Assembly: GCA_003151935.1 (NCBI GenBank)
Contig: PLYZ01000073.1
Location: forward strand, 312 to 38,419
Direction of reading: 5' to 3'
Source: Candidatus Dormiibacterota bacterium
Lineage (GTDB): Bacteria; Chloroflexota; Dormibacteria; Dormibacterales; Dormibacteraceae
DNA: 38,108 bases
A model generated the notes under the pieces. That model was not told the DNA's origin and searched no databases. It was given only the letters and a program-made list of their open reading frames with translations. This document shows positions 1 through 38,108 of this stretch, piece after piece; position 1 is the stretch's first letter; each line of letters begins with the position of its first letter. The position numbers were made by a program, and so were the translations under genes.

Positions 1-227
1 TCAAGCTGGCTTGCTGGATCACCAAGCGTGCCTCGACGCTCCCGGACTCTGCGATCCCAACTGAGCGGGTGCGGCTCGGGAGCCACGCGGGGGGTGAGGT
101 AACTGACGCCGGTGACGGCCTGCTCCGCCGGTTCGCGGACACGATCTTTGTCCGGCCGCAGGACAAGCTGAAGCTCTATTGGCTGTTCCAGCGCTCCGCC
201 TGGCAGCCGGCGAGGAGGGTCGCCTGA
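1..227 (+). CDS. C-terminal part of an unrecognised protein (cut by window start)
   Basis: An open frame enters from the left edge with its first complete codon at 3 and ends with TGA at 225-227. The 74 visible residues end in FADTIFVRPQDKLKLYWLFQ and then a short basic tail, a hydrophobic/charged pattern typical of a folded domain. The stop overlaps the next start codon as TGATG, which argues that both frames are translated as one operon. I recognise no family. It sits inside the presumed integrated element, so it may be a cargo or replication/transfer gene, but the sequence does not show which. Confidence 0.5.
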   Translation, partial: KLACWITKRASTLPDSAIPTERVRLGSHAGGEVTDAGDGLLRRFADTIFVRPQDKLKLYWLFQRSAWQPARRVA

Positions 228-592
228 TGTACCGACGGGTCAACCCGACCAGCGAGCGACGCATGCCGCTGCGGATGCTCTACCAACCGCTCGGCGACGG
301 GTCGTTCCACCGAGCCTGTGAGGCCGACTCGTTCCGCGGGTTGGTCGCCGCCCTGCTCGACGACCCGGACTACGAGCGCGCGGACGTCGCTGACCGTCTC
401 ATGCATCGCCTTCGCCTGGCGGACGACGTGCGGCTGCTGTTCGCGGTCGGTGATCGGACGATCAATGTGGCCGATCGGGAGGGCGCCGACACGATCAACG
501 TCGCCTCCGACGAGCCGCTGATCCGATCTCTAGACCGCCTCGGCTTCCTGTCACTGGCTCCCTCGACGGAAGAGGGTGATCCGCTGGCATGA
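227..592 (+). CDS. Hypothetical protein, 121 aa, element-borne
   Basis: ATG at 227 follows a GAGGAGG ribosome site at 212-218 with good spacing, and the start overlaps the upstream stop, so it is preferred to a TTG at 179. The product is an acidic, mostly helical-looking soluble protein. Near the middle it contains two near-copies of a TINVA-D segment (DRTINVADREGAD, then TINVASDE). No signal peptide or membrane segment is visible. I do not recognise a family. Its position beside a serine recombinase makes an accessory role in the element possible, for example a directionality factor, but this is only positional inference. Confidence 0.5.
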   Translation: MYRRVNPTSERRMPLRMLYQPLGDGSFHRACEADSFRGLVAALLDDPDYERADVADRLMHRLRLADDVRLLFAVGDRTINVADREGADTINVASDEPLIRSLDRLGFLSLAPSTEEGDPLA

Positions 593-717
593 GGTGCCGG
601 CCGGACAGCCAAGCCGCTAGAGCCCCCATCACCGCGCATGCGCATGCGCGCGAGATCACGGCGTCAGCCCAAAAGAGGCTGCCTGGCGGGCTCGGCCTGC
701 ATCCAGATGACGAGCAC

Positions 718-978
718 GTGAACGCGCCGCAGTCGTCGAACCGCCGCCGACAAGCGGCGGAGCGGCCAGTCTTCACGCGGGAGCAAGTCCACGACCTCGT
801 GGTCCGCTCACGAAAGGCTCAGGACCTGCCTTTGACGATCACCGACGCTTCTGTACTGGACCTTGTGGCCCGGATCTTCGGGCCCCCTAGGCCCGCCAAA
901 CGGGTCGGAGTCGTTCGGGATCTGGCTTGCGGCCACCCCGGTGAGGATGAATTTCGACCCTCTCGATTAGCGTCCTGA
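718..978 (+). CDS. Small hypothetical protein convergent with the recombinase gene
   Basis: The frame runs from GTG at 718 (an in-frame ATG at 589 overlaps the previous stop as ATGA and is the alternative start) to the stop at 976-978. The middle part reads like a genuine helical domain: FTREQVHDLVVRSRKAQ, then SVLDLVARIFGPP. Its last 92 bases overlap the 3' end of the recombinase gene on the other strand, so the C-terminal 30 residues may be unimportant. It has no recognisable family. Small helical proteins near serine integrases sometimes control direction of recombination; nothing in the sequence proves that here. Confidence 0.4.
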   Translation: MNAPQSSNRRRQAAERPVFTREQVHDLVVRSRKAQDLPLTITDASVLDLVARIFGPPRPAKRVGVVRDLACGHPGEDEFRPSRLAS

Positions 979-2311
979 TCACCGCTCGCCGCCGCAGTAT
1001 CGGCAGCTCCGACCAATCCTCGACCAAGTCATCCGAGCTGACCACCTCCAGCATGGCGACCGCGCCTCTCCGGGCGGCCTCCATGGCCCGCTCCGCCGCC
1101 TCAAGGCGGCCCTCCAGGCCACGCCTTGCCTCCACCCATTCCACCATCGTGAAGGTCCCCGCGCCGTATTGAGTCGCGAGCTCCTGCATCTGCGCCTTGA
1201 CTCTCGTCAGCTCGTCAATCGCGCCTTGCGCGTCCGGCTCAGTTCCGACGAGTCGACGGCGCCTCTCCGCGAAATCCGGACTCGAGAGCATCTCCAAGAC
1301 GGCCTGTTCCACCAGGGTGTCCGCCTGCGGAACGGGCATGTGGACCTTGCCGCAACCGGGGTACCCGGTGGACTTCTTGCACCCGTAGTAGGCGAACGGA
1401 CGCCCGGCGAACGCGGGTCGACCGTACATCGGCGAGCCGCACAGCCCACACCGCAGCAGGCCCCCGGTGAGCAGGTAGGTCCGCGGCGTGCGACGCGCCC
1501 GAGTATTGCGGCTCGGATCGGTCAGGATGGCCCGCAGCCGATTCCATTCGTCCTCCGGGAAGATCGATTCCCAGACCGCGCGACCGACAATGGTTCGGTC
1601 CTTTCGGGCGTATAGGCCCACCATGCGCGGCGATATCAGCAGGCTGCGAATGCCGGTCGGGCCCATTGGCCGGCCGCGACTCCCTCGCACGCCGCGGCGA
1701 TCGAAATCCATGGCGATCGCGCGCACCGACTCTCCCGACAGGATTCGATCCTTCGCCTCGCGCAGCAGTTCAACCTCTTCGGGTACCTCGGTCACGCCGT
1801 CCGGCTGCCATCCGAAGGGCCGAGTACCACCCTTCCATCGTCCGGCCGACGCGATCTCCGCCATCTTGGAGCGGATGCGCTCTGATTTGTGCTCCGACTC
1901 GTAGGCCGCAGTCGCGCCGACGATCCGGGCCACCATTCGACCGGACGGGGTCGACAGGTCAAGCGTTCCAGCCTTGACGGTCGCGATTTCCACCCCTGCC
2001 TCTTCGACGACGGCGATGAACTCCTCGAGCTCAGCCGGACGACGATGCATGCGATCGGGGTGCCAGACGATCAAGCGTCGCCACTGGCCAGCCCGGATGT
2101 CATCCAGGAGCTGCTGATAAGCCCGCCGGACGACGGTCCGCCTGAAGGCCGACCGGTCGTCGTCTTCGTAGACGCGGTCTACGACCCACCCGAGATGATC
2201 CGCCAGCCCACGACATTCCTTCTCCTGCCGCTGGACTCCCAGGCGCTGCAGATCGGGGTCGTCGGAGATCCGAACGTAGATTGCCGCCGGGCCGCTGGTG
2301 AAAACCCCCAC
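887..2311 (-). CDS. Large serine recombinase (resolvase/invertase family integrase)
   Basis: A 474-residue site-specific recombinase. The N-terminal resolvase domain (about residues 9-150) has the YVRIS motif with presumed nucleophile Ser16, followed by the conserved VWHPDRMHR stretch near 82-90, equivalent to the usual D-R-L-x-R segment. A recombinase DNA-binding domain follows (about 165-270). A zinc-ribbon has cysteines at 288, 291, 311 and 320, and a C-terminal coiled-coil-like region lies at about 345-420. Length and order match phage-type large serine integrases. The start is GTG at 2311, with an AAAGGTG element 14 bases upstream. Only about 32 bases separate it from the cpaF junction, so it may be transcribed from the interrupted pilus operon. 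It probably integrated the element into cpaF. Confidence 0.93.
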   Translation of the reverse strand: MGVFTSGPAAIYVRISDDPDLQRLGVQRQEKECRGLADHLGWVVDRVYEDDDRSAFRRTVVRRAYQQLLDDIRAGQWRRLIVWHPDRMHRRPAELEEFIAVVEEAGVEIATVKAGTLDLSTPSGRMVARIVGATAAYESEHKSERIRSKMAEIASAGRWKGGTRPFGWQPDGVTEVPEEVELLREAKDRILSGESVRAIAMDFDRRGVRGSRGRPMGPTGIRSLLISPRMVGLYARKDRTIVGRAVWESIFPEDEWNRLRAILTDPSRNTRARRTPRTYLLTGGLLRCGLCGSPMYGRPAFAGRPFAYYGCKKSTGYPGCGKVHMPVPQADTLVEQAVLEMLSSPDFAERRRRLVGTEPDAQGAIDELTRVKAQMQELATQYGAGTFTMVEWVEARRGLEGRLEAAERAMEAARRGAVAMLEVVSSDDLVEDWSELPILRRRAVIRTLIERVEIHPHRGGRKPDPERLRPVWRA

Positions 2312-3228
2312 CGAGTGCGATTGTACACCTTTAGATATACTGCATGCCCTGTGTTCATTGCGTCGAGGAGATCGAGGGCCTCGCCGCCGCGGACCTCGCC
2401 GATGATGATTCGATCGGGGGACATTCTCAGCGCCTCGTGGACCAGCATCTGGATCGTGATGGCACCACGTCCCTCCGTGTTGGACGGCCGCCCCTCCAGC
2501 GCGATGCAGTCGGGCAGCTCACGCCAGAGATGCAGCTCGGCCTGGTCTTCGATCGTGACCACACGCTCGTCGGAAGCGATGAGGCGGGCCAGCACGCGCA
2601 TGAAGGTCGTCTTTCCGGCGCCTGCACCGCCCGAGACAAGGATGTTCAAACGAGCGGCGACTGATGCCTCGAGGAACTCGATCAGCGCACCGGGCAAGAA
2701 GCCGGCCGTGGCCAGCGCCGCTAGGTCGGCAAATCGGGCCGGTGGATGCTTTCGGATGGTCACGCTCATCGGTCGGGCAGGTGGCGACAGCGCGGCATGG
2801 AGCCGGCTGCCTTCTGGAAGGGTCATCGTCACCATTGGGCTCGCACGGTCCAGCCGGGCGCTGGGCGTGCCATCCGTGTACCAGTGGACCAGCTCGATCA
2901 ATGCGTCTTCGTCGTCGAATGGAGGGGCGACAGCCTGGCGCCTCCCTGCCCTGAAGACGAAGCATGCTTCCGTGCCGTTGATCCGCACCTCCTCGACGTC
3001 CGGGTCGGCCAGGTGCTCCGCGAGCGGCCCGAGCGGCGTCACCGACGCGAAGATCCGCCGCCAGATTTCCTGCGCCTGCGCGCCGTCGAGACCGGGCTCC
3101 TCGCCCACGACGCGGCCGACGAGCTGGTAGATCCAACCCTGGTCTTCGACACGCAGACGGGTGCGATCGCGGCGCGCCAGCTCCGCCGCCAGCTCAGCTT
3201 CGACGCGTGCACGGATGCTCTCTTCCAT
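2179..3228 (-). pseudogene. cpaF: cpaF/tadA pilus ATPase, 5' part, interrupted by element
   Basis: CpaF/TadA is the hexameric secretion ATPase that powers Tad/Flp pilus assembly at the inner face of the membrane. With ATG at 3228 the frame gives a normal family sequence for 295 residues: Walker A GGAGAGKTT (200-208), Asp box TIEDQAEL (225-232) and Walker B RIIIGEVRGGE (273-283), then MNTGH (291-295). The usual continuation, with the His box and C-terminal third, is absent. Instead 54 unrelated residues are read from the element before a stop at 2179, overlapping the recombinase start. The truncated product lacks segments needed for ATP hydrolysis, so it is probably inactive unless the element excises. 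It lies 49 bases downstream of the cpaB-like gene. Confidence 0.88.
2335..2350. other. Attachment-site junction between cpaF and the integrated element
   Basis: On the minus strand cpaF codes M-N-T-G-H with the His codon at 2346-2344, then the expected H-(D/E/P)-G-S continuation is lost. The element side begins at about 2343 with GCAGTATATCTAAAGGTG. Serine integrases cut at a 2-base core inside a short shared sequence; the candidate shared stretch is GGGCATGC (2342-2349). The exact core cannot be fixed from one junction. Confidence 0.6.
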
Positions 3229-3277
3229 TGAGGGTCCGCTCGCTGCGCTCACGGCTGGGAGCCGGCTCCCGTTGCGT

Positions 3278-3895
3278 TCACGGCTCCGCGGCCACCGCCA
3301 TCGCCTGCTCCGGGGTCGAGATTGCACCTTCCGCACCGCTTGCGTCCCCTGCGCTTGCGATCACCGCGGTCACTTGCATTGCAACGGCCGCGTAGACGAA
3401 CGCCGGCGCCTGCTTCGACGACACGACGACCACAAGGCCGCCTGCGACGGACGACTGGACCTCGACGTTGAGCGCGAACGGCGACACGGACAGGTGATCG
3501 GGTGAGCCGGCAACGACGAGCAGGTCGACCCTGGATCCCACGGCCGCGGGCGGTGCGTCCTTGACCGGCATGAACACGAGACGGCGATCGGCCAGCGCGT
3601 CCTGGCCCGTGGTGTCCGAGCGCTGGATGAGCTGGCCGGCCGCCAGGTCGTGCGTCGCGCGCATGCCCGCGAGCCGCCTCGCATCGGCGCTTTTGAACAC
3701 CAACGGTGGAAGGCCGGCGGCGTTCAGTCGCACCAGCACCACCGATTCCGAGGTGAGCGAGGAGCCTGCAGGAATGTCACGAGCGGCTGCATACACGTCG
3801 ATGGCGTTGCGGTCCGGGTTTGCGAACACCAAAAGCGCCGCGCTCACGCCAACACCCAGGCCCAAAGCAAGCAGAGCGGTCATCCAGCGCCTCAT
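3278..3895 (-). CDS. cpaB: SAF-domain pilus assembly protein, CpaB/RcpC-like
   Basis: A 205-residue protein with one N-terminal membrane helix (about residues 5-23, ALLALGLGVGVSAALLVFA). A SAF domain follows, showing the family pattern VYAAARDIPAGSSLTSESV and later AGMRATHDLAAGQLIQRSD. A Flp pilus CpaB-like region comes next (PVKDAPPAAVGSRVDLLVV). CpaB/RcpC proteins act in the periplasm or cell envelope in Tad pilus biogenesis. It is shorter than the usual 250-300 residues. The start is ATG at 3895; a GTG directly in front is an alternative. It is immediately upstream of the interrupted cpaF, so the two form the start of a pilus operon whose remainder is not in the window. Confidence 0.8.
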   Translation of the reverse strand: MRRWMTALLALGLGVGVSAALLVFANPDRNAIDVYAAARDIPAGSSLTSESVVLVRLNAAGLPPLVFKSADARRLAGMRATHDLAAGQLIQRSDTTGQDALADRRLVFMPVKDAPPAAVGSRVDLLVVAGSPDHLSVSPFALNVEVQSSVAGGLVVVVSSKQAPAFVYAAVAMQVTAVIASAGDASGAEGAISTPEQAMAVAAEP

Positions 3896-3971
3896 CACGA
3901 CTCGACCATATGACTGGATCGGCGCAGCCACAACCCAGGCTGTTAAGGTCGGGCAACCTGTAAATGTCCAC

Positions 3972-3999
3972 TTGACAACCCATTCGAAGCGTTTATTGT
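3972..3999 (+). promoter_or_regulatory. Sigma70-type promoter driving a leaderless gene
   Basis: TTGACA at 3972-3977 and TATTGT at 3994-3999 are 16 bases apart. The ATG at 4007 lies 7 bases after the -10 element, so transcription would begin at or next to the start codon. No ribosome site is present, consistent with leaderless translation. Confidence 0.55.
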
Positions 4000-4006
4000 G
4001 CTGACC

Positions 4007-4633
4007 ATGGCCACCGCGACCATCCTCGCTCCCTTGGACGAAGCCACCGAGCTGCGCAGAAAGTCTCTGCTCGCCGAATCCGACATCCTCCTCGATGACG
4101 TCGAGACGCTGCGACTGCATGACAAGACGGAAGCGCCTGCCCCCCTGCGCGAAGCGATCCACGCTCTGCAGCTCCGGCTCGGCAGGCGTAACCCGCCGCT
4201 TCCTCCGGCGACGCTTCACGCTGCTCACGACCTCGTGTTCGCCGTCCAGCAACGATTGATGGCCGCCAACCCGAACCATCCACACCCCAACCGGCATGCG
4301 GGAAGGCCCAGCGGCCAGCCGGTCATGACGATGGTCACCGATGACCGTGTCTGGAAGGTGCTCACACTGCCGTCTCCGCCGAACGGCGCCCCCGACGCCG
4401 AGTGGCTGGAGCTCGTCGACTGCACTGTCGAGCGGGCCTGGGATCGCTGGTGCTACGCACAGCACCACGCCGTGCGGGCGGCGCGCGAGCGTTTCAAGGC
4501 GCATGTCGCGGCGGCTGTCGCCCATGCCGCGTGGTCCAACTACTGGGAGCTGCTGGTGGAGGCTGAGCGGATCAGTGAGCGCTTGCGCGCTCGCGGGCAA
4601 CGCGCAAGAAACTATGGAGCTCATCAAACCTGA
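4007..4633 (+). CDS. Unknown protein with LHDKTE-motif domain, 208 aa
   Basis: I do not recognise a named family. Residues about 25-88 form a domain with the signature LRLHDKTEAP and, about 40 residues later, FAVQQRLM. The same arrangement (LNLHDKTELP followed by WAMQQPYLI) occurs in the 92-residue protein at 22625-22903, so the two are distant paralogues. The C-terminal half is rich in Ala, Trp and Arg and looks helical (ERAWDRWCYAQHHAVRAARE). No signal peptide or membrane helix is seen. ATG 4007 is chosen because the promoter lies directly upstream and the earlier GTG at 3998 overlaps the -10 element. It is divergent from cpaB and overlaps the following minus-strand gene by 62 bases at its 3' end. 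Confidence 0.75.
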   Translation: MATATILAPLDEATELRRKSLLAESDILLDDVETLRLHDKTEAPAPLREAIHALQLRLGRRNPPLPPATLHAAHDLVFAVQQRLMAANPNHPHPNRHAGRPSGQPVMTMVTDDRVWKVLTLPSPPNGAPDAEWLELVDCTVERAWDRWCYAQHHAVRAARERFKAHVAAAVAHAAWSNYWELLVEAERISERLRARGQRARNYGAHQT

Positions 4634-4802
4634 CCGGCGCAGCCGAGGCTCGGATCCTGGAAGCGAACAGCTCCAGGAAGCGACGCAGGCCCTGGTCGTC
4701 GAGCAGTGTCGCGGCCTCGATCACGCCTGCGGCGGCGTCGCGATGACCCGGTTCCAGCACCTGGGCAAGCGTGTCAGCGAAGTCGTCCGGCAACGCGCCC
4801 AT
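4572..4802 (-). CDS. Small hypothetical protein, 76 aa
   Basis: ATG at 4802 opens a frame that fills most of the space between the 4007-4633 gene and the ligase gene. It reads as a plausible helical domain: MGALPDDFADTLAQVLEPGH, later GLRRFLELFASRIR. The frame also stays open upstream through the antisense of the ligase gene, which is a composition effect in high-GC DNA. The part claimed here, however, lies mostly outside any other gene. A TACACT element 20 bases upstream of the start could be a -10. It overlaps the 3' end of the convergent gene by 62 bases. No family is recognised. Confidence 0.45.
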   Translation of the reverse strand: MGALPDDFADTLAQVLEPGHRDAAAGVIEAATLLDDQGLRRFLELFASRIRASAAPVRFDELHSFLRVARERASAH

Positions 4803-4841
4803 CGATTGGAGTGTAAGAGGCCGAACTAGAATCGCAACGTA

Positions 4842-6797
4842 ATGCAGCCGGTCGTGATCGGGGACGTGATGTGGGAGCCGAGCCCCGAGGTGATCTCGAA
4901 GAGCCGGCTCAAGCGCTTCATGGACCAGCACGGCATCGAAAGCTTCGCCGAACTTCTGAAGCGCGCGGACGAGGACATCGAGTGGTTCTGGGACGCCGCG
5001 ATCAAGGACATCGACATCGCCTTCTACCGCCACTACGGCAAGGTCGTCGACCTCTCGGAAGGCAAGCCGTGGGCGAGGTGGTGGATCGGCGGGCGGATGA
5101 ACATCGTCCAGAGCTGTCTCGATAGATATCGCAACACCGAGTCTCGTGACAAGCTCGCGATCGTCTGGGAAGGCGAGCCTGGCGAGGTGCGCAAGCTCAC
5201 CTACCGCGAGCTCGACCAGCAGGTGTGCAAGCTCGCGGGAGTGCTGAAGAGGCTTGGCATCCGGCCCGGCGACCGCGTCGGCATCTTCATGCCGATGTGC
5301 CCCGAGGTGGCGATCTCGGTGCTGGCGACGGCGAAGATTGGCGCGGTCATCATCCCGCTGTTCTCGGGCTACGGCCCCGAAGCCATTGCGAGCCGGCTGC
5401 GCGACGGCGAGGCGAAGCTCGTCATCTGCGCCGACGGGTTCTACAGGCGCGGCCAGGTCGTGCCCATGAAGGAGACCCTCGACAAGGCGCTCGTCTCCTG
5501 CCCGACCGTGAACCGCGTGATTATGCATCGCCGCGTCGTGCGCGAGGTGCCCTGGACCCACGGTCGCGACTACGTGTGGGAGGTGATCGTCGAGGACGAG
5601 CCGGACACGATGCACACGCACGAGCTCGACCCCGAAGACCCGCTGATGATCATCTACACGTCGGGCACGACGGGAAAGCCCAAGGGCTGCCTGCACGTGC
5701 ACGGCGGGTTTCCTATCAAAACGGCGCAGGACATGGCGCACGGTTTCGACGTCGGCGCCGACGACACGATCTTCTGGTACACGGACATCGGCTGGATGAT
5801 GGGTCCCTGGCTGATCTTCGGGTCGCTCATCCTCGGCGCGACGATGGTCCTCTACGAGGGCACGCCTGACTACCCGGCGGCGGATCGGCTGTGGCGCATG
5901 GTCGCCGACCACAAGGTCACGGTGCTTGGCGTCTCCCCCACCCTGGTTCGCGGCCTGATGAGCCATGGCGACGAGGTGCCCGCGCACCACGATCTCTCGA
6001 GCCTGCGCATTCTCGGCGGCACGGGCGAGACCTGGAACCCCGAGCCGTTCCAGTGGTTCTTCAAGAACATCGGCGGCGGCCGGATCCCTGTCATCAACTA
6101 CTCGGGCGGCACCGAGATCTCGGGCGGCATCCTCTGCGGCAACGTGATCACGCACCTGCGGCCCTGCGCGTTCGCCGGCCCGGTTCCTGGCATCGCCGCG
6201 GACGTGCTCGACGCCGAAGGCCACTCGGTGCGCGGCGAGGTCGGCGAGCTGGCGATCCGCAATCCCTGGCCGGGTATGACTCGCGGCTTCTGGGGAGACC
6301 GCCAGCGCTACCTCGATACGTACTGGAGCCGGTTCGAGGGCGTATGGGTCCACGGCGACTGGGCTTACGTGGACCCGGAGGACGACCTGTGGTACGTGCT
6401 GGGCCGCTCCGACGACACGATCAAGATCGCGGGCAAGCGGCTGGGGCCGGCCGAGGTCGAGTCGGTGCTGGTGGGGCATCCGTGGGTGGCGGAGTCGGCG
6501 GCGATCGGGGTCCCTGACGAGCTGAAGGGCGAGGTGCTCGTCTGCTTTGTCATCCTCCGTCCAAACCGGAAAGGCAGCGAACAGCTTGCGACCGAGCTCG
6601 AGGACCTCGTGGCGACCGCGCTTGGCAAGCCCTTGCGTCCGAAGGCCATTCACTTTGTGGCTGACCTGCCCCGGACGCGCAACGCGAAGATCCTGCGCCG
6701 GGTCGTGAAGTCGGTCTACACCGGCAAGGACCCTGGCGACCTGTCGTCGCTCGAGAACCCCAGCGCGCTCGCCGTCATCGGCGCAACTAGAAGCTGA
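4842..6797 (+). CDS. AMP-forming acetyl-CoA synthetase-family ligase
   Basis: A 651-residue adenylate-forming enzyme that activates a carboxylic acid with ATP and transfers it to CoA. It carries an ACAS N-terminal region (about 45-105), the P-loop-like YTSGTTGKPKG (272-282), the GGTGETWN and YSGGTEISGG segments for acyl/AMP binding, and VHGDW. The hinge motif GRSDDTIKIAGKRLGPAEVES is also present, as is the C-terminal TRNAKILRR with catalytic Lys near 616. The sequence is closest in layout to acetyl-/propionyl-CoA synthetases (AcsA type), but the exact acid cannot be read from sequence. The start is ATG 4842; ribosome-site support is weak. Its last 11 bases overlap the convergent DsrE-family gene. 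Confidence 0.9.
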   Translation: MQPVVIGDVMWEPSPEVISKSRLKRFMDQHGIESFAELLKRADEDIEWFWDAAIKDIDIAFYRHYGKVVDLSEGKPWARWWIGGRMNIVQSCLDRYRNTESRDKLAIVWEGEPGEVRKLTYRELDQQVCKLAGVLKRLGIRPGDRVGIFMPMCPEVAISVLATAKIGAVIIPLFSGYGPEAIASRLRDGEAKLVICADGFYRRGQVVPMKETLDKALVSCPTVNRVIMHRRVVREVPWTHGRDYVWEVIVEDEPDTMHTHELDPEDPLMIIYTSGTTGKPKGCLHVHGGFPIKTAQDMAHGFDVGADDTIFWYTDIGWMMGPWLIFGSLILGATMVLYEGTPDYPAADRLWRMVADHKVTVLGVSPTLVRGLMSHGDEVPAHHDLSSLRILGGTGETWNPEPFQWFFKNIGGGRIPVINYSGGTEISGGILCGNVITHLRPCAFAGPVPGIAADVLDAEGHSVRGEVGELAIRNPWPGMTRGFWGDRQRYLDTYWSRFEGVWVHGDWAYVDPEDDLWYVLGRSDDTIKIAGKRLGPAEVESVLVGHPWVAESAAIGVPDELKGEVLVCFVILRPNRKGSEQLATELEDLVATALGKPLRPKAIHFVADLPRTRNAKILRRVVKSVYTGKDPGDLSSLENPSALAVIGATRS

Positions 6798-7149
6798 GGA
6801 CTTTTTCCGCCTCCATCGTCAGGCGCACCAGGTCCGGCGGCGTGATGAACGATGCGTTCGGTGTCAGCATCTCCGGTAAGACCCCACGGGCCTCGGCACA
6901 GCCTCGTCAAACGTAAAGATGAACGTCCTGGTCGAGGCACTTGTCAAGCAGCTCGCGCAGCGGGGGCAGGCCCTGGCCGAGCACGTTGGCGATCACGTCG
7001 GGTTTGACCAGCTCGGCGGCGTCGCCGGCCAGCGCGACCGCGACCTCGGTGCCATTTGGCCTGGCCCCGTTGACCGCGATGTGGAACGCGATGCTGGCCC
7101 GAGTCGCTTCCTCAGGTCCGGCGGAGGTGACGATCAACAAGCCCGGCAT
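6787..7149 (-). CDS. DsrE-family protein with in-frame UGA, candidate selenoprotein
   Basis: ATG at 7149 starts a DsrE-fold protein (MPGLLIVTSAGPEEATRASI) of the small sulfur-relay/redox type. After 80 residues (LYV) comes TGA at 6909-6907, then RGCAEARGVLPEMLTPNAS continues in the same frame for 39 residues to TAG at 6787. The continuation matches the normal C-terminal part of DsrE-like proteins, where a Cys commonly stands at this place (C-x-G-C-A-x-A-R-G). The UGA would thus give a U-x-x-C redox pair at residues 81 and 84. Total length of 120 residues is normal for the family. A suitable SECIS-like hairpin follows the UGA. DsrE-like selenoproteins are a described family in marine metagenomes. 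The alternative is a Cys-to-stop nonsense mutation in a recent pseudogene. The gene may also be leaderless. Confidence 0.75.
6878..6909 (-). promoter_or_regulatory. Candidate bacterial SECIS element with its UGA
   Basis: The UGA is at 6909-6907. After 12 bases the RNA can fold GAGGCCC-GUG-GGGUCUU (6894-6878): seven pairs including two G-U, and a 3-base loop beginning with G. The loop starts 20 bases after the UGA. Bacterial SECIS elements need a stem-loop close downstream with a G at the start of the loop, about 16-37 bases from the UGA, so geometry and loop base fit. Fold stability was judged by eye only. Confidence 0.55.
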
Positions 7150-7226
7150 GGCGCAAGTATGGAGGCTAAGAGGCCCCCCATCCCCCCACCCGGCCCTTCG
7201 GGCCGACCTCCCCACAAGGTGATGAG

Positions 7227-8405
7227 GTGAGGCTCAGCCGGCTCGATGCCGTGCGATTGCTGCTGCTCTGGCTCGGTGGCGTCGATCTCCGGCTGACCAT
7301 GCTCGCGGTGCCTCCGCTGATTCCGCTCATCCACCGCGAGCTGCATCTCGACGAGAAGGCGGTCGGTGCTCTCGTCTCGCTGCCCGTGCTGCTGCTGGCC
7401 GCCGCCGCCGTGCCAGGGTCCCTCCTGATCGCCAAGCTCGGCGTGCGCGGTGCGCTTGCGGTGGGGCTTGGCTGCGTGGCCGTGTTCGGAGCGGTGCGGG
7501 GATTCGGCCCGAGCACCACCGTGCTGTTTTCGGCGACCTTCCTGATGGGCGTCGGCATCGCTGTGAGCCAACCTGCCTTTCCCTCGCTGGTCCGCGAGTG
7601 GTTCCCACGGCGGATCGCCATCGCCACCGCTGTTTACAGCAACGGCATCCTCATCGGCGAGACGGTGCCGACCGGGCTGACGACCCCGGTGGGCGTGCTG
7701 CCACTTGCACACGGCGACTGGCGCTGGGCGATCGCGATGTGGTCGGTGCTGGTCCTCGTGAGCGGCATCGCGATCGTGCTCACGTCACCCGTGCGAGGCC
7801 CGCGGCCCGCAGTGCCCGCGCGGTGGTGGCCGAGCTGGCGCGAGGGGCCTGCGGTGCGGATCGGCCTCGTCATGGGCATGGCCTCAGCGGTCTACTTCGG
7901 CACCAATGCATACATCCCTGATTTTCTCGACCAGACCGGCCGCCACTCCCTGATCACCCCCACGCTCTTCGTGCTGAATGCCGCCCAGCTGCTCACGGCG
8001 CCCGCGGTCGCGCTCCGGGAACGCTTGCTCACCGGCCGCGTCGGTTTCATCGGGTCGGCCACGCTGATGGCGATTGCTCAGCTGGGCATCGTCCTCACGC
8101 CCGGCCCGGGCGTGATCGCCTGGGCGTTCGTGCTCGGATTTGCCGCCGCGCTCGCCTTCATCGTCGCCCTCACCCTGCCGCCGAGGCTCGCCGCCGCCGG
8201 AGACGTGCACCGTATGAGCGCGGCCGTCTTCACTGTGCAGTACGGGACCGCATTCGTGGTGCCGCTGGTCGCGGGAACGCTCTGGGACCTGACGGGCGTG
8301 GCCACGCTCGCCTTCGCGCCAGGGGTGGCCGCGACGGCCTTCATGGCGTGGCTGGCGCTGCCCCTTCGCCTCTCATCATCCGCACAAAAGCCGGCAGGGC
8401 CCTAG
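7227..8405 (+). CDS. MFS transporter, CynX/NimT-like
   Basis: A 392-residue membrane protein with about twelve hydrophobic helices, the architecture of the major facilitator superfamily. Between helices 2 and 3 is a weak MFS loop (AKLGVRGALAVGLG). After helix 4 is a stretch common in the CynX/cyanate-type branch (SQPAFPSLVREWFPRRIAIATAVYS, split here by the family's helix 5 start). The substrate cannot be inferred. Translation starts at GTG 7227 after AAGGTGATG. The gene is divergent from the DsrE-family gene with 77 bases between them, and its stop overlaps by four bases the stop of the convergent amine oxidase gene. Confidence 0.85.
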   Translation: MRLSRLDAVRLLLLWLGGVDLRLTMLAVPPLIPLIHRELHLDEKAVGALVSLPVLLLAAAAVPGSLLIAKLGVRGALAVGLGCVAVFGAVRGFGPSTTVLFSATFLMGVGIAVSQPAFPSLVREWFPRRIAIATAVYSNGILIGETVPTGLTTPVGVLPLAHGDWRWAIAMWSVLVLVSGIAIVLTSPVRGPRPAVPARWWPSWREGPAVRIGLVMGMASAVYFGTNAYIPDFLDQTGRHSLITPTLFVLNAAQLLTAPAVALRERLLTGRVGFIGSATLMAIAQLGIVLTPGPGVIAWAFVLGFAAALAFIVALTLPPRLAAAGDVHRMSAAVFTVQYGTAFVVPLVAGTLWDLTGVATLAFAPGVAATAFMAWLALPLRLSSSAQKPAGP

Positions 8406-10042
8406 GGGAATATGCCTCCCTTGTAGTCGCTCAAAATCTCGCCAGCCGCGCGGGCGCCCTCCTCCGCCCCGCCTTCCATGAAGCCCTGGAAGTTGGTCGA
8501 GCAGTGCTCGCCGGCGAAGTGGCACTTCCCCGTGTTGACGTCAGGCTGCCGCGCTCCTTCATAGCCGCTGAACTGTGTGTACTGGCCGACCTTCCAGTAC
8601 GAATAAGAGCCCAGAGAGTACGGGTCGGTGAGCGGCACATCGAGGGTCGCCCGCCCGTTCCAGAGCTTGCTGATGCCGGGGAACACGGGCTCGATCTGCG
8701 ACAAGAATGTTCTGGCGAACCGCTCGACCACCTCAGGATCACCGGGGTCGCCGCCGAACGAGGCGAGCGGCACCCCGCCGCCCGTGTAGTTGACCATGAT
8801 CCCCGTGGAGCCATCCTGCCCGCGGGTGACGTCCCAGCCGTTCTGGTAGCCGGTGTCCGCGTAGCTCGTCCCGGTGCTGATCCCCCATGGACCGCGTTGG
8901 TCCCACAGCCGGCGGTCGAACTGCAGCTGCAGCTTGCAGTTCTTGCCGTAACCGAGCTGGGTGATGGCGGTTTGTTTCAGAGTAGTAAAGCCAGCAGCGC
9001 GGTATGCCGCGTCGGTGTTGAGGATCGTCCTCAGCACCGAGAAGGGGACCGCCATGATCACTCGATCCACCGACTTGCTGAAGGTGTCCGCGGGTCCATG
9101 GAAGGTCAGCCGGTAGCTGTTGTCCGAGTTGTGCACGATGCCCGTGAGCCTGGTGTTCAGCTTTACGCTGCCTGGTGGCAGCGCGGCGGCTACCGCCCTG
9201 GGGAGGCGCTCGTTGCCGCCGACGATGTGGAACCGCTCGTCAGAGGCGCCGAAGACGTTGAACTTCCGGGTGTTGAAGAGCAGATAGACGACGTTGAGCG
9301 CGCTCTGCTGGCTAGTTACGTTCCCGTACTCGATGTTGTAGGCGACGTCCAGCAGCTGACCCAGCTTCGAACCATGCCCGCCCGGCACGCGTGTCTCGAT
9401 CCAGTCGTGGGCGCTCATGTGGTCGAGGTCGAACCCGGCCTCGGTGAAGCTGTTGTACTGAGTCGGGAAAGGCGCAGCCTTGTTCTCAGCGTTGAGCTTG
9501 GCGAAGAGCGGCTGAAAGTCCTTGTTGGCCCGGGCGAACGGGTAGTACGCGTCGCCGAAGAAATACGTCTCCGTCGAGCCCGGCGGCTCCGCGGCGTGGA
9601 GGTCGACGGTCGAGAGGTTGAATCGCTGGGCCAGGCCCAGGATCGAGGTGTGACCGGAGTCGATGAGCTCGCCACAGTCCTCGCTGGTCTGGCCGTTGAG
9701 CCATGAAGTCGTGTCTGAGTGCATCCGGCCACCCACGCGGCCGGACGCCTCATAGACCGTCGACGCGATGCCGGCGTCGTGAAGGGTGAGCGCGGCGTTC
9801 AGGCCGGCAATGCCTCCTCCGATGATCGCGATGCGAGGCGCCCCCGCAGCATATGCCGGCAACCTGCCCGCCAATGCCGCCGCGCCCAACGCCGCGCCGC
9901 CCACCTTGAGAAAGTCGCGGCGACTGATACGCATCTGGCGGCGCTCGTGCTGCACGGACTCGACGGTGCGTCCCGATCTCTCCGCCTCGTCGAAATCGCC
10001 GAAGAGCTCCTGGAACCGGGTCAGCAAGGGTGTGCGCGCCAT
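8402..10042 (-). CDS. Tat-exported flavin monoamine oxidase
   Basis: A 546-residue FAD-dependent amine oxidase. A twin-arginine signal (SRRDFLKVGGAALGAAALAG, residues 40-59) indicates export in folded form. The dinucleotide-binding motif IIGGGIAGLNAALTL (about 73-87) and VYEASGRVGGRMHSD follow at once. The C-terminal FAD-contact region (HFAGEHCSTNFQGFMEGG) is also typical. A 36-residue leader precedes the Tat motif. It is retained because a strong GAGGAGGAT site lies just upstream of ATG 10042; M37 is the alternative start. Enzymes of this family oxidise primary or secondary amines or L-amino acids to aldehydes or keto acids, ammonia and hydrogen peroxide. The substrate here is not predictable. 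Confidence 0.9.
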   Translation of the reverse strand: MARTPLLTRFQELFGDFDEAERSGRTVESVQHERRQMRISRRDFLKVGGAALGAAALAGRLPAYAAGAPRIAIIGGGIAGLNAALTLHDAGIASTVYEASGRVGGRMHSDTTSWLNGQTSEDCGELIDSGHTSILGLAQRFNLSTVDLHAAEPPGSTETYFFGDAYYPFARANKDFQPLFAKLNAENKAAPFPTQYNSFTEAGFDLDHMSAHDWIETRVPGGHGSKLGQLLDVAYNIEYGNVTSQQSALNVVYLLFNTRKFNVFGASDERFHIVGGNERLPRAVAAALPPGSVKLNTRLTGIVHNSDNSYRLTFHGPADTFSKSVDRVIMAVPFSVLRTILNTDAAYRAAGFTTLKQTAITQLGYGKNCKLQLQFDRRLWDQRGPWGISTGTSYADTGYQNGWDVTRGQDGSTGIMVNYTGGGVPLASFGGDPGDPEVVERFARTFLSQIEPVFPGISKLWNGRATLDVPLTDPYSLGSYSYWKVGQYTQFSGYEGARQPDVNTGKCHFAGEHCSTNFQGFMEGGAEEGARAAGEILSDYKGGIFP

Positions 10043-10135
10043 CGGGATCCTCCTCGACCGGGGGTGGGTAGTCGGTCAATGCTAGTGGCCGCCGGGGCGC
10101 TTCCGGGCCCCTCTAAATCAAGTGACCCAATTGAG

Positions 10136-10531
10136 CTAGGACAATTCGTAGGTCAGCTTGTACTTGCCCTTGCTTCCCATCGGCGCCGAGAACTCACCTT
10201 TGCCGGTCAGGTCCTTCAGGCCGCCCCTACCCGCGCCCGGGACGACCTGCCATCTGGTGACGGCTTCCTTGCCGTCGTACACGCCTCGGAGCAAAAGGGC
10301 CATCGAGCCCTTTCTGACGCCGATGCTGCCGGTGATGACCTCCACCCCCGAGTACTCCGCGGTCTTGTCGGGACGGTAGATCATCACGTACTCGATCGTG
10401 CCGGTGCCCTTGATGTCCCCGATGTAGCGCTGCTTCACCGACGCCCTTGTCACCTTTGGGCCCGCCTTCGCACCCGCGGGGTTCTCTTTCCAGTCCTCGA
10501 TCTCGAAGCCACCCTTCGCGAGCTTTTTCAT
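10136..10531 (-). CDS. DUF3224 domain protein
   Basis: A 131-residue cytosolic protein matching the DUF3224 family in length and pattern: an N-terminal WKE segment, VTRASVKQRYIGDIKGTGTI, EYVMIYRPDKTAEYSGVEVI, and the GKGEFSAPMGSKGKYKLTYE end. The family is predicted to form a small beta-barrel related to allene-oxide-cyclase-like folds; no biochemical role is established. ATG 10531 is preceded by GGAGG at 10 bases. It stands alone between the amine oxidase gene and tRNA-Gly, all on the minus strand. Confidence 0.85.
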   Translation of the reverse strand: MKKLAKGGFEIEDWKENPAGAKAGPKVTRASVKQRYIGDIKGTGTIEYVMIYRPDKTAEYSGVEVITGSIGVRKGSMALLLRGVYDGKEAVTRWQVVPGAGRGGLKDLTGKGEFSAPMGSKGKYKLTYELS

Positions 10532-10562
10532 TGCATGCCTCCAACCATCGCCTGATGAAAAA

Positions 10563-10638
10563 TGGAGCGGGCGACCGGCCTCGAACCGGCTACCTCAACC
10601 TTGGGAAGGTTGCGCTCTACCAGGTGAGCTACGCCCGC
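10563..10638 (-). tRNA. tRNA-Gly (anticodon CCC)
   Basis: A full cloverleaf of 76 bases including encoded CCA. The acceptor GCGGGCG pairs with CGCCCGC, the D stem is GCTC/GAGC, and the anticodon stem CAACC/GGTTG holds loop TTCCCAA with anticodon CCC. The T arm is GCCGG-TTCGAGG-CCGGT, and the discriminator base is T. It reads GGG glycine codons, which are frequent in this GC-rich DNA. It lies 12 bases from the end of the nucleotidyltransferase fusion gene. Confidence 0.95.
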
Positions 10639-10650
10639 ACCAAGCGAATC

Positions 10651-13173
10651 TTACGTTTCGACCACGGCCTCGGCCTGCGGCGCCGCTTCGGCCACCACGG
10701 AGCGCACGAGATTCGAGTACTCCCCAACCAGGCGGTCGGACTGGACCGGGTCCAGGGTCGAGGCGATGATGTGGTATTCCGGCCGATCGGCGTCCGGCAC
10801 CACCAGCACCCACCCGCCGTCGACAAACACCTTGACCCCGTCGGTGAGGTCGACGCGGTCTCTCATGTGCCTCTCCATCATGGTTCGCATGACACGGCCC
10901 TTGACTTCCCAGGGGCAGAACTCGACCGCGCTTCGATGTGACACGGATGGGATCCGCGCCCGCAGCGCGCCCAGCGAAGAGCCGGTCTGCGCCAGCAGCT
11001 CCAGCACGCGCACGGTCGTGAAGATCGCATCGAACGACACGGCAAAATCGGGCCAGCAGTACCCGCCCCCACCGTCTGACGCCACCACAGTGTCGGCATG
11101 CTGAGCGGCGCGCAGCACGGCACCCGGCGTGATCTTGGTCGGCACGAACCTGCTGTGCATCTGCTCGGCGATCGTCGTGAATGCGAGCGACGACGACGCC
11201 GGCCCGAGCACCATGCCGGTCCGTTTGGCCAGCGCGAGCTGCACGAGGACGGCAAAGGCGGCATCGTGGTCCAGCACGATGCCGGTCTCGTCCACCAAGA
11301 AGCATCTCTCGCCCGGCGTGTCGATGAATACGCCGAGCCTGGCCTTCACCGCCGCGACGATCAACCCCATCTCCCTCAGGTGCTCGCGAAAGGTTCCTTC
11401 GTCCTGTTCCATGACGATCTCCGCGGGCGAGGCGTTGAGCGGAATGACCGTGCAGTTCATCTCCTGCAAGACCCTCGGCAGCACCATCGCCGCGGAGCCG
11501 TTGTTGTAGTCGATGAGCACCTTGAACGCGGCGCCTCGAATCGCCTCCAGGTCGAGCTTCGCGATCGTGTCCTCGACGTAGCGGTCGGTCTGTCCGTCCC
11601 GCCGCACGATGCGGCCCATCTCGTAGTGCGATGCGCGCCGGCTGTCTTCGCGGAAAAACAGGCCCTCGAGGCGGCGCTCGCTGCGCTTGTCAGGGTTGAG
11701 CCCATGGTCATCGAACAGGCGGATGTCGGCCGAGCGGGGATCCACCGGCGAGGTCTGCACGTGCACGGCCGCGACGTGGTTGTGGCGCGCCCAGTAACGT
11801 GAAACAGGCGCAGGCAGCACCGACAGGTCGATCACGCTGGTGCCCGACGAGATGATGCCCGACATCAGCGCGCGGCTGATCATCCGCGCGGACCTCGTGT
11901 AGTCGCGCGAGATCCCGATCTCCGTGCCCTTGGAGGTGAGCGCGCCGACCGCGGCGCCAAGCCTGGCCGCGAACTCCGGGGTGAACTCCACGTTGATCAA
12001 TCCGTTCAGTCCGTAAGAGCTGAACAGGCCTCGCTTCCAGGAGCCGGCCCAGATGATCGATTCGTGGACGACCGCGCCGGGCTCGACCTCTTTGTTCGGC
12101 CAGATGCGCACGTTCGGGTTGACCGTCGATCCGGCGCCGATGACGACGTCACTGCCAATCACGCTGCCCTCTTCGAGCAGGCAGCCGTTCTTGATCGTGA
12201 CCGACCGGCAGACCACCGCGCCGCGCAGGCGCGAGTTCAGCCCGATGTAAGTGTGGTCCCAGGTGATCGAGTTGGAGATCTTGACCCCGGAGTCGACGGT
12301 CGTGTATCCGCCCACGACGCACGGCCCGTTGACCCACGCCCCGGCACGCACCTTCGCTCCCGCGCAGATGAGCGCTGGGCCGTCGATGCGAGCGCCAGGC
12401 GACACCTCCGCATCCGGATGGATCCAGGTGGAGTCGCCCACGCGGTCGCCTGGGATCTGGACCTTGACCTTGCCCTCGAGGCAGTCGAAGTTCGCCTTGA
12501 CATAGGCCGCGTGGCTTCCGACGTCTTCCCAGTAGCCCGACGCCACCCAGCCGAAGACGTGCTCGCCCTGCTTGAGCAGCTTCGGAAAGACGTCGCCCGA
12601 CCAGTCGGTCGCCTCGCCCGGGCGGAAGAAGTCGAACACCGCCGGGTCGAGGATGTAGATGCCGGTGTTGGCGAGGTCGGAGATCACCTCGCCCCAGCTG
12701 GGCTTCTCGATGAATCGCTGGACCGCCCCACCCTCGTCGACCACGACCACGCCGTACTCCAGCGGGTTGGGCACCGGCTTGAGGACGATCGTGGCGATCG
12801 CCCGTCGCTCCCGATGAAAACGCGCCGCGGCGGCGAGGTCGATGTCGGTGAGCGAATCGCCGGAGATGACGACGAACGGTTCCGTCAAGGCCTGGCGGGC
12901 GAGCATGACCGAGCCCGCCGTGCCGAGAGGTGAATCCTCCACCGAATAGCTGAGGGAGACACCCTGCTCCGAGCCGTCGCCGAAGTAGTTGCGGATGGAT
13001 GCGCCGAGGTACTGCACTGTGGCCACGACGTCGCGCATCTGATGGCGGCGAAGGTGCAGCAGGATGTGCTCCATGATCGGCCGGCCCGCCACGGGGACCA
13101 GCGGTTTGGGCTGACGGCTGGTGAGCGGCCGGAGGCGAGAACCCTCCCCTCCCGCCATGACCACCGCCTTCAT
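10651..13173 (-). CDS. Sugar-1-phosphate nucleotidyltransferase fused to degenerate phosphohexomutase
   Basis: An 840-residue three-part protein. Residues 1-235 are a nucleotidyltransferase with MAGGEGSRLRPLTSRQPKP, a GDSLTD metal site and RFIEKPSWGE. Residues about 250-370 are left-handed beta-helix hexapeptide repeats. Residues about 380-830 follow the phosphomannomutase/phosphoglucomutase fold. The usual annotation is mannose-1-phosphate guanylyltransferase/phosphomannomutase. The mutase part lacks recognisable catalytic motifs. The phosphoserine TASHNP loop is replaced by QTSPVDPRSADI, the metal loop DGDGDR by DTPGERC, and the sugar loop GE-x-SGH by DGGGGYC. It is therefore probably a non-catalytic mutase domain on an active transferase; which sugar nucleotide is made is not certain. 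It starts 23 bases from the divergent phosphorylase gene. Confidence 0.85.
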   Translation of the reverse strand: MKAVVMAGGEGSRLRPLTSRQPKPLVPVAGRPIMEHILLHLRRHQMRDVVATVQYLGASIRNYFGDGSEQGVSLSYSVEDSPLGTAGSVMLARQALTEPFVVISGDSLTDIDLAAAARFHRERRAIATIVLKPVPNPLEYGVVVVDEGGAVQRFIEKPSWGEVISDLANTGIYILDPAVFDFFRPGEATDWSGDVFPKLLKQGEHVFGWVASGYWEDVGSHAAYVKANFDCLEGKVKVQIPGDRVGDSTWIHPDAEVSPGARIDGPALICAGAKVRAGAWVNGPCVVGGYTTVDSGVKISNSITWDHTYIGLNSRLRGAVVCRSVTIKNGCLLEEGSVIGSDVVIGAGSTVNPNVRIWPNKEVEPGAVVHESIIWAGSWKRGLFSSYGLNGLINVEFTPEFAARLGAAVGALTSKGTEIGISRDYTRSARMISRALMSGIISSGTSVIDLSVLPAPVSRYWARHNHVAAVHVQTSPVDPRSADIRLFDDHGLNPDKRSERRLEGLFFREDSRRASHYEMGRIVRRDGQTDRYVEDTIAKLDLEAIRGAAFKVLIDYNNGSAAMVLPRVLQEMNCTVIPLNASPAEIVMEQDEGTFREHLREMGLIVAAVKARLGVFIDTPGERCFLVDETGIVLDHDAAFAVLVQLALAKRTGMVLGPASSSLAFTTIAEQMHSRFVPTKITPGAVLRAAQHADTVVASDGGGGYCWPDFAVSFDAIFTTVRVLELLAQTGSSLGALRARIPSVSHRSAVEFCPWEVKGRVMRTMMERHMRDRVDLTDGVKVFVDGGWVLVVPDADRPEYHIIASTLDPVQSDRLVGEYSNLVRSVVAEAAPQAEAVVET

Positions 13174-13196
13174 CTCGCTACCATCGTAGGTCCGCG

Positions 13197-15251
13197 GTGG
13201 AAGAACTAAAAGAATTCGCTCTCGATCTGCTCTGGACCTGGCAGCCCCGCATCGAAAATCTATTCCGCACTCTCGACCCCGAGCTGTGGGAATCGACCCG
13301 GCAGAACCCCATCCTGCTGCTCAGCCAGCTCGGCGAGGCGGGAGTGGCCCGCGCGTGCGAGCGCGCGGATGTGCAAACGGCACTCGCCTCGGCGCGCACC
13401 GCCCGCAGCGAATACTACGACCAGAAGCCTCGCTTCATGGACGCGAAGGCCCCGCTGGTCGTGGCGTACTTCTCGCTGGAGTTCGGCCTCGCCGAATGCC
13501 TGCCGATCTACTCGGGAGGCCTCGGCGTCCTGGCGGGCGACCACCTGAAGGCGACCAGCGACCTCGGACTGCCGCTGGTCGCGGTCGGTCTTCTCTACAA
13601 GCAGGGCTTTGGGCGTCAGGAGATCGACGCCGCCGGCCGCCAGGTCGAGGTGTACTCGGAGAGCCGCGGCGGCGACCTGCCAATACGTCGTGTCGAGGGT
13701 GTCGAGGTCGAAGCGCCGATCGGAACGCGCAGCGTGCGGATCGGGGTGTGGCGCGCACAGGTCGGTCGCGTGCCGCTCTTCCTGCTCGACACCGACCTCG
13801 AGGCGAACCCGCCGGACCTCCGCGCGATCACCGACCGCCTGTATGTCCCAGAGCCCGACCGGCGCTTGCGCCAGGAGATCGTGCTGGGGATCGGCGGAGT
13901 CCGGGCGCTGCGTGCGATGAACCTCACGGCGGGCGTGTTCCACCTGAACGAAGGCCACAGCTTTCTCTGCGCCCTGGAGCGAATCCGCGAGCTGCGGGCA
14001 TCGCGACAGATGACGCTCGAGGAGGCGAGGCTCGTCGCGCGCGCCGGAATCGTCTTCACCACGCACACGCCGATCGCCGCGGGAAGCGACTATTTCGACT
14101 CGGGCCTCGTGTGGGATCTGTTGGGCCCTTACCTGACTCAGGTCGGCATCTCGTTCGACCGCTTCATGGATCTCGGACGGCAGCGTCCGGGCGATCCGCG
14201 AGAGCGCCTGTGCACGACCTACGCCGCGCTGCGGCTCGCCGACCAGTCGGTGGGCGTGAGCCGCCTGCACGGGGCGGTCTCGCGGCGTTTGTGGAAGGAC
14301 GCTTGGCGCGGCCTGCCCGAAACGCAGGTGCCGATCGCCTCGGTGACGAACGGCGTTCACATGCCGACGTGGATCGCGCCGGAGATCGCCGACCTCCTCC
14401 GCCGCTACGTTGGACCCGACTGGTGGGACCTCGACGGCCGGGACGGCCGCTGGCAGGCGGTGATGGAGATACCCGCGCCGGTCCTGTGGGCGACCCATCT
14501 CGACTTGAAGCGCCGGCTGATCGAGTTCACCAAGAAGCGCTCGGAGAAGCCTGCGCAGCTCGACCCCGACGCCCTGACCTTCGGGTTCGCCCGGCGCTTC
14601 GCGCCCTACAAGCGCGCCAACCTCCTGCTCCAGGACGTCACGCGGCTGACCGCCCTGCTGAACAGCTCGAAACGGCCGGTGCAGCTGCTGTTCGCGGGCA
14701 AGTCACACCCGGCAGACCAGCCTGGTAAGGAGATCGTGGCGCGCATCGTCGCGTTCGCCCGAGAGGAGCCTCGGGTCGTCTTCCTCAAGGACTACGACAT
14801 CGAGCTCGCCCGCCACCTGGTGCACGGCGCCGACGTGTGGCTCAACAACCCGCGGCGCTTCCTGGAGGCAAGCGGCACGAGCGGCATGAAGGCGGGGGCC
14901 AACGGCGCCCTCAACGTGAGCATCCTCGACGGGTGGTGGGATGAGGCCTACCGCCCGGAGCTGGGCTGGGCGATCCCATCGGCTGCGACCCTGGAGCGCC
15001 CGGAGATCGACGATCGCGCCGAGGCGGAAGGGCTTTACCGCCTGCTCGAGCGTGAGGTCGTGCCGGCGTTTTACGACCGGGACAAGGACGGAATCCCGGT
15101 GCGGTGGGTCGAGATGATGCGGGCGTCGATCCGCCACACGGCCACGGGGTTTGCCGCGCGCCGGATGGTGATCGACTACTTCGACCTGGCCTATGCGCCA
15201 GGCGCGCGCCGGGTGGAGCAGCTGCGACTTCTCCCTGACTGGGGCGGGTAA
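13197..15251 (+). CDS. glgP: Alpha-glucan (maltodextrin/glycogen) phosphorylase
   Basis: A 684-residue GT35 enzyme that releases glucose-1-phosphate from alpha-1,4-glucans using pyridoxal phosphate. Conserved features are YFSLEFGLAECLPIYSGGLG near the start, HLNEGHS, TTHTPIAAGSD, NGVHMPTW and FARRFAPYKRA. The PLP site is EASGTSGMKAGANGALN, with presumed PLP-Lys565. It belongs to the shorter bacterial alpha-glucan phosphorylase branch. The start is GTG 13197, because family homology (ALDLLWTWQP) begins within ten residues of it; AGGT lies 6 bases upstream. It is divergent from the nucleotidyltransferase fusion with only 23 bases between start codons, and converges on the GH57-glycogen synthase gene. 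Confidence 0.93.
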   Translation: MEELKEFALDLLWTWQPRIENLFRTLDPELWESTRQNPILLLSQLGEAGVARACERADVQTALASARTARSEYYDQKPRFMDAKAPLVVAYFSLEFGLAECLPIYSGGLGVLAGDHLKATSDLGLPLVAVGLLYKQGFGRQEIDAAGRQVEVYSESRGGDLPIRRVEGVEVEAPIGTRSVRIGVWRAQVGRVPLFLLDTDLEANPPDLRAITDRLYVPEPDRRLRQEIVLGIGGVRALRAMNLTAGVFHLNEGHSFLCALERIRELRASRQMTLEEARLVARAGIVFTTHTPIAAGSDYFDSGLVWDLLGPYLTQVGISFDRFMDLGRQRPGDPRERLCTTYAALRLADQSVGVSRLHGAVSRRLWKDAWRGLPETQVPIASVTNGVHMPTWIAPEIADLLRRYVGPDWWDLDGRDGRWQAVMEIPAPVLWATHLDLKRRLIEFTKKRSEKPAQLDPDALTFGFARRFAPYKRANLLLQDVTRLTALLNSSKRPVQLLFAGKSHPADQPGKEIVARIVAFAREEPRVVFLKDYDIELARHLVHGADVWLNNPRRFLEASGTSGMKAGANGALNVSILDGWWDEAYRPELGWAIPSAATLERPEIDDRAEAEGLYRLLEREVVPAFYDRDKDGIPVRWVEMMRASIRHTATGFAARRMVIDYFDLAYAPGARRVEQLRLLPDWGG

Positions 15252-15334
15252 AGGTCGCGCACGGCTGACGGCAGACGAGCGTAAAGGACACCCGAATGGC
15301 GCACGGCTGGCGCCACACGTACCGAATCGAGGTC

Positions 15335-18300
15335 TTAGTCCGCTACTGCTGCCACGCCCCGGCGCTCGCGCCTTGCGGTGATCGCCGAGAGGTAGAGCTG
15401 CACGTACCGGTGGGCTGAGCGCGACCACGACACGTCCTCGGTCATGTCCCGCCGTACGAGCCACGACCACGGTGCCGGATGTCGAAAGGTCTCGGCCGCA
15501 CGCACGACCGCGGCGTAGAACTGCCAGGGATCGTAGGCGTCGAACGTGAACCCGTTGCCCGTGGCCGCGACCGGGTCGTAGTCCCTGATCGTGTCCGCCA
15601 GGCCGCCTGTCTCCCGCACCACCGGAACGGTCCCGTACCGCAACGCGATCAGCTGCGCCAGGCCGCACGGCTCGAAGCGCGACGGCATCCACAGCATGTC
15701 GGCCCCGGCATAGGTTCGCTGGGCGAGGGCCGCGTCGAATCCGATCGACGCCGAGACCTGGTGTGGAGCCTCGCCCGCCCACCGGCGGAACATGTCTTCG
15801 TAACGCCGGTCGCCCGTGCCGATCACCACCACCTGCAGGCCGAGGTGGAGTAGGTGCGGCATCGCCTGCTCCACCAGGTCGATGCCTTTGACGTCGTAGA
15901 ACCTGGACACGATCGCGCATACGGGCTTGTTCACGTCGTCCAGCCCCAGCTCGGCGCGAAGCTCGGCGCGGCACAGAGCCTTGGCCTCGGGAGCGTCCGC
16001 CGAATACTGGTGTTTGAGGTTGGGGTCCTTCTGTGGATCGAAGATCTCGTAGTCGATGCCGTTGACCACGCCGTGGAGCTTGTGCGCGTTGCGGCGAAGC
16101 AGCTCGTCCAGCCCCTCGCCGTACTGCGGCGTCTGGATCTCCGACGCGTACCGCTCGCTGACGGTGTTGACCACGTCGGCGAAATGGATGCCGCGGCCCA
16201 ACACGTTGACCACGTTGTCCAGCCCAGGAATCCCAACCTGGATCAGACCCCATTCCTCGAGGCCGGCCAGCATCAGGGCGCCAAATCCGAAGGTGCCCTG
16301 AGCGGCGAGGTTGTGGATGGTGAGGTTCGTCGCGATCTCGGAGTAGGGGCCCGCCGAATACACGCGGTCCAGCAGGTTCGCTACGAGGGCGGCAAACCAG
16401 TCATGCACGTGGATGACGTCGGGGAAAAACTCCAGCGCGGGCAGCATCTCGAGCAGCGCCCGCGAGAAGAAAACCGAACGCGCGTCGTCGTCACCGAAAC
16501 CCACCATCCCGTCGCGGTCGTACAGGGCCGGGCAATCGACGAAATACACGATCACGTCGCCGAGGCGGCCTTCGTAGATCGTCGCTTCTATCTTCTGAGC
16601 CCCGAGCGGGACCTGTAGACCCGTCACGATCGGGCGCAGGCTGTGCTTGGCGATGTCAATCTGCCGGTATCGGGGCAGCACGACCCTGACGTCGTGGCCG
16701 GCATGGCGCAGCTCCTTCGAGAGGGCGGCCGCCACGTCGGCCACGCCCCCGAGCTTGGCGAAGGGCGCCAGCTCGGCCGTGGCCACGAGGACCTTGAGAT
16801 GCTGGGAGTGAGGAACGCCGGCGGCGGGCGCCTCGCCCGGCACACGGACGCCGAGCGAGCCGGCCGGCGGCACGACCTCGATGTCCTTCCCGTCGCGCGT
16901 CACGACGAGCGCCATCTCGAGCGTGTCACCCGCCCTCTTGCCGAGCCGCTGGAATGGAATCGCGACGAAGAACGGATCCGGGACCTCCCATGCGGTCTCG
17001 ACCACCCCGCGGTTTTGGGGCTCGACGATTCTCGCCACGGTGACGGAGCCGCCGAGCGCGCGCGGAACGATACGGACGGCGTACGCCGGCTCGAAGCCCA
17101 GGTCCGCCGTGGCGGCTTCCGCGAGCGGAAGGTCGATGTCCGCCGCCGCCCCGTCTCCTGCCGGCTTGCCCGAGCAGTAGAGCCAGAAATCGATGTGCTG
17201 AGCCTCCAGCTCGGCGGGCGAGCGCGGCGTGTCGATCCGGAAGTAGAGCTGCTCGTCGTCGTTGCCGTAAGCGACGCGCTCGACGATCCCTGCGGGGCGA
17301 TGCAGAGCGCCGAAGCCCGAGCCCACCAGGTAGTAGCCCGCCTTACTCCACTCAGGGTCGTCATACGAGGCAGGGCTGATGGCCACCGCGGGGATACCAC
17401 TCTCCGGCGCAGGCGCGCGCTTGATGATCGGCTGGAACAGGCGTGCGGGCGCCCGTGAGCCCATGAGCTTGTAGACGTTGCGCAGGTGCAGCCGGAACTG
17501 GTTGTCCCAGATCGGGTCCATCCCCGAGTCGTGCTTTCGGCTGAACCACCAGAACCAGTCGCTTCCCTCGGTGATGAGGATCTCCCGCCAGGCCAGCGCC
17601 GCCTGATCCGATTCTTTCGGCCGCTGGCGCGCCTGGTCGTCGAGCCAGGCGCGGGTTTCGGCGAGCAGGTCCCAGGCGACGTTGTGCTCGGGGTCACCGA
17701 TCCAGGTGTCCAGGCTGGCGCCGATCCAGCTGCCGGTGTGCAGGTGGTGCAGCTGCTGCTCGGGCGGATGCTCAGCGATGAAGTCGGTGACCGTGGTGGT
17801 CACGACGTCCTGGCTCGATTCGAGCTCGGTGTAGAGAGCGTTGAGGAAGTCATGACCGTCTCGCGGGTAGAACTCCCATGCGTTCTCGCCGTCGAGGGCG
17901 ATCACGACGAGGAGGTTGCGGTCGCTCTGCTGCTCGCCGATTAGCTTCAGGCGACCAACGAGGGCGCGCGCCGCGTCGAGCGAGGACATCCGCTGATAGT
18001 CGAAGCCGATCGCATTCGAGATCTGCGAGTCGCGGAAGACCATGGTCACGCTCTGGCCGTCCCGGGTCACATGCTTGGGGCTGTACAGGTCCTCTTCCCG
18101 CGAATAGCGACTCTCCATCGAGCGGGCGAGAACCTCTTCGTCGCTGATCATCCAGTCCAGCCCCGCGCTCGCGGCCAGCCCGACGACGGTCTCCCCCACC
18201 GCCATCTCAGAAGGCCACATTCCCTTCGGCCTGCGCCCCAGCAGTCGCTCGAAGAGCGCGAACCCGAGGCTGATCTGGCGCTCGGCATCCTCGCGATGTG

Positions 18301-18997
18301 AGAAGTGGTGCTCGGGAAGCTGGATCTGCGGGTTGGCGATGCGGGCCGAATCGACGTGGGATAGCAGCGGGAGGATCGGGTGGTAGTACGGCGAGAACGT
18401 GAGCTCGGCCTGGCCGCGATCCGCAAGCTCGCGGTACTTGGGGATGACCTTCGCCATCAGGTCGAGCTGGGCCGTGAAGAGCGGCTGCTTGTCGGCTTCC
18501 GAGAAGTCGCGATCCTTGCGCTTCAGCTCAGCCAGGCGCGGGTCTGACTCGACCCAGACCGGGTCACACCACGCGAGGTTGAACCAGATCTGCAGGTCGC
18601 GAATGTCGGCCATGGTGAACTGCGCGTCGACGGGCCGGGAGGCGAGCTCGAGATAGCGGGGCGACTGCTGGACGCGGAGCGCTCGTGGCGACTCACGCAT
18701 CCAGCGCAGAAGGAAGTCGCGCTCCTCGGCGGAGAGCTCGTTGGCTTGACGCCGGCTCAGGTTGAGGAAGAGGTCGACAGACTCCTCTTTCCCATAGTCC
18801 TCGATCTGCGCCAGCAGCGAAGGGACGAGGTTGAACGTGGCGCGAAGCTTGGGATAGCCGTCGAGCAGGGCCGGCATCTTGTAGTAGTCCTTCGCCGAGC
18901 GGAGCCGGACCCACGGCAGGAGATAAGTGCTGGTGAGGTCGTCCTTGTAGTAGGGCTGGTGCATGTGCCAAACGAAGGCGACGTGTATGGGTTTCAT
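15335..18997 (-). CDS. GH57 glycoside hydrolase fused to GT5 glycogen synthase
   Basis: A 1220-residue bifunctional protein. Residues 1 to about 420 are a GH57 alpha-glucan hydrolase or transferase: WHMHQPYY start motif, nucleophile Glu264 in GMWPSEMAVGE and acid/base Asp369 in ALDGENAWE. Residues about 430-720 hold a helical segment and a beta-sandwich-like region. From about 734 a GT5 glycogen synthase begins with KVLVATAELAPFAKLGGVAD, the ADP-glucose-binding KxGG motif, and continues through HVHDWFAAL, VNGIDYEIFDP, VSRFYDVKGIDL and MPSRFEPCGLAQLIAL to the end. It therefore probably elongates and trims, branches or debranches the same alpha-glucan. The start ATG lies three bases after the stop of a 56-residue ORF. 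It is the last gene of the operon that begins at 24289. Confidence 0.93.
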   Translation of the reverse strand: MKPIHVAFVWHMHQPYYKDDLTSTYLLPWVRLRSAKDYYKMPALLDGYPKLRATFNLVPSLLAQIEDYGKEESVDLFLNLSRRQANELSAEERDFLLRWMRESPRALRVQQSPRYLELASRPVDAQFTMADIRDLQIWFNLAWCDPVWVESDPRLAELKRKDRDFSEADKQPLFTAQLDLMAKVIPKYRELADRGQAELTFSPYYHPILPLLSHVDSARIANPQIQLPEHHFSHREDAERQISLGFALFERLLGRRPKGMWPSEMAVGETVVGLAASAGLDWMISDEEVLARSMESRYSREEDLYSPKHVTRDGQSVTMVFRDSQISNAIGFDYQRMSSLDAARALVGRLKLIGEQQSDRNLLVVIALDGENAWEFYPRDGHDFLNALYTELESSQDVVTTTVTDFIAEHPPEQQLHHLHTGSWIGASLDTWIGDPEHNVAWDLLAETRAWLDDQARQRPKESDQAALAWREILITEGSDWFWWFSRKHDSGMDPIWDNQFRLHLRNVYKLMGSRAPARLFQPIIKRAPAPESGIPAVAISPASYDDPEWSKAGYYLVGSGFGALHRPAGIVERVAYGNDDEQLYFRIDTPRSPAELEAQHIDFWLYCSGKPAGDGAAADIDLPLAEAATADLGFEPAYAVRIVPRALGGSVTVARIVEPQNRGVVETAWEVPDPFFVAIPFQRLGKRAGDTLEMALVVTRDGKDIEVVPPAGSLGVRVPGEAPAAGVPHSQHLKVLVATAELAPFAKLGGVADVAAALSKELRHAGHDVRVVLPRYRQIDIAKHSLRPIVTGLQVPLGAQKIEATIYEGRLGDVIVYFVDCPALYDRDGMVGFGDDDARSVFFSRALLEMLPALEFFPDVIHVHDWFAALVANLLDRVYSAGPYSEIATNLTIHNLAAQGTFGFGALMLAGLEEWGLIQVGIPGLDNVVNVLGRGIHFADVVNTVSERYASEIQTPQYGEGLDELLRRNAHKLHGVVNGIDYEIFDPQKDPNLKHQYSADAPEAKALCRAELRAELGLDDVNKPVCAIVSRFYDVKGIDLVEQAMPHLLHLGLQVVVIGTGDRRYEDMFRRWAGEAPHQVSASIGFDAALAQRTYAGADMLWMPSRFEPCGLAQLIALRYGTVPVVRETGGLADTIRDYDPVAATGNGFTFDAYDPWQFYAAVVRAAETFRHPAPWSWLVRRDMTEDVSWSRSAHRYVQLYLSAITARRERRGVAAVAD

Positions 18998-19000
18998 CGG

Positions 19001-19171
19001 TTATCCAACGAATTGACCAAGGGCGCGGATGAAGTTTAAGTACACACGCGGCTGCTCTCGGATGATGCCGTTCGGTCCGAGGATATTCAGCGTGGCAAGG
19101 GCGGCCGAGTTCACCTCGGCCGCGACTCCGCGCTGCATGCGGACCACCCATACGTCGTTTGGAGTATTCAT
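19001..19171 (-). CDS. Small ORF, 56 aa, carrying a copy of the GH57 C-terminal tail
   Basis: ATG 19171, preceded by GAGGATTGG, opens a 56-codon frame ending TAA three bases before the GH57-glycogen synthase start, an arrangement typical of translational coupling. The N-terminal half (MNTPNDVWVVRMQRGVAAEV) is unrecognised. The C-terminal half (LGPNGIIREQPRVYLNFIRA) repeats the last residues of the upstream GH57 enzyme (LGANGIIREQQRVYLNFIRA). It could be a functional small protein sharing that tail, or a remnant of a duplicated gene end. The intact frame and coupling favour translation; a function cannot be named. Confidence 0.55.
   Translation of the reverse strand: MNTPNDVWVVRMQRGVAAEVNSAALATLNILGPNGIIREQPRVYLNFIRALGQFVG
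19018..19081 (-). repeat. Direct repeat copy A (tail of small ORF)
   Basis: By eye, 57 of 64 bases are identical to 19271-19334 in the same orientation and reading frame. The match covers both the conserved tail peptide and synonymous positions, and it ends abruptly on both sides, indicating a local duplication. Confidence 0.75.
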
Positions 19172-19231
19172 TCAGTCAATCCAATCCTCAGCGGGAAGGT
19201 GAGCAGCCCCGTCGGCGAAGCCGACCGGGCG

Positions 19232-19260
19232 ATGAGCGGAAACCCGCGGTTTCCGCTCAT
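19232..19260. repeat. Perfect inverted repeat overlapping the GH57 stop codon
   Basis: ATGAGCGGAAA and TTTCCGCTCAT pair over 11 bases around a 7-base loop CCCGCGG. The minus-strand GH57 stop lies in the stem. No T-run follows in the direction of transcription, so it is not a standard terminator. It could be an mRNA processing or stability hairpin inside the operon. A second, smaller hairpin (GTCGGC-GAA-GCCGAC, 19211-19225) lies next to it. Confidence 0.6.
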
Positions 19261-20465
19261 ACGTATTCATCAAGGGCGCGGATGAAGTTTAAGTAGACGC
19301 GCTGCTGCTCACGGATGATTCCGTTCGCACCGAGCTCCCACCACTCGTCCGGCGTGAAGTACGCGCTGACCTCCGCCGGCGATCCCGAACGGCCGAACCA
19401 CTGGATGAGATGCAGGTTGTCCGACTGGAGAAGCCACCTGGCGATCTCGATCAGCCTGGGGTCGCCAGTGAGCCGCGCCTTGTTGTACGCGTGGTGCATC
19501 AGGCGGAAGAGTCCTTGCTGGGCCGAATTGCCGAGGAAGAACTCCATGCCGCCCTCGCCCGCCCAGGTCGTCCCGTACTCGTTGATCGGAATCTCGTACC
19601 GCGGCTGGTCCAGCTCGGCGATGGCCTCCGACGGCAGCATCATGCGTACCTTCCGCTTCTTGAGCTGCGTGCTCAGAGCGCGCATGAAACCGAAGATTCC
19701 GGTGTCCTTGCGGTGATGCTCGCCGAACGTCTCGAAATCCCAGCCGAGGGTGACCACGTCGCCCCAGCTGTCGCGCAGCCAGCCCGCATAGGTCTCAGGA
19801 GACAGCGGCCACATGCTCCAGCTGCTGTTGGAGAAGCGATAGCCGACATCGTCCGAGAGCTCGTGGTGGCGCGCGAGCAGCGCCATGTTCTGGCCGGGGT
19901 ACCGAAATACGTGCGTGGGCTCCTGCCAGGCGAGCTGCCACGCGCGACCCTCCATAAAGGCTCCGCTGAAGCCGCACTGCTGAAGGGCGAAGTACACGTC
20001 GTTGGACATGAACATCTCGGTGGTGTCCGTCACGGTGACGGGCTTCTGGAAAAGGTCCTCGAGGCGCCTGCGCGCCCACAGCATCGACTCCTTGAACTCG
20101 ACGATGTCCAGGTAGAAGAGCCACGAGTGGTACGGCTCGACGCACACGACCTCGACGTTGGGGCTTGCGCACAACCGCTTGAAGGAGTCCATCACCCTGG
20201 GTCCCCACGCCTCGGCCTGGACCAAGAACGAGTTGCTGAACCCGATCGACATGCGCCATCCGCGCCTGGTCAGGTCGCGGAACATCGCGGTCGCCGGCAG
20301 GTACGCGGCACGCGCCACCTGGTCGAAGTAGCGCCGGTCCATCGCCTCATCGAAGATGAGGCCGGCGAGATCGTCGAGCGGCGTCCCGGCCGGGATGACC
20401 TGCGCGGGCAGCTTCAACCGCTTCGGTTGGTGGACCACGGTATAGACGACGAGGTTCTCAGTCAC
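19257..20465 (-). CDS. GH57-family alpha-glucan enzyme
   Basis: A 402-residue GH57 protein of the shorter type. The first motif is YTVVHQPKRLKLP. The presumed nucleophile is Glu150 in TDTTEMFMSND, and the acid/base is Asp243 in LGWDFETFGEHH. The C-terminal helical domain ends in NGIIREQQRVYLNFIRAL. GH57 members include alpha-amylases, 4-alpha-glucanotransferases and branching enzymes; the sequence alone does not decide between them. It starts at GTG 20465, overlapping the end of the GT4 gene by eight bases, so the two are translationally coupled. Its genomic company (glycogen synthase, phosphorylase, GT4) points to glycogen or maltodextrin metabolism. Confidence 0.88.
   Translation of the reverse strand: MTENLVVYTVVHQPKRLKLPAQVIPAGTPLDDLAGLIFDEAMDRRYFDQVARAAYLPATAMFRDLTRRGWRMSIGFSNSFLVQAEAWGPRVMDSFKRLCASPNVEVVCVEPYHSWLFYLDIVEFKESMLWARRRLEDLFQKPVTVTDTTEMFMSNDVYFALQQCGFSGAFMEGRAWQLAWQEPTHVFRYPGQNMALLARHHELSDDVGYRFSNSSWSMWPLSPETYAGWLRDSWGDVVTLGWDFETFGEHHRKDTGIFGFMRALSTQLKKRKVRMMLPSEAIAELDQPRYEIPINEYGTTWAGEGGMEFFLGNSAQQGLFRLMHHAYNKARLTGDPRLIEIARWLLQSDNLHLIQWFGRSGSPAEVSAYFTPDEWWELGANGIIREQQRVYLNFIRALDEYV
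19271..19334 (-). repeat. Direct repeat copy B (3' end of GH57 gene)
   Basis: Partner of 19018-19081. It encodes the NGIIREQQRVYLNFIRAL tail of the GH57 enzyme. Confidence 0.75.
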
Positions 20466-21795
20466 GTGTCGGAGCAATCGTCCGGACCGACCGGCGAACG
20501 GGCTTCTCCGCAGGCGGCGGCCGCACCGCCTGCTGTGCCGCGGCGAACTCGATGCGCAGCAAGAGCTGGTCGATGACCTTTTCCCAGACGTACTCACGTG
20601 CCGTGGTGCGGCCGCGCCTGCGCATCGAGGCCGCCAGCTTGGGCCGCTCTTTCAACAGCGCGAGCTCGGTGACGAGCTCGACCGGGTCGTTGGTCTCGAG
20701 GACCAGCGCGTTGCGGTACGCCTCGGCGTAGTCCTCCCCAGTCGAGCCGGTGACGGCCAGACCGCCGGCAGCCATCACCTCGAGGCCGACGAGGCCGAAC
20801 GGTTCGTGTCCGGAGTTGGCGAGCACCGCATCGCACGCCGCGTAGATCACCGCCACCAGCTCGTCGCTGAGGAAGCTGGTGAAGTTGATCACGTCCGCCT
20901 GCGTATTCTGGCGCAGGAGCGAAACCAGTCCGGATGCATCGCCGGGCGTGACAGTGTCCACCACGTCAAGGCCCTGGTGCCGCGCGTAGTCGAGCACCTC
21001 GCCGCCGTGCGGCTCGCGCCCGCCGCGCATCAGGAGCTTCACGCTCTGTGCATGGCGCTTGAGATAGGCCATTGCCGACACTGCCATCAGCCAGCGCTTG
21101 TCCGGGTCGAAGCGGCCGATCTTGAAACAGAGATGGTCCACCCCGGCAGCGGCTCTCACCGCCGCCACGGCCGCGGGATCCGCGTCGGCGATCGACGAGC
21201 GAGGAATGCCGTTGGGGATCACCACGGGGTTCTGGCCCGAACTCCACATCATGAACTTCATGTAGCGGCTCACTGTCGTGATGGTCGTGGCCAGCGCCAG
21301 CGCGGGCCAGTCGATCCGGTGGAAGCCGAATGTGTTGTTCGCGTTCCACAGCATCACCACCCGGTCGCGCAGGCCGCGGCGATACAGGCTGTCAGAGATC
21401 AGGCTCATCGACCACGACGTGTGCCACTCCTCACCGAGTACGACGACGTTCTTGCCGGCCACGGCGGCCGGGGCGATGACGTTGTCGATCACGCTCGGCG
21501 GCAGGCTCGCGTTCCAGTCGCGGATCTTGCCTTCCTCGCCGTCGTACACGCCGCCGCGATGCTGAGCCGAGATCCACTGGCACCAACGGCGGTAGTGCAG
21601 CCTGCCCCCTTCGAGCGTTTCCTCTCCGGGTAGATCGGGATCGCCGCAGAAGTAGAGGTGCGTGTCGTAGCCGAGGATCGCGAGCGACCGCGACAGGCCC
21701 TTCATCCGCACCCCCAGGCCGCCGGCCTGGCTGTAGAGATCAGGGCCCTCGAAGCTCAGCAGGACGAAGACCGTGCGGTCGGGGGTGAAGATCAC
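20458..21795 (-). CDS. GT4-family glycosyltransferase
   Basis: A 445-residue GT-B fold enzyme. The N-terminal segment LLSFEGPDLYSQAGGLGVRMKG (split over about residues 11-32) has the donor-side glycine loop. The C-terminal domain has KIGRFDPDKRW and the retaining GT4 signature GHEPFGLVGLEVMAAGGL, which contains the E-x7-E motif. It contains no signal peptide. GT4 enzymes transfer a sugar from a nucleotide donor; in this setting a glucan or oligosaccharide synthase role is likely, but the product is unknown. The start is GTG 21795, with a GTGA overlap with the stop of the inositol-phosphatase-family gene. The end overlaps the GH57 start by eight bases. Confidence 0.88.
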   Translation of the reverse strand: MIFTPDRTVFVLLSFEGPDLYSQAGGLGVRMKGLSRSLAILGYDTHLYFCGDPDLPGEETLEGGRLHYRRWCQWISAQHRGGVYDGEEGKIRDWNASLPPSVIDNVIAPAAVAGKNVVVLGEEWHTSWSMSLISDSLYRRGLRDRVVMLWNANNTFGFHRIDWPALALATTITTVSRYMKFMMWSSGQNPVVIPNGIPRSSIADADPAAVAAVRAAAGVDHLCFKIGRFDPDKRWLMAVSAMAYLKRHAQSVKLLMRGGREPHGGEVLDYARHQGLDVVDTVTPGDASGLVSLLRQNTQADVINFTSFLSDELVAVIYAACDAVLANSGHEPFGLVGLEVMAAGGLAVTGSTGEDYAEAYRNALVLETNDPVELVTELALLKERPKLAASMRRRGRTTAREYVWEKVIDQLLLRIEFAAAQQAVRPPPAEKPVRRSVRTIAPTRD

Positions 21796-22628
21796 AGCTG
21801 CGGACCGAGAATCTTCAGTGCCGCTTCGTGCAGCTCCCTGGTCGGCGCGCAGAGCAGCGTCGTGCGGCGGTCGAGCGAGGCCGGAAGCGGACCGATGGGA
21901 TTCCCTTGCATGTCGGTGGCGACGCCGCCTGCCTCCGCGAGCAGCAGCAGGCTCGCCGCCATGTCGAAGACGCGCGCGGGCATCGGCGCGCAGAAGACGT
22001 CGAACCCGCCGGATGCGGTCAGCGCTATCGAGAGCGCCATGGAACCCAGTATGCGGAGCTTGCTCGAATGCTCCACGAGAGGTCGAGCCGCCGCGATTGC
22101 ACGCGGCGAGCTCTCGAGACCGAGGATCTGGATCCTCTTCGAGTCCTGCCGTGGAATCACGGTCAAAGGCACGCCCCCGCGCCGCGCGCCATGTTTGCGG
22201 ATCGCCGTCCACTCCTCTCCGGTGTTGAGGTTGAGCACGTAGCCCGCGAAGGTGTCATCGATGGCCGGGCCGTCGAGCACCGCCAGCATCAGGCCGAATA
22301 CCGGCACGCCCTGCTTCGCGTTGAGGCTTCCGTCCACGGGGTCGACCAGGACCAGCGGGTGGTCGGCGCCGAAACTGCGGAGCCCGGATTCCTCGGACAG
22401 GACCGAGAACCTCTCACCGCGACCTGCCACCGCCTCGAGCTCGGCGAAGACGACCGCCTCAGCTGCGCGGTCGACCTCGAGCGTCGTGTCCCCGCCGGCG
22501 CCGACCTCGAACCCCACCCGCCCGGCGTCGGTCCCGGCAATCGGAAGGACAGCACTGCGCACGCCGGCGCCGATGCGCCCAAAGAGCTCGAGCCACTCGC
22601 CGGGATTCAGGCTAGGGCCGGCTCTCAA
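21792..22628 (-). CDS. Inositol monophosphatase/FBPase-family sugar phosphatase
   Basis: A 278-residue metal-dependent phosphatase. The two metal-binding motifs are present: LSEESG, then DPVDGSLNAKQGVPVFGLML (family pattern DPxDGTxN). The third motif, GSMALSIALTASGGFDVFCA and RVFDMAASLLL, is also present with its Asp. It would remove phosphate from inositol phosphate, fructose-1,6-bisphosphate or a related sugar phosphate; the substrate is not decided by these motifs. TTG at 22628 is taken as the start because it overlaps the previous stop as TTGA, like the other couplings in this operon. A longer N-terminal extension in frame would overlap the upstream gene and looks like shadow sequence. 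Confidence 0.85.
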   Translation of the reverse strand: MRAGPSLNPGEWLELFGRIGAGVRSAVLPIAGTDAGRVGFEVGAGGDTTLEVDRAAEAVVFAELEAVAGRGERFSVLSEESGLRSFGADHPLVLVDPVDGSLNAKQGVPVFGLMLAVLDGPAIDDTFAGYVLNLNTGEEWTAIRKHGARRGGVPLTVIPRQDSKRIQILGLESSPRAIAAARPLVEHSSKLRILGSMALSIALTASGGFDVFCAPMPARVFDMAASLLLLAEAGGVATDMQGNPIGPLPASLDRRTTLLCAPTRELHEAALKILGPQL

Positions 22629-22903
22629 GCAAGACCGGAGTCGCTCGACACTTTTCTGCGCCGGCGGCGCCGCCGCTCGACGACGACCGTGATGAGGTAT
22701 GGCTGCTGCATCGCCCACACGCGCTCGATGAGCTGCGGGACCGGCACGCTGTGCGGCCCCTCTATACCGAGCAGGACGAGGGCCTCCGCCACAGCGTCGG
22801 GCAGCTCTGTCTTGTCGTGGAGGTTTAGCTGCTCCAGCGTTTCGAGGATGTCATCCAGCCGGCGCAGACCCTGCCGCCGATTCTGATCGGACCGGTTGAG
22901 CAC
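22625..22903 (-). CDS. Small LHDKTE-motif protein, 92 aa
   Basis: An unrecognised small protein whose core (about residues 14-72) carries LDDILETLEQLNLHDKTELP and WAMQQPYLI, the same signature as the 208-residue protein at 4007-4633. It ends in an unusual basic stretch, VVVERRRRRRRKVSS. Arg-rich tails often bind nucleic acids or polyanions; that is inference. It sits 10 bases after the epoxide-hydrolase-like gene and overlaps the phosphatase gene by four bases, so it is part of the glycogen operon. The paralogue is not near any such operon. Confidence 0.7.
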   Translation of the reverse strand: MLNRSDQNRRQGLRRLDDILETLEQLNLHDKTELPDAVAEALVLLGIEGPHSVPVPQLIERVWAMQQPYLITVVVERRRRRRRKVSSDSGLA

Positions 22904-22913
22904 CGCAGAAAGC

Positions 22914-23789
22914 TTAATGAGGTTGACCGGCGCGTGTCAGGGCGCGGCTGATCTCGTCGGGTCGCTCGAACTGCAACCAGTGGCCGGCTCCGTCGAGCAC
23001 CACGAGCTCGTAGAGACCCTCGACCTGTCCCGCAGTGGCCTCGACAGCCCGCCGGCCTAGCGCGGGGTCCTGGTCACCCCAGAGCAGAAGTGTGGACACC
23101 GTGATCTTCAACTCGTGCGTGAGGGCGGCCCAGGCGCCGCCTCCGGCGCCAAGGTTGGCGCGGTAGTAGCTGAGAGCAGAGGTCAGGCGGCCGGGGCGGC
23201 TCAGCGACCGGATGAAGTGCTCGACCAGGGTGCGAGGCACGGCATCGGGGTTGGGTCCGAGTGCGAACATTGCGCGGAGCCGGCGATGGTCATCGTCCGC
23301 GAGCACCTGCTCGGCCTTGCCCTCCTGCAGGAACAGCGCGACGTAGCGTGATCGGTCGCGCTGGTCCTCGTCCACGCGGCTGGCCTCGGCCAGCGCGGCC
23401 GGGTGCGGCACTGAAAGGGCGGTCAGCGTCCTGGTCATCTCCGGATGGCGCGACGCGAAGAACCAGGCGACGATGGCACCCCAGTCGTGTCCCGCCACGT
23501 GGGCTTCGGCGCGGCCGAAGGCCTTGATGATCCCGGCCACATCCTCGACGAGATGATCGATCGCGTAGTTTTCCACACCCTCCGGCGCATCGCTCAGTCC
23601 GTAGCCCCGGAGATCCGGGGCGACGGCGAGGTGACCCGCTTTTGCGAGCGCGTCGACCTGTTTCGTCCAGGACTCGGCGCCCTCGGGGAAGCCGTGAAGC
23701 AGGATGAACATCTCTCCGTCGGCCGGCCCGTCGACCATGGCTCGGAACCGAAGGCCGTTCGCCTGGACCATGTGCTGTGAGGCGGTCAC
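22914..23789 (-). CDS. Alpha/beta hydrolase, epoxide-hydrolase-like
   Basis: A 291-residue alpha/beta-hydrolase. The oxyanion segment LLHGFPEGAESWTKQ (HGFPE is characteristic of epoxide and haloalkane hydrolases), DLRGYGLSDAP and the nucleophile elbow GHDWGAIVAW with Asp in place of Ser all point to the epoxide hydrolase group. LLLWGDQDPALG supplies the second acid and GAGHWLQFE the catalytic His. It would open epoxides to diols; the natural substrate is unknown. It overlaps the upstream hydrolase gene by four bases (ATGA). Confidence 0.88.
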   Translation of the reverse strand: MTASQHMVQANGLRFRAMVDGPADGEMFILLHGFPEGAESWTKQVDALAKAGHLAVAPDLRGYGLSDAPEGVENYAIDHLVEDVAGIIKAFGRAEAHVAGHDWGAIVAWFFASRHPEMTRTLTALSVPHPAALAEASRVDEDQRDRSRYVALFLQEGKAEQVLADDDHRRLRAMFALGPNPDAVPRTLVEHFIRSLSRPGRLTSALSYYRANLGAGGGAWAALTHELKITVSTLLLWGDQDPALGRRAVEATAGQVEGLYELVVLDGAGHWLQFERPDEISRALTRAGQPH

Positions 23790-24289
23790 TTGCAGTTGGT
23801 GAGTATGAATTCCGCTGCCACGTCGAGCGCCTGGTCGAGCACGGCCAGCAGTCCGTGTCCCTGGCCTTTGAAGATTTCGAGCCGGGACTTCGGAACGAGC
23901 TTTGTGTATTGCTTAAGGAGATCGAGGCGTGCAAAAGGATCGCGATCGCCGCTCAGAAAGAGGGTCGGGCAGCGGATTGATGGCAGGTGCTCGATGCGGA
24001 GCTGGTCCGTGAAGCCCGGACGGTGGAGTGGATATGAAAAAAGGACGAGGCCACCGAAGTCCGCCTCGACCGCGGCCATGCTCGCAACCCTTCCGCCGAA
24101 CGATTGACCACCACCGATGACCTCATGGCCACGACCGGACGTCTTGATGAAGACCGGGACCGCGCGTTCCGCACCTCCGCGTGGAAGATCCACCGCGATG
24201 GCATCGATTCCACGGCGCTTGAACCCATCGACGTAGGGCTTCATCGATGCCGCATTGCCTGATGCGCCATGACCGAGGACGACTCGCAT
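23786..24289 (-). CDS. Small alpha/beta hydrolase (dienelactone-hydrolase/Tex30-like)
   Basis: A 167-residue hydrolase-fold protein with the start MRVVLGHGASGNAASMKPYV and a nucleophile elbow GGGQSFGGRVAS (Ser). CPTLFLSGDRDPFA carries the acid and GQGHGLL the His. The short length and layout resemble the KANL3/Tex30-like group of alpha/beta hydrolases, whose reactions are mostly unknown. It is the first gene of the minus-strand operon that leads into the glucan genes. No clear ribosome site precedes its ATG, and the upstream region holds divergent regulatory signals. Confidence 0.82.
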   Translation of the reverse strand: MRVVLGHGASGNAASMKPYVDGFKRRGIDAIAVDLPRGGAERAVPVFIKTSGRGHEVIGGGQSFGGRVASMAAVEADFGGLVLFSYPLHRPGFTDQLRIEHLPSIRCPTLFLSGDRDPFARLDLLKQYTKLVPKSRLEIFKGQGHGLLAVLDQALDVAAEFILTNCK

Positions 24290-24367
24290 GATGTCTATCG
24301 TCGCAGTCTTTTTGTTGTTGGTGCACCCGACGTCAAGAGGTCATGCGAGGTCTTTATCGACCCGCAT

Positions 24368-24382
24368 TGGAAAAATTTTCCA
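24368..24382. promoter_or_regulatory. Palindromic operator-like site
   Basis: TGGAAAA-A-TTTTCCA, a perfect 7-base inverted repeat around one base, lies between the divergent hydrolase operon and the lysine-rich peptide gene. It stands out as AT-rich within GC-rich surroundings and may bind a regulator of one or both units. Confidence 0.45.
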
Positions 24383-24414
24383 CAGGCCTGACGAAAAATA
24401 TTTCGCGCGAACCA

Positions 24415-24444
24415 TTGACGTGAGAGGGTTCATTCAGGTATCAC
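24415..24444 (+). promoter_or_regulatory. Candidate promoter of the lysine-rich peptide gene
   Basis: TTGACG at 24415-24420 and TATCAC at 24439-24444, spacing 18. It would give a leader of about 180 bases before the peptide's ATG. Confidence 0.4.
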
Positions 24445-24629
24445 AACACTTTGTATGGCGATGCTGCTCGTGGTTGCCACCACAGAGGCGACGGACCCGA
24501 CTCGAGTCAGCGTGTCATTTCGTACAACCGCCAACGTCTCGGAGTCCTCGTCATTGAGGCTTCGCGACGAAGCCCGTGGGATCAACGGAACCTATCGGGT
24601 CGTATCACCGGAGAAGGAGGTTATGCATT

Positions 24630-24701
24630 ATGGCCGCTAAGAAGAAGGCAGCGAAGAAGACCGCCGCCAAGAAGAAGCCAGCCGCGAAGAAGAAGAAGTA
24701 G
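24630..24701 (+). CDS. Lysine-rich 23-residue peptide (histone H1-like composition)
   Basis: ATG 24630 follows AAGGAGG (24614-24620) with nine-base spacing, the best ribosome site in the window. The product alternates Ala/Lys blocks (MAAKKKAAKKTAAKKKPAAK and three more Lys) and is over half lysine. The composition matches the C-terminal tails of bacterial histone H1-like and mycobacterial HU proteins, which neutralise DNA, but here no globular domain is attached. A strong terminator 35 bases after the stop closes the unit, so it is a self-contained, probably highly expressed gene. A nucleoid or RNA-binding role is inference from charge only. Confidence 0.7.
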   Translation: MAAKKKAAKKTAAKKKPAAKKKK

Positions 24702-24735
24702 TTAAAACTTCTTCATTCTTTTTTTAGTCCGTTCC

Positions 24736-24770
24736 GTGCCGGGGTTCTGTGGAGCCCCGGCACTTTTCTT
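24736..24770 (+). terminator. Rho-independent terminator of the lysine-rich peptide gene
   Basis: GTGCCGGGGTTC and GAGCCCCGGCAC form a 12-pair stem (one T-G) with loop TGTG, followed by TTTTCTT. Confidence 0.9.
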
Positions 24771-24798
24771 ATGAGAGGGAACCAAGATTCCCTCTCAT
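24771..24798. repeat. Perfect inverted repeat next to the terminator
   Basis: ATGAGAGGGAA and TTCCCTCTCAT pair over 11 bases with loop CCAAGA. It directly abuts the terminator's T-run and has no T-run of its own on either strand. Its outer bases (ATGAG/CTCAT) are the same as those of the hairpin at 19232-19260. Confidence 0.6.
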
Positions 24799-24834
24799 GG
24801 CTCACCCTCCCTCCTCGCGACGCATGGAGGCGAA

Positions 24835-24869
24835 GAGAACAAAGTCGCAGCCGGGTTTAACCCGGCTGC
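24835..24869 (-). terminator. Probable terminator of the glycine-oxidase-like gene
   Basis: GCAGCCGGGTT and AACCCGGCTGC (24847-24869) form an 11-base stem around one base. On the minus strand the stem is followed by GACTTTGTTCTC, a moderate T-rich tail. It lies 18 bases after the gene's stop. Confidence 0.6.
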
Positions 24870-24887
24870 CCATACAGCGTTAGCGCT

Positions 24888-25898
24888 TCAAGAGATCAGA
24901 GAGGCGACCTGCATCGCGGCGAGCGGAGCCAGGAGAATCCCCTTGCGGTGATGCCCGGTCGCGACGATCAGGTTTCGGACGCCCACTGCTTCGACGATCG
25001 GACGTCCATCGCGGGTCACCGGACGCAATCCCGCCCACGCACGCAGCAGGCTCGCGGCGCCAAGGTCTGGCACCAACCGGCGCGCAAGGTTGAGCAGCGT
25101 CGCGATTCCAGCGACGGTCGGACGATCATCGAAGCCCGAATCCTCCTCGGTGCCGCCCGCGATGATGGTTCCGTCCGCCTTCGGCACGAGGTAGCCGTTG
25201 GACCAGAAGACGCTGTGCTTCAAGACAAGCGCCCGTGGGTCGAGCGCCGCGAGCTGGCCGCGCTGCGGACGCACATCAACATCAACGCCCGCCGTCGAAG
25301 CCACCTCTTTGCTCCACGGCCCGGCGGCGATCACCGCCCAATCGGCCTCGTGCGAGCCTGCCGCGGTGATGACCCGGTGGACCTCATCGCCGGAGCGCTC
25401 AAAGCCAATGACCGGTGTGCCCTCGCGTATCGCCGCACCGCGCGCAGCCACCGCCCTGGCAAGGGCGCGGACAAACCGGGGCGGTGTCAGGTGCGCGTGC
25501 TTCAGCAGCACGGCGCCCAGGACGTCGGCGCTCAGAGAGGGCTCCGCCTTGCGGCAGGCCTGTGCATCGAGCCAGCGTCCGCCTGCAGCGCGCAGCCTCG
25601 CCACCTCCTCCGGTTCGAACGCGGGCTGCAGGCCTTCTTGAACTCGGTATTCGACGTTCATCGCACTGTCCTTTTCGATGCGCGCGATGAGCTCGGGAAA
25701 CAGCTGGAGGCTTTGATTGGCCGATTCTTCTGCCGGTACGGTGGTGCTCTGTGGACTCAGCTCGCCGGCGGCGGCGCCTGAGGCACGGCACGCGAGCTGG
25801 TCGCGCTCGAGCAGGGTGACCTGGTGTCCTTCGAAGCTCAATCGCTCGGCGACCGCGCATCCGATCACCCCTCCTCCGATCACGACGACCTTCGCCAT
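24888..25898 (-). CDS. FAD-dependent oxidoreductase, glycine oxidase (ThiO)-like
   Basis: A 336-residue DAO-family flavoenzyme. The FAD motif VVVIGGGVIGCAVAERLSFE is at residues 4-23, ACRASGAAAGELSP forms the second contact, VIAAGPWS is the mid-protein motif, and the end GHHRKGILLAPLAAMQVASL is close to the glycine oxidase ThiO pattern. ThiO converts glycine to iminoglyoxylate for the thiazole ring of thiamine; related enzymes oxidise other amino acids. No thiamine genes are adjacent, so the role remains open. It starts 98 bases from the divergent imuA gene; the LexA operator in that gap might affect both directions. Confidence 0.85.
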   Translation of the reverse strand: MAKVVVIGGGVIGCAVAERLSFEGHQVTLLERDQLACRASGAAAGELSPQSTTVPAEESANQSLQLFPELIARIEKDSAMNVEYRVQEGLQPAFEPEEVARLRAAGGRWLDAQACRKAEPSLSADVLGAVLLKHAHLTPPRFVRALARAVAARGAAIREGTPVIGFERSGDEVHRVITAAGSHEADWAVIAAGPWSKEVASTAGVDVDVRPQRGQLAALDPRALVLKHSVFWSNGYLVPKADGTIIAGGTEEDSGFDDRPTVAGIATLLNLARRLVPDLGAASLLRAWAGLRPVTRDGRPIVEAVGVRNLIVATGHHRKGILLAPLAAMQVASLIS

Positions 25899-25918
25899 AT
25901 AGAGAAGATAAGCAGTCC

Positions 25919-25947
25919 TTGACTTACGAACATTTGTTCGATATGGT
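25919..25947 (+). promoter_or_regulatory. SOS promoter with LexA box
   Basis: TTGACT (25919-25924) and TATGGT (25942-25947) are separated by 17 bases. The spacer carries CGAACATTTGTTCG (25927-25940), a perfect match to the CGAAC-N4-GTTCG LexA operator of Gram-positive and actinobacterial SOS systems. LexA bound here would block polymerase, so the downstream mutasome genes should be DNA-damage induced. Confidence 0.88.
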
Positions 25948-25997
25948 CAGCATGCCTCCACACCTCCCCTGCGTCTTCTCCCCCGAGGCGGCCAAAG

Positions 25998-26747
25998 ATG
26001 CAGGAAGCACTCAACATTGCGATCAACTCGATTCGGGTCCGTTTCGGCAGCGAGGCGCTGACGAGGGCGGCGGAGCTTCCGCCCCCGCAGCCCTGGCCAA
26101 GCCGGACTCCGATCGACCGCCTGACCGGGATCGGGGGACTGCCTCACGGCCGGCTCACCCTTTTGAGCGGGCACGGAACGTGCGGCAAGCTCACGCTCGC
26201 TCTTCTACTGCTGGCCAGCGCGACTCGCGAGTTCGCGCACGCGATGGTGATCGAGACCAGTGCGAATTTCGATCCCTGGACGCTGCTTCCCTTCTATCCC
26301 GAGCTGAGCGCGCTGACCGTGGTCCGCGCGCCGGCTCCTGATCCGGCTGGAGAAGCCGCGGTGGCACTGGCCAGGGCTGGAGCCGGCTTCATCCTATTAA
26401 TGGGCGAGATCCCTGAGCACTGGTTGGGACCCCTGGAGTCAGGGGCCAGCCGTTCGGGAACCGTGATCGTGGGAGTGGTCGACGCGCCCGGGCGGGCGTT
26501 CGCGCACGCCTCGAGCTTGAGCGTTGGTTTTTCGCGCACGGATTGGATCTGGGAACGCGGGCAGCTCGTGGGGCTTCGCGCCTCGGCTCGGTGCGTTAAA
26601 AACCGCGTCGCCCCTCCGCTTGGAGAAACCGAGCTGGAGATCCGCTACCCGCTGGGCACGAAGGCGCTGTCCGACCACCGTGGCCAGGTGTCTGAAATTC
26701 CTTCGATTCGCGTGGAAGGGCTCGAATGCACGTCTGCTGTGGTCTGA
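25998..26747 (+). CDS. imuA: ImuA-like RecA-fold protein of the translesion mutasome
   Basis: A 249-residue RecA-related protein. Residues 38-70 (PIDRLTGIGGLPHGRLTLLS, then GHGTCGKLTLALLLL) correspond to the RecA nucleotide-binding region, with a slightly altered P-loop (GHGTCGKLT, 58-66). In ImuA/ImuA' systems this protein partners ImuB and DnaE2 in error-prone replication past DNA damage. It is the first gene behind the SOS promoter and overlaps imuB by 22 bases. ATG 25998 has GAGGCGG upstream at eight bases. Confidence 0.85.
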   Translation: MQEALNIAINSIRVRFGSEALTRAAELPPPQPWPSRTPIDRLTGIGGLPHGRLTLLSGHGTCGKLTLALLLLASATREFAHAMVIETSANFDPWTLLPFYPELSALTVVRAPAPDPAGEAAVALARAGAGFILLMGEIPEHWLGPLESGASRSGTVIVGVVDAPGRAFAHASSLSVGFSRTDWIWERGQLVGLRASARCVKNRVAPPLGETELEIRYPLGTKALSDHRGQVSEIPSIRVEGLECTSAVV

Positions 26748-27931
26748 CCAACCACCTGGAGCTCGCCCGGCGGCCGGACCTGTACGGGAATCCCGTCGTG
26801 GTCGGACATCCAGGGGGCAGGGGGGAGTCCCCCATCAATAAATTCGAGCACGTGATCGCTGTTTCCGAAGAGGCAGCTCCGTTTGGCGTGGCGCCGGGGA
26901 TGGCATTGCGCCAGGCGGAGCATCTCTGCCCGCAAGCGAACTTCCTTCCCCCTGACCCTGAAGCGGCCGCGCGCCTGCGAGAGCTCATCTCTTCCGCGCT
27001 CTACGACCTCGCGCCGGCGGTCGAGGTCCATGTCGAAGGGATCGCGTGGCTGGACGTGAGCGGCGTCGTGAAGGGAGGCGCGATAAGTGAGGCACGGCGC
27101 AGGCTGCGTGCCGCCATCGGCCGTGAACCGAGGCTGGGTCTTGCGCCAGGCCCTTTCTCAGCCCGGCTTGCCGCCGCACGCGCGCGACCTGGACGTCTGG
27201 TGCGTGTCGATGAGGCTCGCGCATTTCTCGCTCCGCTTTCATCTCACGAGCTCCCGCTCGACGCGGAGCAGCTCGAGCGCCTGGACCTCCTGGGTCTTCG
27301 CACACTTGGCGCGGTGGCGGCGATCGGTCCACGCGAGCTGGAGAGCCAGCTCGGCCACGACGGACGTCATGCGGTCATGCTCGCGCGAGGTCTCGAGCCC
27401 GACCAGCTCACGCCTTGGCGTCCTCCTCTTTTCACCAGCGCGCATCGACAGTTCGAGGAGCCGGTCGAAGACCGCGAGGCCCTGCTGTTCGTCGCCCGCG
27501 CGCTGTGCGGCGACCTGGCACAGGAGCTCGGCCTGCGCGGGGCGGGCGCCAAGCGCATTCGTGTGCGGCTGATGTTCGAGTCCGCCGGGCGCGCGCAGGG
27601 CGCACTTCTATTAGAAACTGAGCAGCGCGAGACCGTCGTGCGGCATCCGCTGAGCAGCGCGGCGGAGCTGTTCGGCTTGATCGGCTCTTGGGTCAAGGAA
27701 TGGCAGCCGCGCGCTCCGATCACCGAGCTGTGGATCGAGCTGCCGGTGCTCGAGGGCGCCGGGCGGCGGCAGCTGCGGCTGTGGGCGGGCGGGGATGGAA
27801 ACAGCGAAGAGGTGATCGCCGCCCTCGAGCGGTTGCAGGAACGGTGGCAAGACCAATTTGGAGCCGAGGTGGTCCACAAGCCACGCCCAGCGCTGCTCTC
27901 CTCCCCACTCCCATCGCAGCGCTTCGCGTGA
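26726..27931 (+). CDS. imuB: ImuB-like Y-family polymerase paralogue
   Basis: A 401-residue Y-family protein. The N-terminal palm/fingers region begins MHVCCGLTNHLELARRPDLY, and GVAPGMALRQAEHLCP is the usual finger segment. The palm motif normally SIDE-x-x-LD appears as VHVEGIAWLDVSG, and the HhH region contains LDLLGLRTLGAVAAIGPREL. The acidic active-site residues of true Y-polymerases are not all kept, as is normal for ImuB, which serves as a non-catalytic hub linking DnaE2, ImuA' and the sliding clamp. No obvious clamp-binding motif was recognised by eye. It overlaps imuA and the DUF6504 gene, so the three are co-translated. Confidence 0.9.
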   Translation: MHVCCGLTNHLELARRPDLYGNPVVVGHPGGRGESPINKFEHVIAVSEEAAPFGVAPGMALRQAEHLCPQANFLPPDPEAAARLRELISSALYDLAPAVEVHVEGIAWLDVSGVVKGGAISEARRRLRAAIGREPRLGLAPGPFSARLAAARARPGRLVRVDEARAFLAPLSSHELPLDAEQLERLDLLGLRTLGAVAAIGPRELESQLGHDGRHAVMLARGLEPDQLTPWRPPLFTSAHRQFEEPVEDREALLFVARALCGDLAQELGLRGAGAKRIRVRLMFESAGRAQGALLLETEQRETVVRHPLSSAAELFGLIGSWVKEWQPRAPITELWIELPVLEGAGRRQLRLWAGGDGNSEEVIAALERLQERWQDQFGAEVVHKPRPALLSSPLPSQRFA

Positions 27932-28176
27932 CCCGGCTGCTCTCGCCTCCCGCCGCGATCGAGGTCACGCTGGCCGGCGACGGCACGCCGGCCTTCATCA
28001 CCGGCGCCTTCAGCGGGTCGATCGACCCGATCGCGCGCTGGAAGGTCGAAACCGAGTGGTGGAAGCAGCCCGTCGTCCGCGAGTACTGGAAGGCGCTGCT
28101 CAACAGCAACCTTCTTTGCGAGCTGTACCACGACCTTTCGCGAGACGAATGGTTCCTGGAGCGGGTCTATGACTGA
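27928..28176 (+). CDS. DUF6504-like protein, ImuB-associated
   Basis: An 82-residue protein starting at GTG 27928 with a GTGA overlap with the imuB stop. The pattern VTRLLSPPAAIEV, VETEWWKQPVVREYWKALL and DEWFLERVYD matches the small DUF6504 protein that commonly follows imuB in actinobacteria-like genomes. In those genomes it is sometimes fused to ImuB. Its role is unknown, but linkage and coupling imply it is part of the SOS mutasome. It is the last gene of the imuA operon; a convergent gene ends four bases later. Confidence 0.8.
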   Translation: MTRLLSPPAAIEVTLAGDGTPAFITGAFSGSIDPIARWKVETEWWKQPVVREYWKALLNSNLLCELYHDLSRDEWFLERVYD

Positions 28177-28180
28177 GAGG

Positions 28181-28381
28181 TCAGAAGGGCAGCGCGACCA
28201 CGTCCGGCTCTCTCCACCCCATTCTTGCATCGGTGCCGAACATCGCGTCCCGGCTCCAGTGCCGCAGCGGAGTGTTCTTGTTGAGCAGCAGCGGGTAGGC
28301 GGCGAGGAACTCTTCAAAGCTCGCGATCTCCGGCCGGTCGGACACTGCGTGCGCGACCAGCCGCACCCAGAACCTGGTCAT
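28181..28381 (-). CDS. Conserved-looking small protein, 66 aa
   Basis: ATG 28381 to the stop at 28181, convergent with the DUF6504 gene. The sequence (MTRFWVRLVAHAVSDRPEIA, then FEEFLAAYPLLLNKNTPL and DAMFGTDARMGWREPDVVAL) has the balanced composition of a real folded protein and is unlike shadow frames here, but I recognise no family. The ribosome site is weak. It sits between the two halves of the SOS mutasome, which may be coincidence. Confidence 0.55.
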   Translation of the reverse strand: MTRFWVRLVAHAVSDRPEIASFEEFLAAYPLLLNKNTPLRHWSRDAMFGTDARMGWREPDVVALPF

Positions 28382-28767
28382 GGTGTCGTGATAGAGCGGT
28401 CCTTAGCTGTTGTGTTCGGCAAACCTCTGGATGCCAGCGGTCACGACTTCCTCCGCCGCGCCGGCGCCATGACGCCGGACGGCAAGCCACGCGAGCGTAG
28501 GTGGTCGCGGCGCCTGAACTCCGAGGGGGGCAAGCTCACGCTGAAGAAGCGCGCAGAAACTCATCGTTGGGAGTCATGGCTTGAAGGGCCTCCTCAGAAA
28601 AAGAAATGACCCCGCCGGCTCGCTTCGCTGGCTCCGGCGCCTGCCTTGCGGCTGGTGCCAGATCCCTCGCACGTTTCCTTCGGGGCCGTTGGAAAACGTA
28701 ACGCGCCCACCGAGAGCTTGCAATCCCTGATTTGGGTCGCCTGGCAACGCGAGGTAGCCGCATCCGC
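28382..28767. other. Mostly non-coding gap between small gene and dnaE2
   Basis: The gap is 386 bases. A basic 65-codon frame from GTG 28412 to 28609 (containing GAMTPDGKPRERRWSRRL) is open but has no ribosome site, so it is not called as a gene. No LexA box (GAAC-N4-GTTC) is seen here, although dnaE2 follows. No other structure was recognised. Confidence 0.4.
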
Positions 28768-31700
28768 GTGAACCCATACGTTGAGCTGCATTGCCACTCC
28801 AACTTCTCGTTCCTCGACGGCGGATCTCACCCTTATGAGCTGGCCGCCCGCGCTGCCGAGCTCGAGATGCCCGCGCTTGCGATCACCGACCGCGGCGGCG
28901 TCTACGGGGCGGTGCGATTTCTCCAGGCCTGCCGCAAGCTGGGCGTGAAGCCGATCATCGGCACGGCCCTGGAGGTGGACGGCCAGGAGGTCGTCATGAT
29001 CGCCCGCAACCTCAGCGGGTACTCGAACCTCTGCCGGCTGCTGAGCTTCGCGCACGCCGACCAGCCCAAGGGCGAAGCACGCGCGAGCATCGCCAAGGTC
29101 GCCGAGCATCGCGGGGATCTCTTCTATCTCAGCGCGACCGACGACGAGAGGCGGTTGCGCGAACTGCAGGAGGCGCTTGGCAAGGAGAACGTCTTCAGCG
29201 AGCTGCACCATCACCTGTGCCCAGAGGACCAGTGGGTGCTCGAGGGCCGCGCGGCGATGGCGAAACGCTGCGGAGCCGCGGTGGTGGCGACGAACGAGGT
29301 GCACTACCACGTCCCTGAACGGCGAAGGCTGCATGACGTGCTGGTGGCGATCCGCCATCGCGCCACCCTCGAGTCAGCCCGCCCACACCTCTTTCCCAAC
29401 TCCGAGCACCACCTGAAGGGTGGTGCGGATATGAGGCCGCTCTTCAAGGGCCATGCCGAGGCGCTGGCCACACCGTGGGACATCGCGCGGGAATGCGACG
29501 TGGACCTCGACTTTCGCAAGGTGCGCTTTCCAGGCTATCCCGTGCCCGCGGGCGAAACGCCCTTCTCCTTTCTCTACAAGCTCTGCTTCGAAGGCGTCCG
29601 CGAGCGCTACCGCCCGATCACACCCGAGGTCGCACGCCGCCTGCAGCGCGAGCTCGACGTGATCGAGAAGACCCGCCTCGCCGAGTTCTTCCTCATCAAC
29701 TGGGACCTGATGCGGTTCGCGCGCGAGCATGGAGTTCCGGGCCAGGGTCGCGGCTCGGCCGCCGACTCGATCGTCGCCTACGTGCTCGGAATCACGCGGG
29801 TCGACCCCATCGAGCACAACCTGCTCTTCGAGCGCTTCCTGCACGAAGAGATGACCAGCACGCCGGACATAGACATCGACTTCTCGACCGCGCATCGCGA
29901 GCAGGTGATCCAGTACATCTATGACAAGTACGGCTGGGAGCGCACCGGGATGGTTTGCAACGTCGTGACCTTCCAGCCGCGGATGGCGATCCGCCAGGTG
30001 GGCAAGGCGCTCGGCTTTTCGGCCGAGCTGCTCGACCGGCTGGCCAAGGGCGTGGACCGATGGTTCACGGAGGACGTCGCGGACTCGATGCTGGACGCGG
30101 TGCCGCCTCCTGACATGCGGCCTCAGAGCTGGCAGCAGTTCCTGGAGCTGTGCAGGGAGGTGATCGAGTTTCCACGGCACCTGTCGATACACAACGGCGG
30201 CATGCTGGTCACCGGCGAGCCGCTGGTCGAGATCGTGCCGGTCGAGCCCGCGACCATGGAGGGCCGGCGCGTCGTCCAGTTCAACAAGGACGACGTCGAG
30301 GACCTTGGGCTGATCAAGATGGACATGCTCGGCCTCCGCACGCTTTCAGTGGTGGCGGAGTGCCTCGAGCTGATCAAAGACAAAACCGGCACGCGACCCG
30401 ACCTCGACCAGCTGGCGCTGAACGACCCGAAGGTCTTCGAGATGTGCAGCGCCGCGGACACGATCGGCGTTTTCCAGATCGAGTCGCGGGCGCAGATGCA
30501 GACTCTCCCGCGCACACGCCCGGACACCTTCAACGACCTCGTGGTCGAGGTGGCGATCATCCGGCCGGGCCCGATCCAGGGGAACGCGGTCCACCCATAC
30601 ATTCGACGCAAGCAGGGCCGCGAGATGGTCACGTACGCGCACCCGCTGCTCGAACCCATCCTCAAGGACACACTGGGCGTGATCCTCTATCAGGAACAGA
30701 TCATCGAGATCGCGATGCACGTCGCAGGCATGACGCCAAGCGGTGCAGACGGCTTCCGGCGCGCAATGACCCGCCACCTCAACCGTGTCGAGATGTCATC
30801 GCTCGAGGGTGATTTCATCAACGGGTGCTTGGCCAACGAGGTGCCTCGTGAGGTCGCGGACCAGCTCTTTGCCGCAGTGCAGGGTTTTGCGGTTTACGGA
30901 TTCTGCCGCTCCCACGCGGCCGCATTCGCGCGCACTTCATACGAAACCGCGTGGCTCAAGCTCAATCATGCGGTCGAGTTCGGGTGCGGCCTGCTCAACA
31001 ACCAACCGATGGGCTTCTACCACCCGAGCGTGCTGGTCGAGGACCTGAAGCGCCACGGGGTGACCGTGCTTCCGGTCGACGTCAACCGCTCCGCCGTTCG
31101 ATGCCTCCCCGAACCTCTGCCCCCCACTCAGCAGAACCGAGACCTCCCGCTGGGGCCCTCCCTTCTGTCCGACTCCCTCCCCCAGCCGGCACTCCTGCCC
31201 ACAAGCTATTCCGAGCTCGAAACCAAGTCAACCCAGCCTGTTAAGACCATGACCCACGCCATGCGCGTCGGCTTCAACTACGTCCGCGACCTCGGCGAAG
31301 AGGGCCGTAAGGCGATCGTCGACGAGCGTACCCAACGCCCCTACACCTCCTTCGACGATTTTCTCCACCGGCTTCGCGGCGCCCCGGTCGGACCGCGCGC
31401 GGTTCGCAACCTCGTCATGGTCGGCGCCTTCGACGCGCTCGGCCAACCACGACGCGAGCTGCTCTGGGGCTGGCAGGAAAGGTGGCATGGCCACGGGCTG
31501 CGCAAAGGCATCGAGACGCAATCCGAGCTGCGCCTCAACGGCACCGCACCCGACCTTCCCACCATCGACGCCTTCGACGCCAACCAGCTCGAGTACCGGA
31601 TCTCGGATCTCTCGACCGGCCACCACCTCATCCACTTCTGTCGCGAGCGCCTGCAGCAGATGGGAGCGCTGGAGAGCAACAAGCTGGCCGCAATCGCCAA

Positions 31701-31983
31701 TAACCGGAAAGTGAGAGTCGCCGGCCTTGTCATCACTCGACAGGCTCCCTCGACCGCGAAGAAGATCCGCTTCTTCACGCTGGAGGACGAGTTCGGCCAG
31801 GTCAACGTGACCATCAAGCCCGACGTCTACGACCGCTACCGCCAGGTTGCCAACCGCCAGCCGATCCTGGTCATCGACGGAGTGATGCAGCGCAACGACG
31901 GCGTGTATTCGGTGCTGGCCAGCCACATCGAGGCCCTCCAGGGCGTGCCCCGCCCGCCCCAGAAATCGCACGACTACCGATAA
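28768..31983 (+). CDS. dnaE2: Error-prone DNA polymerase III alpha subunit DnaE2
   Basis: A 1071-residue C-family polymerase, DnaE2/ImuC type by length and neighbourhood. The N-terminal PHP domain begins YVELHCHSNFSFLDGGSHP. The polymerase catalytic Asp residues are in PDIDIDFS (367, 369, 371) and IKMDMLGL (519). The fingers and HhH regions follow, and near the C-terminus is an OB fold (KVRVAGLVITRQAPSTAKKI). With ImuA and ImuB it performs damage-induced translesion synthesis. GTG 28768 is chosen because homology starts at once; TTG 28732 would add 12 residues. Residues about 778-828 hold a proline- and serine-rich insertion between the fingers region and the HhH domain, absent from typical members. 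Confidence 0.93.
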   Translation: MNPYVELHCHSNFSFLDGGSHPYELAARAAELEMPALAITDRGGVYGAVRFLQACRKLGVKPIIGTALEVDGQEVVMIARNLSGYSNLCRLLSFAHADQPKGEARASIAKVAEHRGDLFYLSATDDERRLRELQEALGKENVFSELHHHLCPEDQWVLEGRAAMAKRCGAAVVATNEVHYHVPERRRLHDVLVAIRHRATLESARPHLFPNSEHHLKGGADMRPLFKGHAEALATPWDIARECDVDLDFRKVRFPGYPVPAGETPFSFLYKLCFEGVRERYRPITPEVARRLQRELDVIEKTRLAEFFLINWDLMRFAREHGVPGQGRGSAADSIVAYVLGITRVDPIEHNLLFERFLHEEMTSTPDIDIDFSTAHREQVIQYIYDKYGWERTGMVCNVVTFQPRMAIRQVGKALGFSAELLDRLAKGVDRWFTEDVADSMLDAVPPPDMRPQSWQQFLELCREVIEFPRHLSIHNGGMLVTGEPLVEIVPVEPATMEGRRVVQFNKDDVEDLGLIKMDMLGLRTLSVVAECLELIKDKTGTRPDLDQLALNDPKVFEMCSAADTIGVFQIESRAQMQTLPRTRPDTFNDLVVEVAIIRPGPIQGNAVHPYIRRKQGREMVTYAHPLLEPILKDTLGVILYQEQIIEIAMHVAGMTPSGADGFRRAMTRHLNRVEMSSLEGDFINGCLANEVPREVADQLFAAVQGFAVYGFCRSHAAAFARTSYETAWLKLNHAVEFGCGLLNNQPMGFYHPSVLVEDLKRHGVTVLPVDVNRSAVRCLPEPLPPTQQNRDLPLGPSLLSDSLPQPALLPTSYSELETKSTQPVKTMTHAMRVGFNYVRDLGEEGRKAIVDERTQRPYTSFDDFLHRLRGAPVGPRAVRNLVMVGAFDALGQPRRELLWGWQERWHGHGLRKGIETQSELRLNGTAPDLPTIDAFDANQLEYRISDLSTGHHLIHFCRERLQQMGALESNKLAAIANNRKVRVAGLVITRQAPSTAKKIRFFTLEDEFGQVNVTIKPDVYDRYRQVANRQPILVIDGVMQRNDGVYSVLASHIEALQGVPRPPQKSHDYR

Positions 31984-32095
31984 AGCCGAGCCTGGTAAGG
32001 CTTACTTTCCGTAGCCAGATGGGGGTCTTTTGAGCGAAGCTATGCATTCGGACTGAGCCGCGGCACTCATCACAGCAGCCCCAAAGGAAGGATCC

Positions 32096-32674
32096 ATGTC
32101 GATCGGACGAGAAATCGAAGACATCGCCCGGGACCTCATCAAGCACCAGCACGACCACCCCCCGGTCCGAGACCTCAACCGCGAGGTCGAGCGCAAGCTC
32201 ACCTTCGCGGACCGCGTCGCAGCCGATTTCGCCCGCCTGGTCGGGAGCTGGGTCTTCGTCCTCGCGCAGGTCGGGATCATGGTCCTCTGGGTCGGGCTCA
32301 ACGCCTTCAACCTGATCCATCCGTGGGACCGGTACCCATTTCTATTCCTCAACTTCATCCTCAGCCTCGAGGCCGCCATCTGGGTCTCAGTCGTGCTGAT
32401 GGCCCTCAACCGCTTCGCGGATCGCGATCGCCTGCGCGCGCAGCACGACTACGAGCTCGACGTCAAAGCCGAGGAAGAGCTGAAGGCGCTGATGAACCAC
32501 CTCATGCACCAGGACGAGATCCTGCTGCAGATCGTGAACCGCCTCGACCGCGGCGACCGCGAGATGAAGCGGATCGCGCGTCACCTCGAGGTGGTGATCG
32601 AGACGACGACAAACCCGCCGGCGCCGCGACCCGCTGAACCCGAGCGCCCGCCGATCAGCCTTCCCGCGCCTTAG
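32096..32674 (+). CDS. DUF1003 membrane protein
   Basis: A 192-residue protein with two membrane helices (about 49-69 and 79-103: SWVFVLAQVGIMVLWVGLNA and FLFLNFILSLEAAIWVSVVL). These are flanked by the DUF1003 signatures FADRVAADFARLVGSW, HPWDRYPFLFLN and LMALNRFADRDRLRAQHDYE. A cytoplasmic coiled-coil tail (KAEEELKALMNHLMHQDEIL) and a Pro-rich end follow. The family is widespread and uncharacterised. ATG 32096 has AAGGAAGG at six bases. Its stop overlaps that of the convergent membrane protein gene. Confidence 0.9.
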   Translation: MSIGREIEDIARDLIKHQHDHPPVRDLNREVERKLTFADRVAADFARLVGSWVFVLAQVGIMVLWVGLNAFNLIHPWDRYPFLFLNFILSLEAAIWVSVVLMALNRFADRDRLRAQHDYELDVKAEEELKALMNHLMHQDEILLQIVNRLDRGDREMKRIARHLEVVIETTTNPPAPRPAEPERPPISLPAP

Positions 32675-34620
32675 CGCAGGACCTTATAGACGGCGTACCC
32701 GTCCTTGTCGTAGACGAGCGTGCCGTGCTGGTCCCAGTAGGCCCGGCTCGCGCCGCGCGGAATCTCCTGCGGGCCGATCATCACGTAGTCGACGCCATAC
32801 CGGCGCACCAGGTCCATGGCCGCCGGATCGCCATCGAGGATCAGCATCGCGTCTGCCCCCTTCTGTACGTAGTCGGGCAGCCCGTAGGTCCACAACCAGC
32901 CGGGATAGCCGATCACCACACGCCTTCCAGCGAGCGTGGGAATGGGGCTGTTGTGCTCGTCCGCCACGACGAACAAGGCGGTTGGGCTCGTGTGGCCGCG
33001 AACCCAGTCCGCGACCTGCAGGCCGCCGGCGTCTGTGAACTGAACAGCGCTGACGCTGTAGTCAGACGCTCGCGCGAGGTCGAGCGCGCCGGAAAGTCCC
33101 AGCACGACGAGCAGAACGGACGCGACGATGGCGGAGCCCGGTCCTCGCTGAAACATCCGCGCCAGCAGGCCGCCGACCAGGATGCTGCCCAGTAGCGCCC
33201 AGAAGATGAAGAACTTGGTGTTGTCCCAGTCCCATGGCTGCAGCACGATGACGTTCGGGACGAGAAACCACAGCCACATGGGCGCGAACCAGGTCGGAAA
33301 GGCAGTCGGGATCCAATTCCGCAGCACTTGAGCTGCGACCAGCAGAGGGATGAAGACCGATGTGTTCTTGATCCAGAACAAGGCCCAGTCGCGTCCAAAC
33401 CAGATCGGTAGGTCGTGCTGCCAATCGAGGTACGACAGCCAGCCGACCTCGAAGCAGTAACCGTGGAGGGTGGGACCGTTGCCGCACACGCTCGTGTTGG
33501 CGGGTGGCCACATCCAGGCAAGGATCGGGATGCCGATGGCCAGCGCGGGGATGAAGAATCCAAGCCATTGAATCCGCCGACTGAAGAGAGCCCAGAAGGC
33601 CGAGAGCGCAACCACAGTGCCGTAGGCGTGCACGTGGTAGACGGGCAAGAACCCGGCGACGATGCCCGCGAAGACAAAGGGCTGCCACCCCGACCCGCCC
33701 CGCGCCGCCATCCACAGGATCATCAGCAGGATCAACGCCAGGCTGAAGCCGAACAGCGTTGAGCGTTGCGGCACGAGGTAGGCAAGCACCGGGTTCAGCC
33801 ACTGATAGTTCAGGTCGCGGTTCAGCGTGTACTCGCGCGGCAGGTGAGCGAGGGCGGACAGCCCGAAGTGCTGAATGTCGCCGAGCAGGTAATAGAAGCC
33901 CAGGCCGCCGCCCAGCACGAAGACGAAGACGGCGATCACCGCGGCGGCGCGGCCGCCGGCGAATCTCTGGGCGGCCACGTAGAGCACCGCGGGGAAGGCC
34001 AGCCCAAGCAGGCCGCTCGTCAACACGAGCGCGGAGGTCAAGCTGCTGCCCAGCGGCACGAGGTTGGCCGCCAGGAAATCGATCATGAACGGGTAGCCCA
34101 GGTGATGGCCGGGATCGATGGGATATTCGGGCGGGAAGTTGTGCCCGTAGGCGAACGATCCCGCGAAGCTGAGGTGCGCCGCCCAGTCGCCCCAGATGTT
34201 CACGTATCCGGCGAACAGGCCGCCTGGTGTGTACACGTAGGCCTGGTGCAGGAAGTGCACCGTCCAAGCGCCGCAAACCAGCACGACCGCCGCGAGCGGC
34301 CACGGGTGACCCGGCGTCCGCGGCGATGCCCACCATCGGGCACGGGCGCCAGCGAGGTCGACGACCAATTGCTTCGCTTGCCAGGCCAGCGCGGCCGCGC
34401 CCAGCAGAACTACGAACCCGAGCGCCGCCAGCACGGTCAACGCAGTGACGTCGCGAACCACGAGCGACAGTACAAGGCTCAAAGCCGCGACGGTCGCCGC
34501 ACCGAGGACCGCCCCGAACGCGATGCGTTCTTCGAGCAGCAGGCTGATTCCGATGAGGTACGTGAGGCCGAACCCGGCCACCACGCAAACCGCGAGGAAA
34601 GCTGCCGGCGCTAGTTCCAA
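32671..34620 (-). CDS. Large multi-pass membrane protein, glycosyltransferase-like
   Basis: A 649-residue protein with about 14 hydrophobic segments through residue 520 and a soluble C-terminal part. An early extramembrane loop contains YVNIWGDWAAHLSFAGSFAY and FPPEYPIDPGHHLGYPFMID. The Asp-containing first loop and overall layout resemble GT-C membrane glycosyltransferases that use lipid-linked sugars (DUF2298/DUF6541-like proteins). The C-terminal part (residues about 560-645, ADAMLILDGDPAAMDLVRRY) may be periplasmic. TTG 34620 overlaps the stop of the PMT gene by ten bases, so the two are translationally coupled and probably act in the same envelope glycosylation pathway. The exact reaction is unknown. 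Confidence 0.75.
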   Translation of the reverse strand: MELAPAAFLAVCVVAGFGLTYLIGISLLLEERIAFGAVLGAATVAALSLVLSLVVRDVTALTVLAALGFVVLLGAAALAWQAKQLVVDLAGARARWWASPRTPGHPWPLAAVVLVCGAWTVHFLHQAYVYTPGGLFAGYVNIWGDWAAHLSFAGSFAYGHNFPPEYPIDPGHHLGYPFMIDFLAANLVPLGSSLTSALVLTSGLLGLAFPAVLYVAAQRFAGGRAAAVIAVFVFVLGGGLGFYYLLGDIQHFGLSALAHLPREYTLNRDLNYQWLNPVLAYLVPQRSTLFGFSLALILLMILWMAARGGSGWQPFVFAGIVAGFLPVYHVHAYGTVVALSAFWALFSRRIQWLGFFIPALAIGIPILAWMWPPANTSVCGNGPTLHGYCFEVGWLSYLDWQHDLPIWFGRDWALFWIKNTSVFIPLLVAAQVLRNWIPTAFPTWFAPMWLWFLVPNVIVLQPWDWDNTKFFIFWALLGSILVGGLLARMFQRGPGSAIVASVLLVVLGLSGALDLARASDYSVSAVQFTDAGGLQVADWVRGHTSPTALFVVADEHNSPIPTLAGRRVVIGYPGWLWTYGLPDYVQKGADAMLILDGDPAAMDLVRRYGVDYVMIGPQEIPRGASRAYWDQHGTLVYDKDGYAVYKVLR

Positions 34621-36323
34621 CAGAAGAGCTGCTGCTGGGTCGGAGGCAGGTCGTTGCGGCAGTTGACCAACCAGGTCTTCGGGCCCCAGGGAGGAGTCTG
34701 CGGTCCGGCGAAGTAAGCCGCGCCTGAAATCGGGAGACCCGTCCAGATCGGATAGAAGTAGAAGAAGAAGAGCACCGCGACGCCGAGGAAGCTGCCGACG
34801 AGCATGATCCGGCCGGGGCGTTTCAGCTGCTCAGCGATGCGGGCCAGCACGAAGGCCAGGGCGAGCACCATGAAGATGAGGCCTCCGAACATGTGGTACA
34901 TGAAAAGCACGCGGCTGATCTGCGACCACGGCAGGTACTGCGAGAGGAACCCGAGCAGGATCACGGTGGCTGGGAAGCTGCGGTACCGGACGATGAAGTA
35001 CGGCAGGGACACCACGCACGGCAGGCTCGTCCACCAGATCCAGGGGTTGCCCAGGTTGGCCATCCGCGAGATGAGCTGCTGGCCCGTCCAGTGGTCGATG
35101 CCCAGGTTCGTGTACTCGGCGTAGTACAGGACCGGCCGCGAGAGAAGCGGCCACGACCACCACTTCGAGCCGTACGGGTGGGTCGCTGTCAGGGTGGCGT
35201 GGTAGATGTACGACTGCTTCTGGTACTCGATCAGGTCGGCGAGGTTGTGGAACTGGCCGCGCGCGAAGAACGGGTACCAGGACTCGACGTAGATCGCGAG
35301 AGGGATGGCCACCAGCGCGACCGCCGCGACCACGAGATACGTGGACCAGTGCAGGCCTTGGGGTATGACCGGCGAGTCGCCCCGTCCCCAAGACCAGATC
35401 GGTCTGTTGGACGGTCCAATGCGGATGTCGACGTGGCGGCGGATCGCCCTCACGACCATCAGGAAAACGATGCTCGCGAACGCGGCGAGCACGATCCACT
35501 TCGACGCGATGCCGATGCCCAGCACGGTGCCCAACGCCACGAGCGAGATCAGCGATGAACGGGGGGTGCGGCTCTGAATGTGAACGAGGTACAGGAAGTA
35601 CGCCAGAAGGATGAAGAAGACCGGGAAGATGTCGATCATCCCGATCCGTGACTGGATGAAGAACATCCCGTCGAAGCACGCGAGCGTCGCGGCGGTGATC
35701 GCGAAAATCCGGTTCGGCCAGAGGCGGCGCGCGAACAGGTACATCATCGGGATGCAAAGCGTTCCGAACAGGCAGGCGGCGATCCGCCACCCGAAGGTGT
35801 TGAACCCAAGGTCGATGTAGTCTCCGGACGCGCCTTGGAAGTGAGCGCGGTACCACCCATAACCCCATTCGCCTGAGGCGATGAAGAGCTTCGCAAGCGG
35901 CGGTTCAGGGTCGAAGTAGTTGTACTTGCAGTTGGTCGTGGTGGGCTTGCACAGCTCAATCCCCTTGATGTCGTCGTAGGCGTCGACCGGGAAATAGATC
36001 TCGTCGAAAACCTGGCCGTTGGGCGGCGACAGGACTCCCTGCGTATCGGCGTAGCCGCGGTTGAACGGATAGGCGAGGCCGCAGATGGTACCCGGGTCCC
36101 CTTTGGCGTCGATGGGCGTGTTCGACACGCAGTTTGTGATCAGCGGACCCTGGAACGGATGGAGGAAGAAGTCGGGCATGATCGGGCTGTAAAAGCGCAG
36201 CACGAACGCCACCGCCGTCAGCGCGAGCACCGCGATCAGGTCCCAGTGGTCGAAATACGTCCTTTTGCGGCTAACCTCCGCCGGTTGGGTCTCCTCTAGC
36301 TCGTCGGCGTGAGGCCCCTTCAC
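34611..36323 (-). CDS. Protein O-mannosyltransferase (PMT/GT39) family protein
   Basis: A 570-residue GT-C membrane enzyme. After the first helix (about 29-46) the periplasmic loop has FDEIYFPVDA with the acidic DE pair required in PMTs. YNYFDPEPPLAKLFIA is the second conserved loop motif, and SRIGMIDIFPVFFILLAYFL is typical of the family. Bacterial PMTs transfer mannose from polyprenyl-phosphate-mannose to Ser/Thr of exported proteins. The first loop is longer than usual, with a Cys-rich insertion (NCVSNTPIDAKGDPGTICG). The start is GTG 36323, overlapping the preceding stop as GTGA. Confidence 0.88.
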   Translation of the reverse strand: MKGPHADELEETQPAEVSRKRTYFDHWDLIAVLALTAVAFVLRFYSPIMPDFFLHPFQGPLITNCVSNTPIDAKGDPGTICGLAYPFNRGYADTQGVLSPPNGQVFDEIYFPVDAYDDIKGIELCKPTTTNCKYNYFDPEPPLAKLFIASGEWGYGWYRAHFQGASGDYIDLGFNTFGWRIAACLFGTLCIPMMYLFARRLWPNRIFAITAATLACFDGMFFIQSRIGMIDIFPVFFILLAYFLYLVHIQSRTPRSSLISLVALGTVLGIGIASKWIVLAAFASIVFLMVVRAIRRHVDIRIGPSNRPIWSWGRGDSPVIPQGLHWSTYLVVAAVALVAIPLAIYVESWYPFFARGQFHNLADLIEYQKQSYIYHATLTATHPYGSKWWSWPLLSRPVLYYAEYTNLGIDHWTGQQLISRMANLGNPWIWWTSLPCVVSLPYFIVRYRSFPATVILLGFLSQYLPWSQISRVLFMYHMFGGLIFMVLALAFVLARIAEQLKRPGRIMLVGSFLGVAVLFFFYFYPIWTGLPISGAAYFAGPQTPPWGPKTWLVNCRNDLPPTQQQLFCWN

Positions 36324-36919
36324 CGCCGCCGTTTTTTGCGCCTACCGCCGCCCTGGTTCTGTCCGAGGCGGTACGGAAGGCGCGAGCTGATCTCCCACGC
36401 GGCGGCGTCGGCGTCGGGCACAGGGATGGCGACCGTGTCCTCGTGCATGATCCGCGCCCCGAGGCGCTTTTTCATCGCCGCCAGCTCGGCTTCGTCACCG
36501 CGGACCCTGATGAAGAGCGCCGGCTTGTCGACGTACTGCTTCATCACCGGGGCGATGAGCCGGCTGCGACGATCCTGGAAGTGCTGGCGCAGCGGCGACG
36601 CCTTGACCGACTTGATGGAGTCGTAGTCGATCAGCACGCTCGAGAGCAGCGTCGACACCTTGACTCCGTCGTCCTGCACCGACACGTGACTGCGGTGGCG
36701 GTAGTAGAGAAACGCCCCTCCCAACAGCAGTCCGCTCGGGATGTAGAGGAGCCAGATCAGGTTGGCCGTGTGCGCGATCTGGTGCTGGTAGACCAACAGA
36801 GCAGTCATCACGACGCCCACGGCAACCAGGAAGCCCGCGAAAAAGCGCTGCTGGCGCCACATGTGATGGGCGTGGAGGTTCTGGTGGCGGACGGTCCCAG
36901 TCGGCGCTTCGGTGCTCAA
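36320..36919 (-). CDS. Membrane protein with PH-like domain, 199 aa
   Basis: Two membrane helices lie at about 26-44 and 52-72 (FFAGFLVAVGVVMTALLVYQ; LIWLLYIPSGLLLGGAFLYY). A globular part follows with the bacterial PH pattern VSVQDDGVKVSTLLSSVLID and YDSIKSVKAS, then a basic C-terminus ending in GGGRRKKRRR. The PH assignment is by strand pattern and moderate. It is coupled to the PMT gene by a four-base overlap and lies three bases after the glycerol kinase gene, so the minus-strand genes from the window edge to 32671 look like one operon. Confidence 0.7.
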   Translation of the reverse strand: MSTEAPTGTVRHQNLHAHHMWRQQRFFAGFLVAVGVVMTALLVYQHQIAHTANLIWLLYIPSGLLLGGAFLYYRHRSHVSVQDDGVKVSTLLSSVLIDYDSIKSVKASPLRQHFQDRRSRLIAPVMKQYVDKPALFIRVRGDEAELAAMKKRLGARIMHEDTVAIPVPDADAAAWEISSRLPYRLGQNQGGGRRKKRRR

Positions 36920-36922
36920 CGC

Positions 36923-38108
36923 CTACTGATTATCGGGTCTTGCCCAGTCGCGACTTCTCCTCACGGCGTCACGCCATCGCGACTGGAGGCTGTCCGCCTC
37001 GTCTCGCGACATCGCCGGTTCGAACTCGCGGTCCACCTTCCAGAGGTCTTTCAGATCGCCGTCGTTCCAAACTCCGGCGCCGAGGCCAGCGAGGAAAGCG
37101 GCCCCCAATGCCGTCGTCTCGGTGTGCCGCGGCCGGCGCACCGGGATGCCGAGCAGGTCCGCCTGAAACTGGCACAGCACGTCCATCACAGCCGCGCCGC
37201 CGTCGACGCGCAGCTCTCGCAAAGGTGAGCCCAGGTCCTTTTCCATCGCTTCCACCACGTCGCGGGTCTGATACGCCATGGATTCGACGGCCGCCCTGAC
37301 GAGCTGCGCACGACCGCTTCCGCGCGTGAGCCCGACGATCGTCCCGCGCGCGTACGCATCCCAGTGAGGAGCGCCGAGCCCGACGAAGGCTGGCACCATG
37401 AAGACCCCGCCGCTGTCCGGCACGGACGATGCGATGGGTCCCGCTTCGGCGGCGCTGCCGATGATGCCCAGGCCGTCGCGCAGCCACTGCAGGGCCGCCC
37501 CGGTCACGAAGATCGCTCCCTCGAGCGCGTAGCTGAGCCGGCCGGACCGGCGCCACGCGACGGTGGTCAGCATCCCGGATTCCGACTTGACCCGATCCGC
37601 CCCTGTCTGCATGAGCACGAACGAGCCGGTGCCATAGGTGTTCTTCGCCATGCCCGCAGTAATGCAGGCCTGCCCGAACAGGGCGGCCTGCTGGTCGCCG
37701 GCGATGCCGGTGATGGGCGCCGCCATACCTCCGAAGCTGTCCGGGTCGACCACCGAGATCTCGCCCGCTGAATCGACCACAGTCGGCAGGTTCTTCAGCG
37801 AGACGCCGAAGAGTTCGGCCATCTCCTGGCTCCATTCACCGCGACCGATGTCGAACAGCAGGGTCCGCGAAGCATTCGACGCGTCGGTGACATGGTCGCC
37901 GCCGGCGGAGAGTCGCGCCACGAGCCAGCTGTCAACCGTCCCCACCGCGGCGTGCGCGGCGCCGTCGACGTGCTCGAGCACCCACGCCAGCTTGGTCGCC
38001 GTGAAGTAAGGATCGATCACGAGGCCGGTGACCTCGCGCACGCGCTCCTCGTGGCCGGCCTCACGCAGGCGGTCGCACGCGGGGGCGGTGCGGCGGTCCT
38101 GCCACACG
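36923..38108 (-). CDS. glpK: Glycerol kinase, N-terminal part missing at window edge
   Basis: About 394 residues of a FGGY-family kinase are visible. The frame enters from the right edge with WQDRRTA, the motif found near residue 85-100 of complete glycerol kinases. It continues with [30 protein letters not shown]-equivalent [59 protein letters not shown] and [11 protein letters not shown]. These are the glycerol-, ATP- and hinge-region motifs expected of GlpK, which makes sn-glycerol-3-phosphate. The true start lies outside the window. Confidence 0.92.

Follow-up and report, generated by a model that had tools for sequence, protein, structure and literature searches.

The pilus ATPase gene cpaF of one Tad locus in a soil bacterium (Candidatus Dormiibacterota) was found to be split at a 9-bp core by an element that opens with a large serine integrase gene and closes with a half-site repeated in series at the boundaries of small gene cassettes. 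The structure is probably a cassette array that is driven by a serine integrase and has its integrase head in cpaF, formed by excision between attL and P-core-B' sites and re-integration at B-core-B' sites. The window, i.e., the whole stretch of DNA analysed, consisted of 38,108 nt (GCA_003151935.1, contig PLYZ01000073.1, positions 312–38,419, forward strand) and belonged to a MAG (G000); of the contigs of this MAG named below, C54 is that of the window, and C88, C13, and C24 are others. The features at the break were as follows.

1..886, no strand assigned: left-end cargo of the element, reaching the scaffold gap at C54:308–311
887..2311, minus strand: large serine integrase P0001 (474 aa), on the same strand as cpaF, with its start 33 bp into the element
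2179..3336, minus strand: chimeric ORF, cpaF read-through into the element; not a gene, its last 54 residues being element DNA
2323..2344, minus strand: P' half-site TGCAGTATATCTAAAGGTGTAC, the first DNA of the element; the P half-site at attR has its outer 9 bp in inverted form
2344–2352, minus strand: crossover core ACAGGGCAT, repeated at C88:11173–11181, the start of the cpaF 3' half
2344..3228, minus strand: cpaF/tadA 5' part, codons 1–295, including Walker A, Walker B, and MNTGH
2351..2367, minus strand: B half-site CTCGACGCAATGAACAC, sharing 2 bp with the 9-bp core; cassette boundaries outside cpaF carry a matching half
3278..3895, minus strand: CpaB-like gene (SAF domain), which lies on the upstream side of cpaF in this interrupted Tad locus

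The split cpaF gene and its integrase

The cpaF gene reads from the ATG at 3228 to ...LDAMNTGH and is then continued by element DNA, the foreign tail stopping at 2179. This agreed with the original prediction, made from the letters of the window, that cpaF is intact through Walker B and MNTGH and then runs into a serine recombinase element; of the two boundaries given there, 3228 is the likely start of cpaF and 2179 proved to be the end of the chimeric ORF within the element. The 5' part matched the T2SSE domain (E = 1.1e-30) and obtained 203 bits from this half alone against its best NCBIfam model, TIGR03819 (TadA family). The other half of the gene, which the prediction had placed to the left, could be identified by a T2SSE domain search of the same genome at C88:11173–11583, where it opens with the core ACAGGGCAT, reads in frame as HPGSICTLHADSPRETL, and is followed by a tadB-like gene and TadE-like genes. 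Lack of any 3' part, one of the two outcomes named as refuting the prediction, is thereby excluded. Both halves share this core, as anticipated for site-specific insertion at a conserved stretch of cpaF; the direct repeat was foreseen as GGGCATG, and the actual repeat was ACAGGGCAT. When the halves were joined in silico on the 9-bp core, an uninterrupted ORF of 428 aa from the ATG was obtained, to residues 1–295 of which the 5' part corresponds with 100% identity. The expected relatives with intact cpaF could also be found, the site being spanned by a full-length, unbroken gene in 10 other genomes of the family (71–88% identity). G029, of the same genus, has intact cpaF and no P0001-type integrase, and most relatives are without the P0001 element.

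The cut gene loses the His-box region of cpaF, and the insertion is predicted from sequence to inactivate cpaF of one Tad locus while the array occupies the site. The expected shut-off of Tad/Flp pili holds in this restricted form: the genome keeps three other genes with the TadA family as best NCBIfam model, each under the strict cut-off, so that only this Tad locus would be disabled.

Pfam analysis of P0001 revealed Resolvase (1.2e-29), Zn_ribbon_recom (6.7e-9), and Recombinase (5.9e-8) domains, and the protein could be aligned with the solved integrase 9iu2 over 396 residues, including the catalytic region and the zinc-ribbon cysteines. By this domain set and the att geometry, P0001 is a large serine recombinase (serine integrase) with predicted activity. 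CcrA and CcrB models scored far below cut-off; a partner gene may lie in the middle of the element, which is missing from the assembly. No match to P0001 was obtained in viral contigs. Phage structural or replication genes were not recognised among the sampled genes of C88:1–11172 and C54:1–2655, the middle of the element again being missing.

A second insertion was revealed in G028 (record PNAG01000005.1, Candidatus Dormiibacterota from palsa), a MAG of the same genus, in which an integrase 98% identical to P0001 occupies the same cpaF site. In G028, another contig opens at base 1 with the core, exactly where the cpaF 3' half starts. Between the two genomes, host DNA on the left side of the core was 82–90% identical (approximately 13% divergence), whereas element DNA right of the core was 98–99% identical for 2.1 kb and 94–95% thereafter, the change from host to element level falling exactly at the core. 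The element being more alike than its host flanks, it must have moved horizontally into, or between, these species.

The same comparison bears on whether the junction is an assembly or binning artefact, with chimeric contigs fused at a repeat. The assemblies are indeed fragmented MAGs. C54 and C88 showed no overlap, and what lies between them in the cpaF array, its middle, is missing; a scaffold gap (NNNN) lies at C54:308–311, just left of the window. Contigs do end at the sites described below, as in G034, where a contig end is no more than 130 bp away from 3 of the 13 sites (p about 0.001). Such ends would be expected with variable neighbours in the population, but they could owe something to short repeats or binning. 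However, the same cpaF junction occurs in two MAGs whose host DNA differs by approximately 13%, and the 3' half starts at the core in both. A one-off misassembly, the other outcome named as refuting, is thereby ruled out, and an artefact of either kind is very improbable. As a side observation, the G028 contig ends almost where the C54 gap falls, so that both assemblies break within the element; the place equivalent to 1..886 of the window holds a partial amidoligase-like gene in G028.

The elements of comK prophages, skin, and fdxN/XisF are known for regulated excision, and XisF is the excision recombinase of a developmental element. A regulatory interruption of this type, with conditional excision switching on Tad pili, was considered. 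Precise in-frame restoration of cpaF would be possible, the integrase gene is co-directional and just downstream of the cpaF 5' half, and the closest NCBIfam relative of P0001 is XisF, but at 92.6 bits against a cut-off of 375. Against it, no condition, regulator, or excised form was seen, the array holds unrelated cargo and several sites, the genome has other TadA-like genes, and most relatives do without the element; the explanation is judged quite improbable. Of the original prediction, the site-specific insertion of a serine-recombinase element at a conserved stretch of cpaF is supported, but a regulatory switch like comK prophages or skin, although possible, found no support. As the other contigs revealed, the element is also more than a single insertion, its right end being one of dozens of half-sites that bound gene cassettes.

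Half-sites and cassette arrays

The right end of the element, beside the cpaF 3' half, is a P half-site, GAGTCC-GTACACCTTAAGGAAATAC-AGGGCA (general form GTACACCTTAAGGAAATAC-NGGGCA), the outer 9 bp of which reappear, exactly inverted, at the end of the left-end P' half-site. The element is integrated at a short core, with attL and attR each made of distinct P and B half-sites. Serine integrases show longer P halves and shorter B halves (PMC3783163), as do these sites. Dyad symmetry of the whole reconstructed attP was not significant (12/23, matched by 6.5% of shuffles).

The 19-bp P arm (up to 3 mismatches) was detected in 7 of the 42 genomes from the order, with a reversed-pattern control near 0; G028 had 18 copies, G034 had 10, and G030 had 8. 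A 25-bp form was present in 7 of the 110 class genomes and in 6 of a sample of 400 from the phylum, and the P pattern was not found in viral contigs. The copies form same-orientation series with a spacing of 0.15–13 kb. The P' half-site occurs once per genome, solely in G000 and G028, beside P0001.

A total of 59 sites could be classified by the left half into P (41), T2, which is ATGCACTTATAGCGAATAC (10), and B, which is CTCGAYGCGATGAAYAC (8); the sites were gathered by these left-half motifs, and other boundary types would escape collection. Two of the eight B sites are the cpaF attL sites, and the other six, with the cpaF-type attB half, lie in or beside arrays. Among 26 dissimilar P sites a conserved block extends from about -25, with a sharp onset, to the core NGGGCA. 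On the right side, the conserved positions are chiefly +3 (C), +5 (G), and +14/+15 (T-G), which are common to the cpaF B' side; site information is confined to about -25 to +16. Half-sites of P and B type are combined as a mosaic at these boundaries, the same two types that meet at cpaF. Within arrays, B-type sites tend to come before P or T2 sites.

Genes on the array contigs were called with our own codon-usage script. Although 52–69% of these contigs is coding, none of the 47 testable sites falls within a predicted gene. Genes in the segments between sites share the strand in 60 cases and take the opposite strand in 38. The cassettes comprise small complete gene groups (a GntR-ABC transporter, a sigma factor, a two-component system, an FKBP isomerase), one of them carries the candidate defence protein PDC-S39, and the smallest are 147 bp long. 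Left and right halves assort freely: left class 1 is joined to nine different right classes, and several left classes occur ahead of right class 7. The same cassettes occur in permuted order, b-c in G028:C11 versus c-b in G030:C32, cassette b recurring in G034:C140 and G030:C10. A 1.7-kb cassette is shared at 95.6% identity between G028:C29 (21456–23147) and G034:C80 (88708–87019) with different left flanks. Some cassettes of G028 and G030 are 100% identical, for which misbinned contigs could partly account. From such comparisons we infer that the cassettes are mobile.

Alternatively, cpaF may hold an ordinary serine-integrase island or defective prophage, the other P-like repeats being remnants of independent insertions without shuffling. 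The attL and attR at cpaF are canonical for such an element, these genomes hold other large serine recombinases, and one such gene directly adjoins a G030 array. Independent insertions, however, would leave P' arms or integrases of their own, and P' arms were found solely by P0001; the same-orientation series, the free assortment of left and right halves, and the permuted order of the same cassettes also speak against it. This explanation is considered unlikely, and a cassette array remains the preferred reading.

Several further features of the arrays were recorded. The recombinase gene in G030 (G030:C32:72152–73684) encodes a different large serine recombinase, 94% identical to the G000:C24 copy in another genus. 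It was tried as the integrase of the adjoining array and rejected as a different recombinase, being approximately 25% identical to P0001; its homology to the G000:C24 copy ends 18 bp before the P arm, so that it looks like cargo or a neighbour. In G000, an inverted P half-site on the minus strand (C88:9925–9949, L008), 1.2 kb from the cpaF attR, flanks an FKBP-type isomerase gene; it is the sole inverted site seen within an array and perhaps reflects inversion by the integrase. A second small array in the same genome has one B-type and two T2-type sites (C13:2467, 8006, and 9252; L145, L142). Several cassette starts contain GGTTCGAGTCC...CCA and so resemble the 3' end of a tRNA gene with no complete tRNA (e.g., G034:C53:4478 and G028:C15:12986); such tRNA-like right halves were seen in G028, G030, and G034, and some left flanks include the reverse complement of a tRNA T-arm. 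As tRNA genes these right halves were rejected, ARAGORN giving only two in the array loci, so that most are fragments; an Rfam search returned one tRNA and nothing else. No comparable repeat series was present near distant relatives of the integrase in G236, G243, G328, G409, G044, G026, and G205.

Proposed route of cassette movement

Canonical serine-integrase chemistry would account for the half-site geometry as follows. At cpaF, the observed arrangement is an attB of the integrase split by integration into attL (in the window: cpaF B half, core, P' half, integrase gene) and attR (on C88: P half, core, cpaF B' half). Together with a directionality factor, the integrase may recombine attL (B-P') with any downstream P-core-B' site. 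The excised circle would then carry P-P', the integrase gene, and the cassettes passed over, leaving a B-core-B' scar. The integrase alone would re-insert the circle (P-core-P') at any B-core-B' site, whether in cpaF or at the start of an array, and repeated rounds could move and shuffle cassettes. The position of B-type sites ahead of P and T2 sites is as expected of scars at array starts. Under this scheme, the restoration of cpaF by excision, as originally proposed, would be exact and in frame if both ends recombine, that is, if attL meets the terminal attR, but would fail at an internal site.

Some points count against the cassette-array model. It offers no account of how unrelated DNA segments gained P half-sites, and G030 and G034 have many P sites, yet their incomplete assemblies yielded no close homologue of P0001; the weak symmetry of attP and the inverted site at C88:9925 were also counted against it. 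The integrase-less arrays of G030 and G034 may be like integrase-less integron arrays, or they may reflect assembly gaps.

It is quite possible, though short of probable, that the system is a "serine integron", a platform for cassette capture and shuffling with one large serine integrase, hybrid P/B half-site boundaries, and the MNTGH codons as attB. A B-B' scar would then mark the start of integrase-free arrays, and cassettes would be sampled by the integrase head (P') via different downstream sites. If so, cassette acquisition would be mechanically coupled to a Tad-type pilus ATPase gene.

Relation to described systems

The textbook example of a dedicated system for gene-cassette capture is the integron, with its tyrosine integrase and folded sites. 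The cpaF system resembles integrons in having an integrase-proximal site, many same-orientation sites, and arrays of small cassettes with conserved ends, some of them integrase-free. A true integron (IntI with attC cassettes) lying near a serine integrase by chance would share these traits, but no integron integrase exceeded the cut-off in six genomes (TIGR02249 at best 53.8 versus 265 bits), the boundary consensus is without the attC core GTTRRRY/RYYYAAC (a consensus comparison, on which the absence of folded attC sites also rests), and the half-sites match those of the serine integrase at cpaF; a coincidence of this kind is scarcely credible. Like comK prophages, skin, and fdxN/XisF elements, the insertion interrupts a coding gene precisely and has a large serine recombinase at one end; unlike these single elements, it is a cassette array.

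Among described systems, tandem serine-recombinase islands come nearest, and the cpaF system is best read as a variant of the serine-recombinase accretion island with integron-like anatomy. The ssrA islands of Dehalococcoides carry a large serine recombinase (DsiB) and a second, small one (DsiA), and consist of tandem modules between 20-bp direct repeats, many without integration genes, for which accretion has been proposed; they target the tmRNA gene in its 3' part, and the repeats are copies of the target at one locus (PMC3146451). SCCmec and the Enterococcus cassette chromosome (ECC) use large serine recombinases (paired CcrAB), target the 3' region of rlmH, and have att sites of about 50 bp; some islands have several attR, and ECC has fewer than 5 att-site matches per genome (PMC6222049). 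The cpaF system shares with both a large serine recombinase and tandem modules bounded by att repeats. It is set apart by its target, by having many small cassettes and several array loci, by the half-site mosaic, and by shuffling across genera. Whereas rlmH or ssrA is the target in those systems, here it is cpaF, and no CcrA/CcrB pair scored over the cut-off outside the missing middle of the element. In contrast to the ssrA islands, a protein gene is entered in its interior, P and B half-sites form mosaics at the boundaries, and several contigs in several genera carry arrays; compared with SCC/ECC, a genome can have as many as 18 P-type sites, and the smallest cassettes measure 147 bp. No report of a serine-integrase cassette array was found in the literature searched, an absence which is no proof of novelty.

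If the system evolved independently, the cassette-array strategy arose more than once. If the model is true, it provides a natural set of interchangeable serine-integrase half-sites, which could serve in DNA assembly, and gives Dormibacterota, a little-cultivated soil group, a concrete means of exchanging genes. The system makes testable the idea that serine-integrase islands grow by one attL recombining with any of several attR.

Elsewhere in the window, translations suggested a probable ImuA/ImuB/DnaE2 translesion mutagenesis cluster at 25998–31983 on the plus strand (RecA-like protein, Y-family polymerase, second DnaE). On the minus strand, a 1220-aa ORF at 15335–18997 resembles a GH57-type glycosidase fused to a glycogen synthase, and a glucan phosphorylase-like gene adjoins it at 13197–15251, both likewise judged from their translations.
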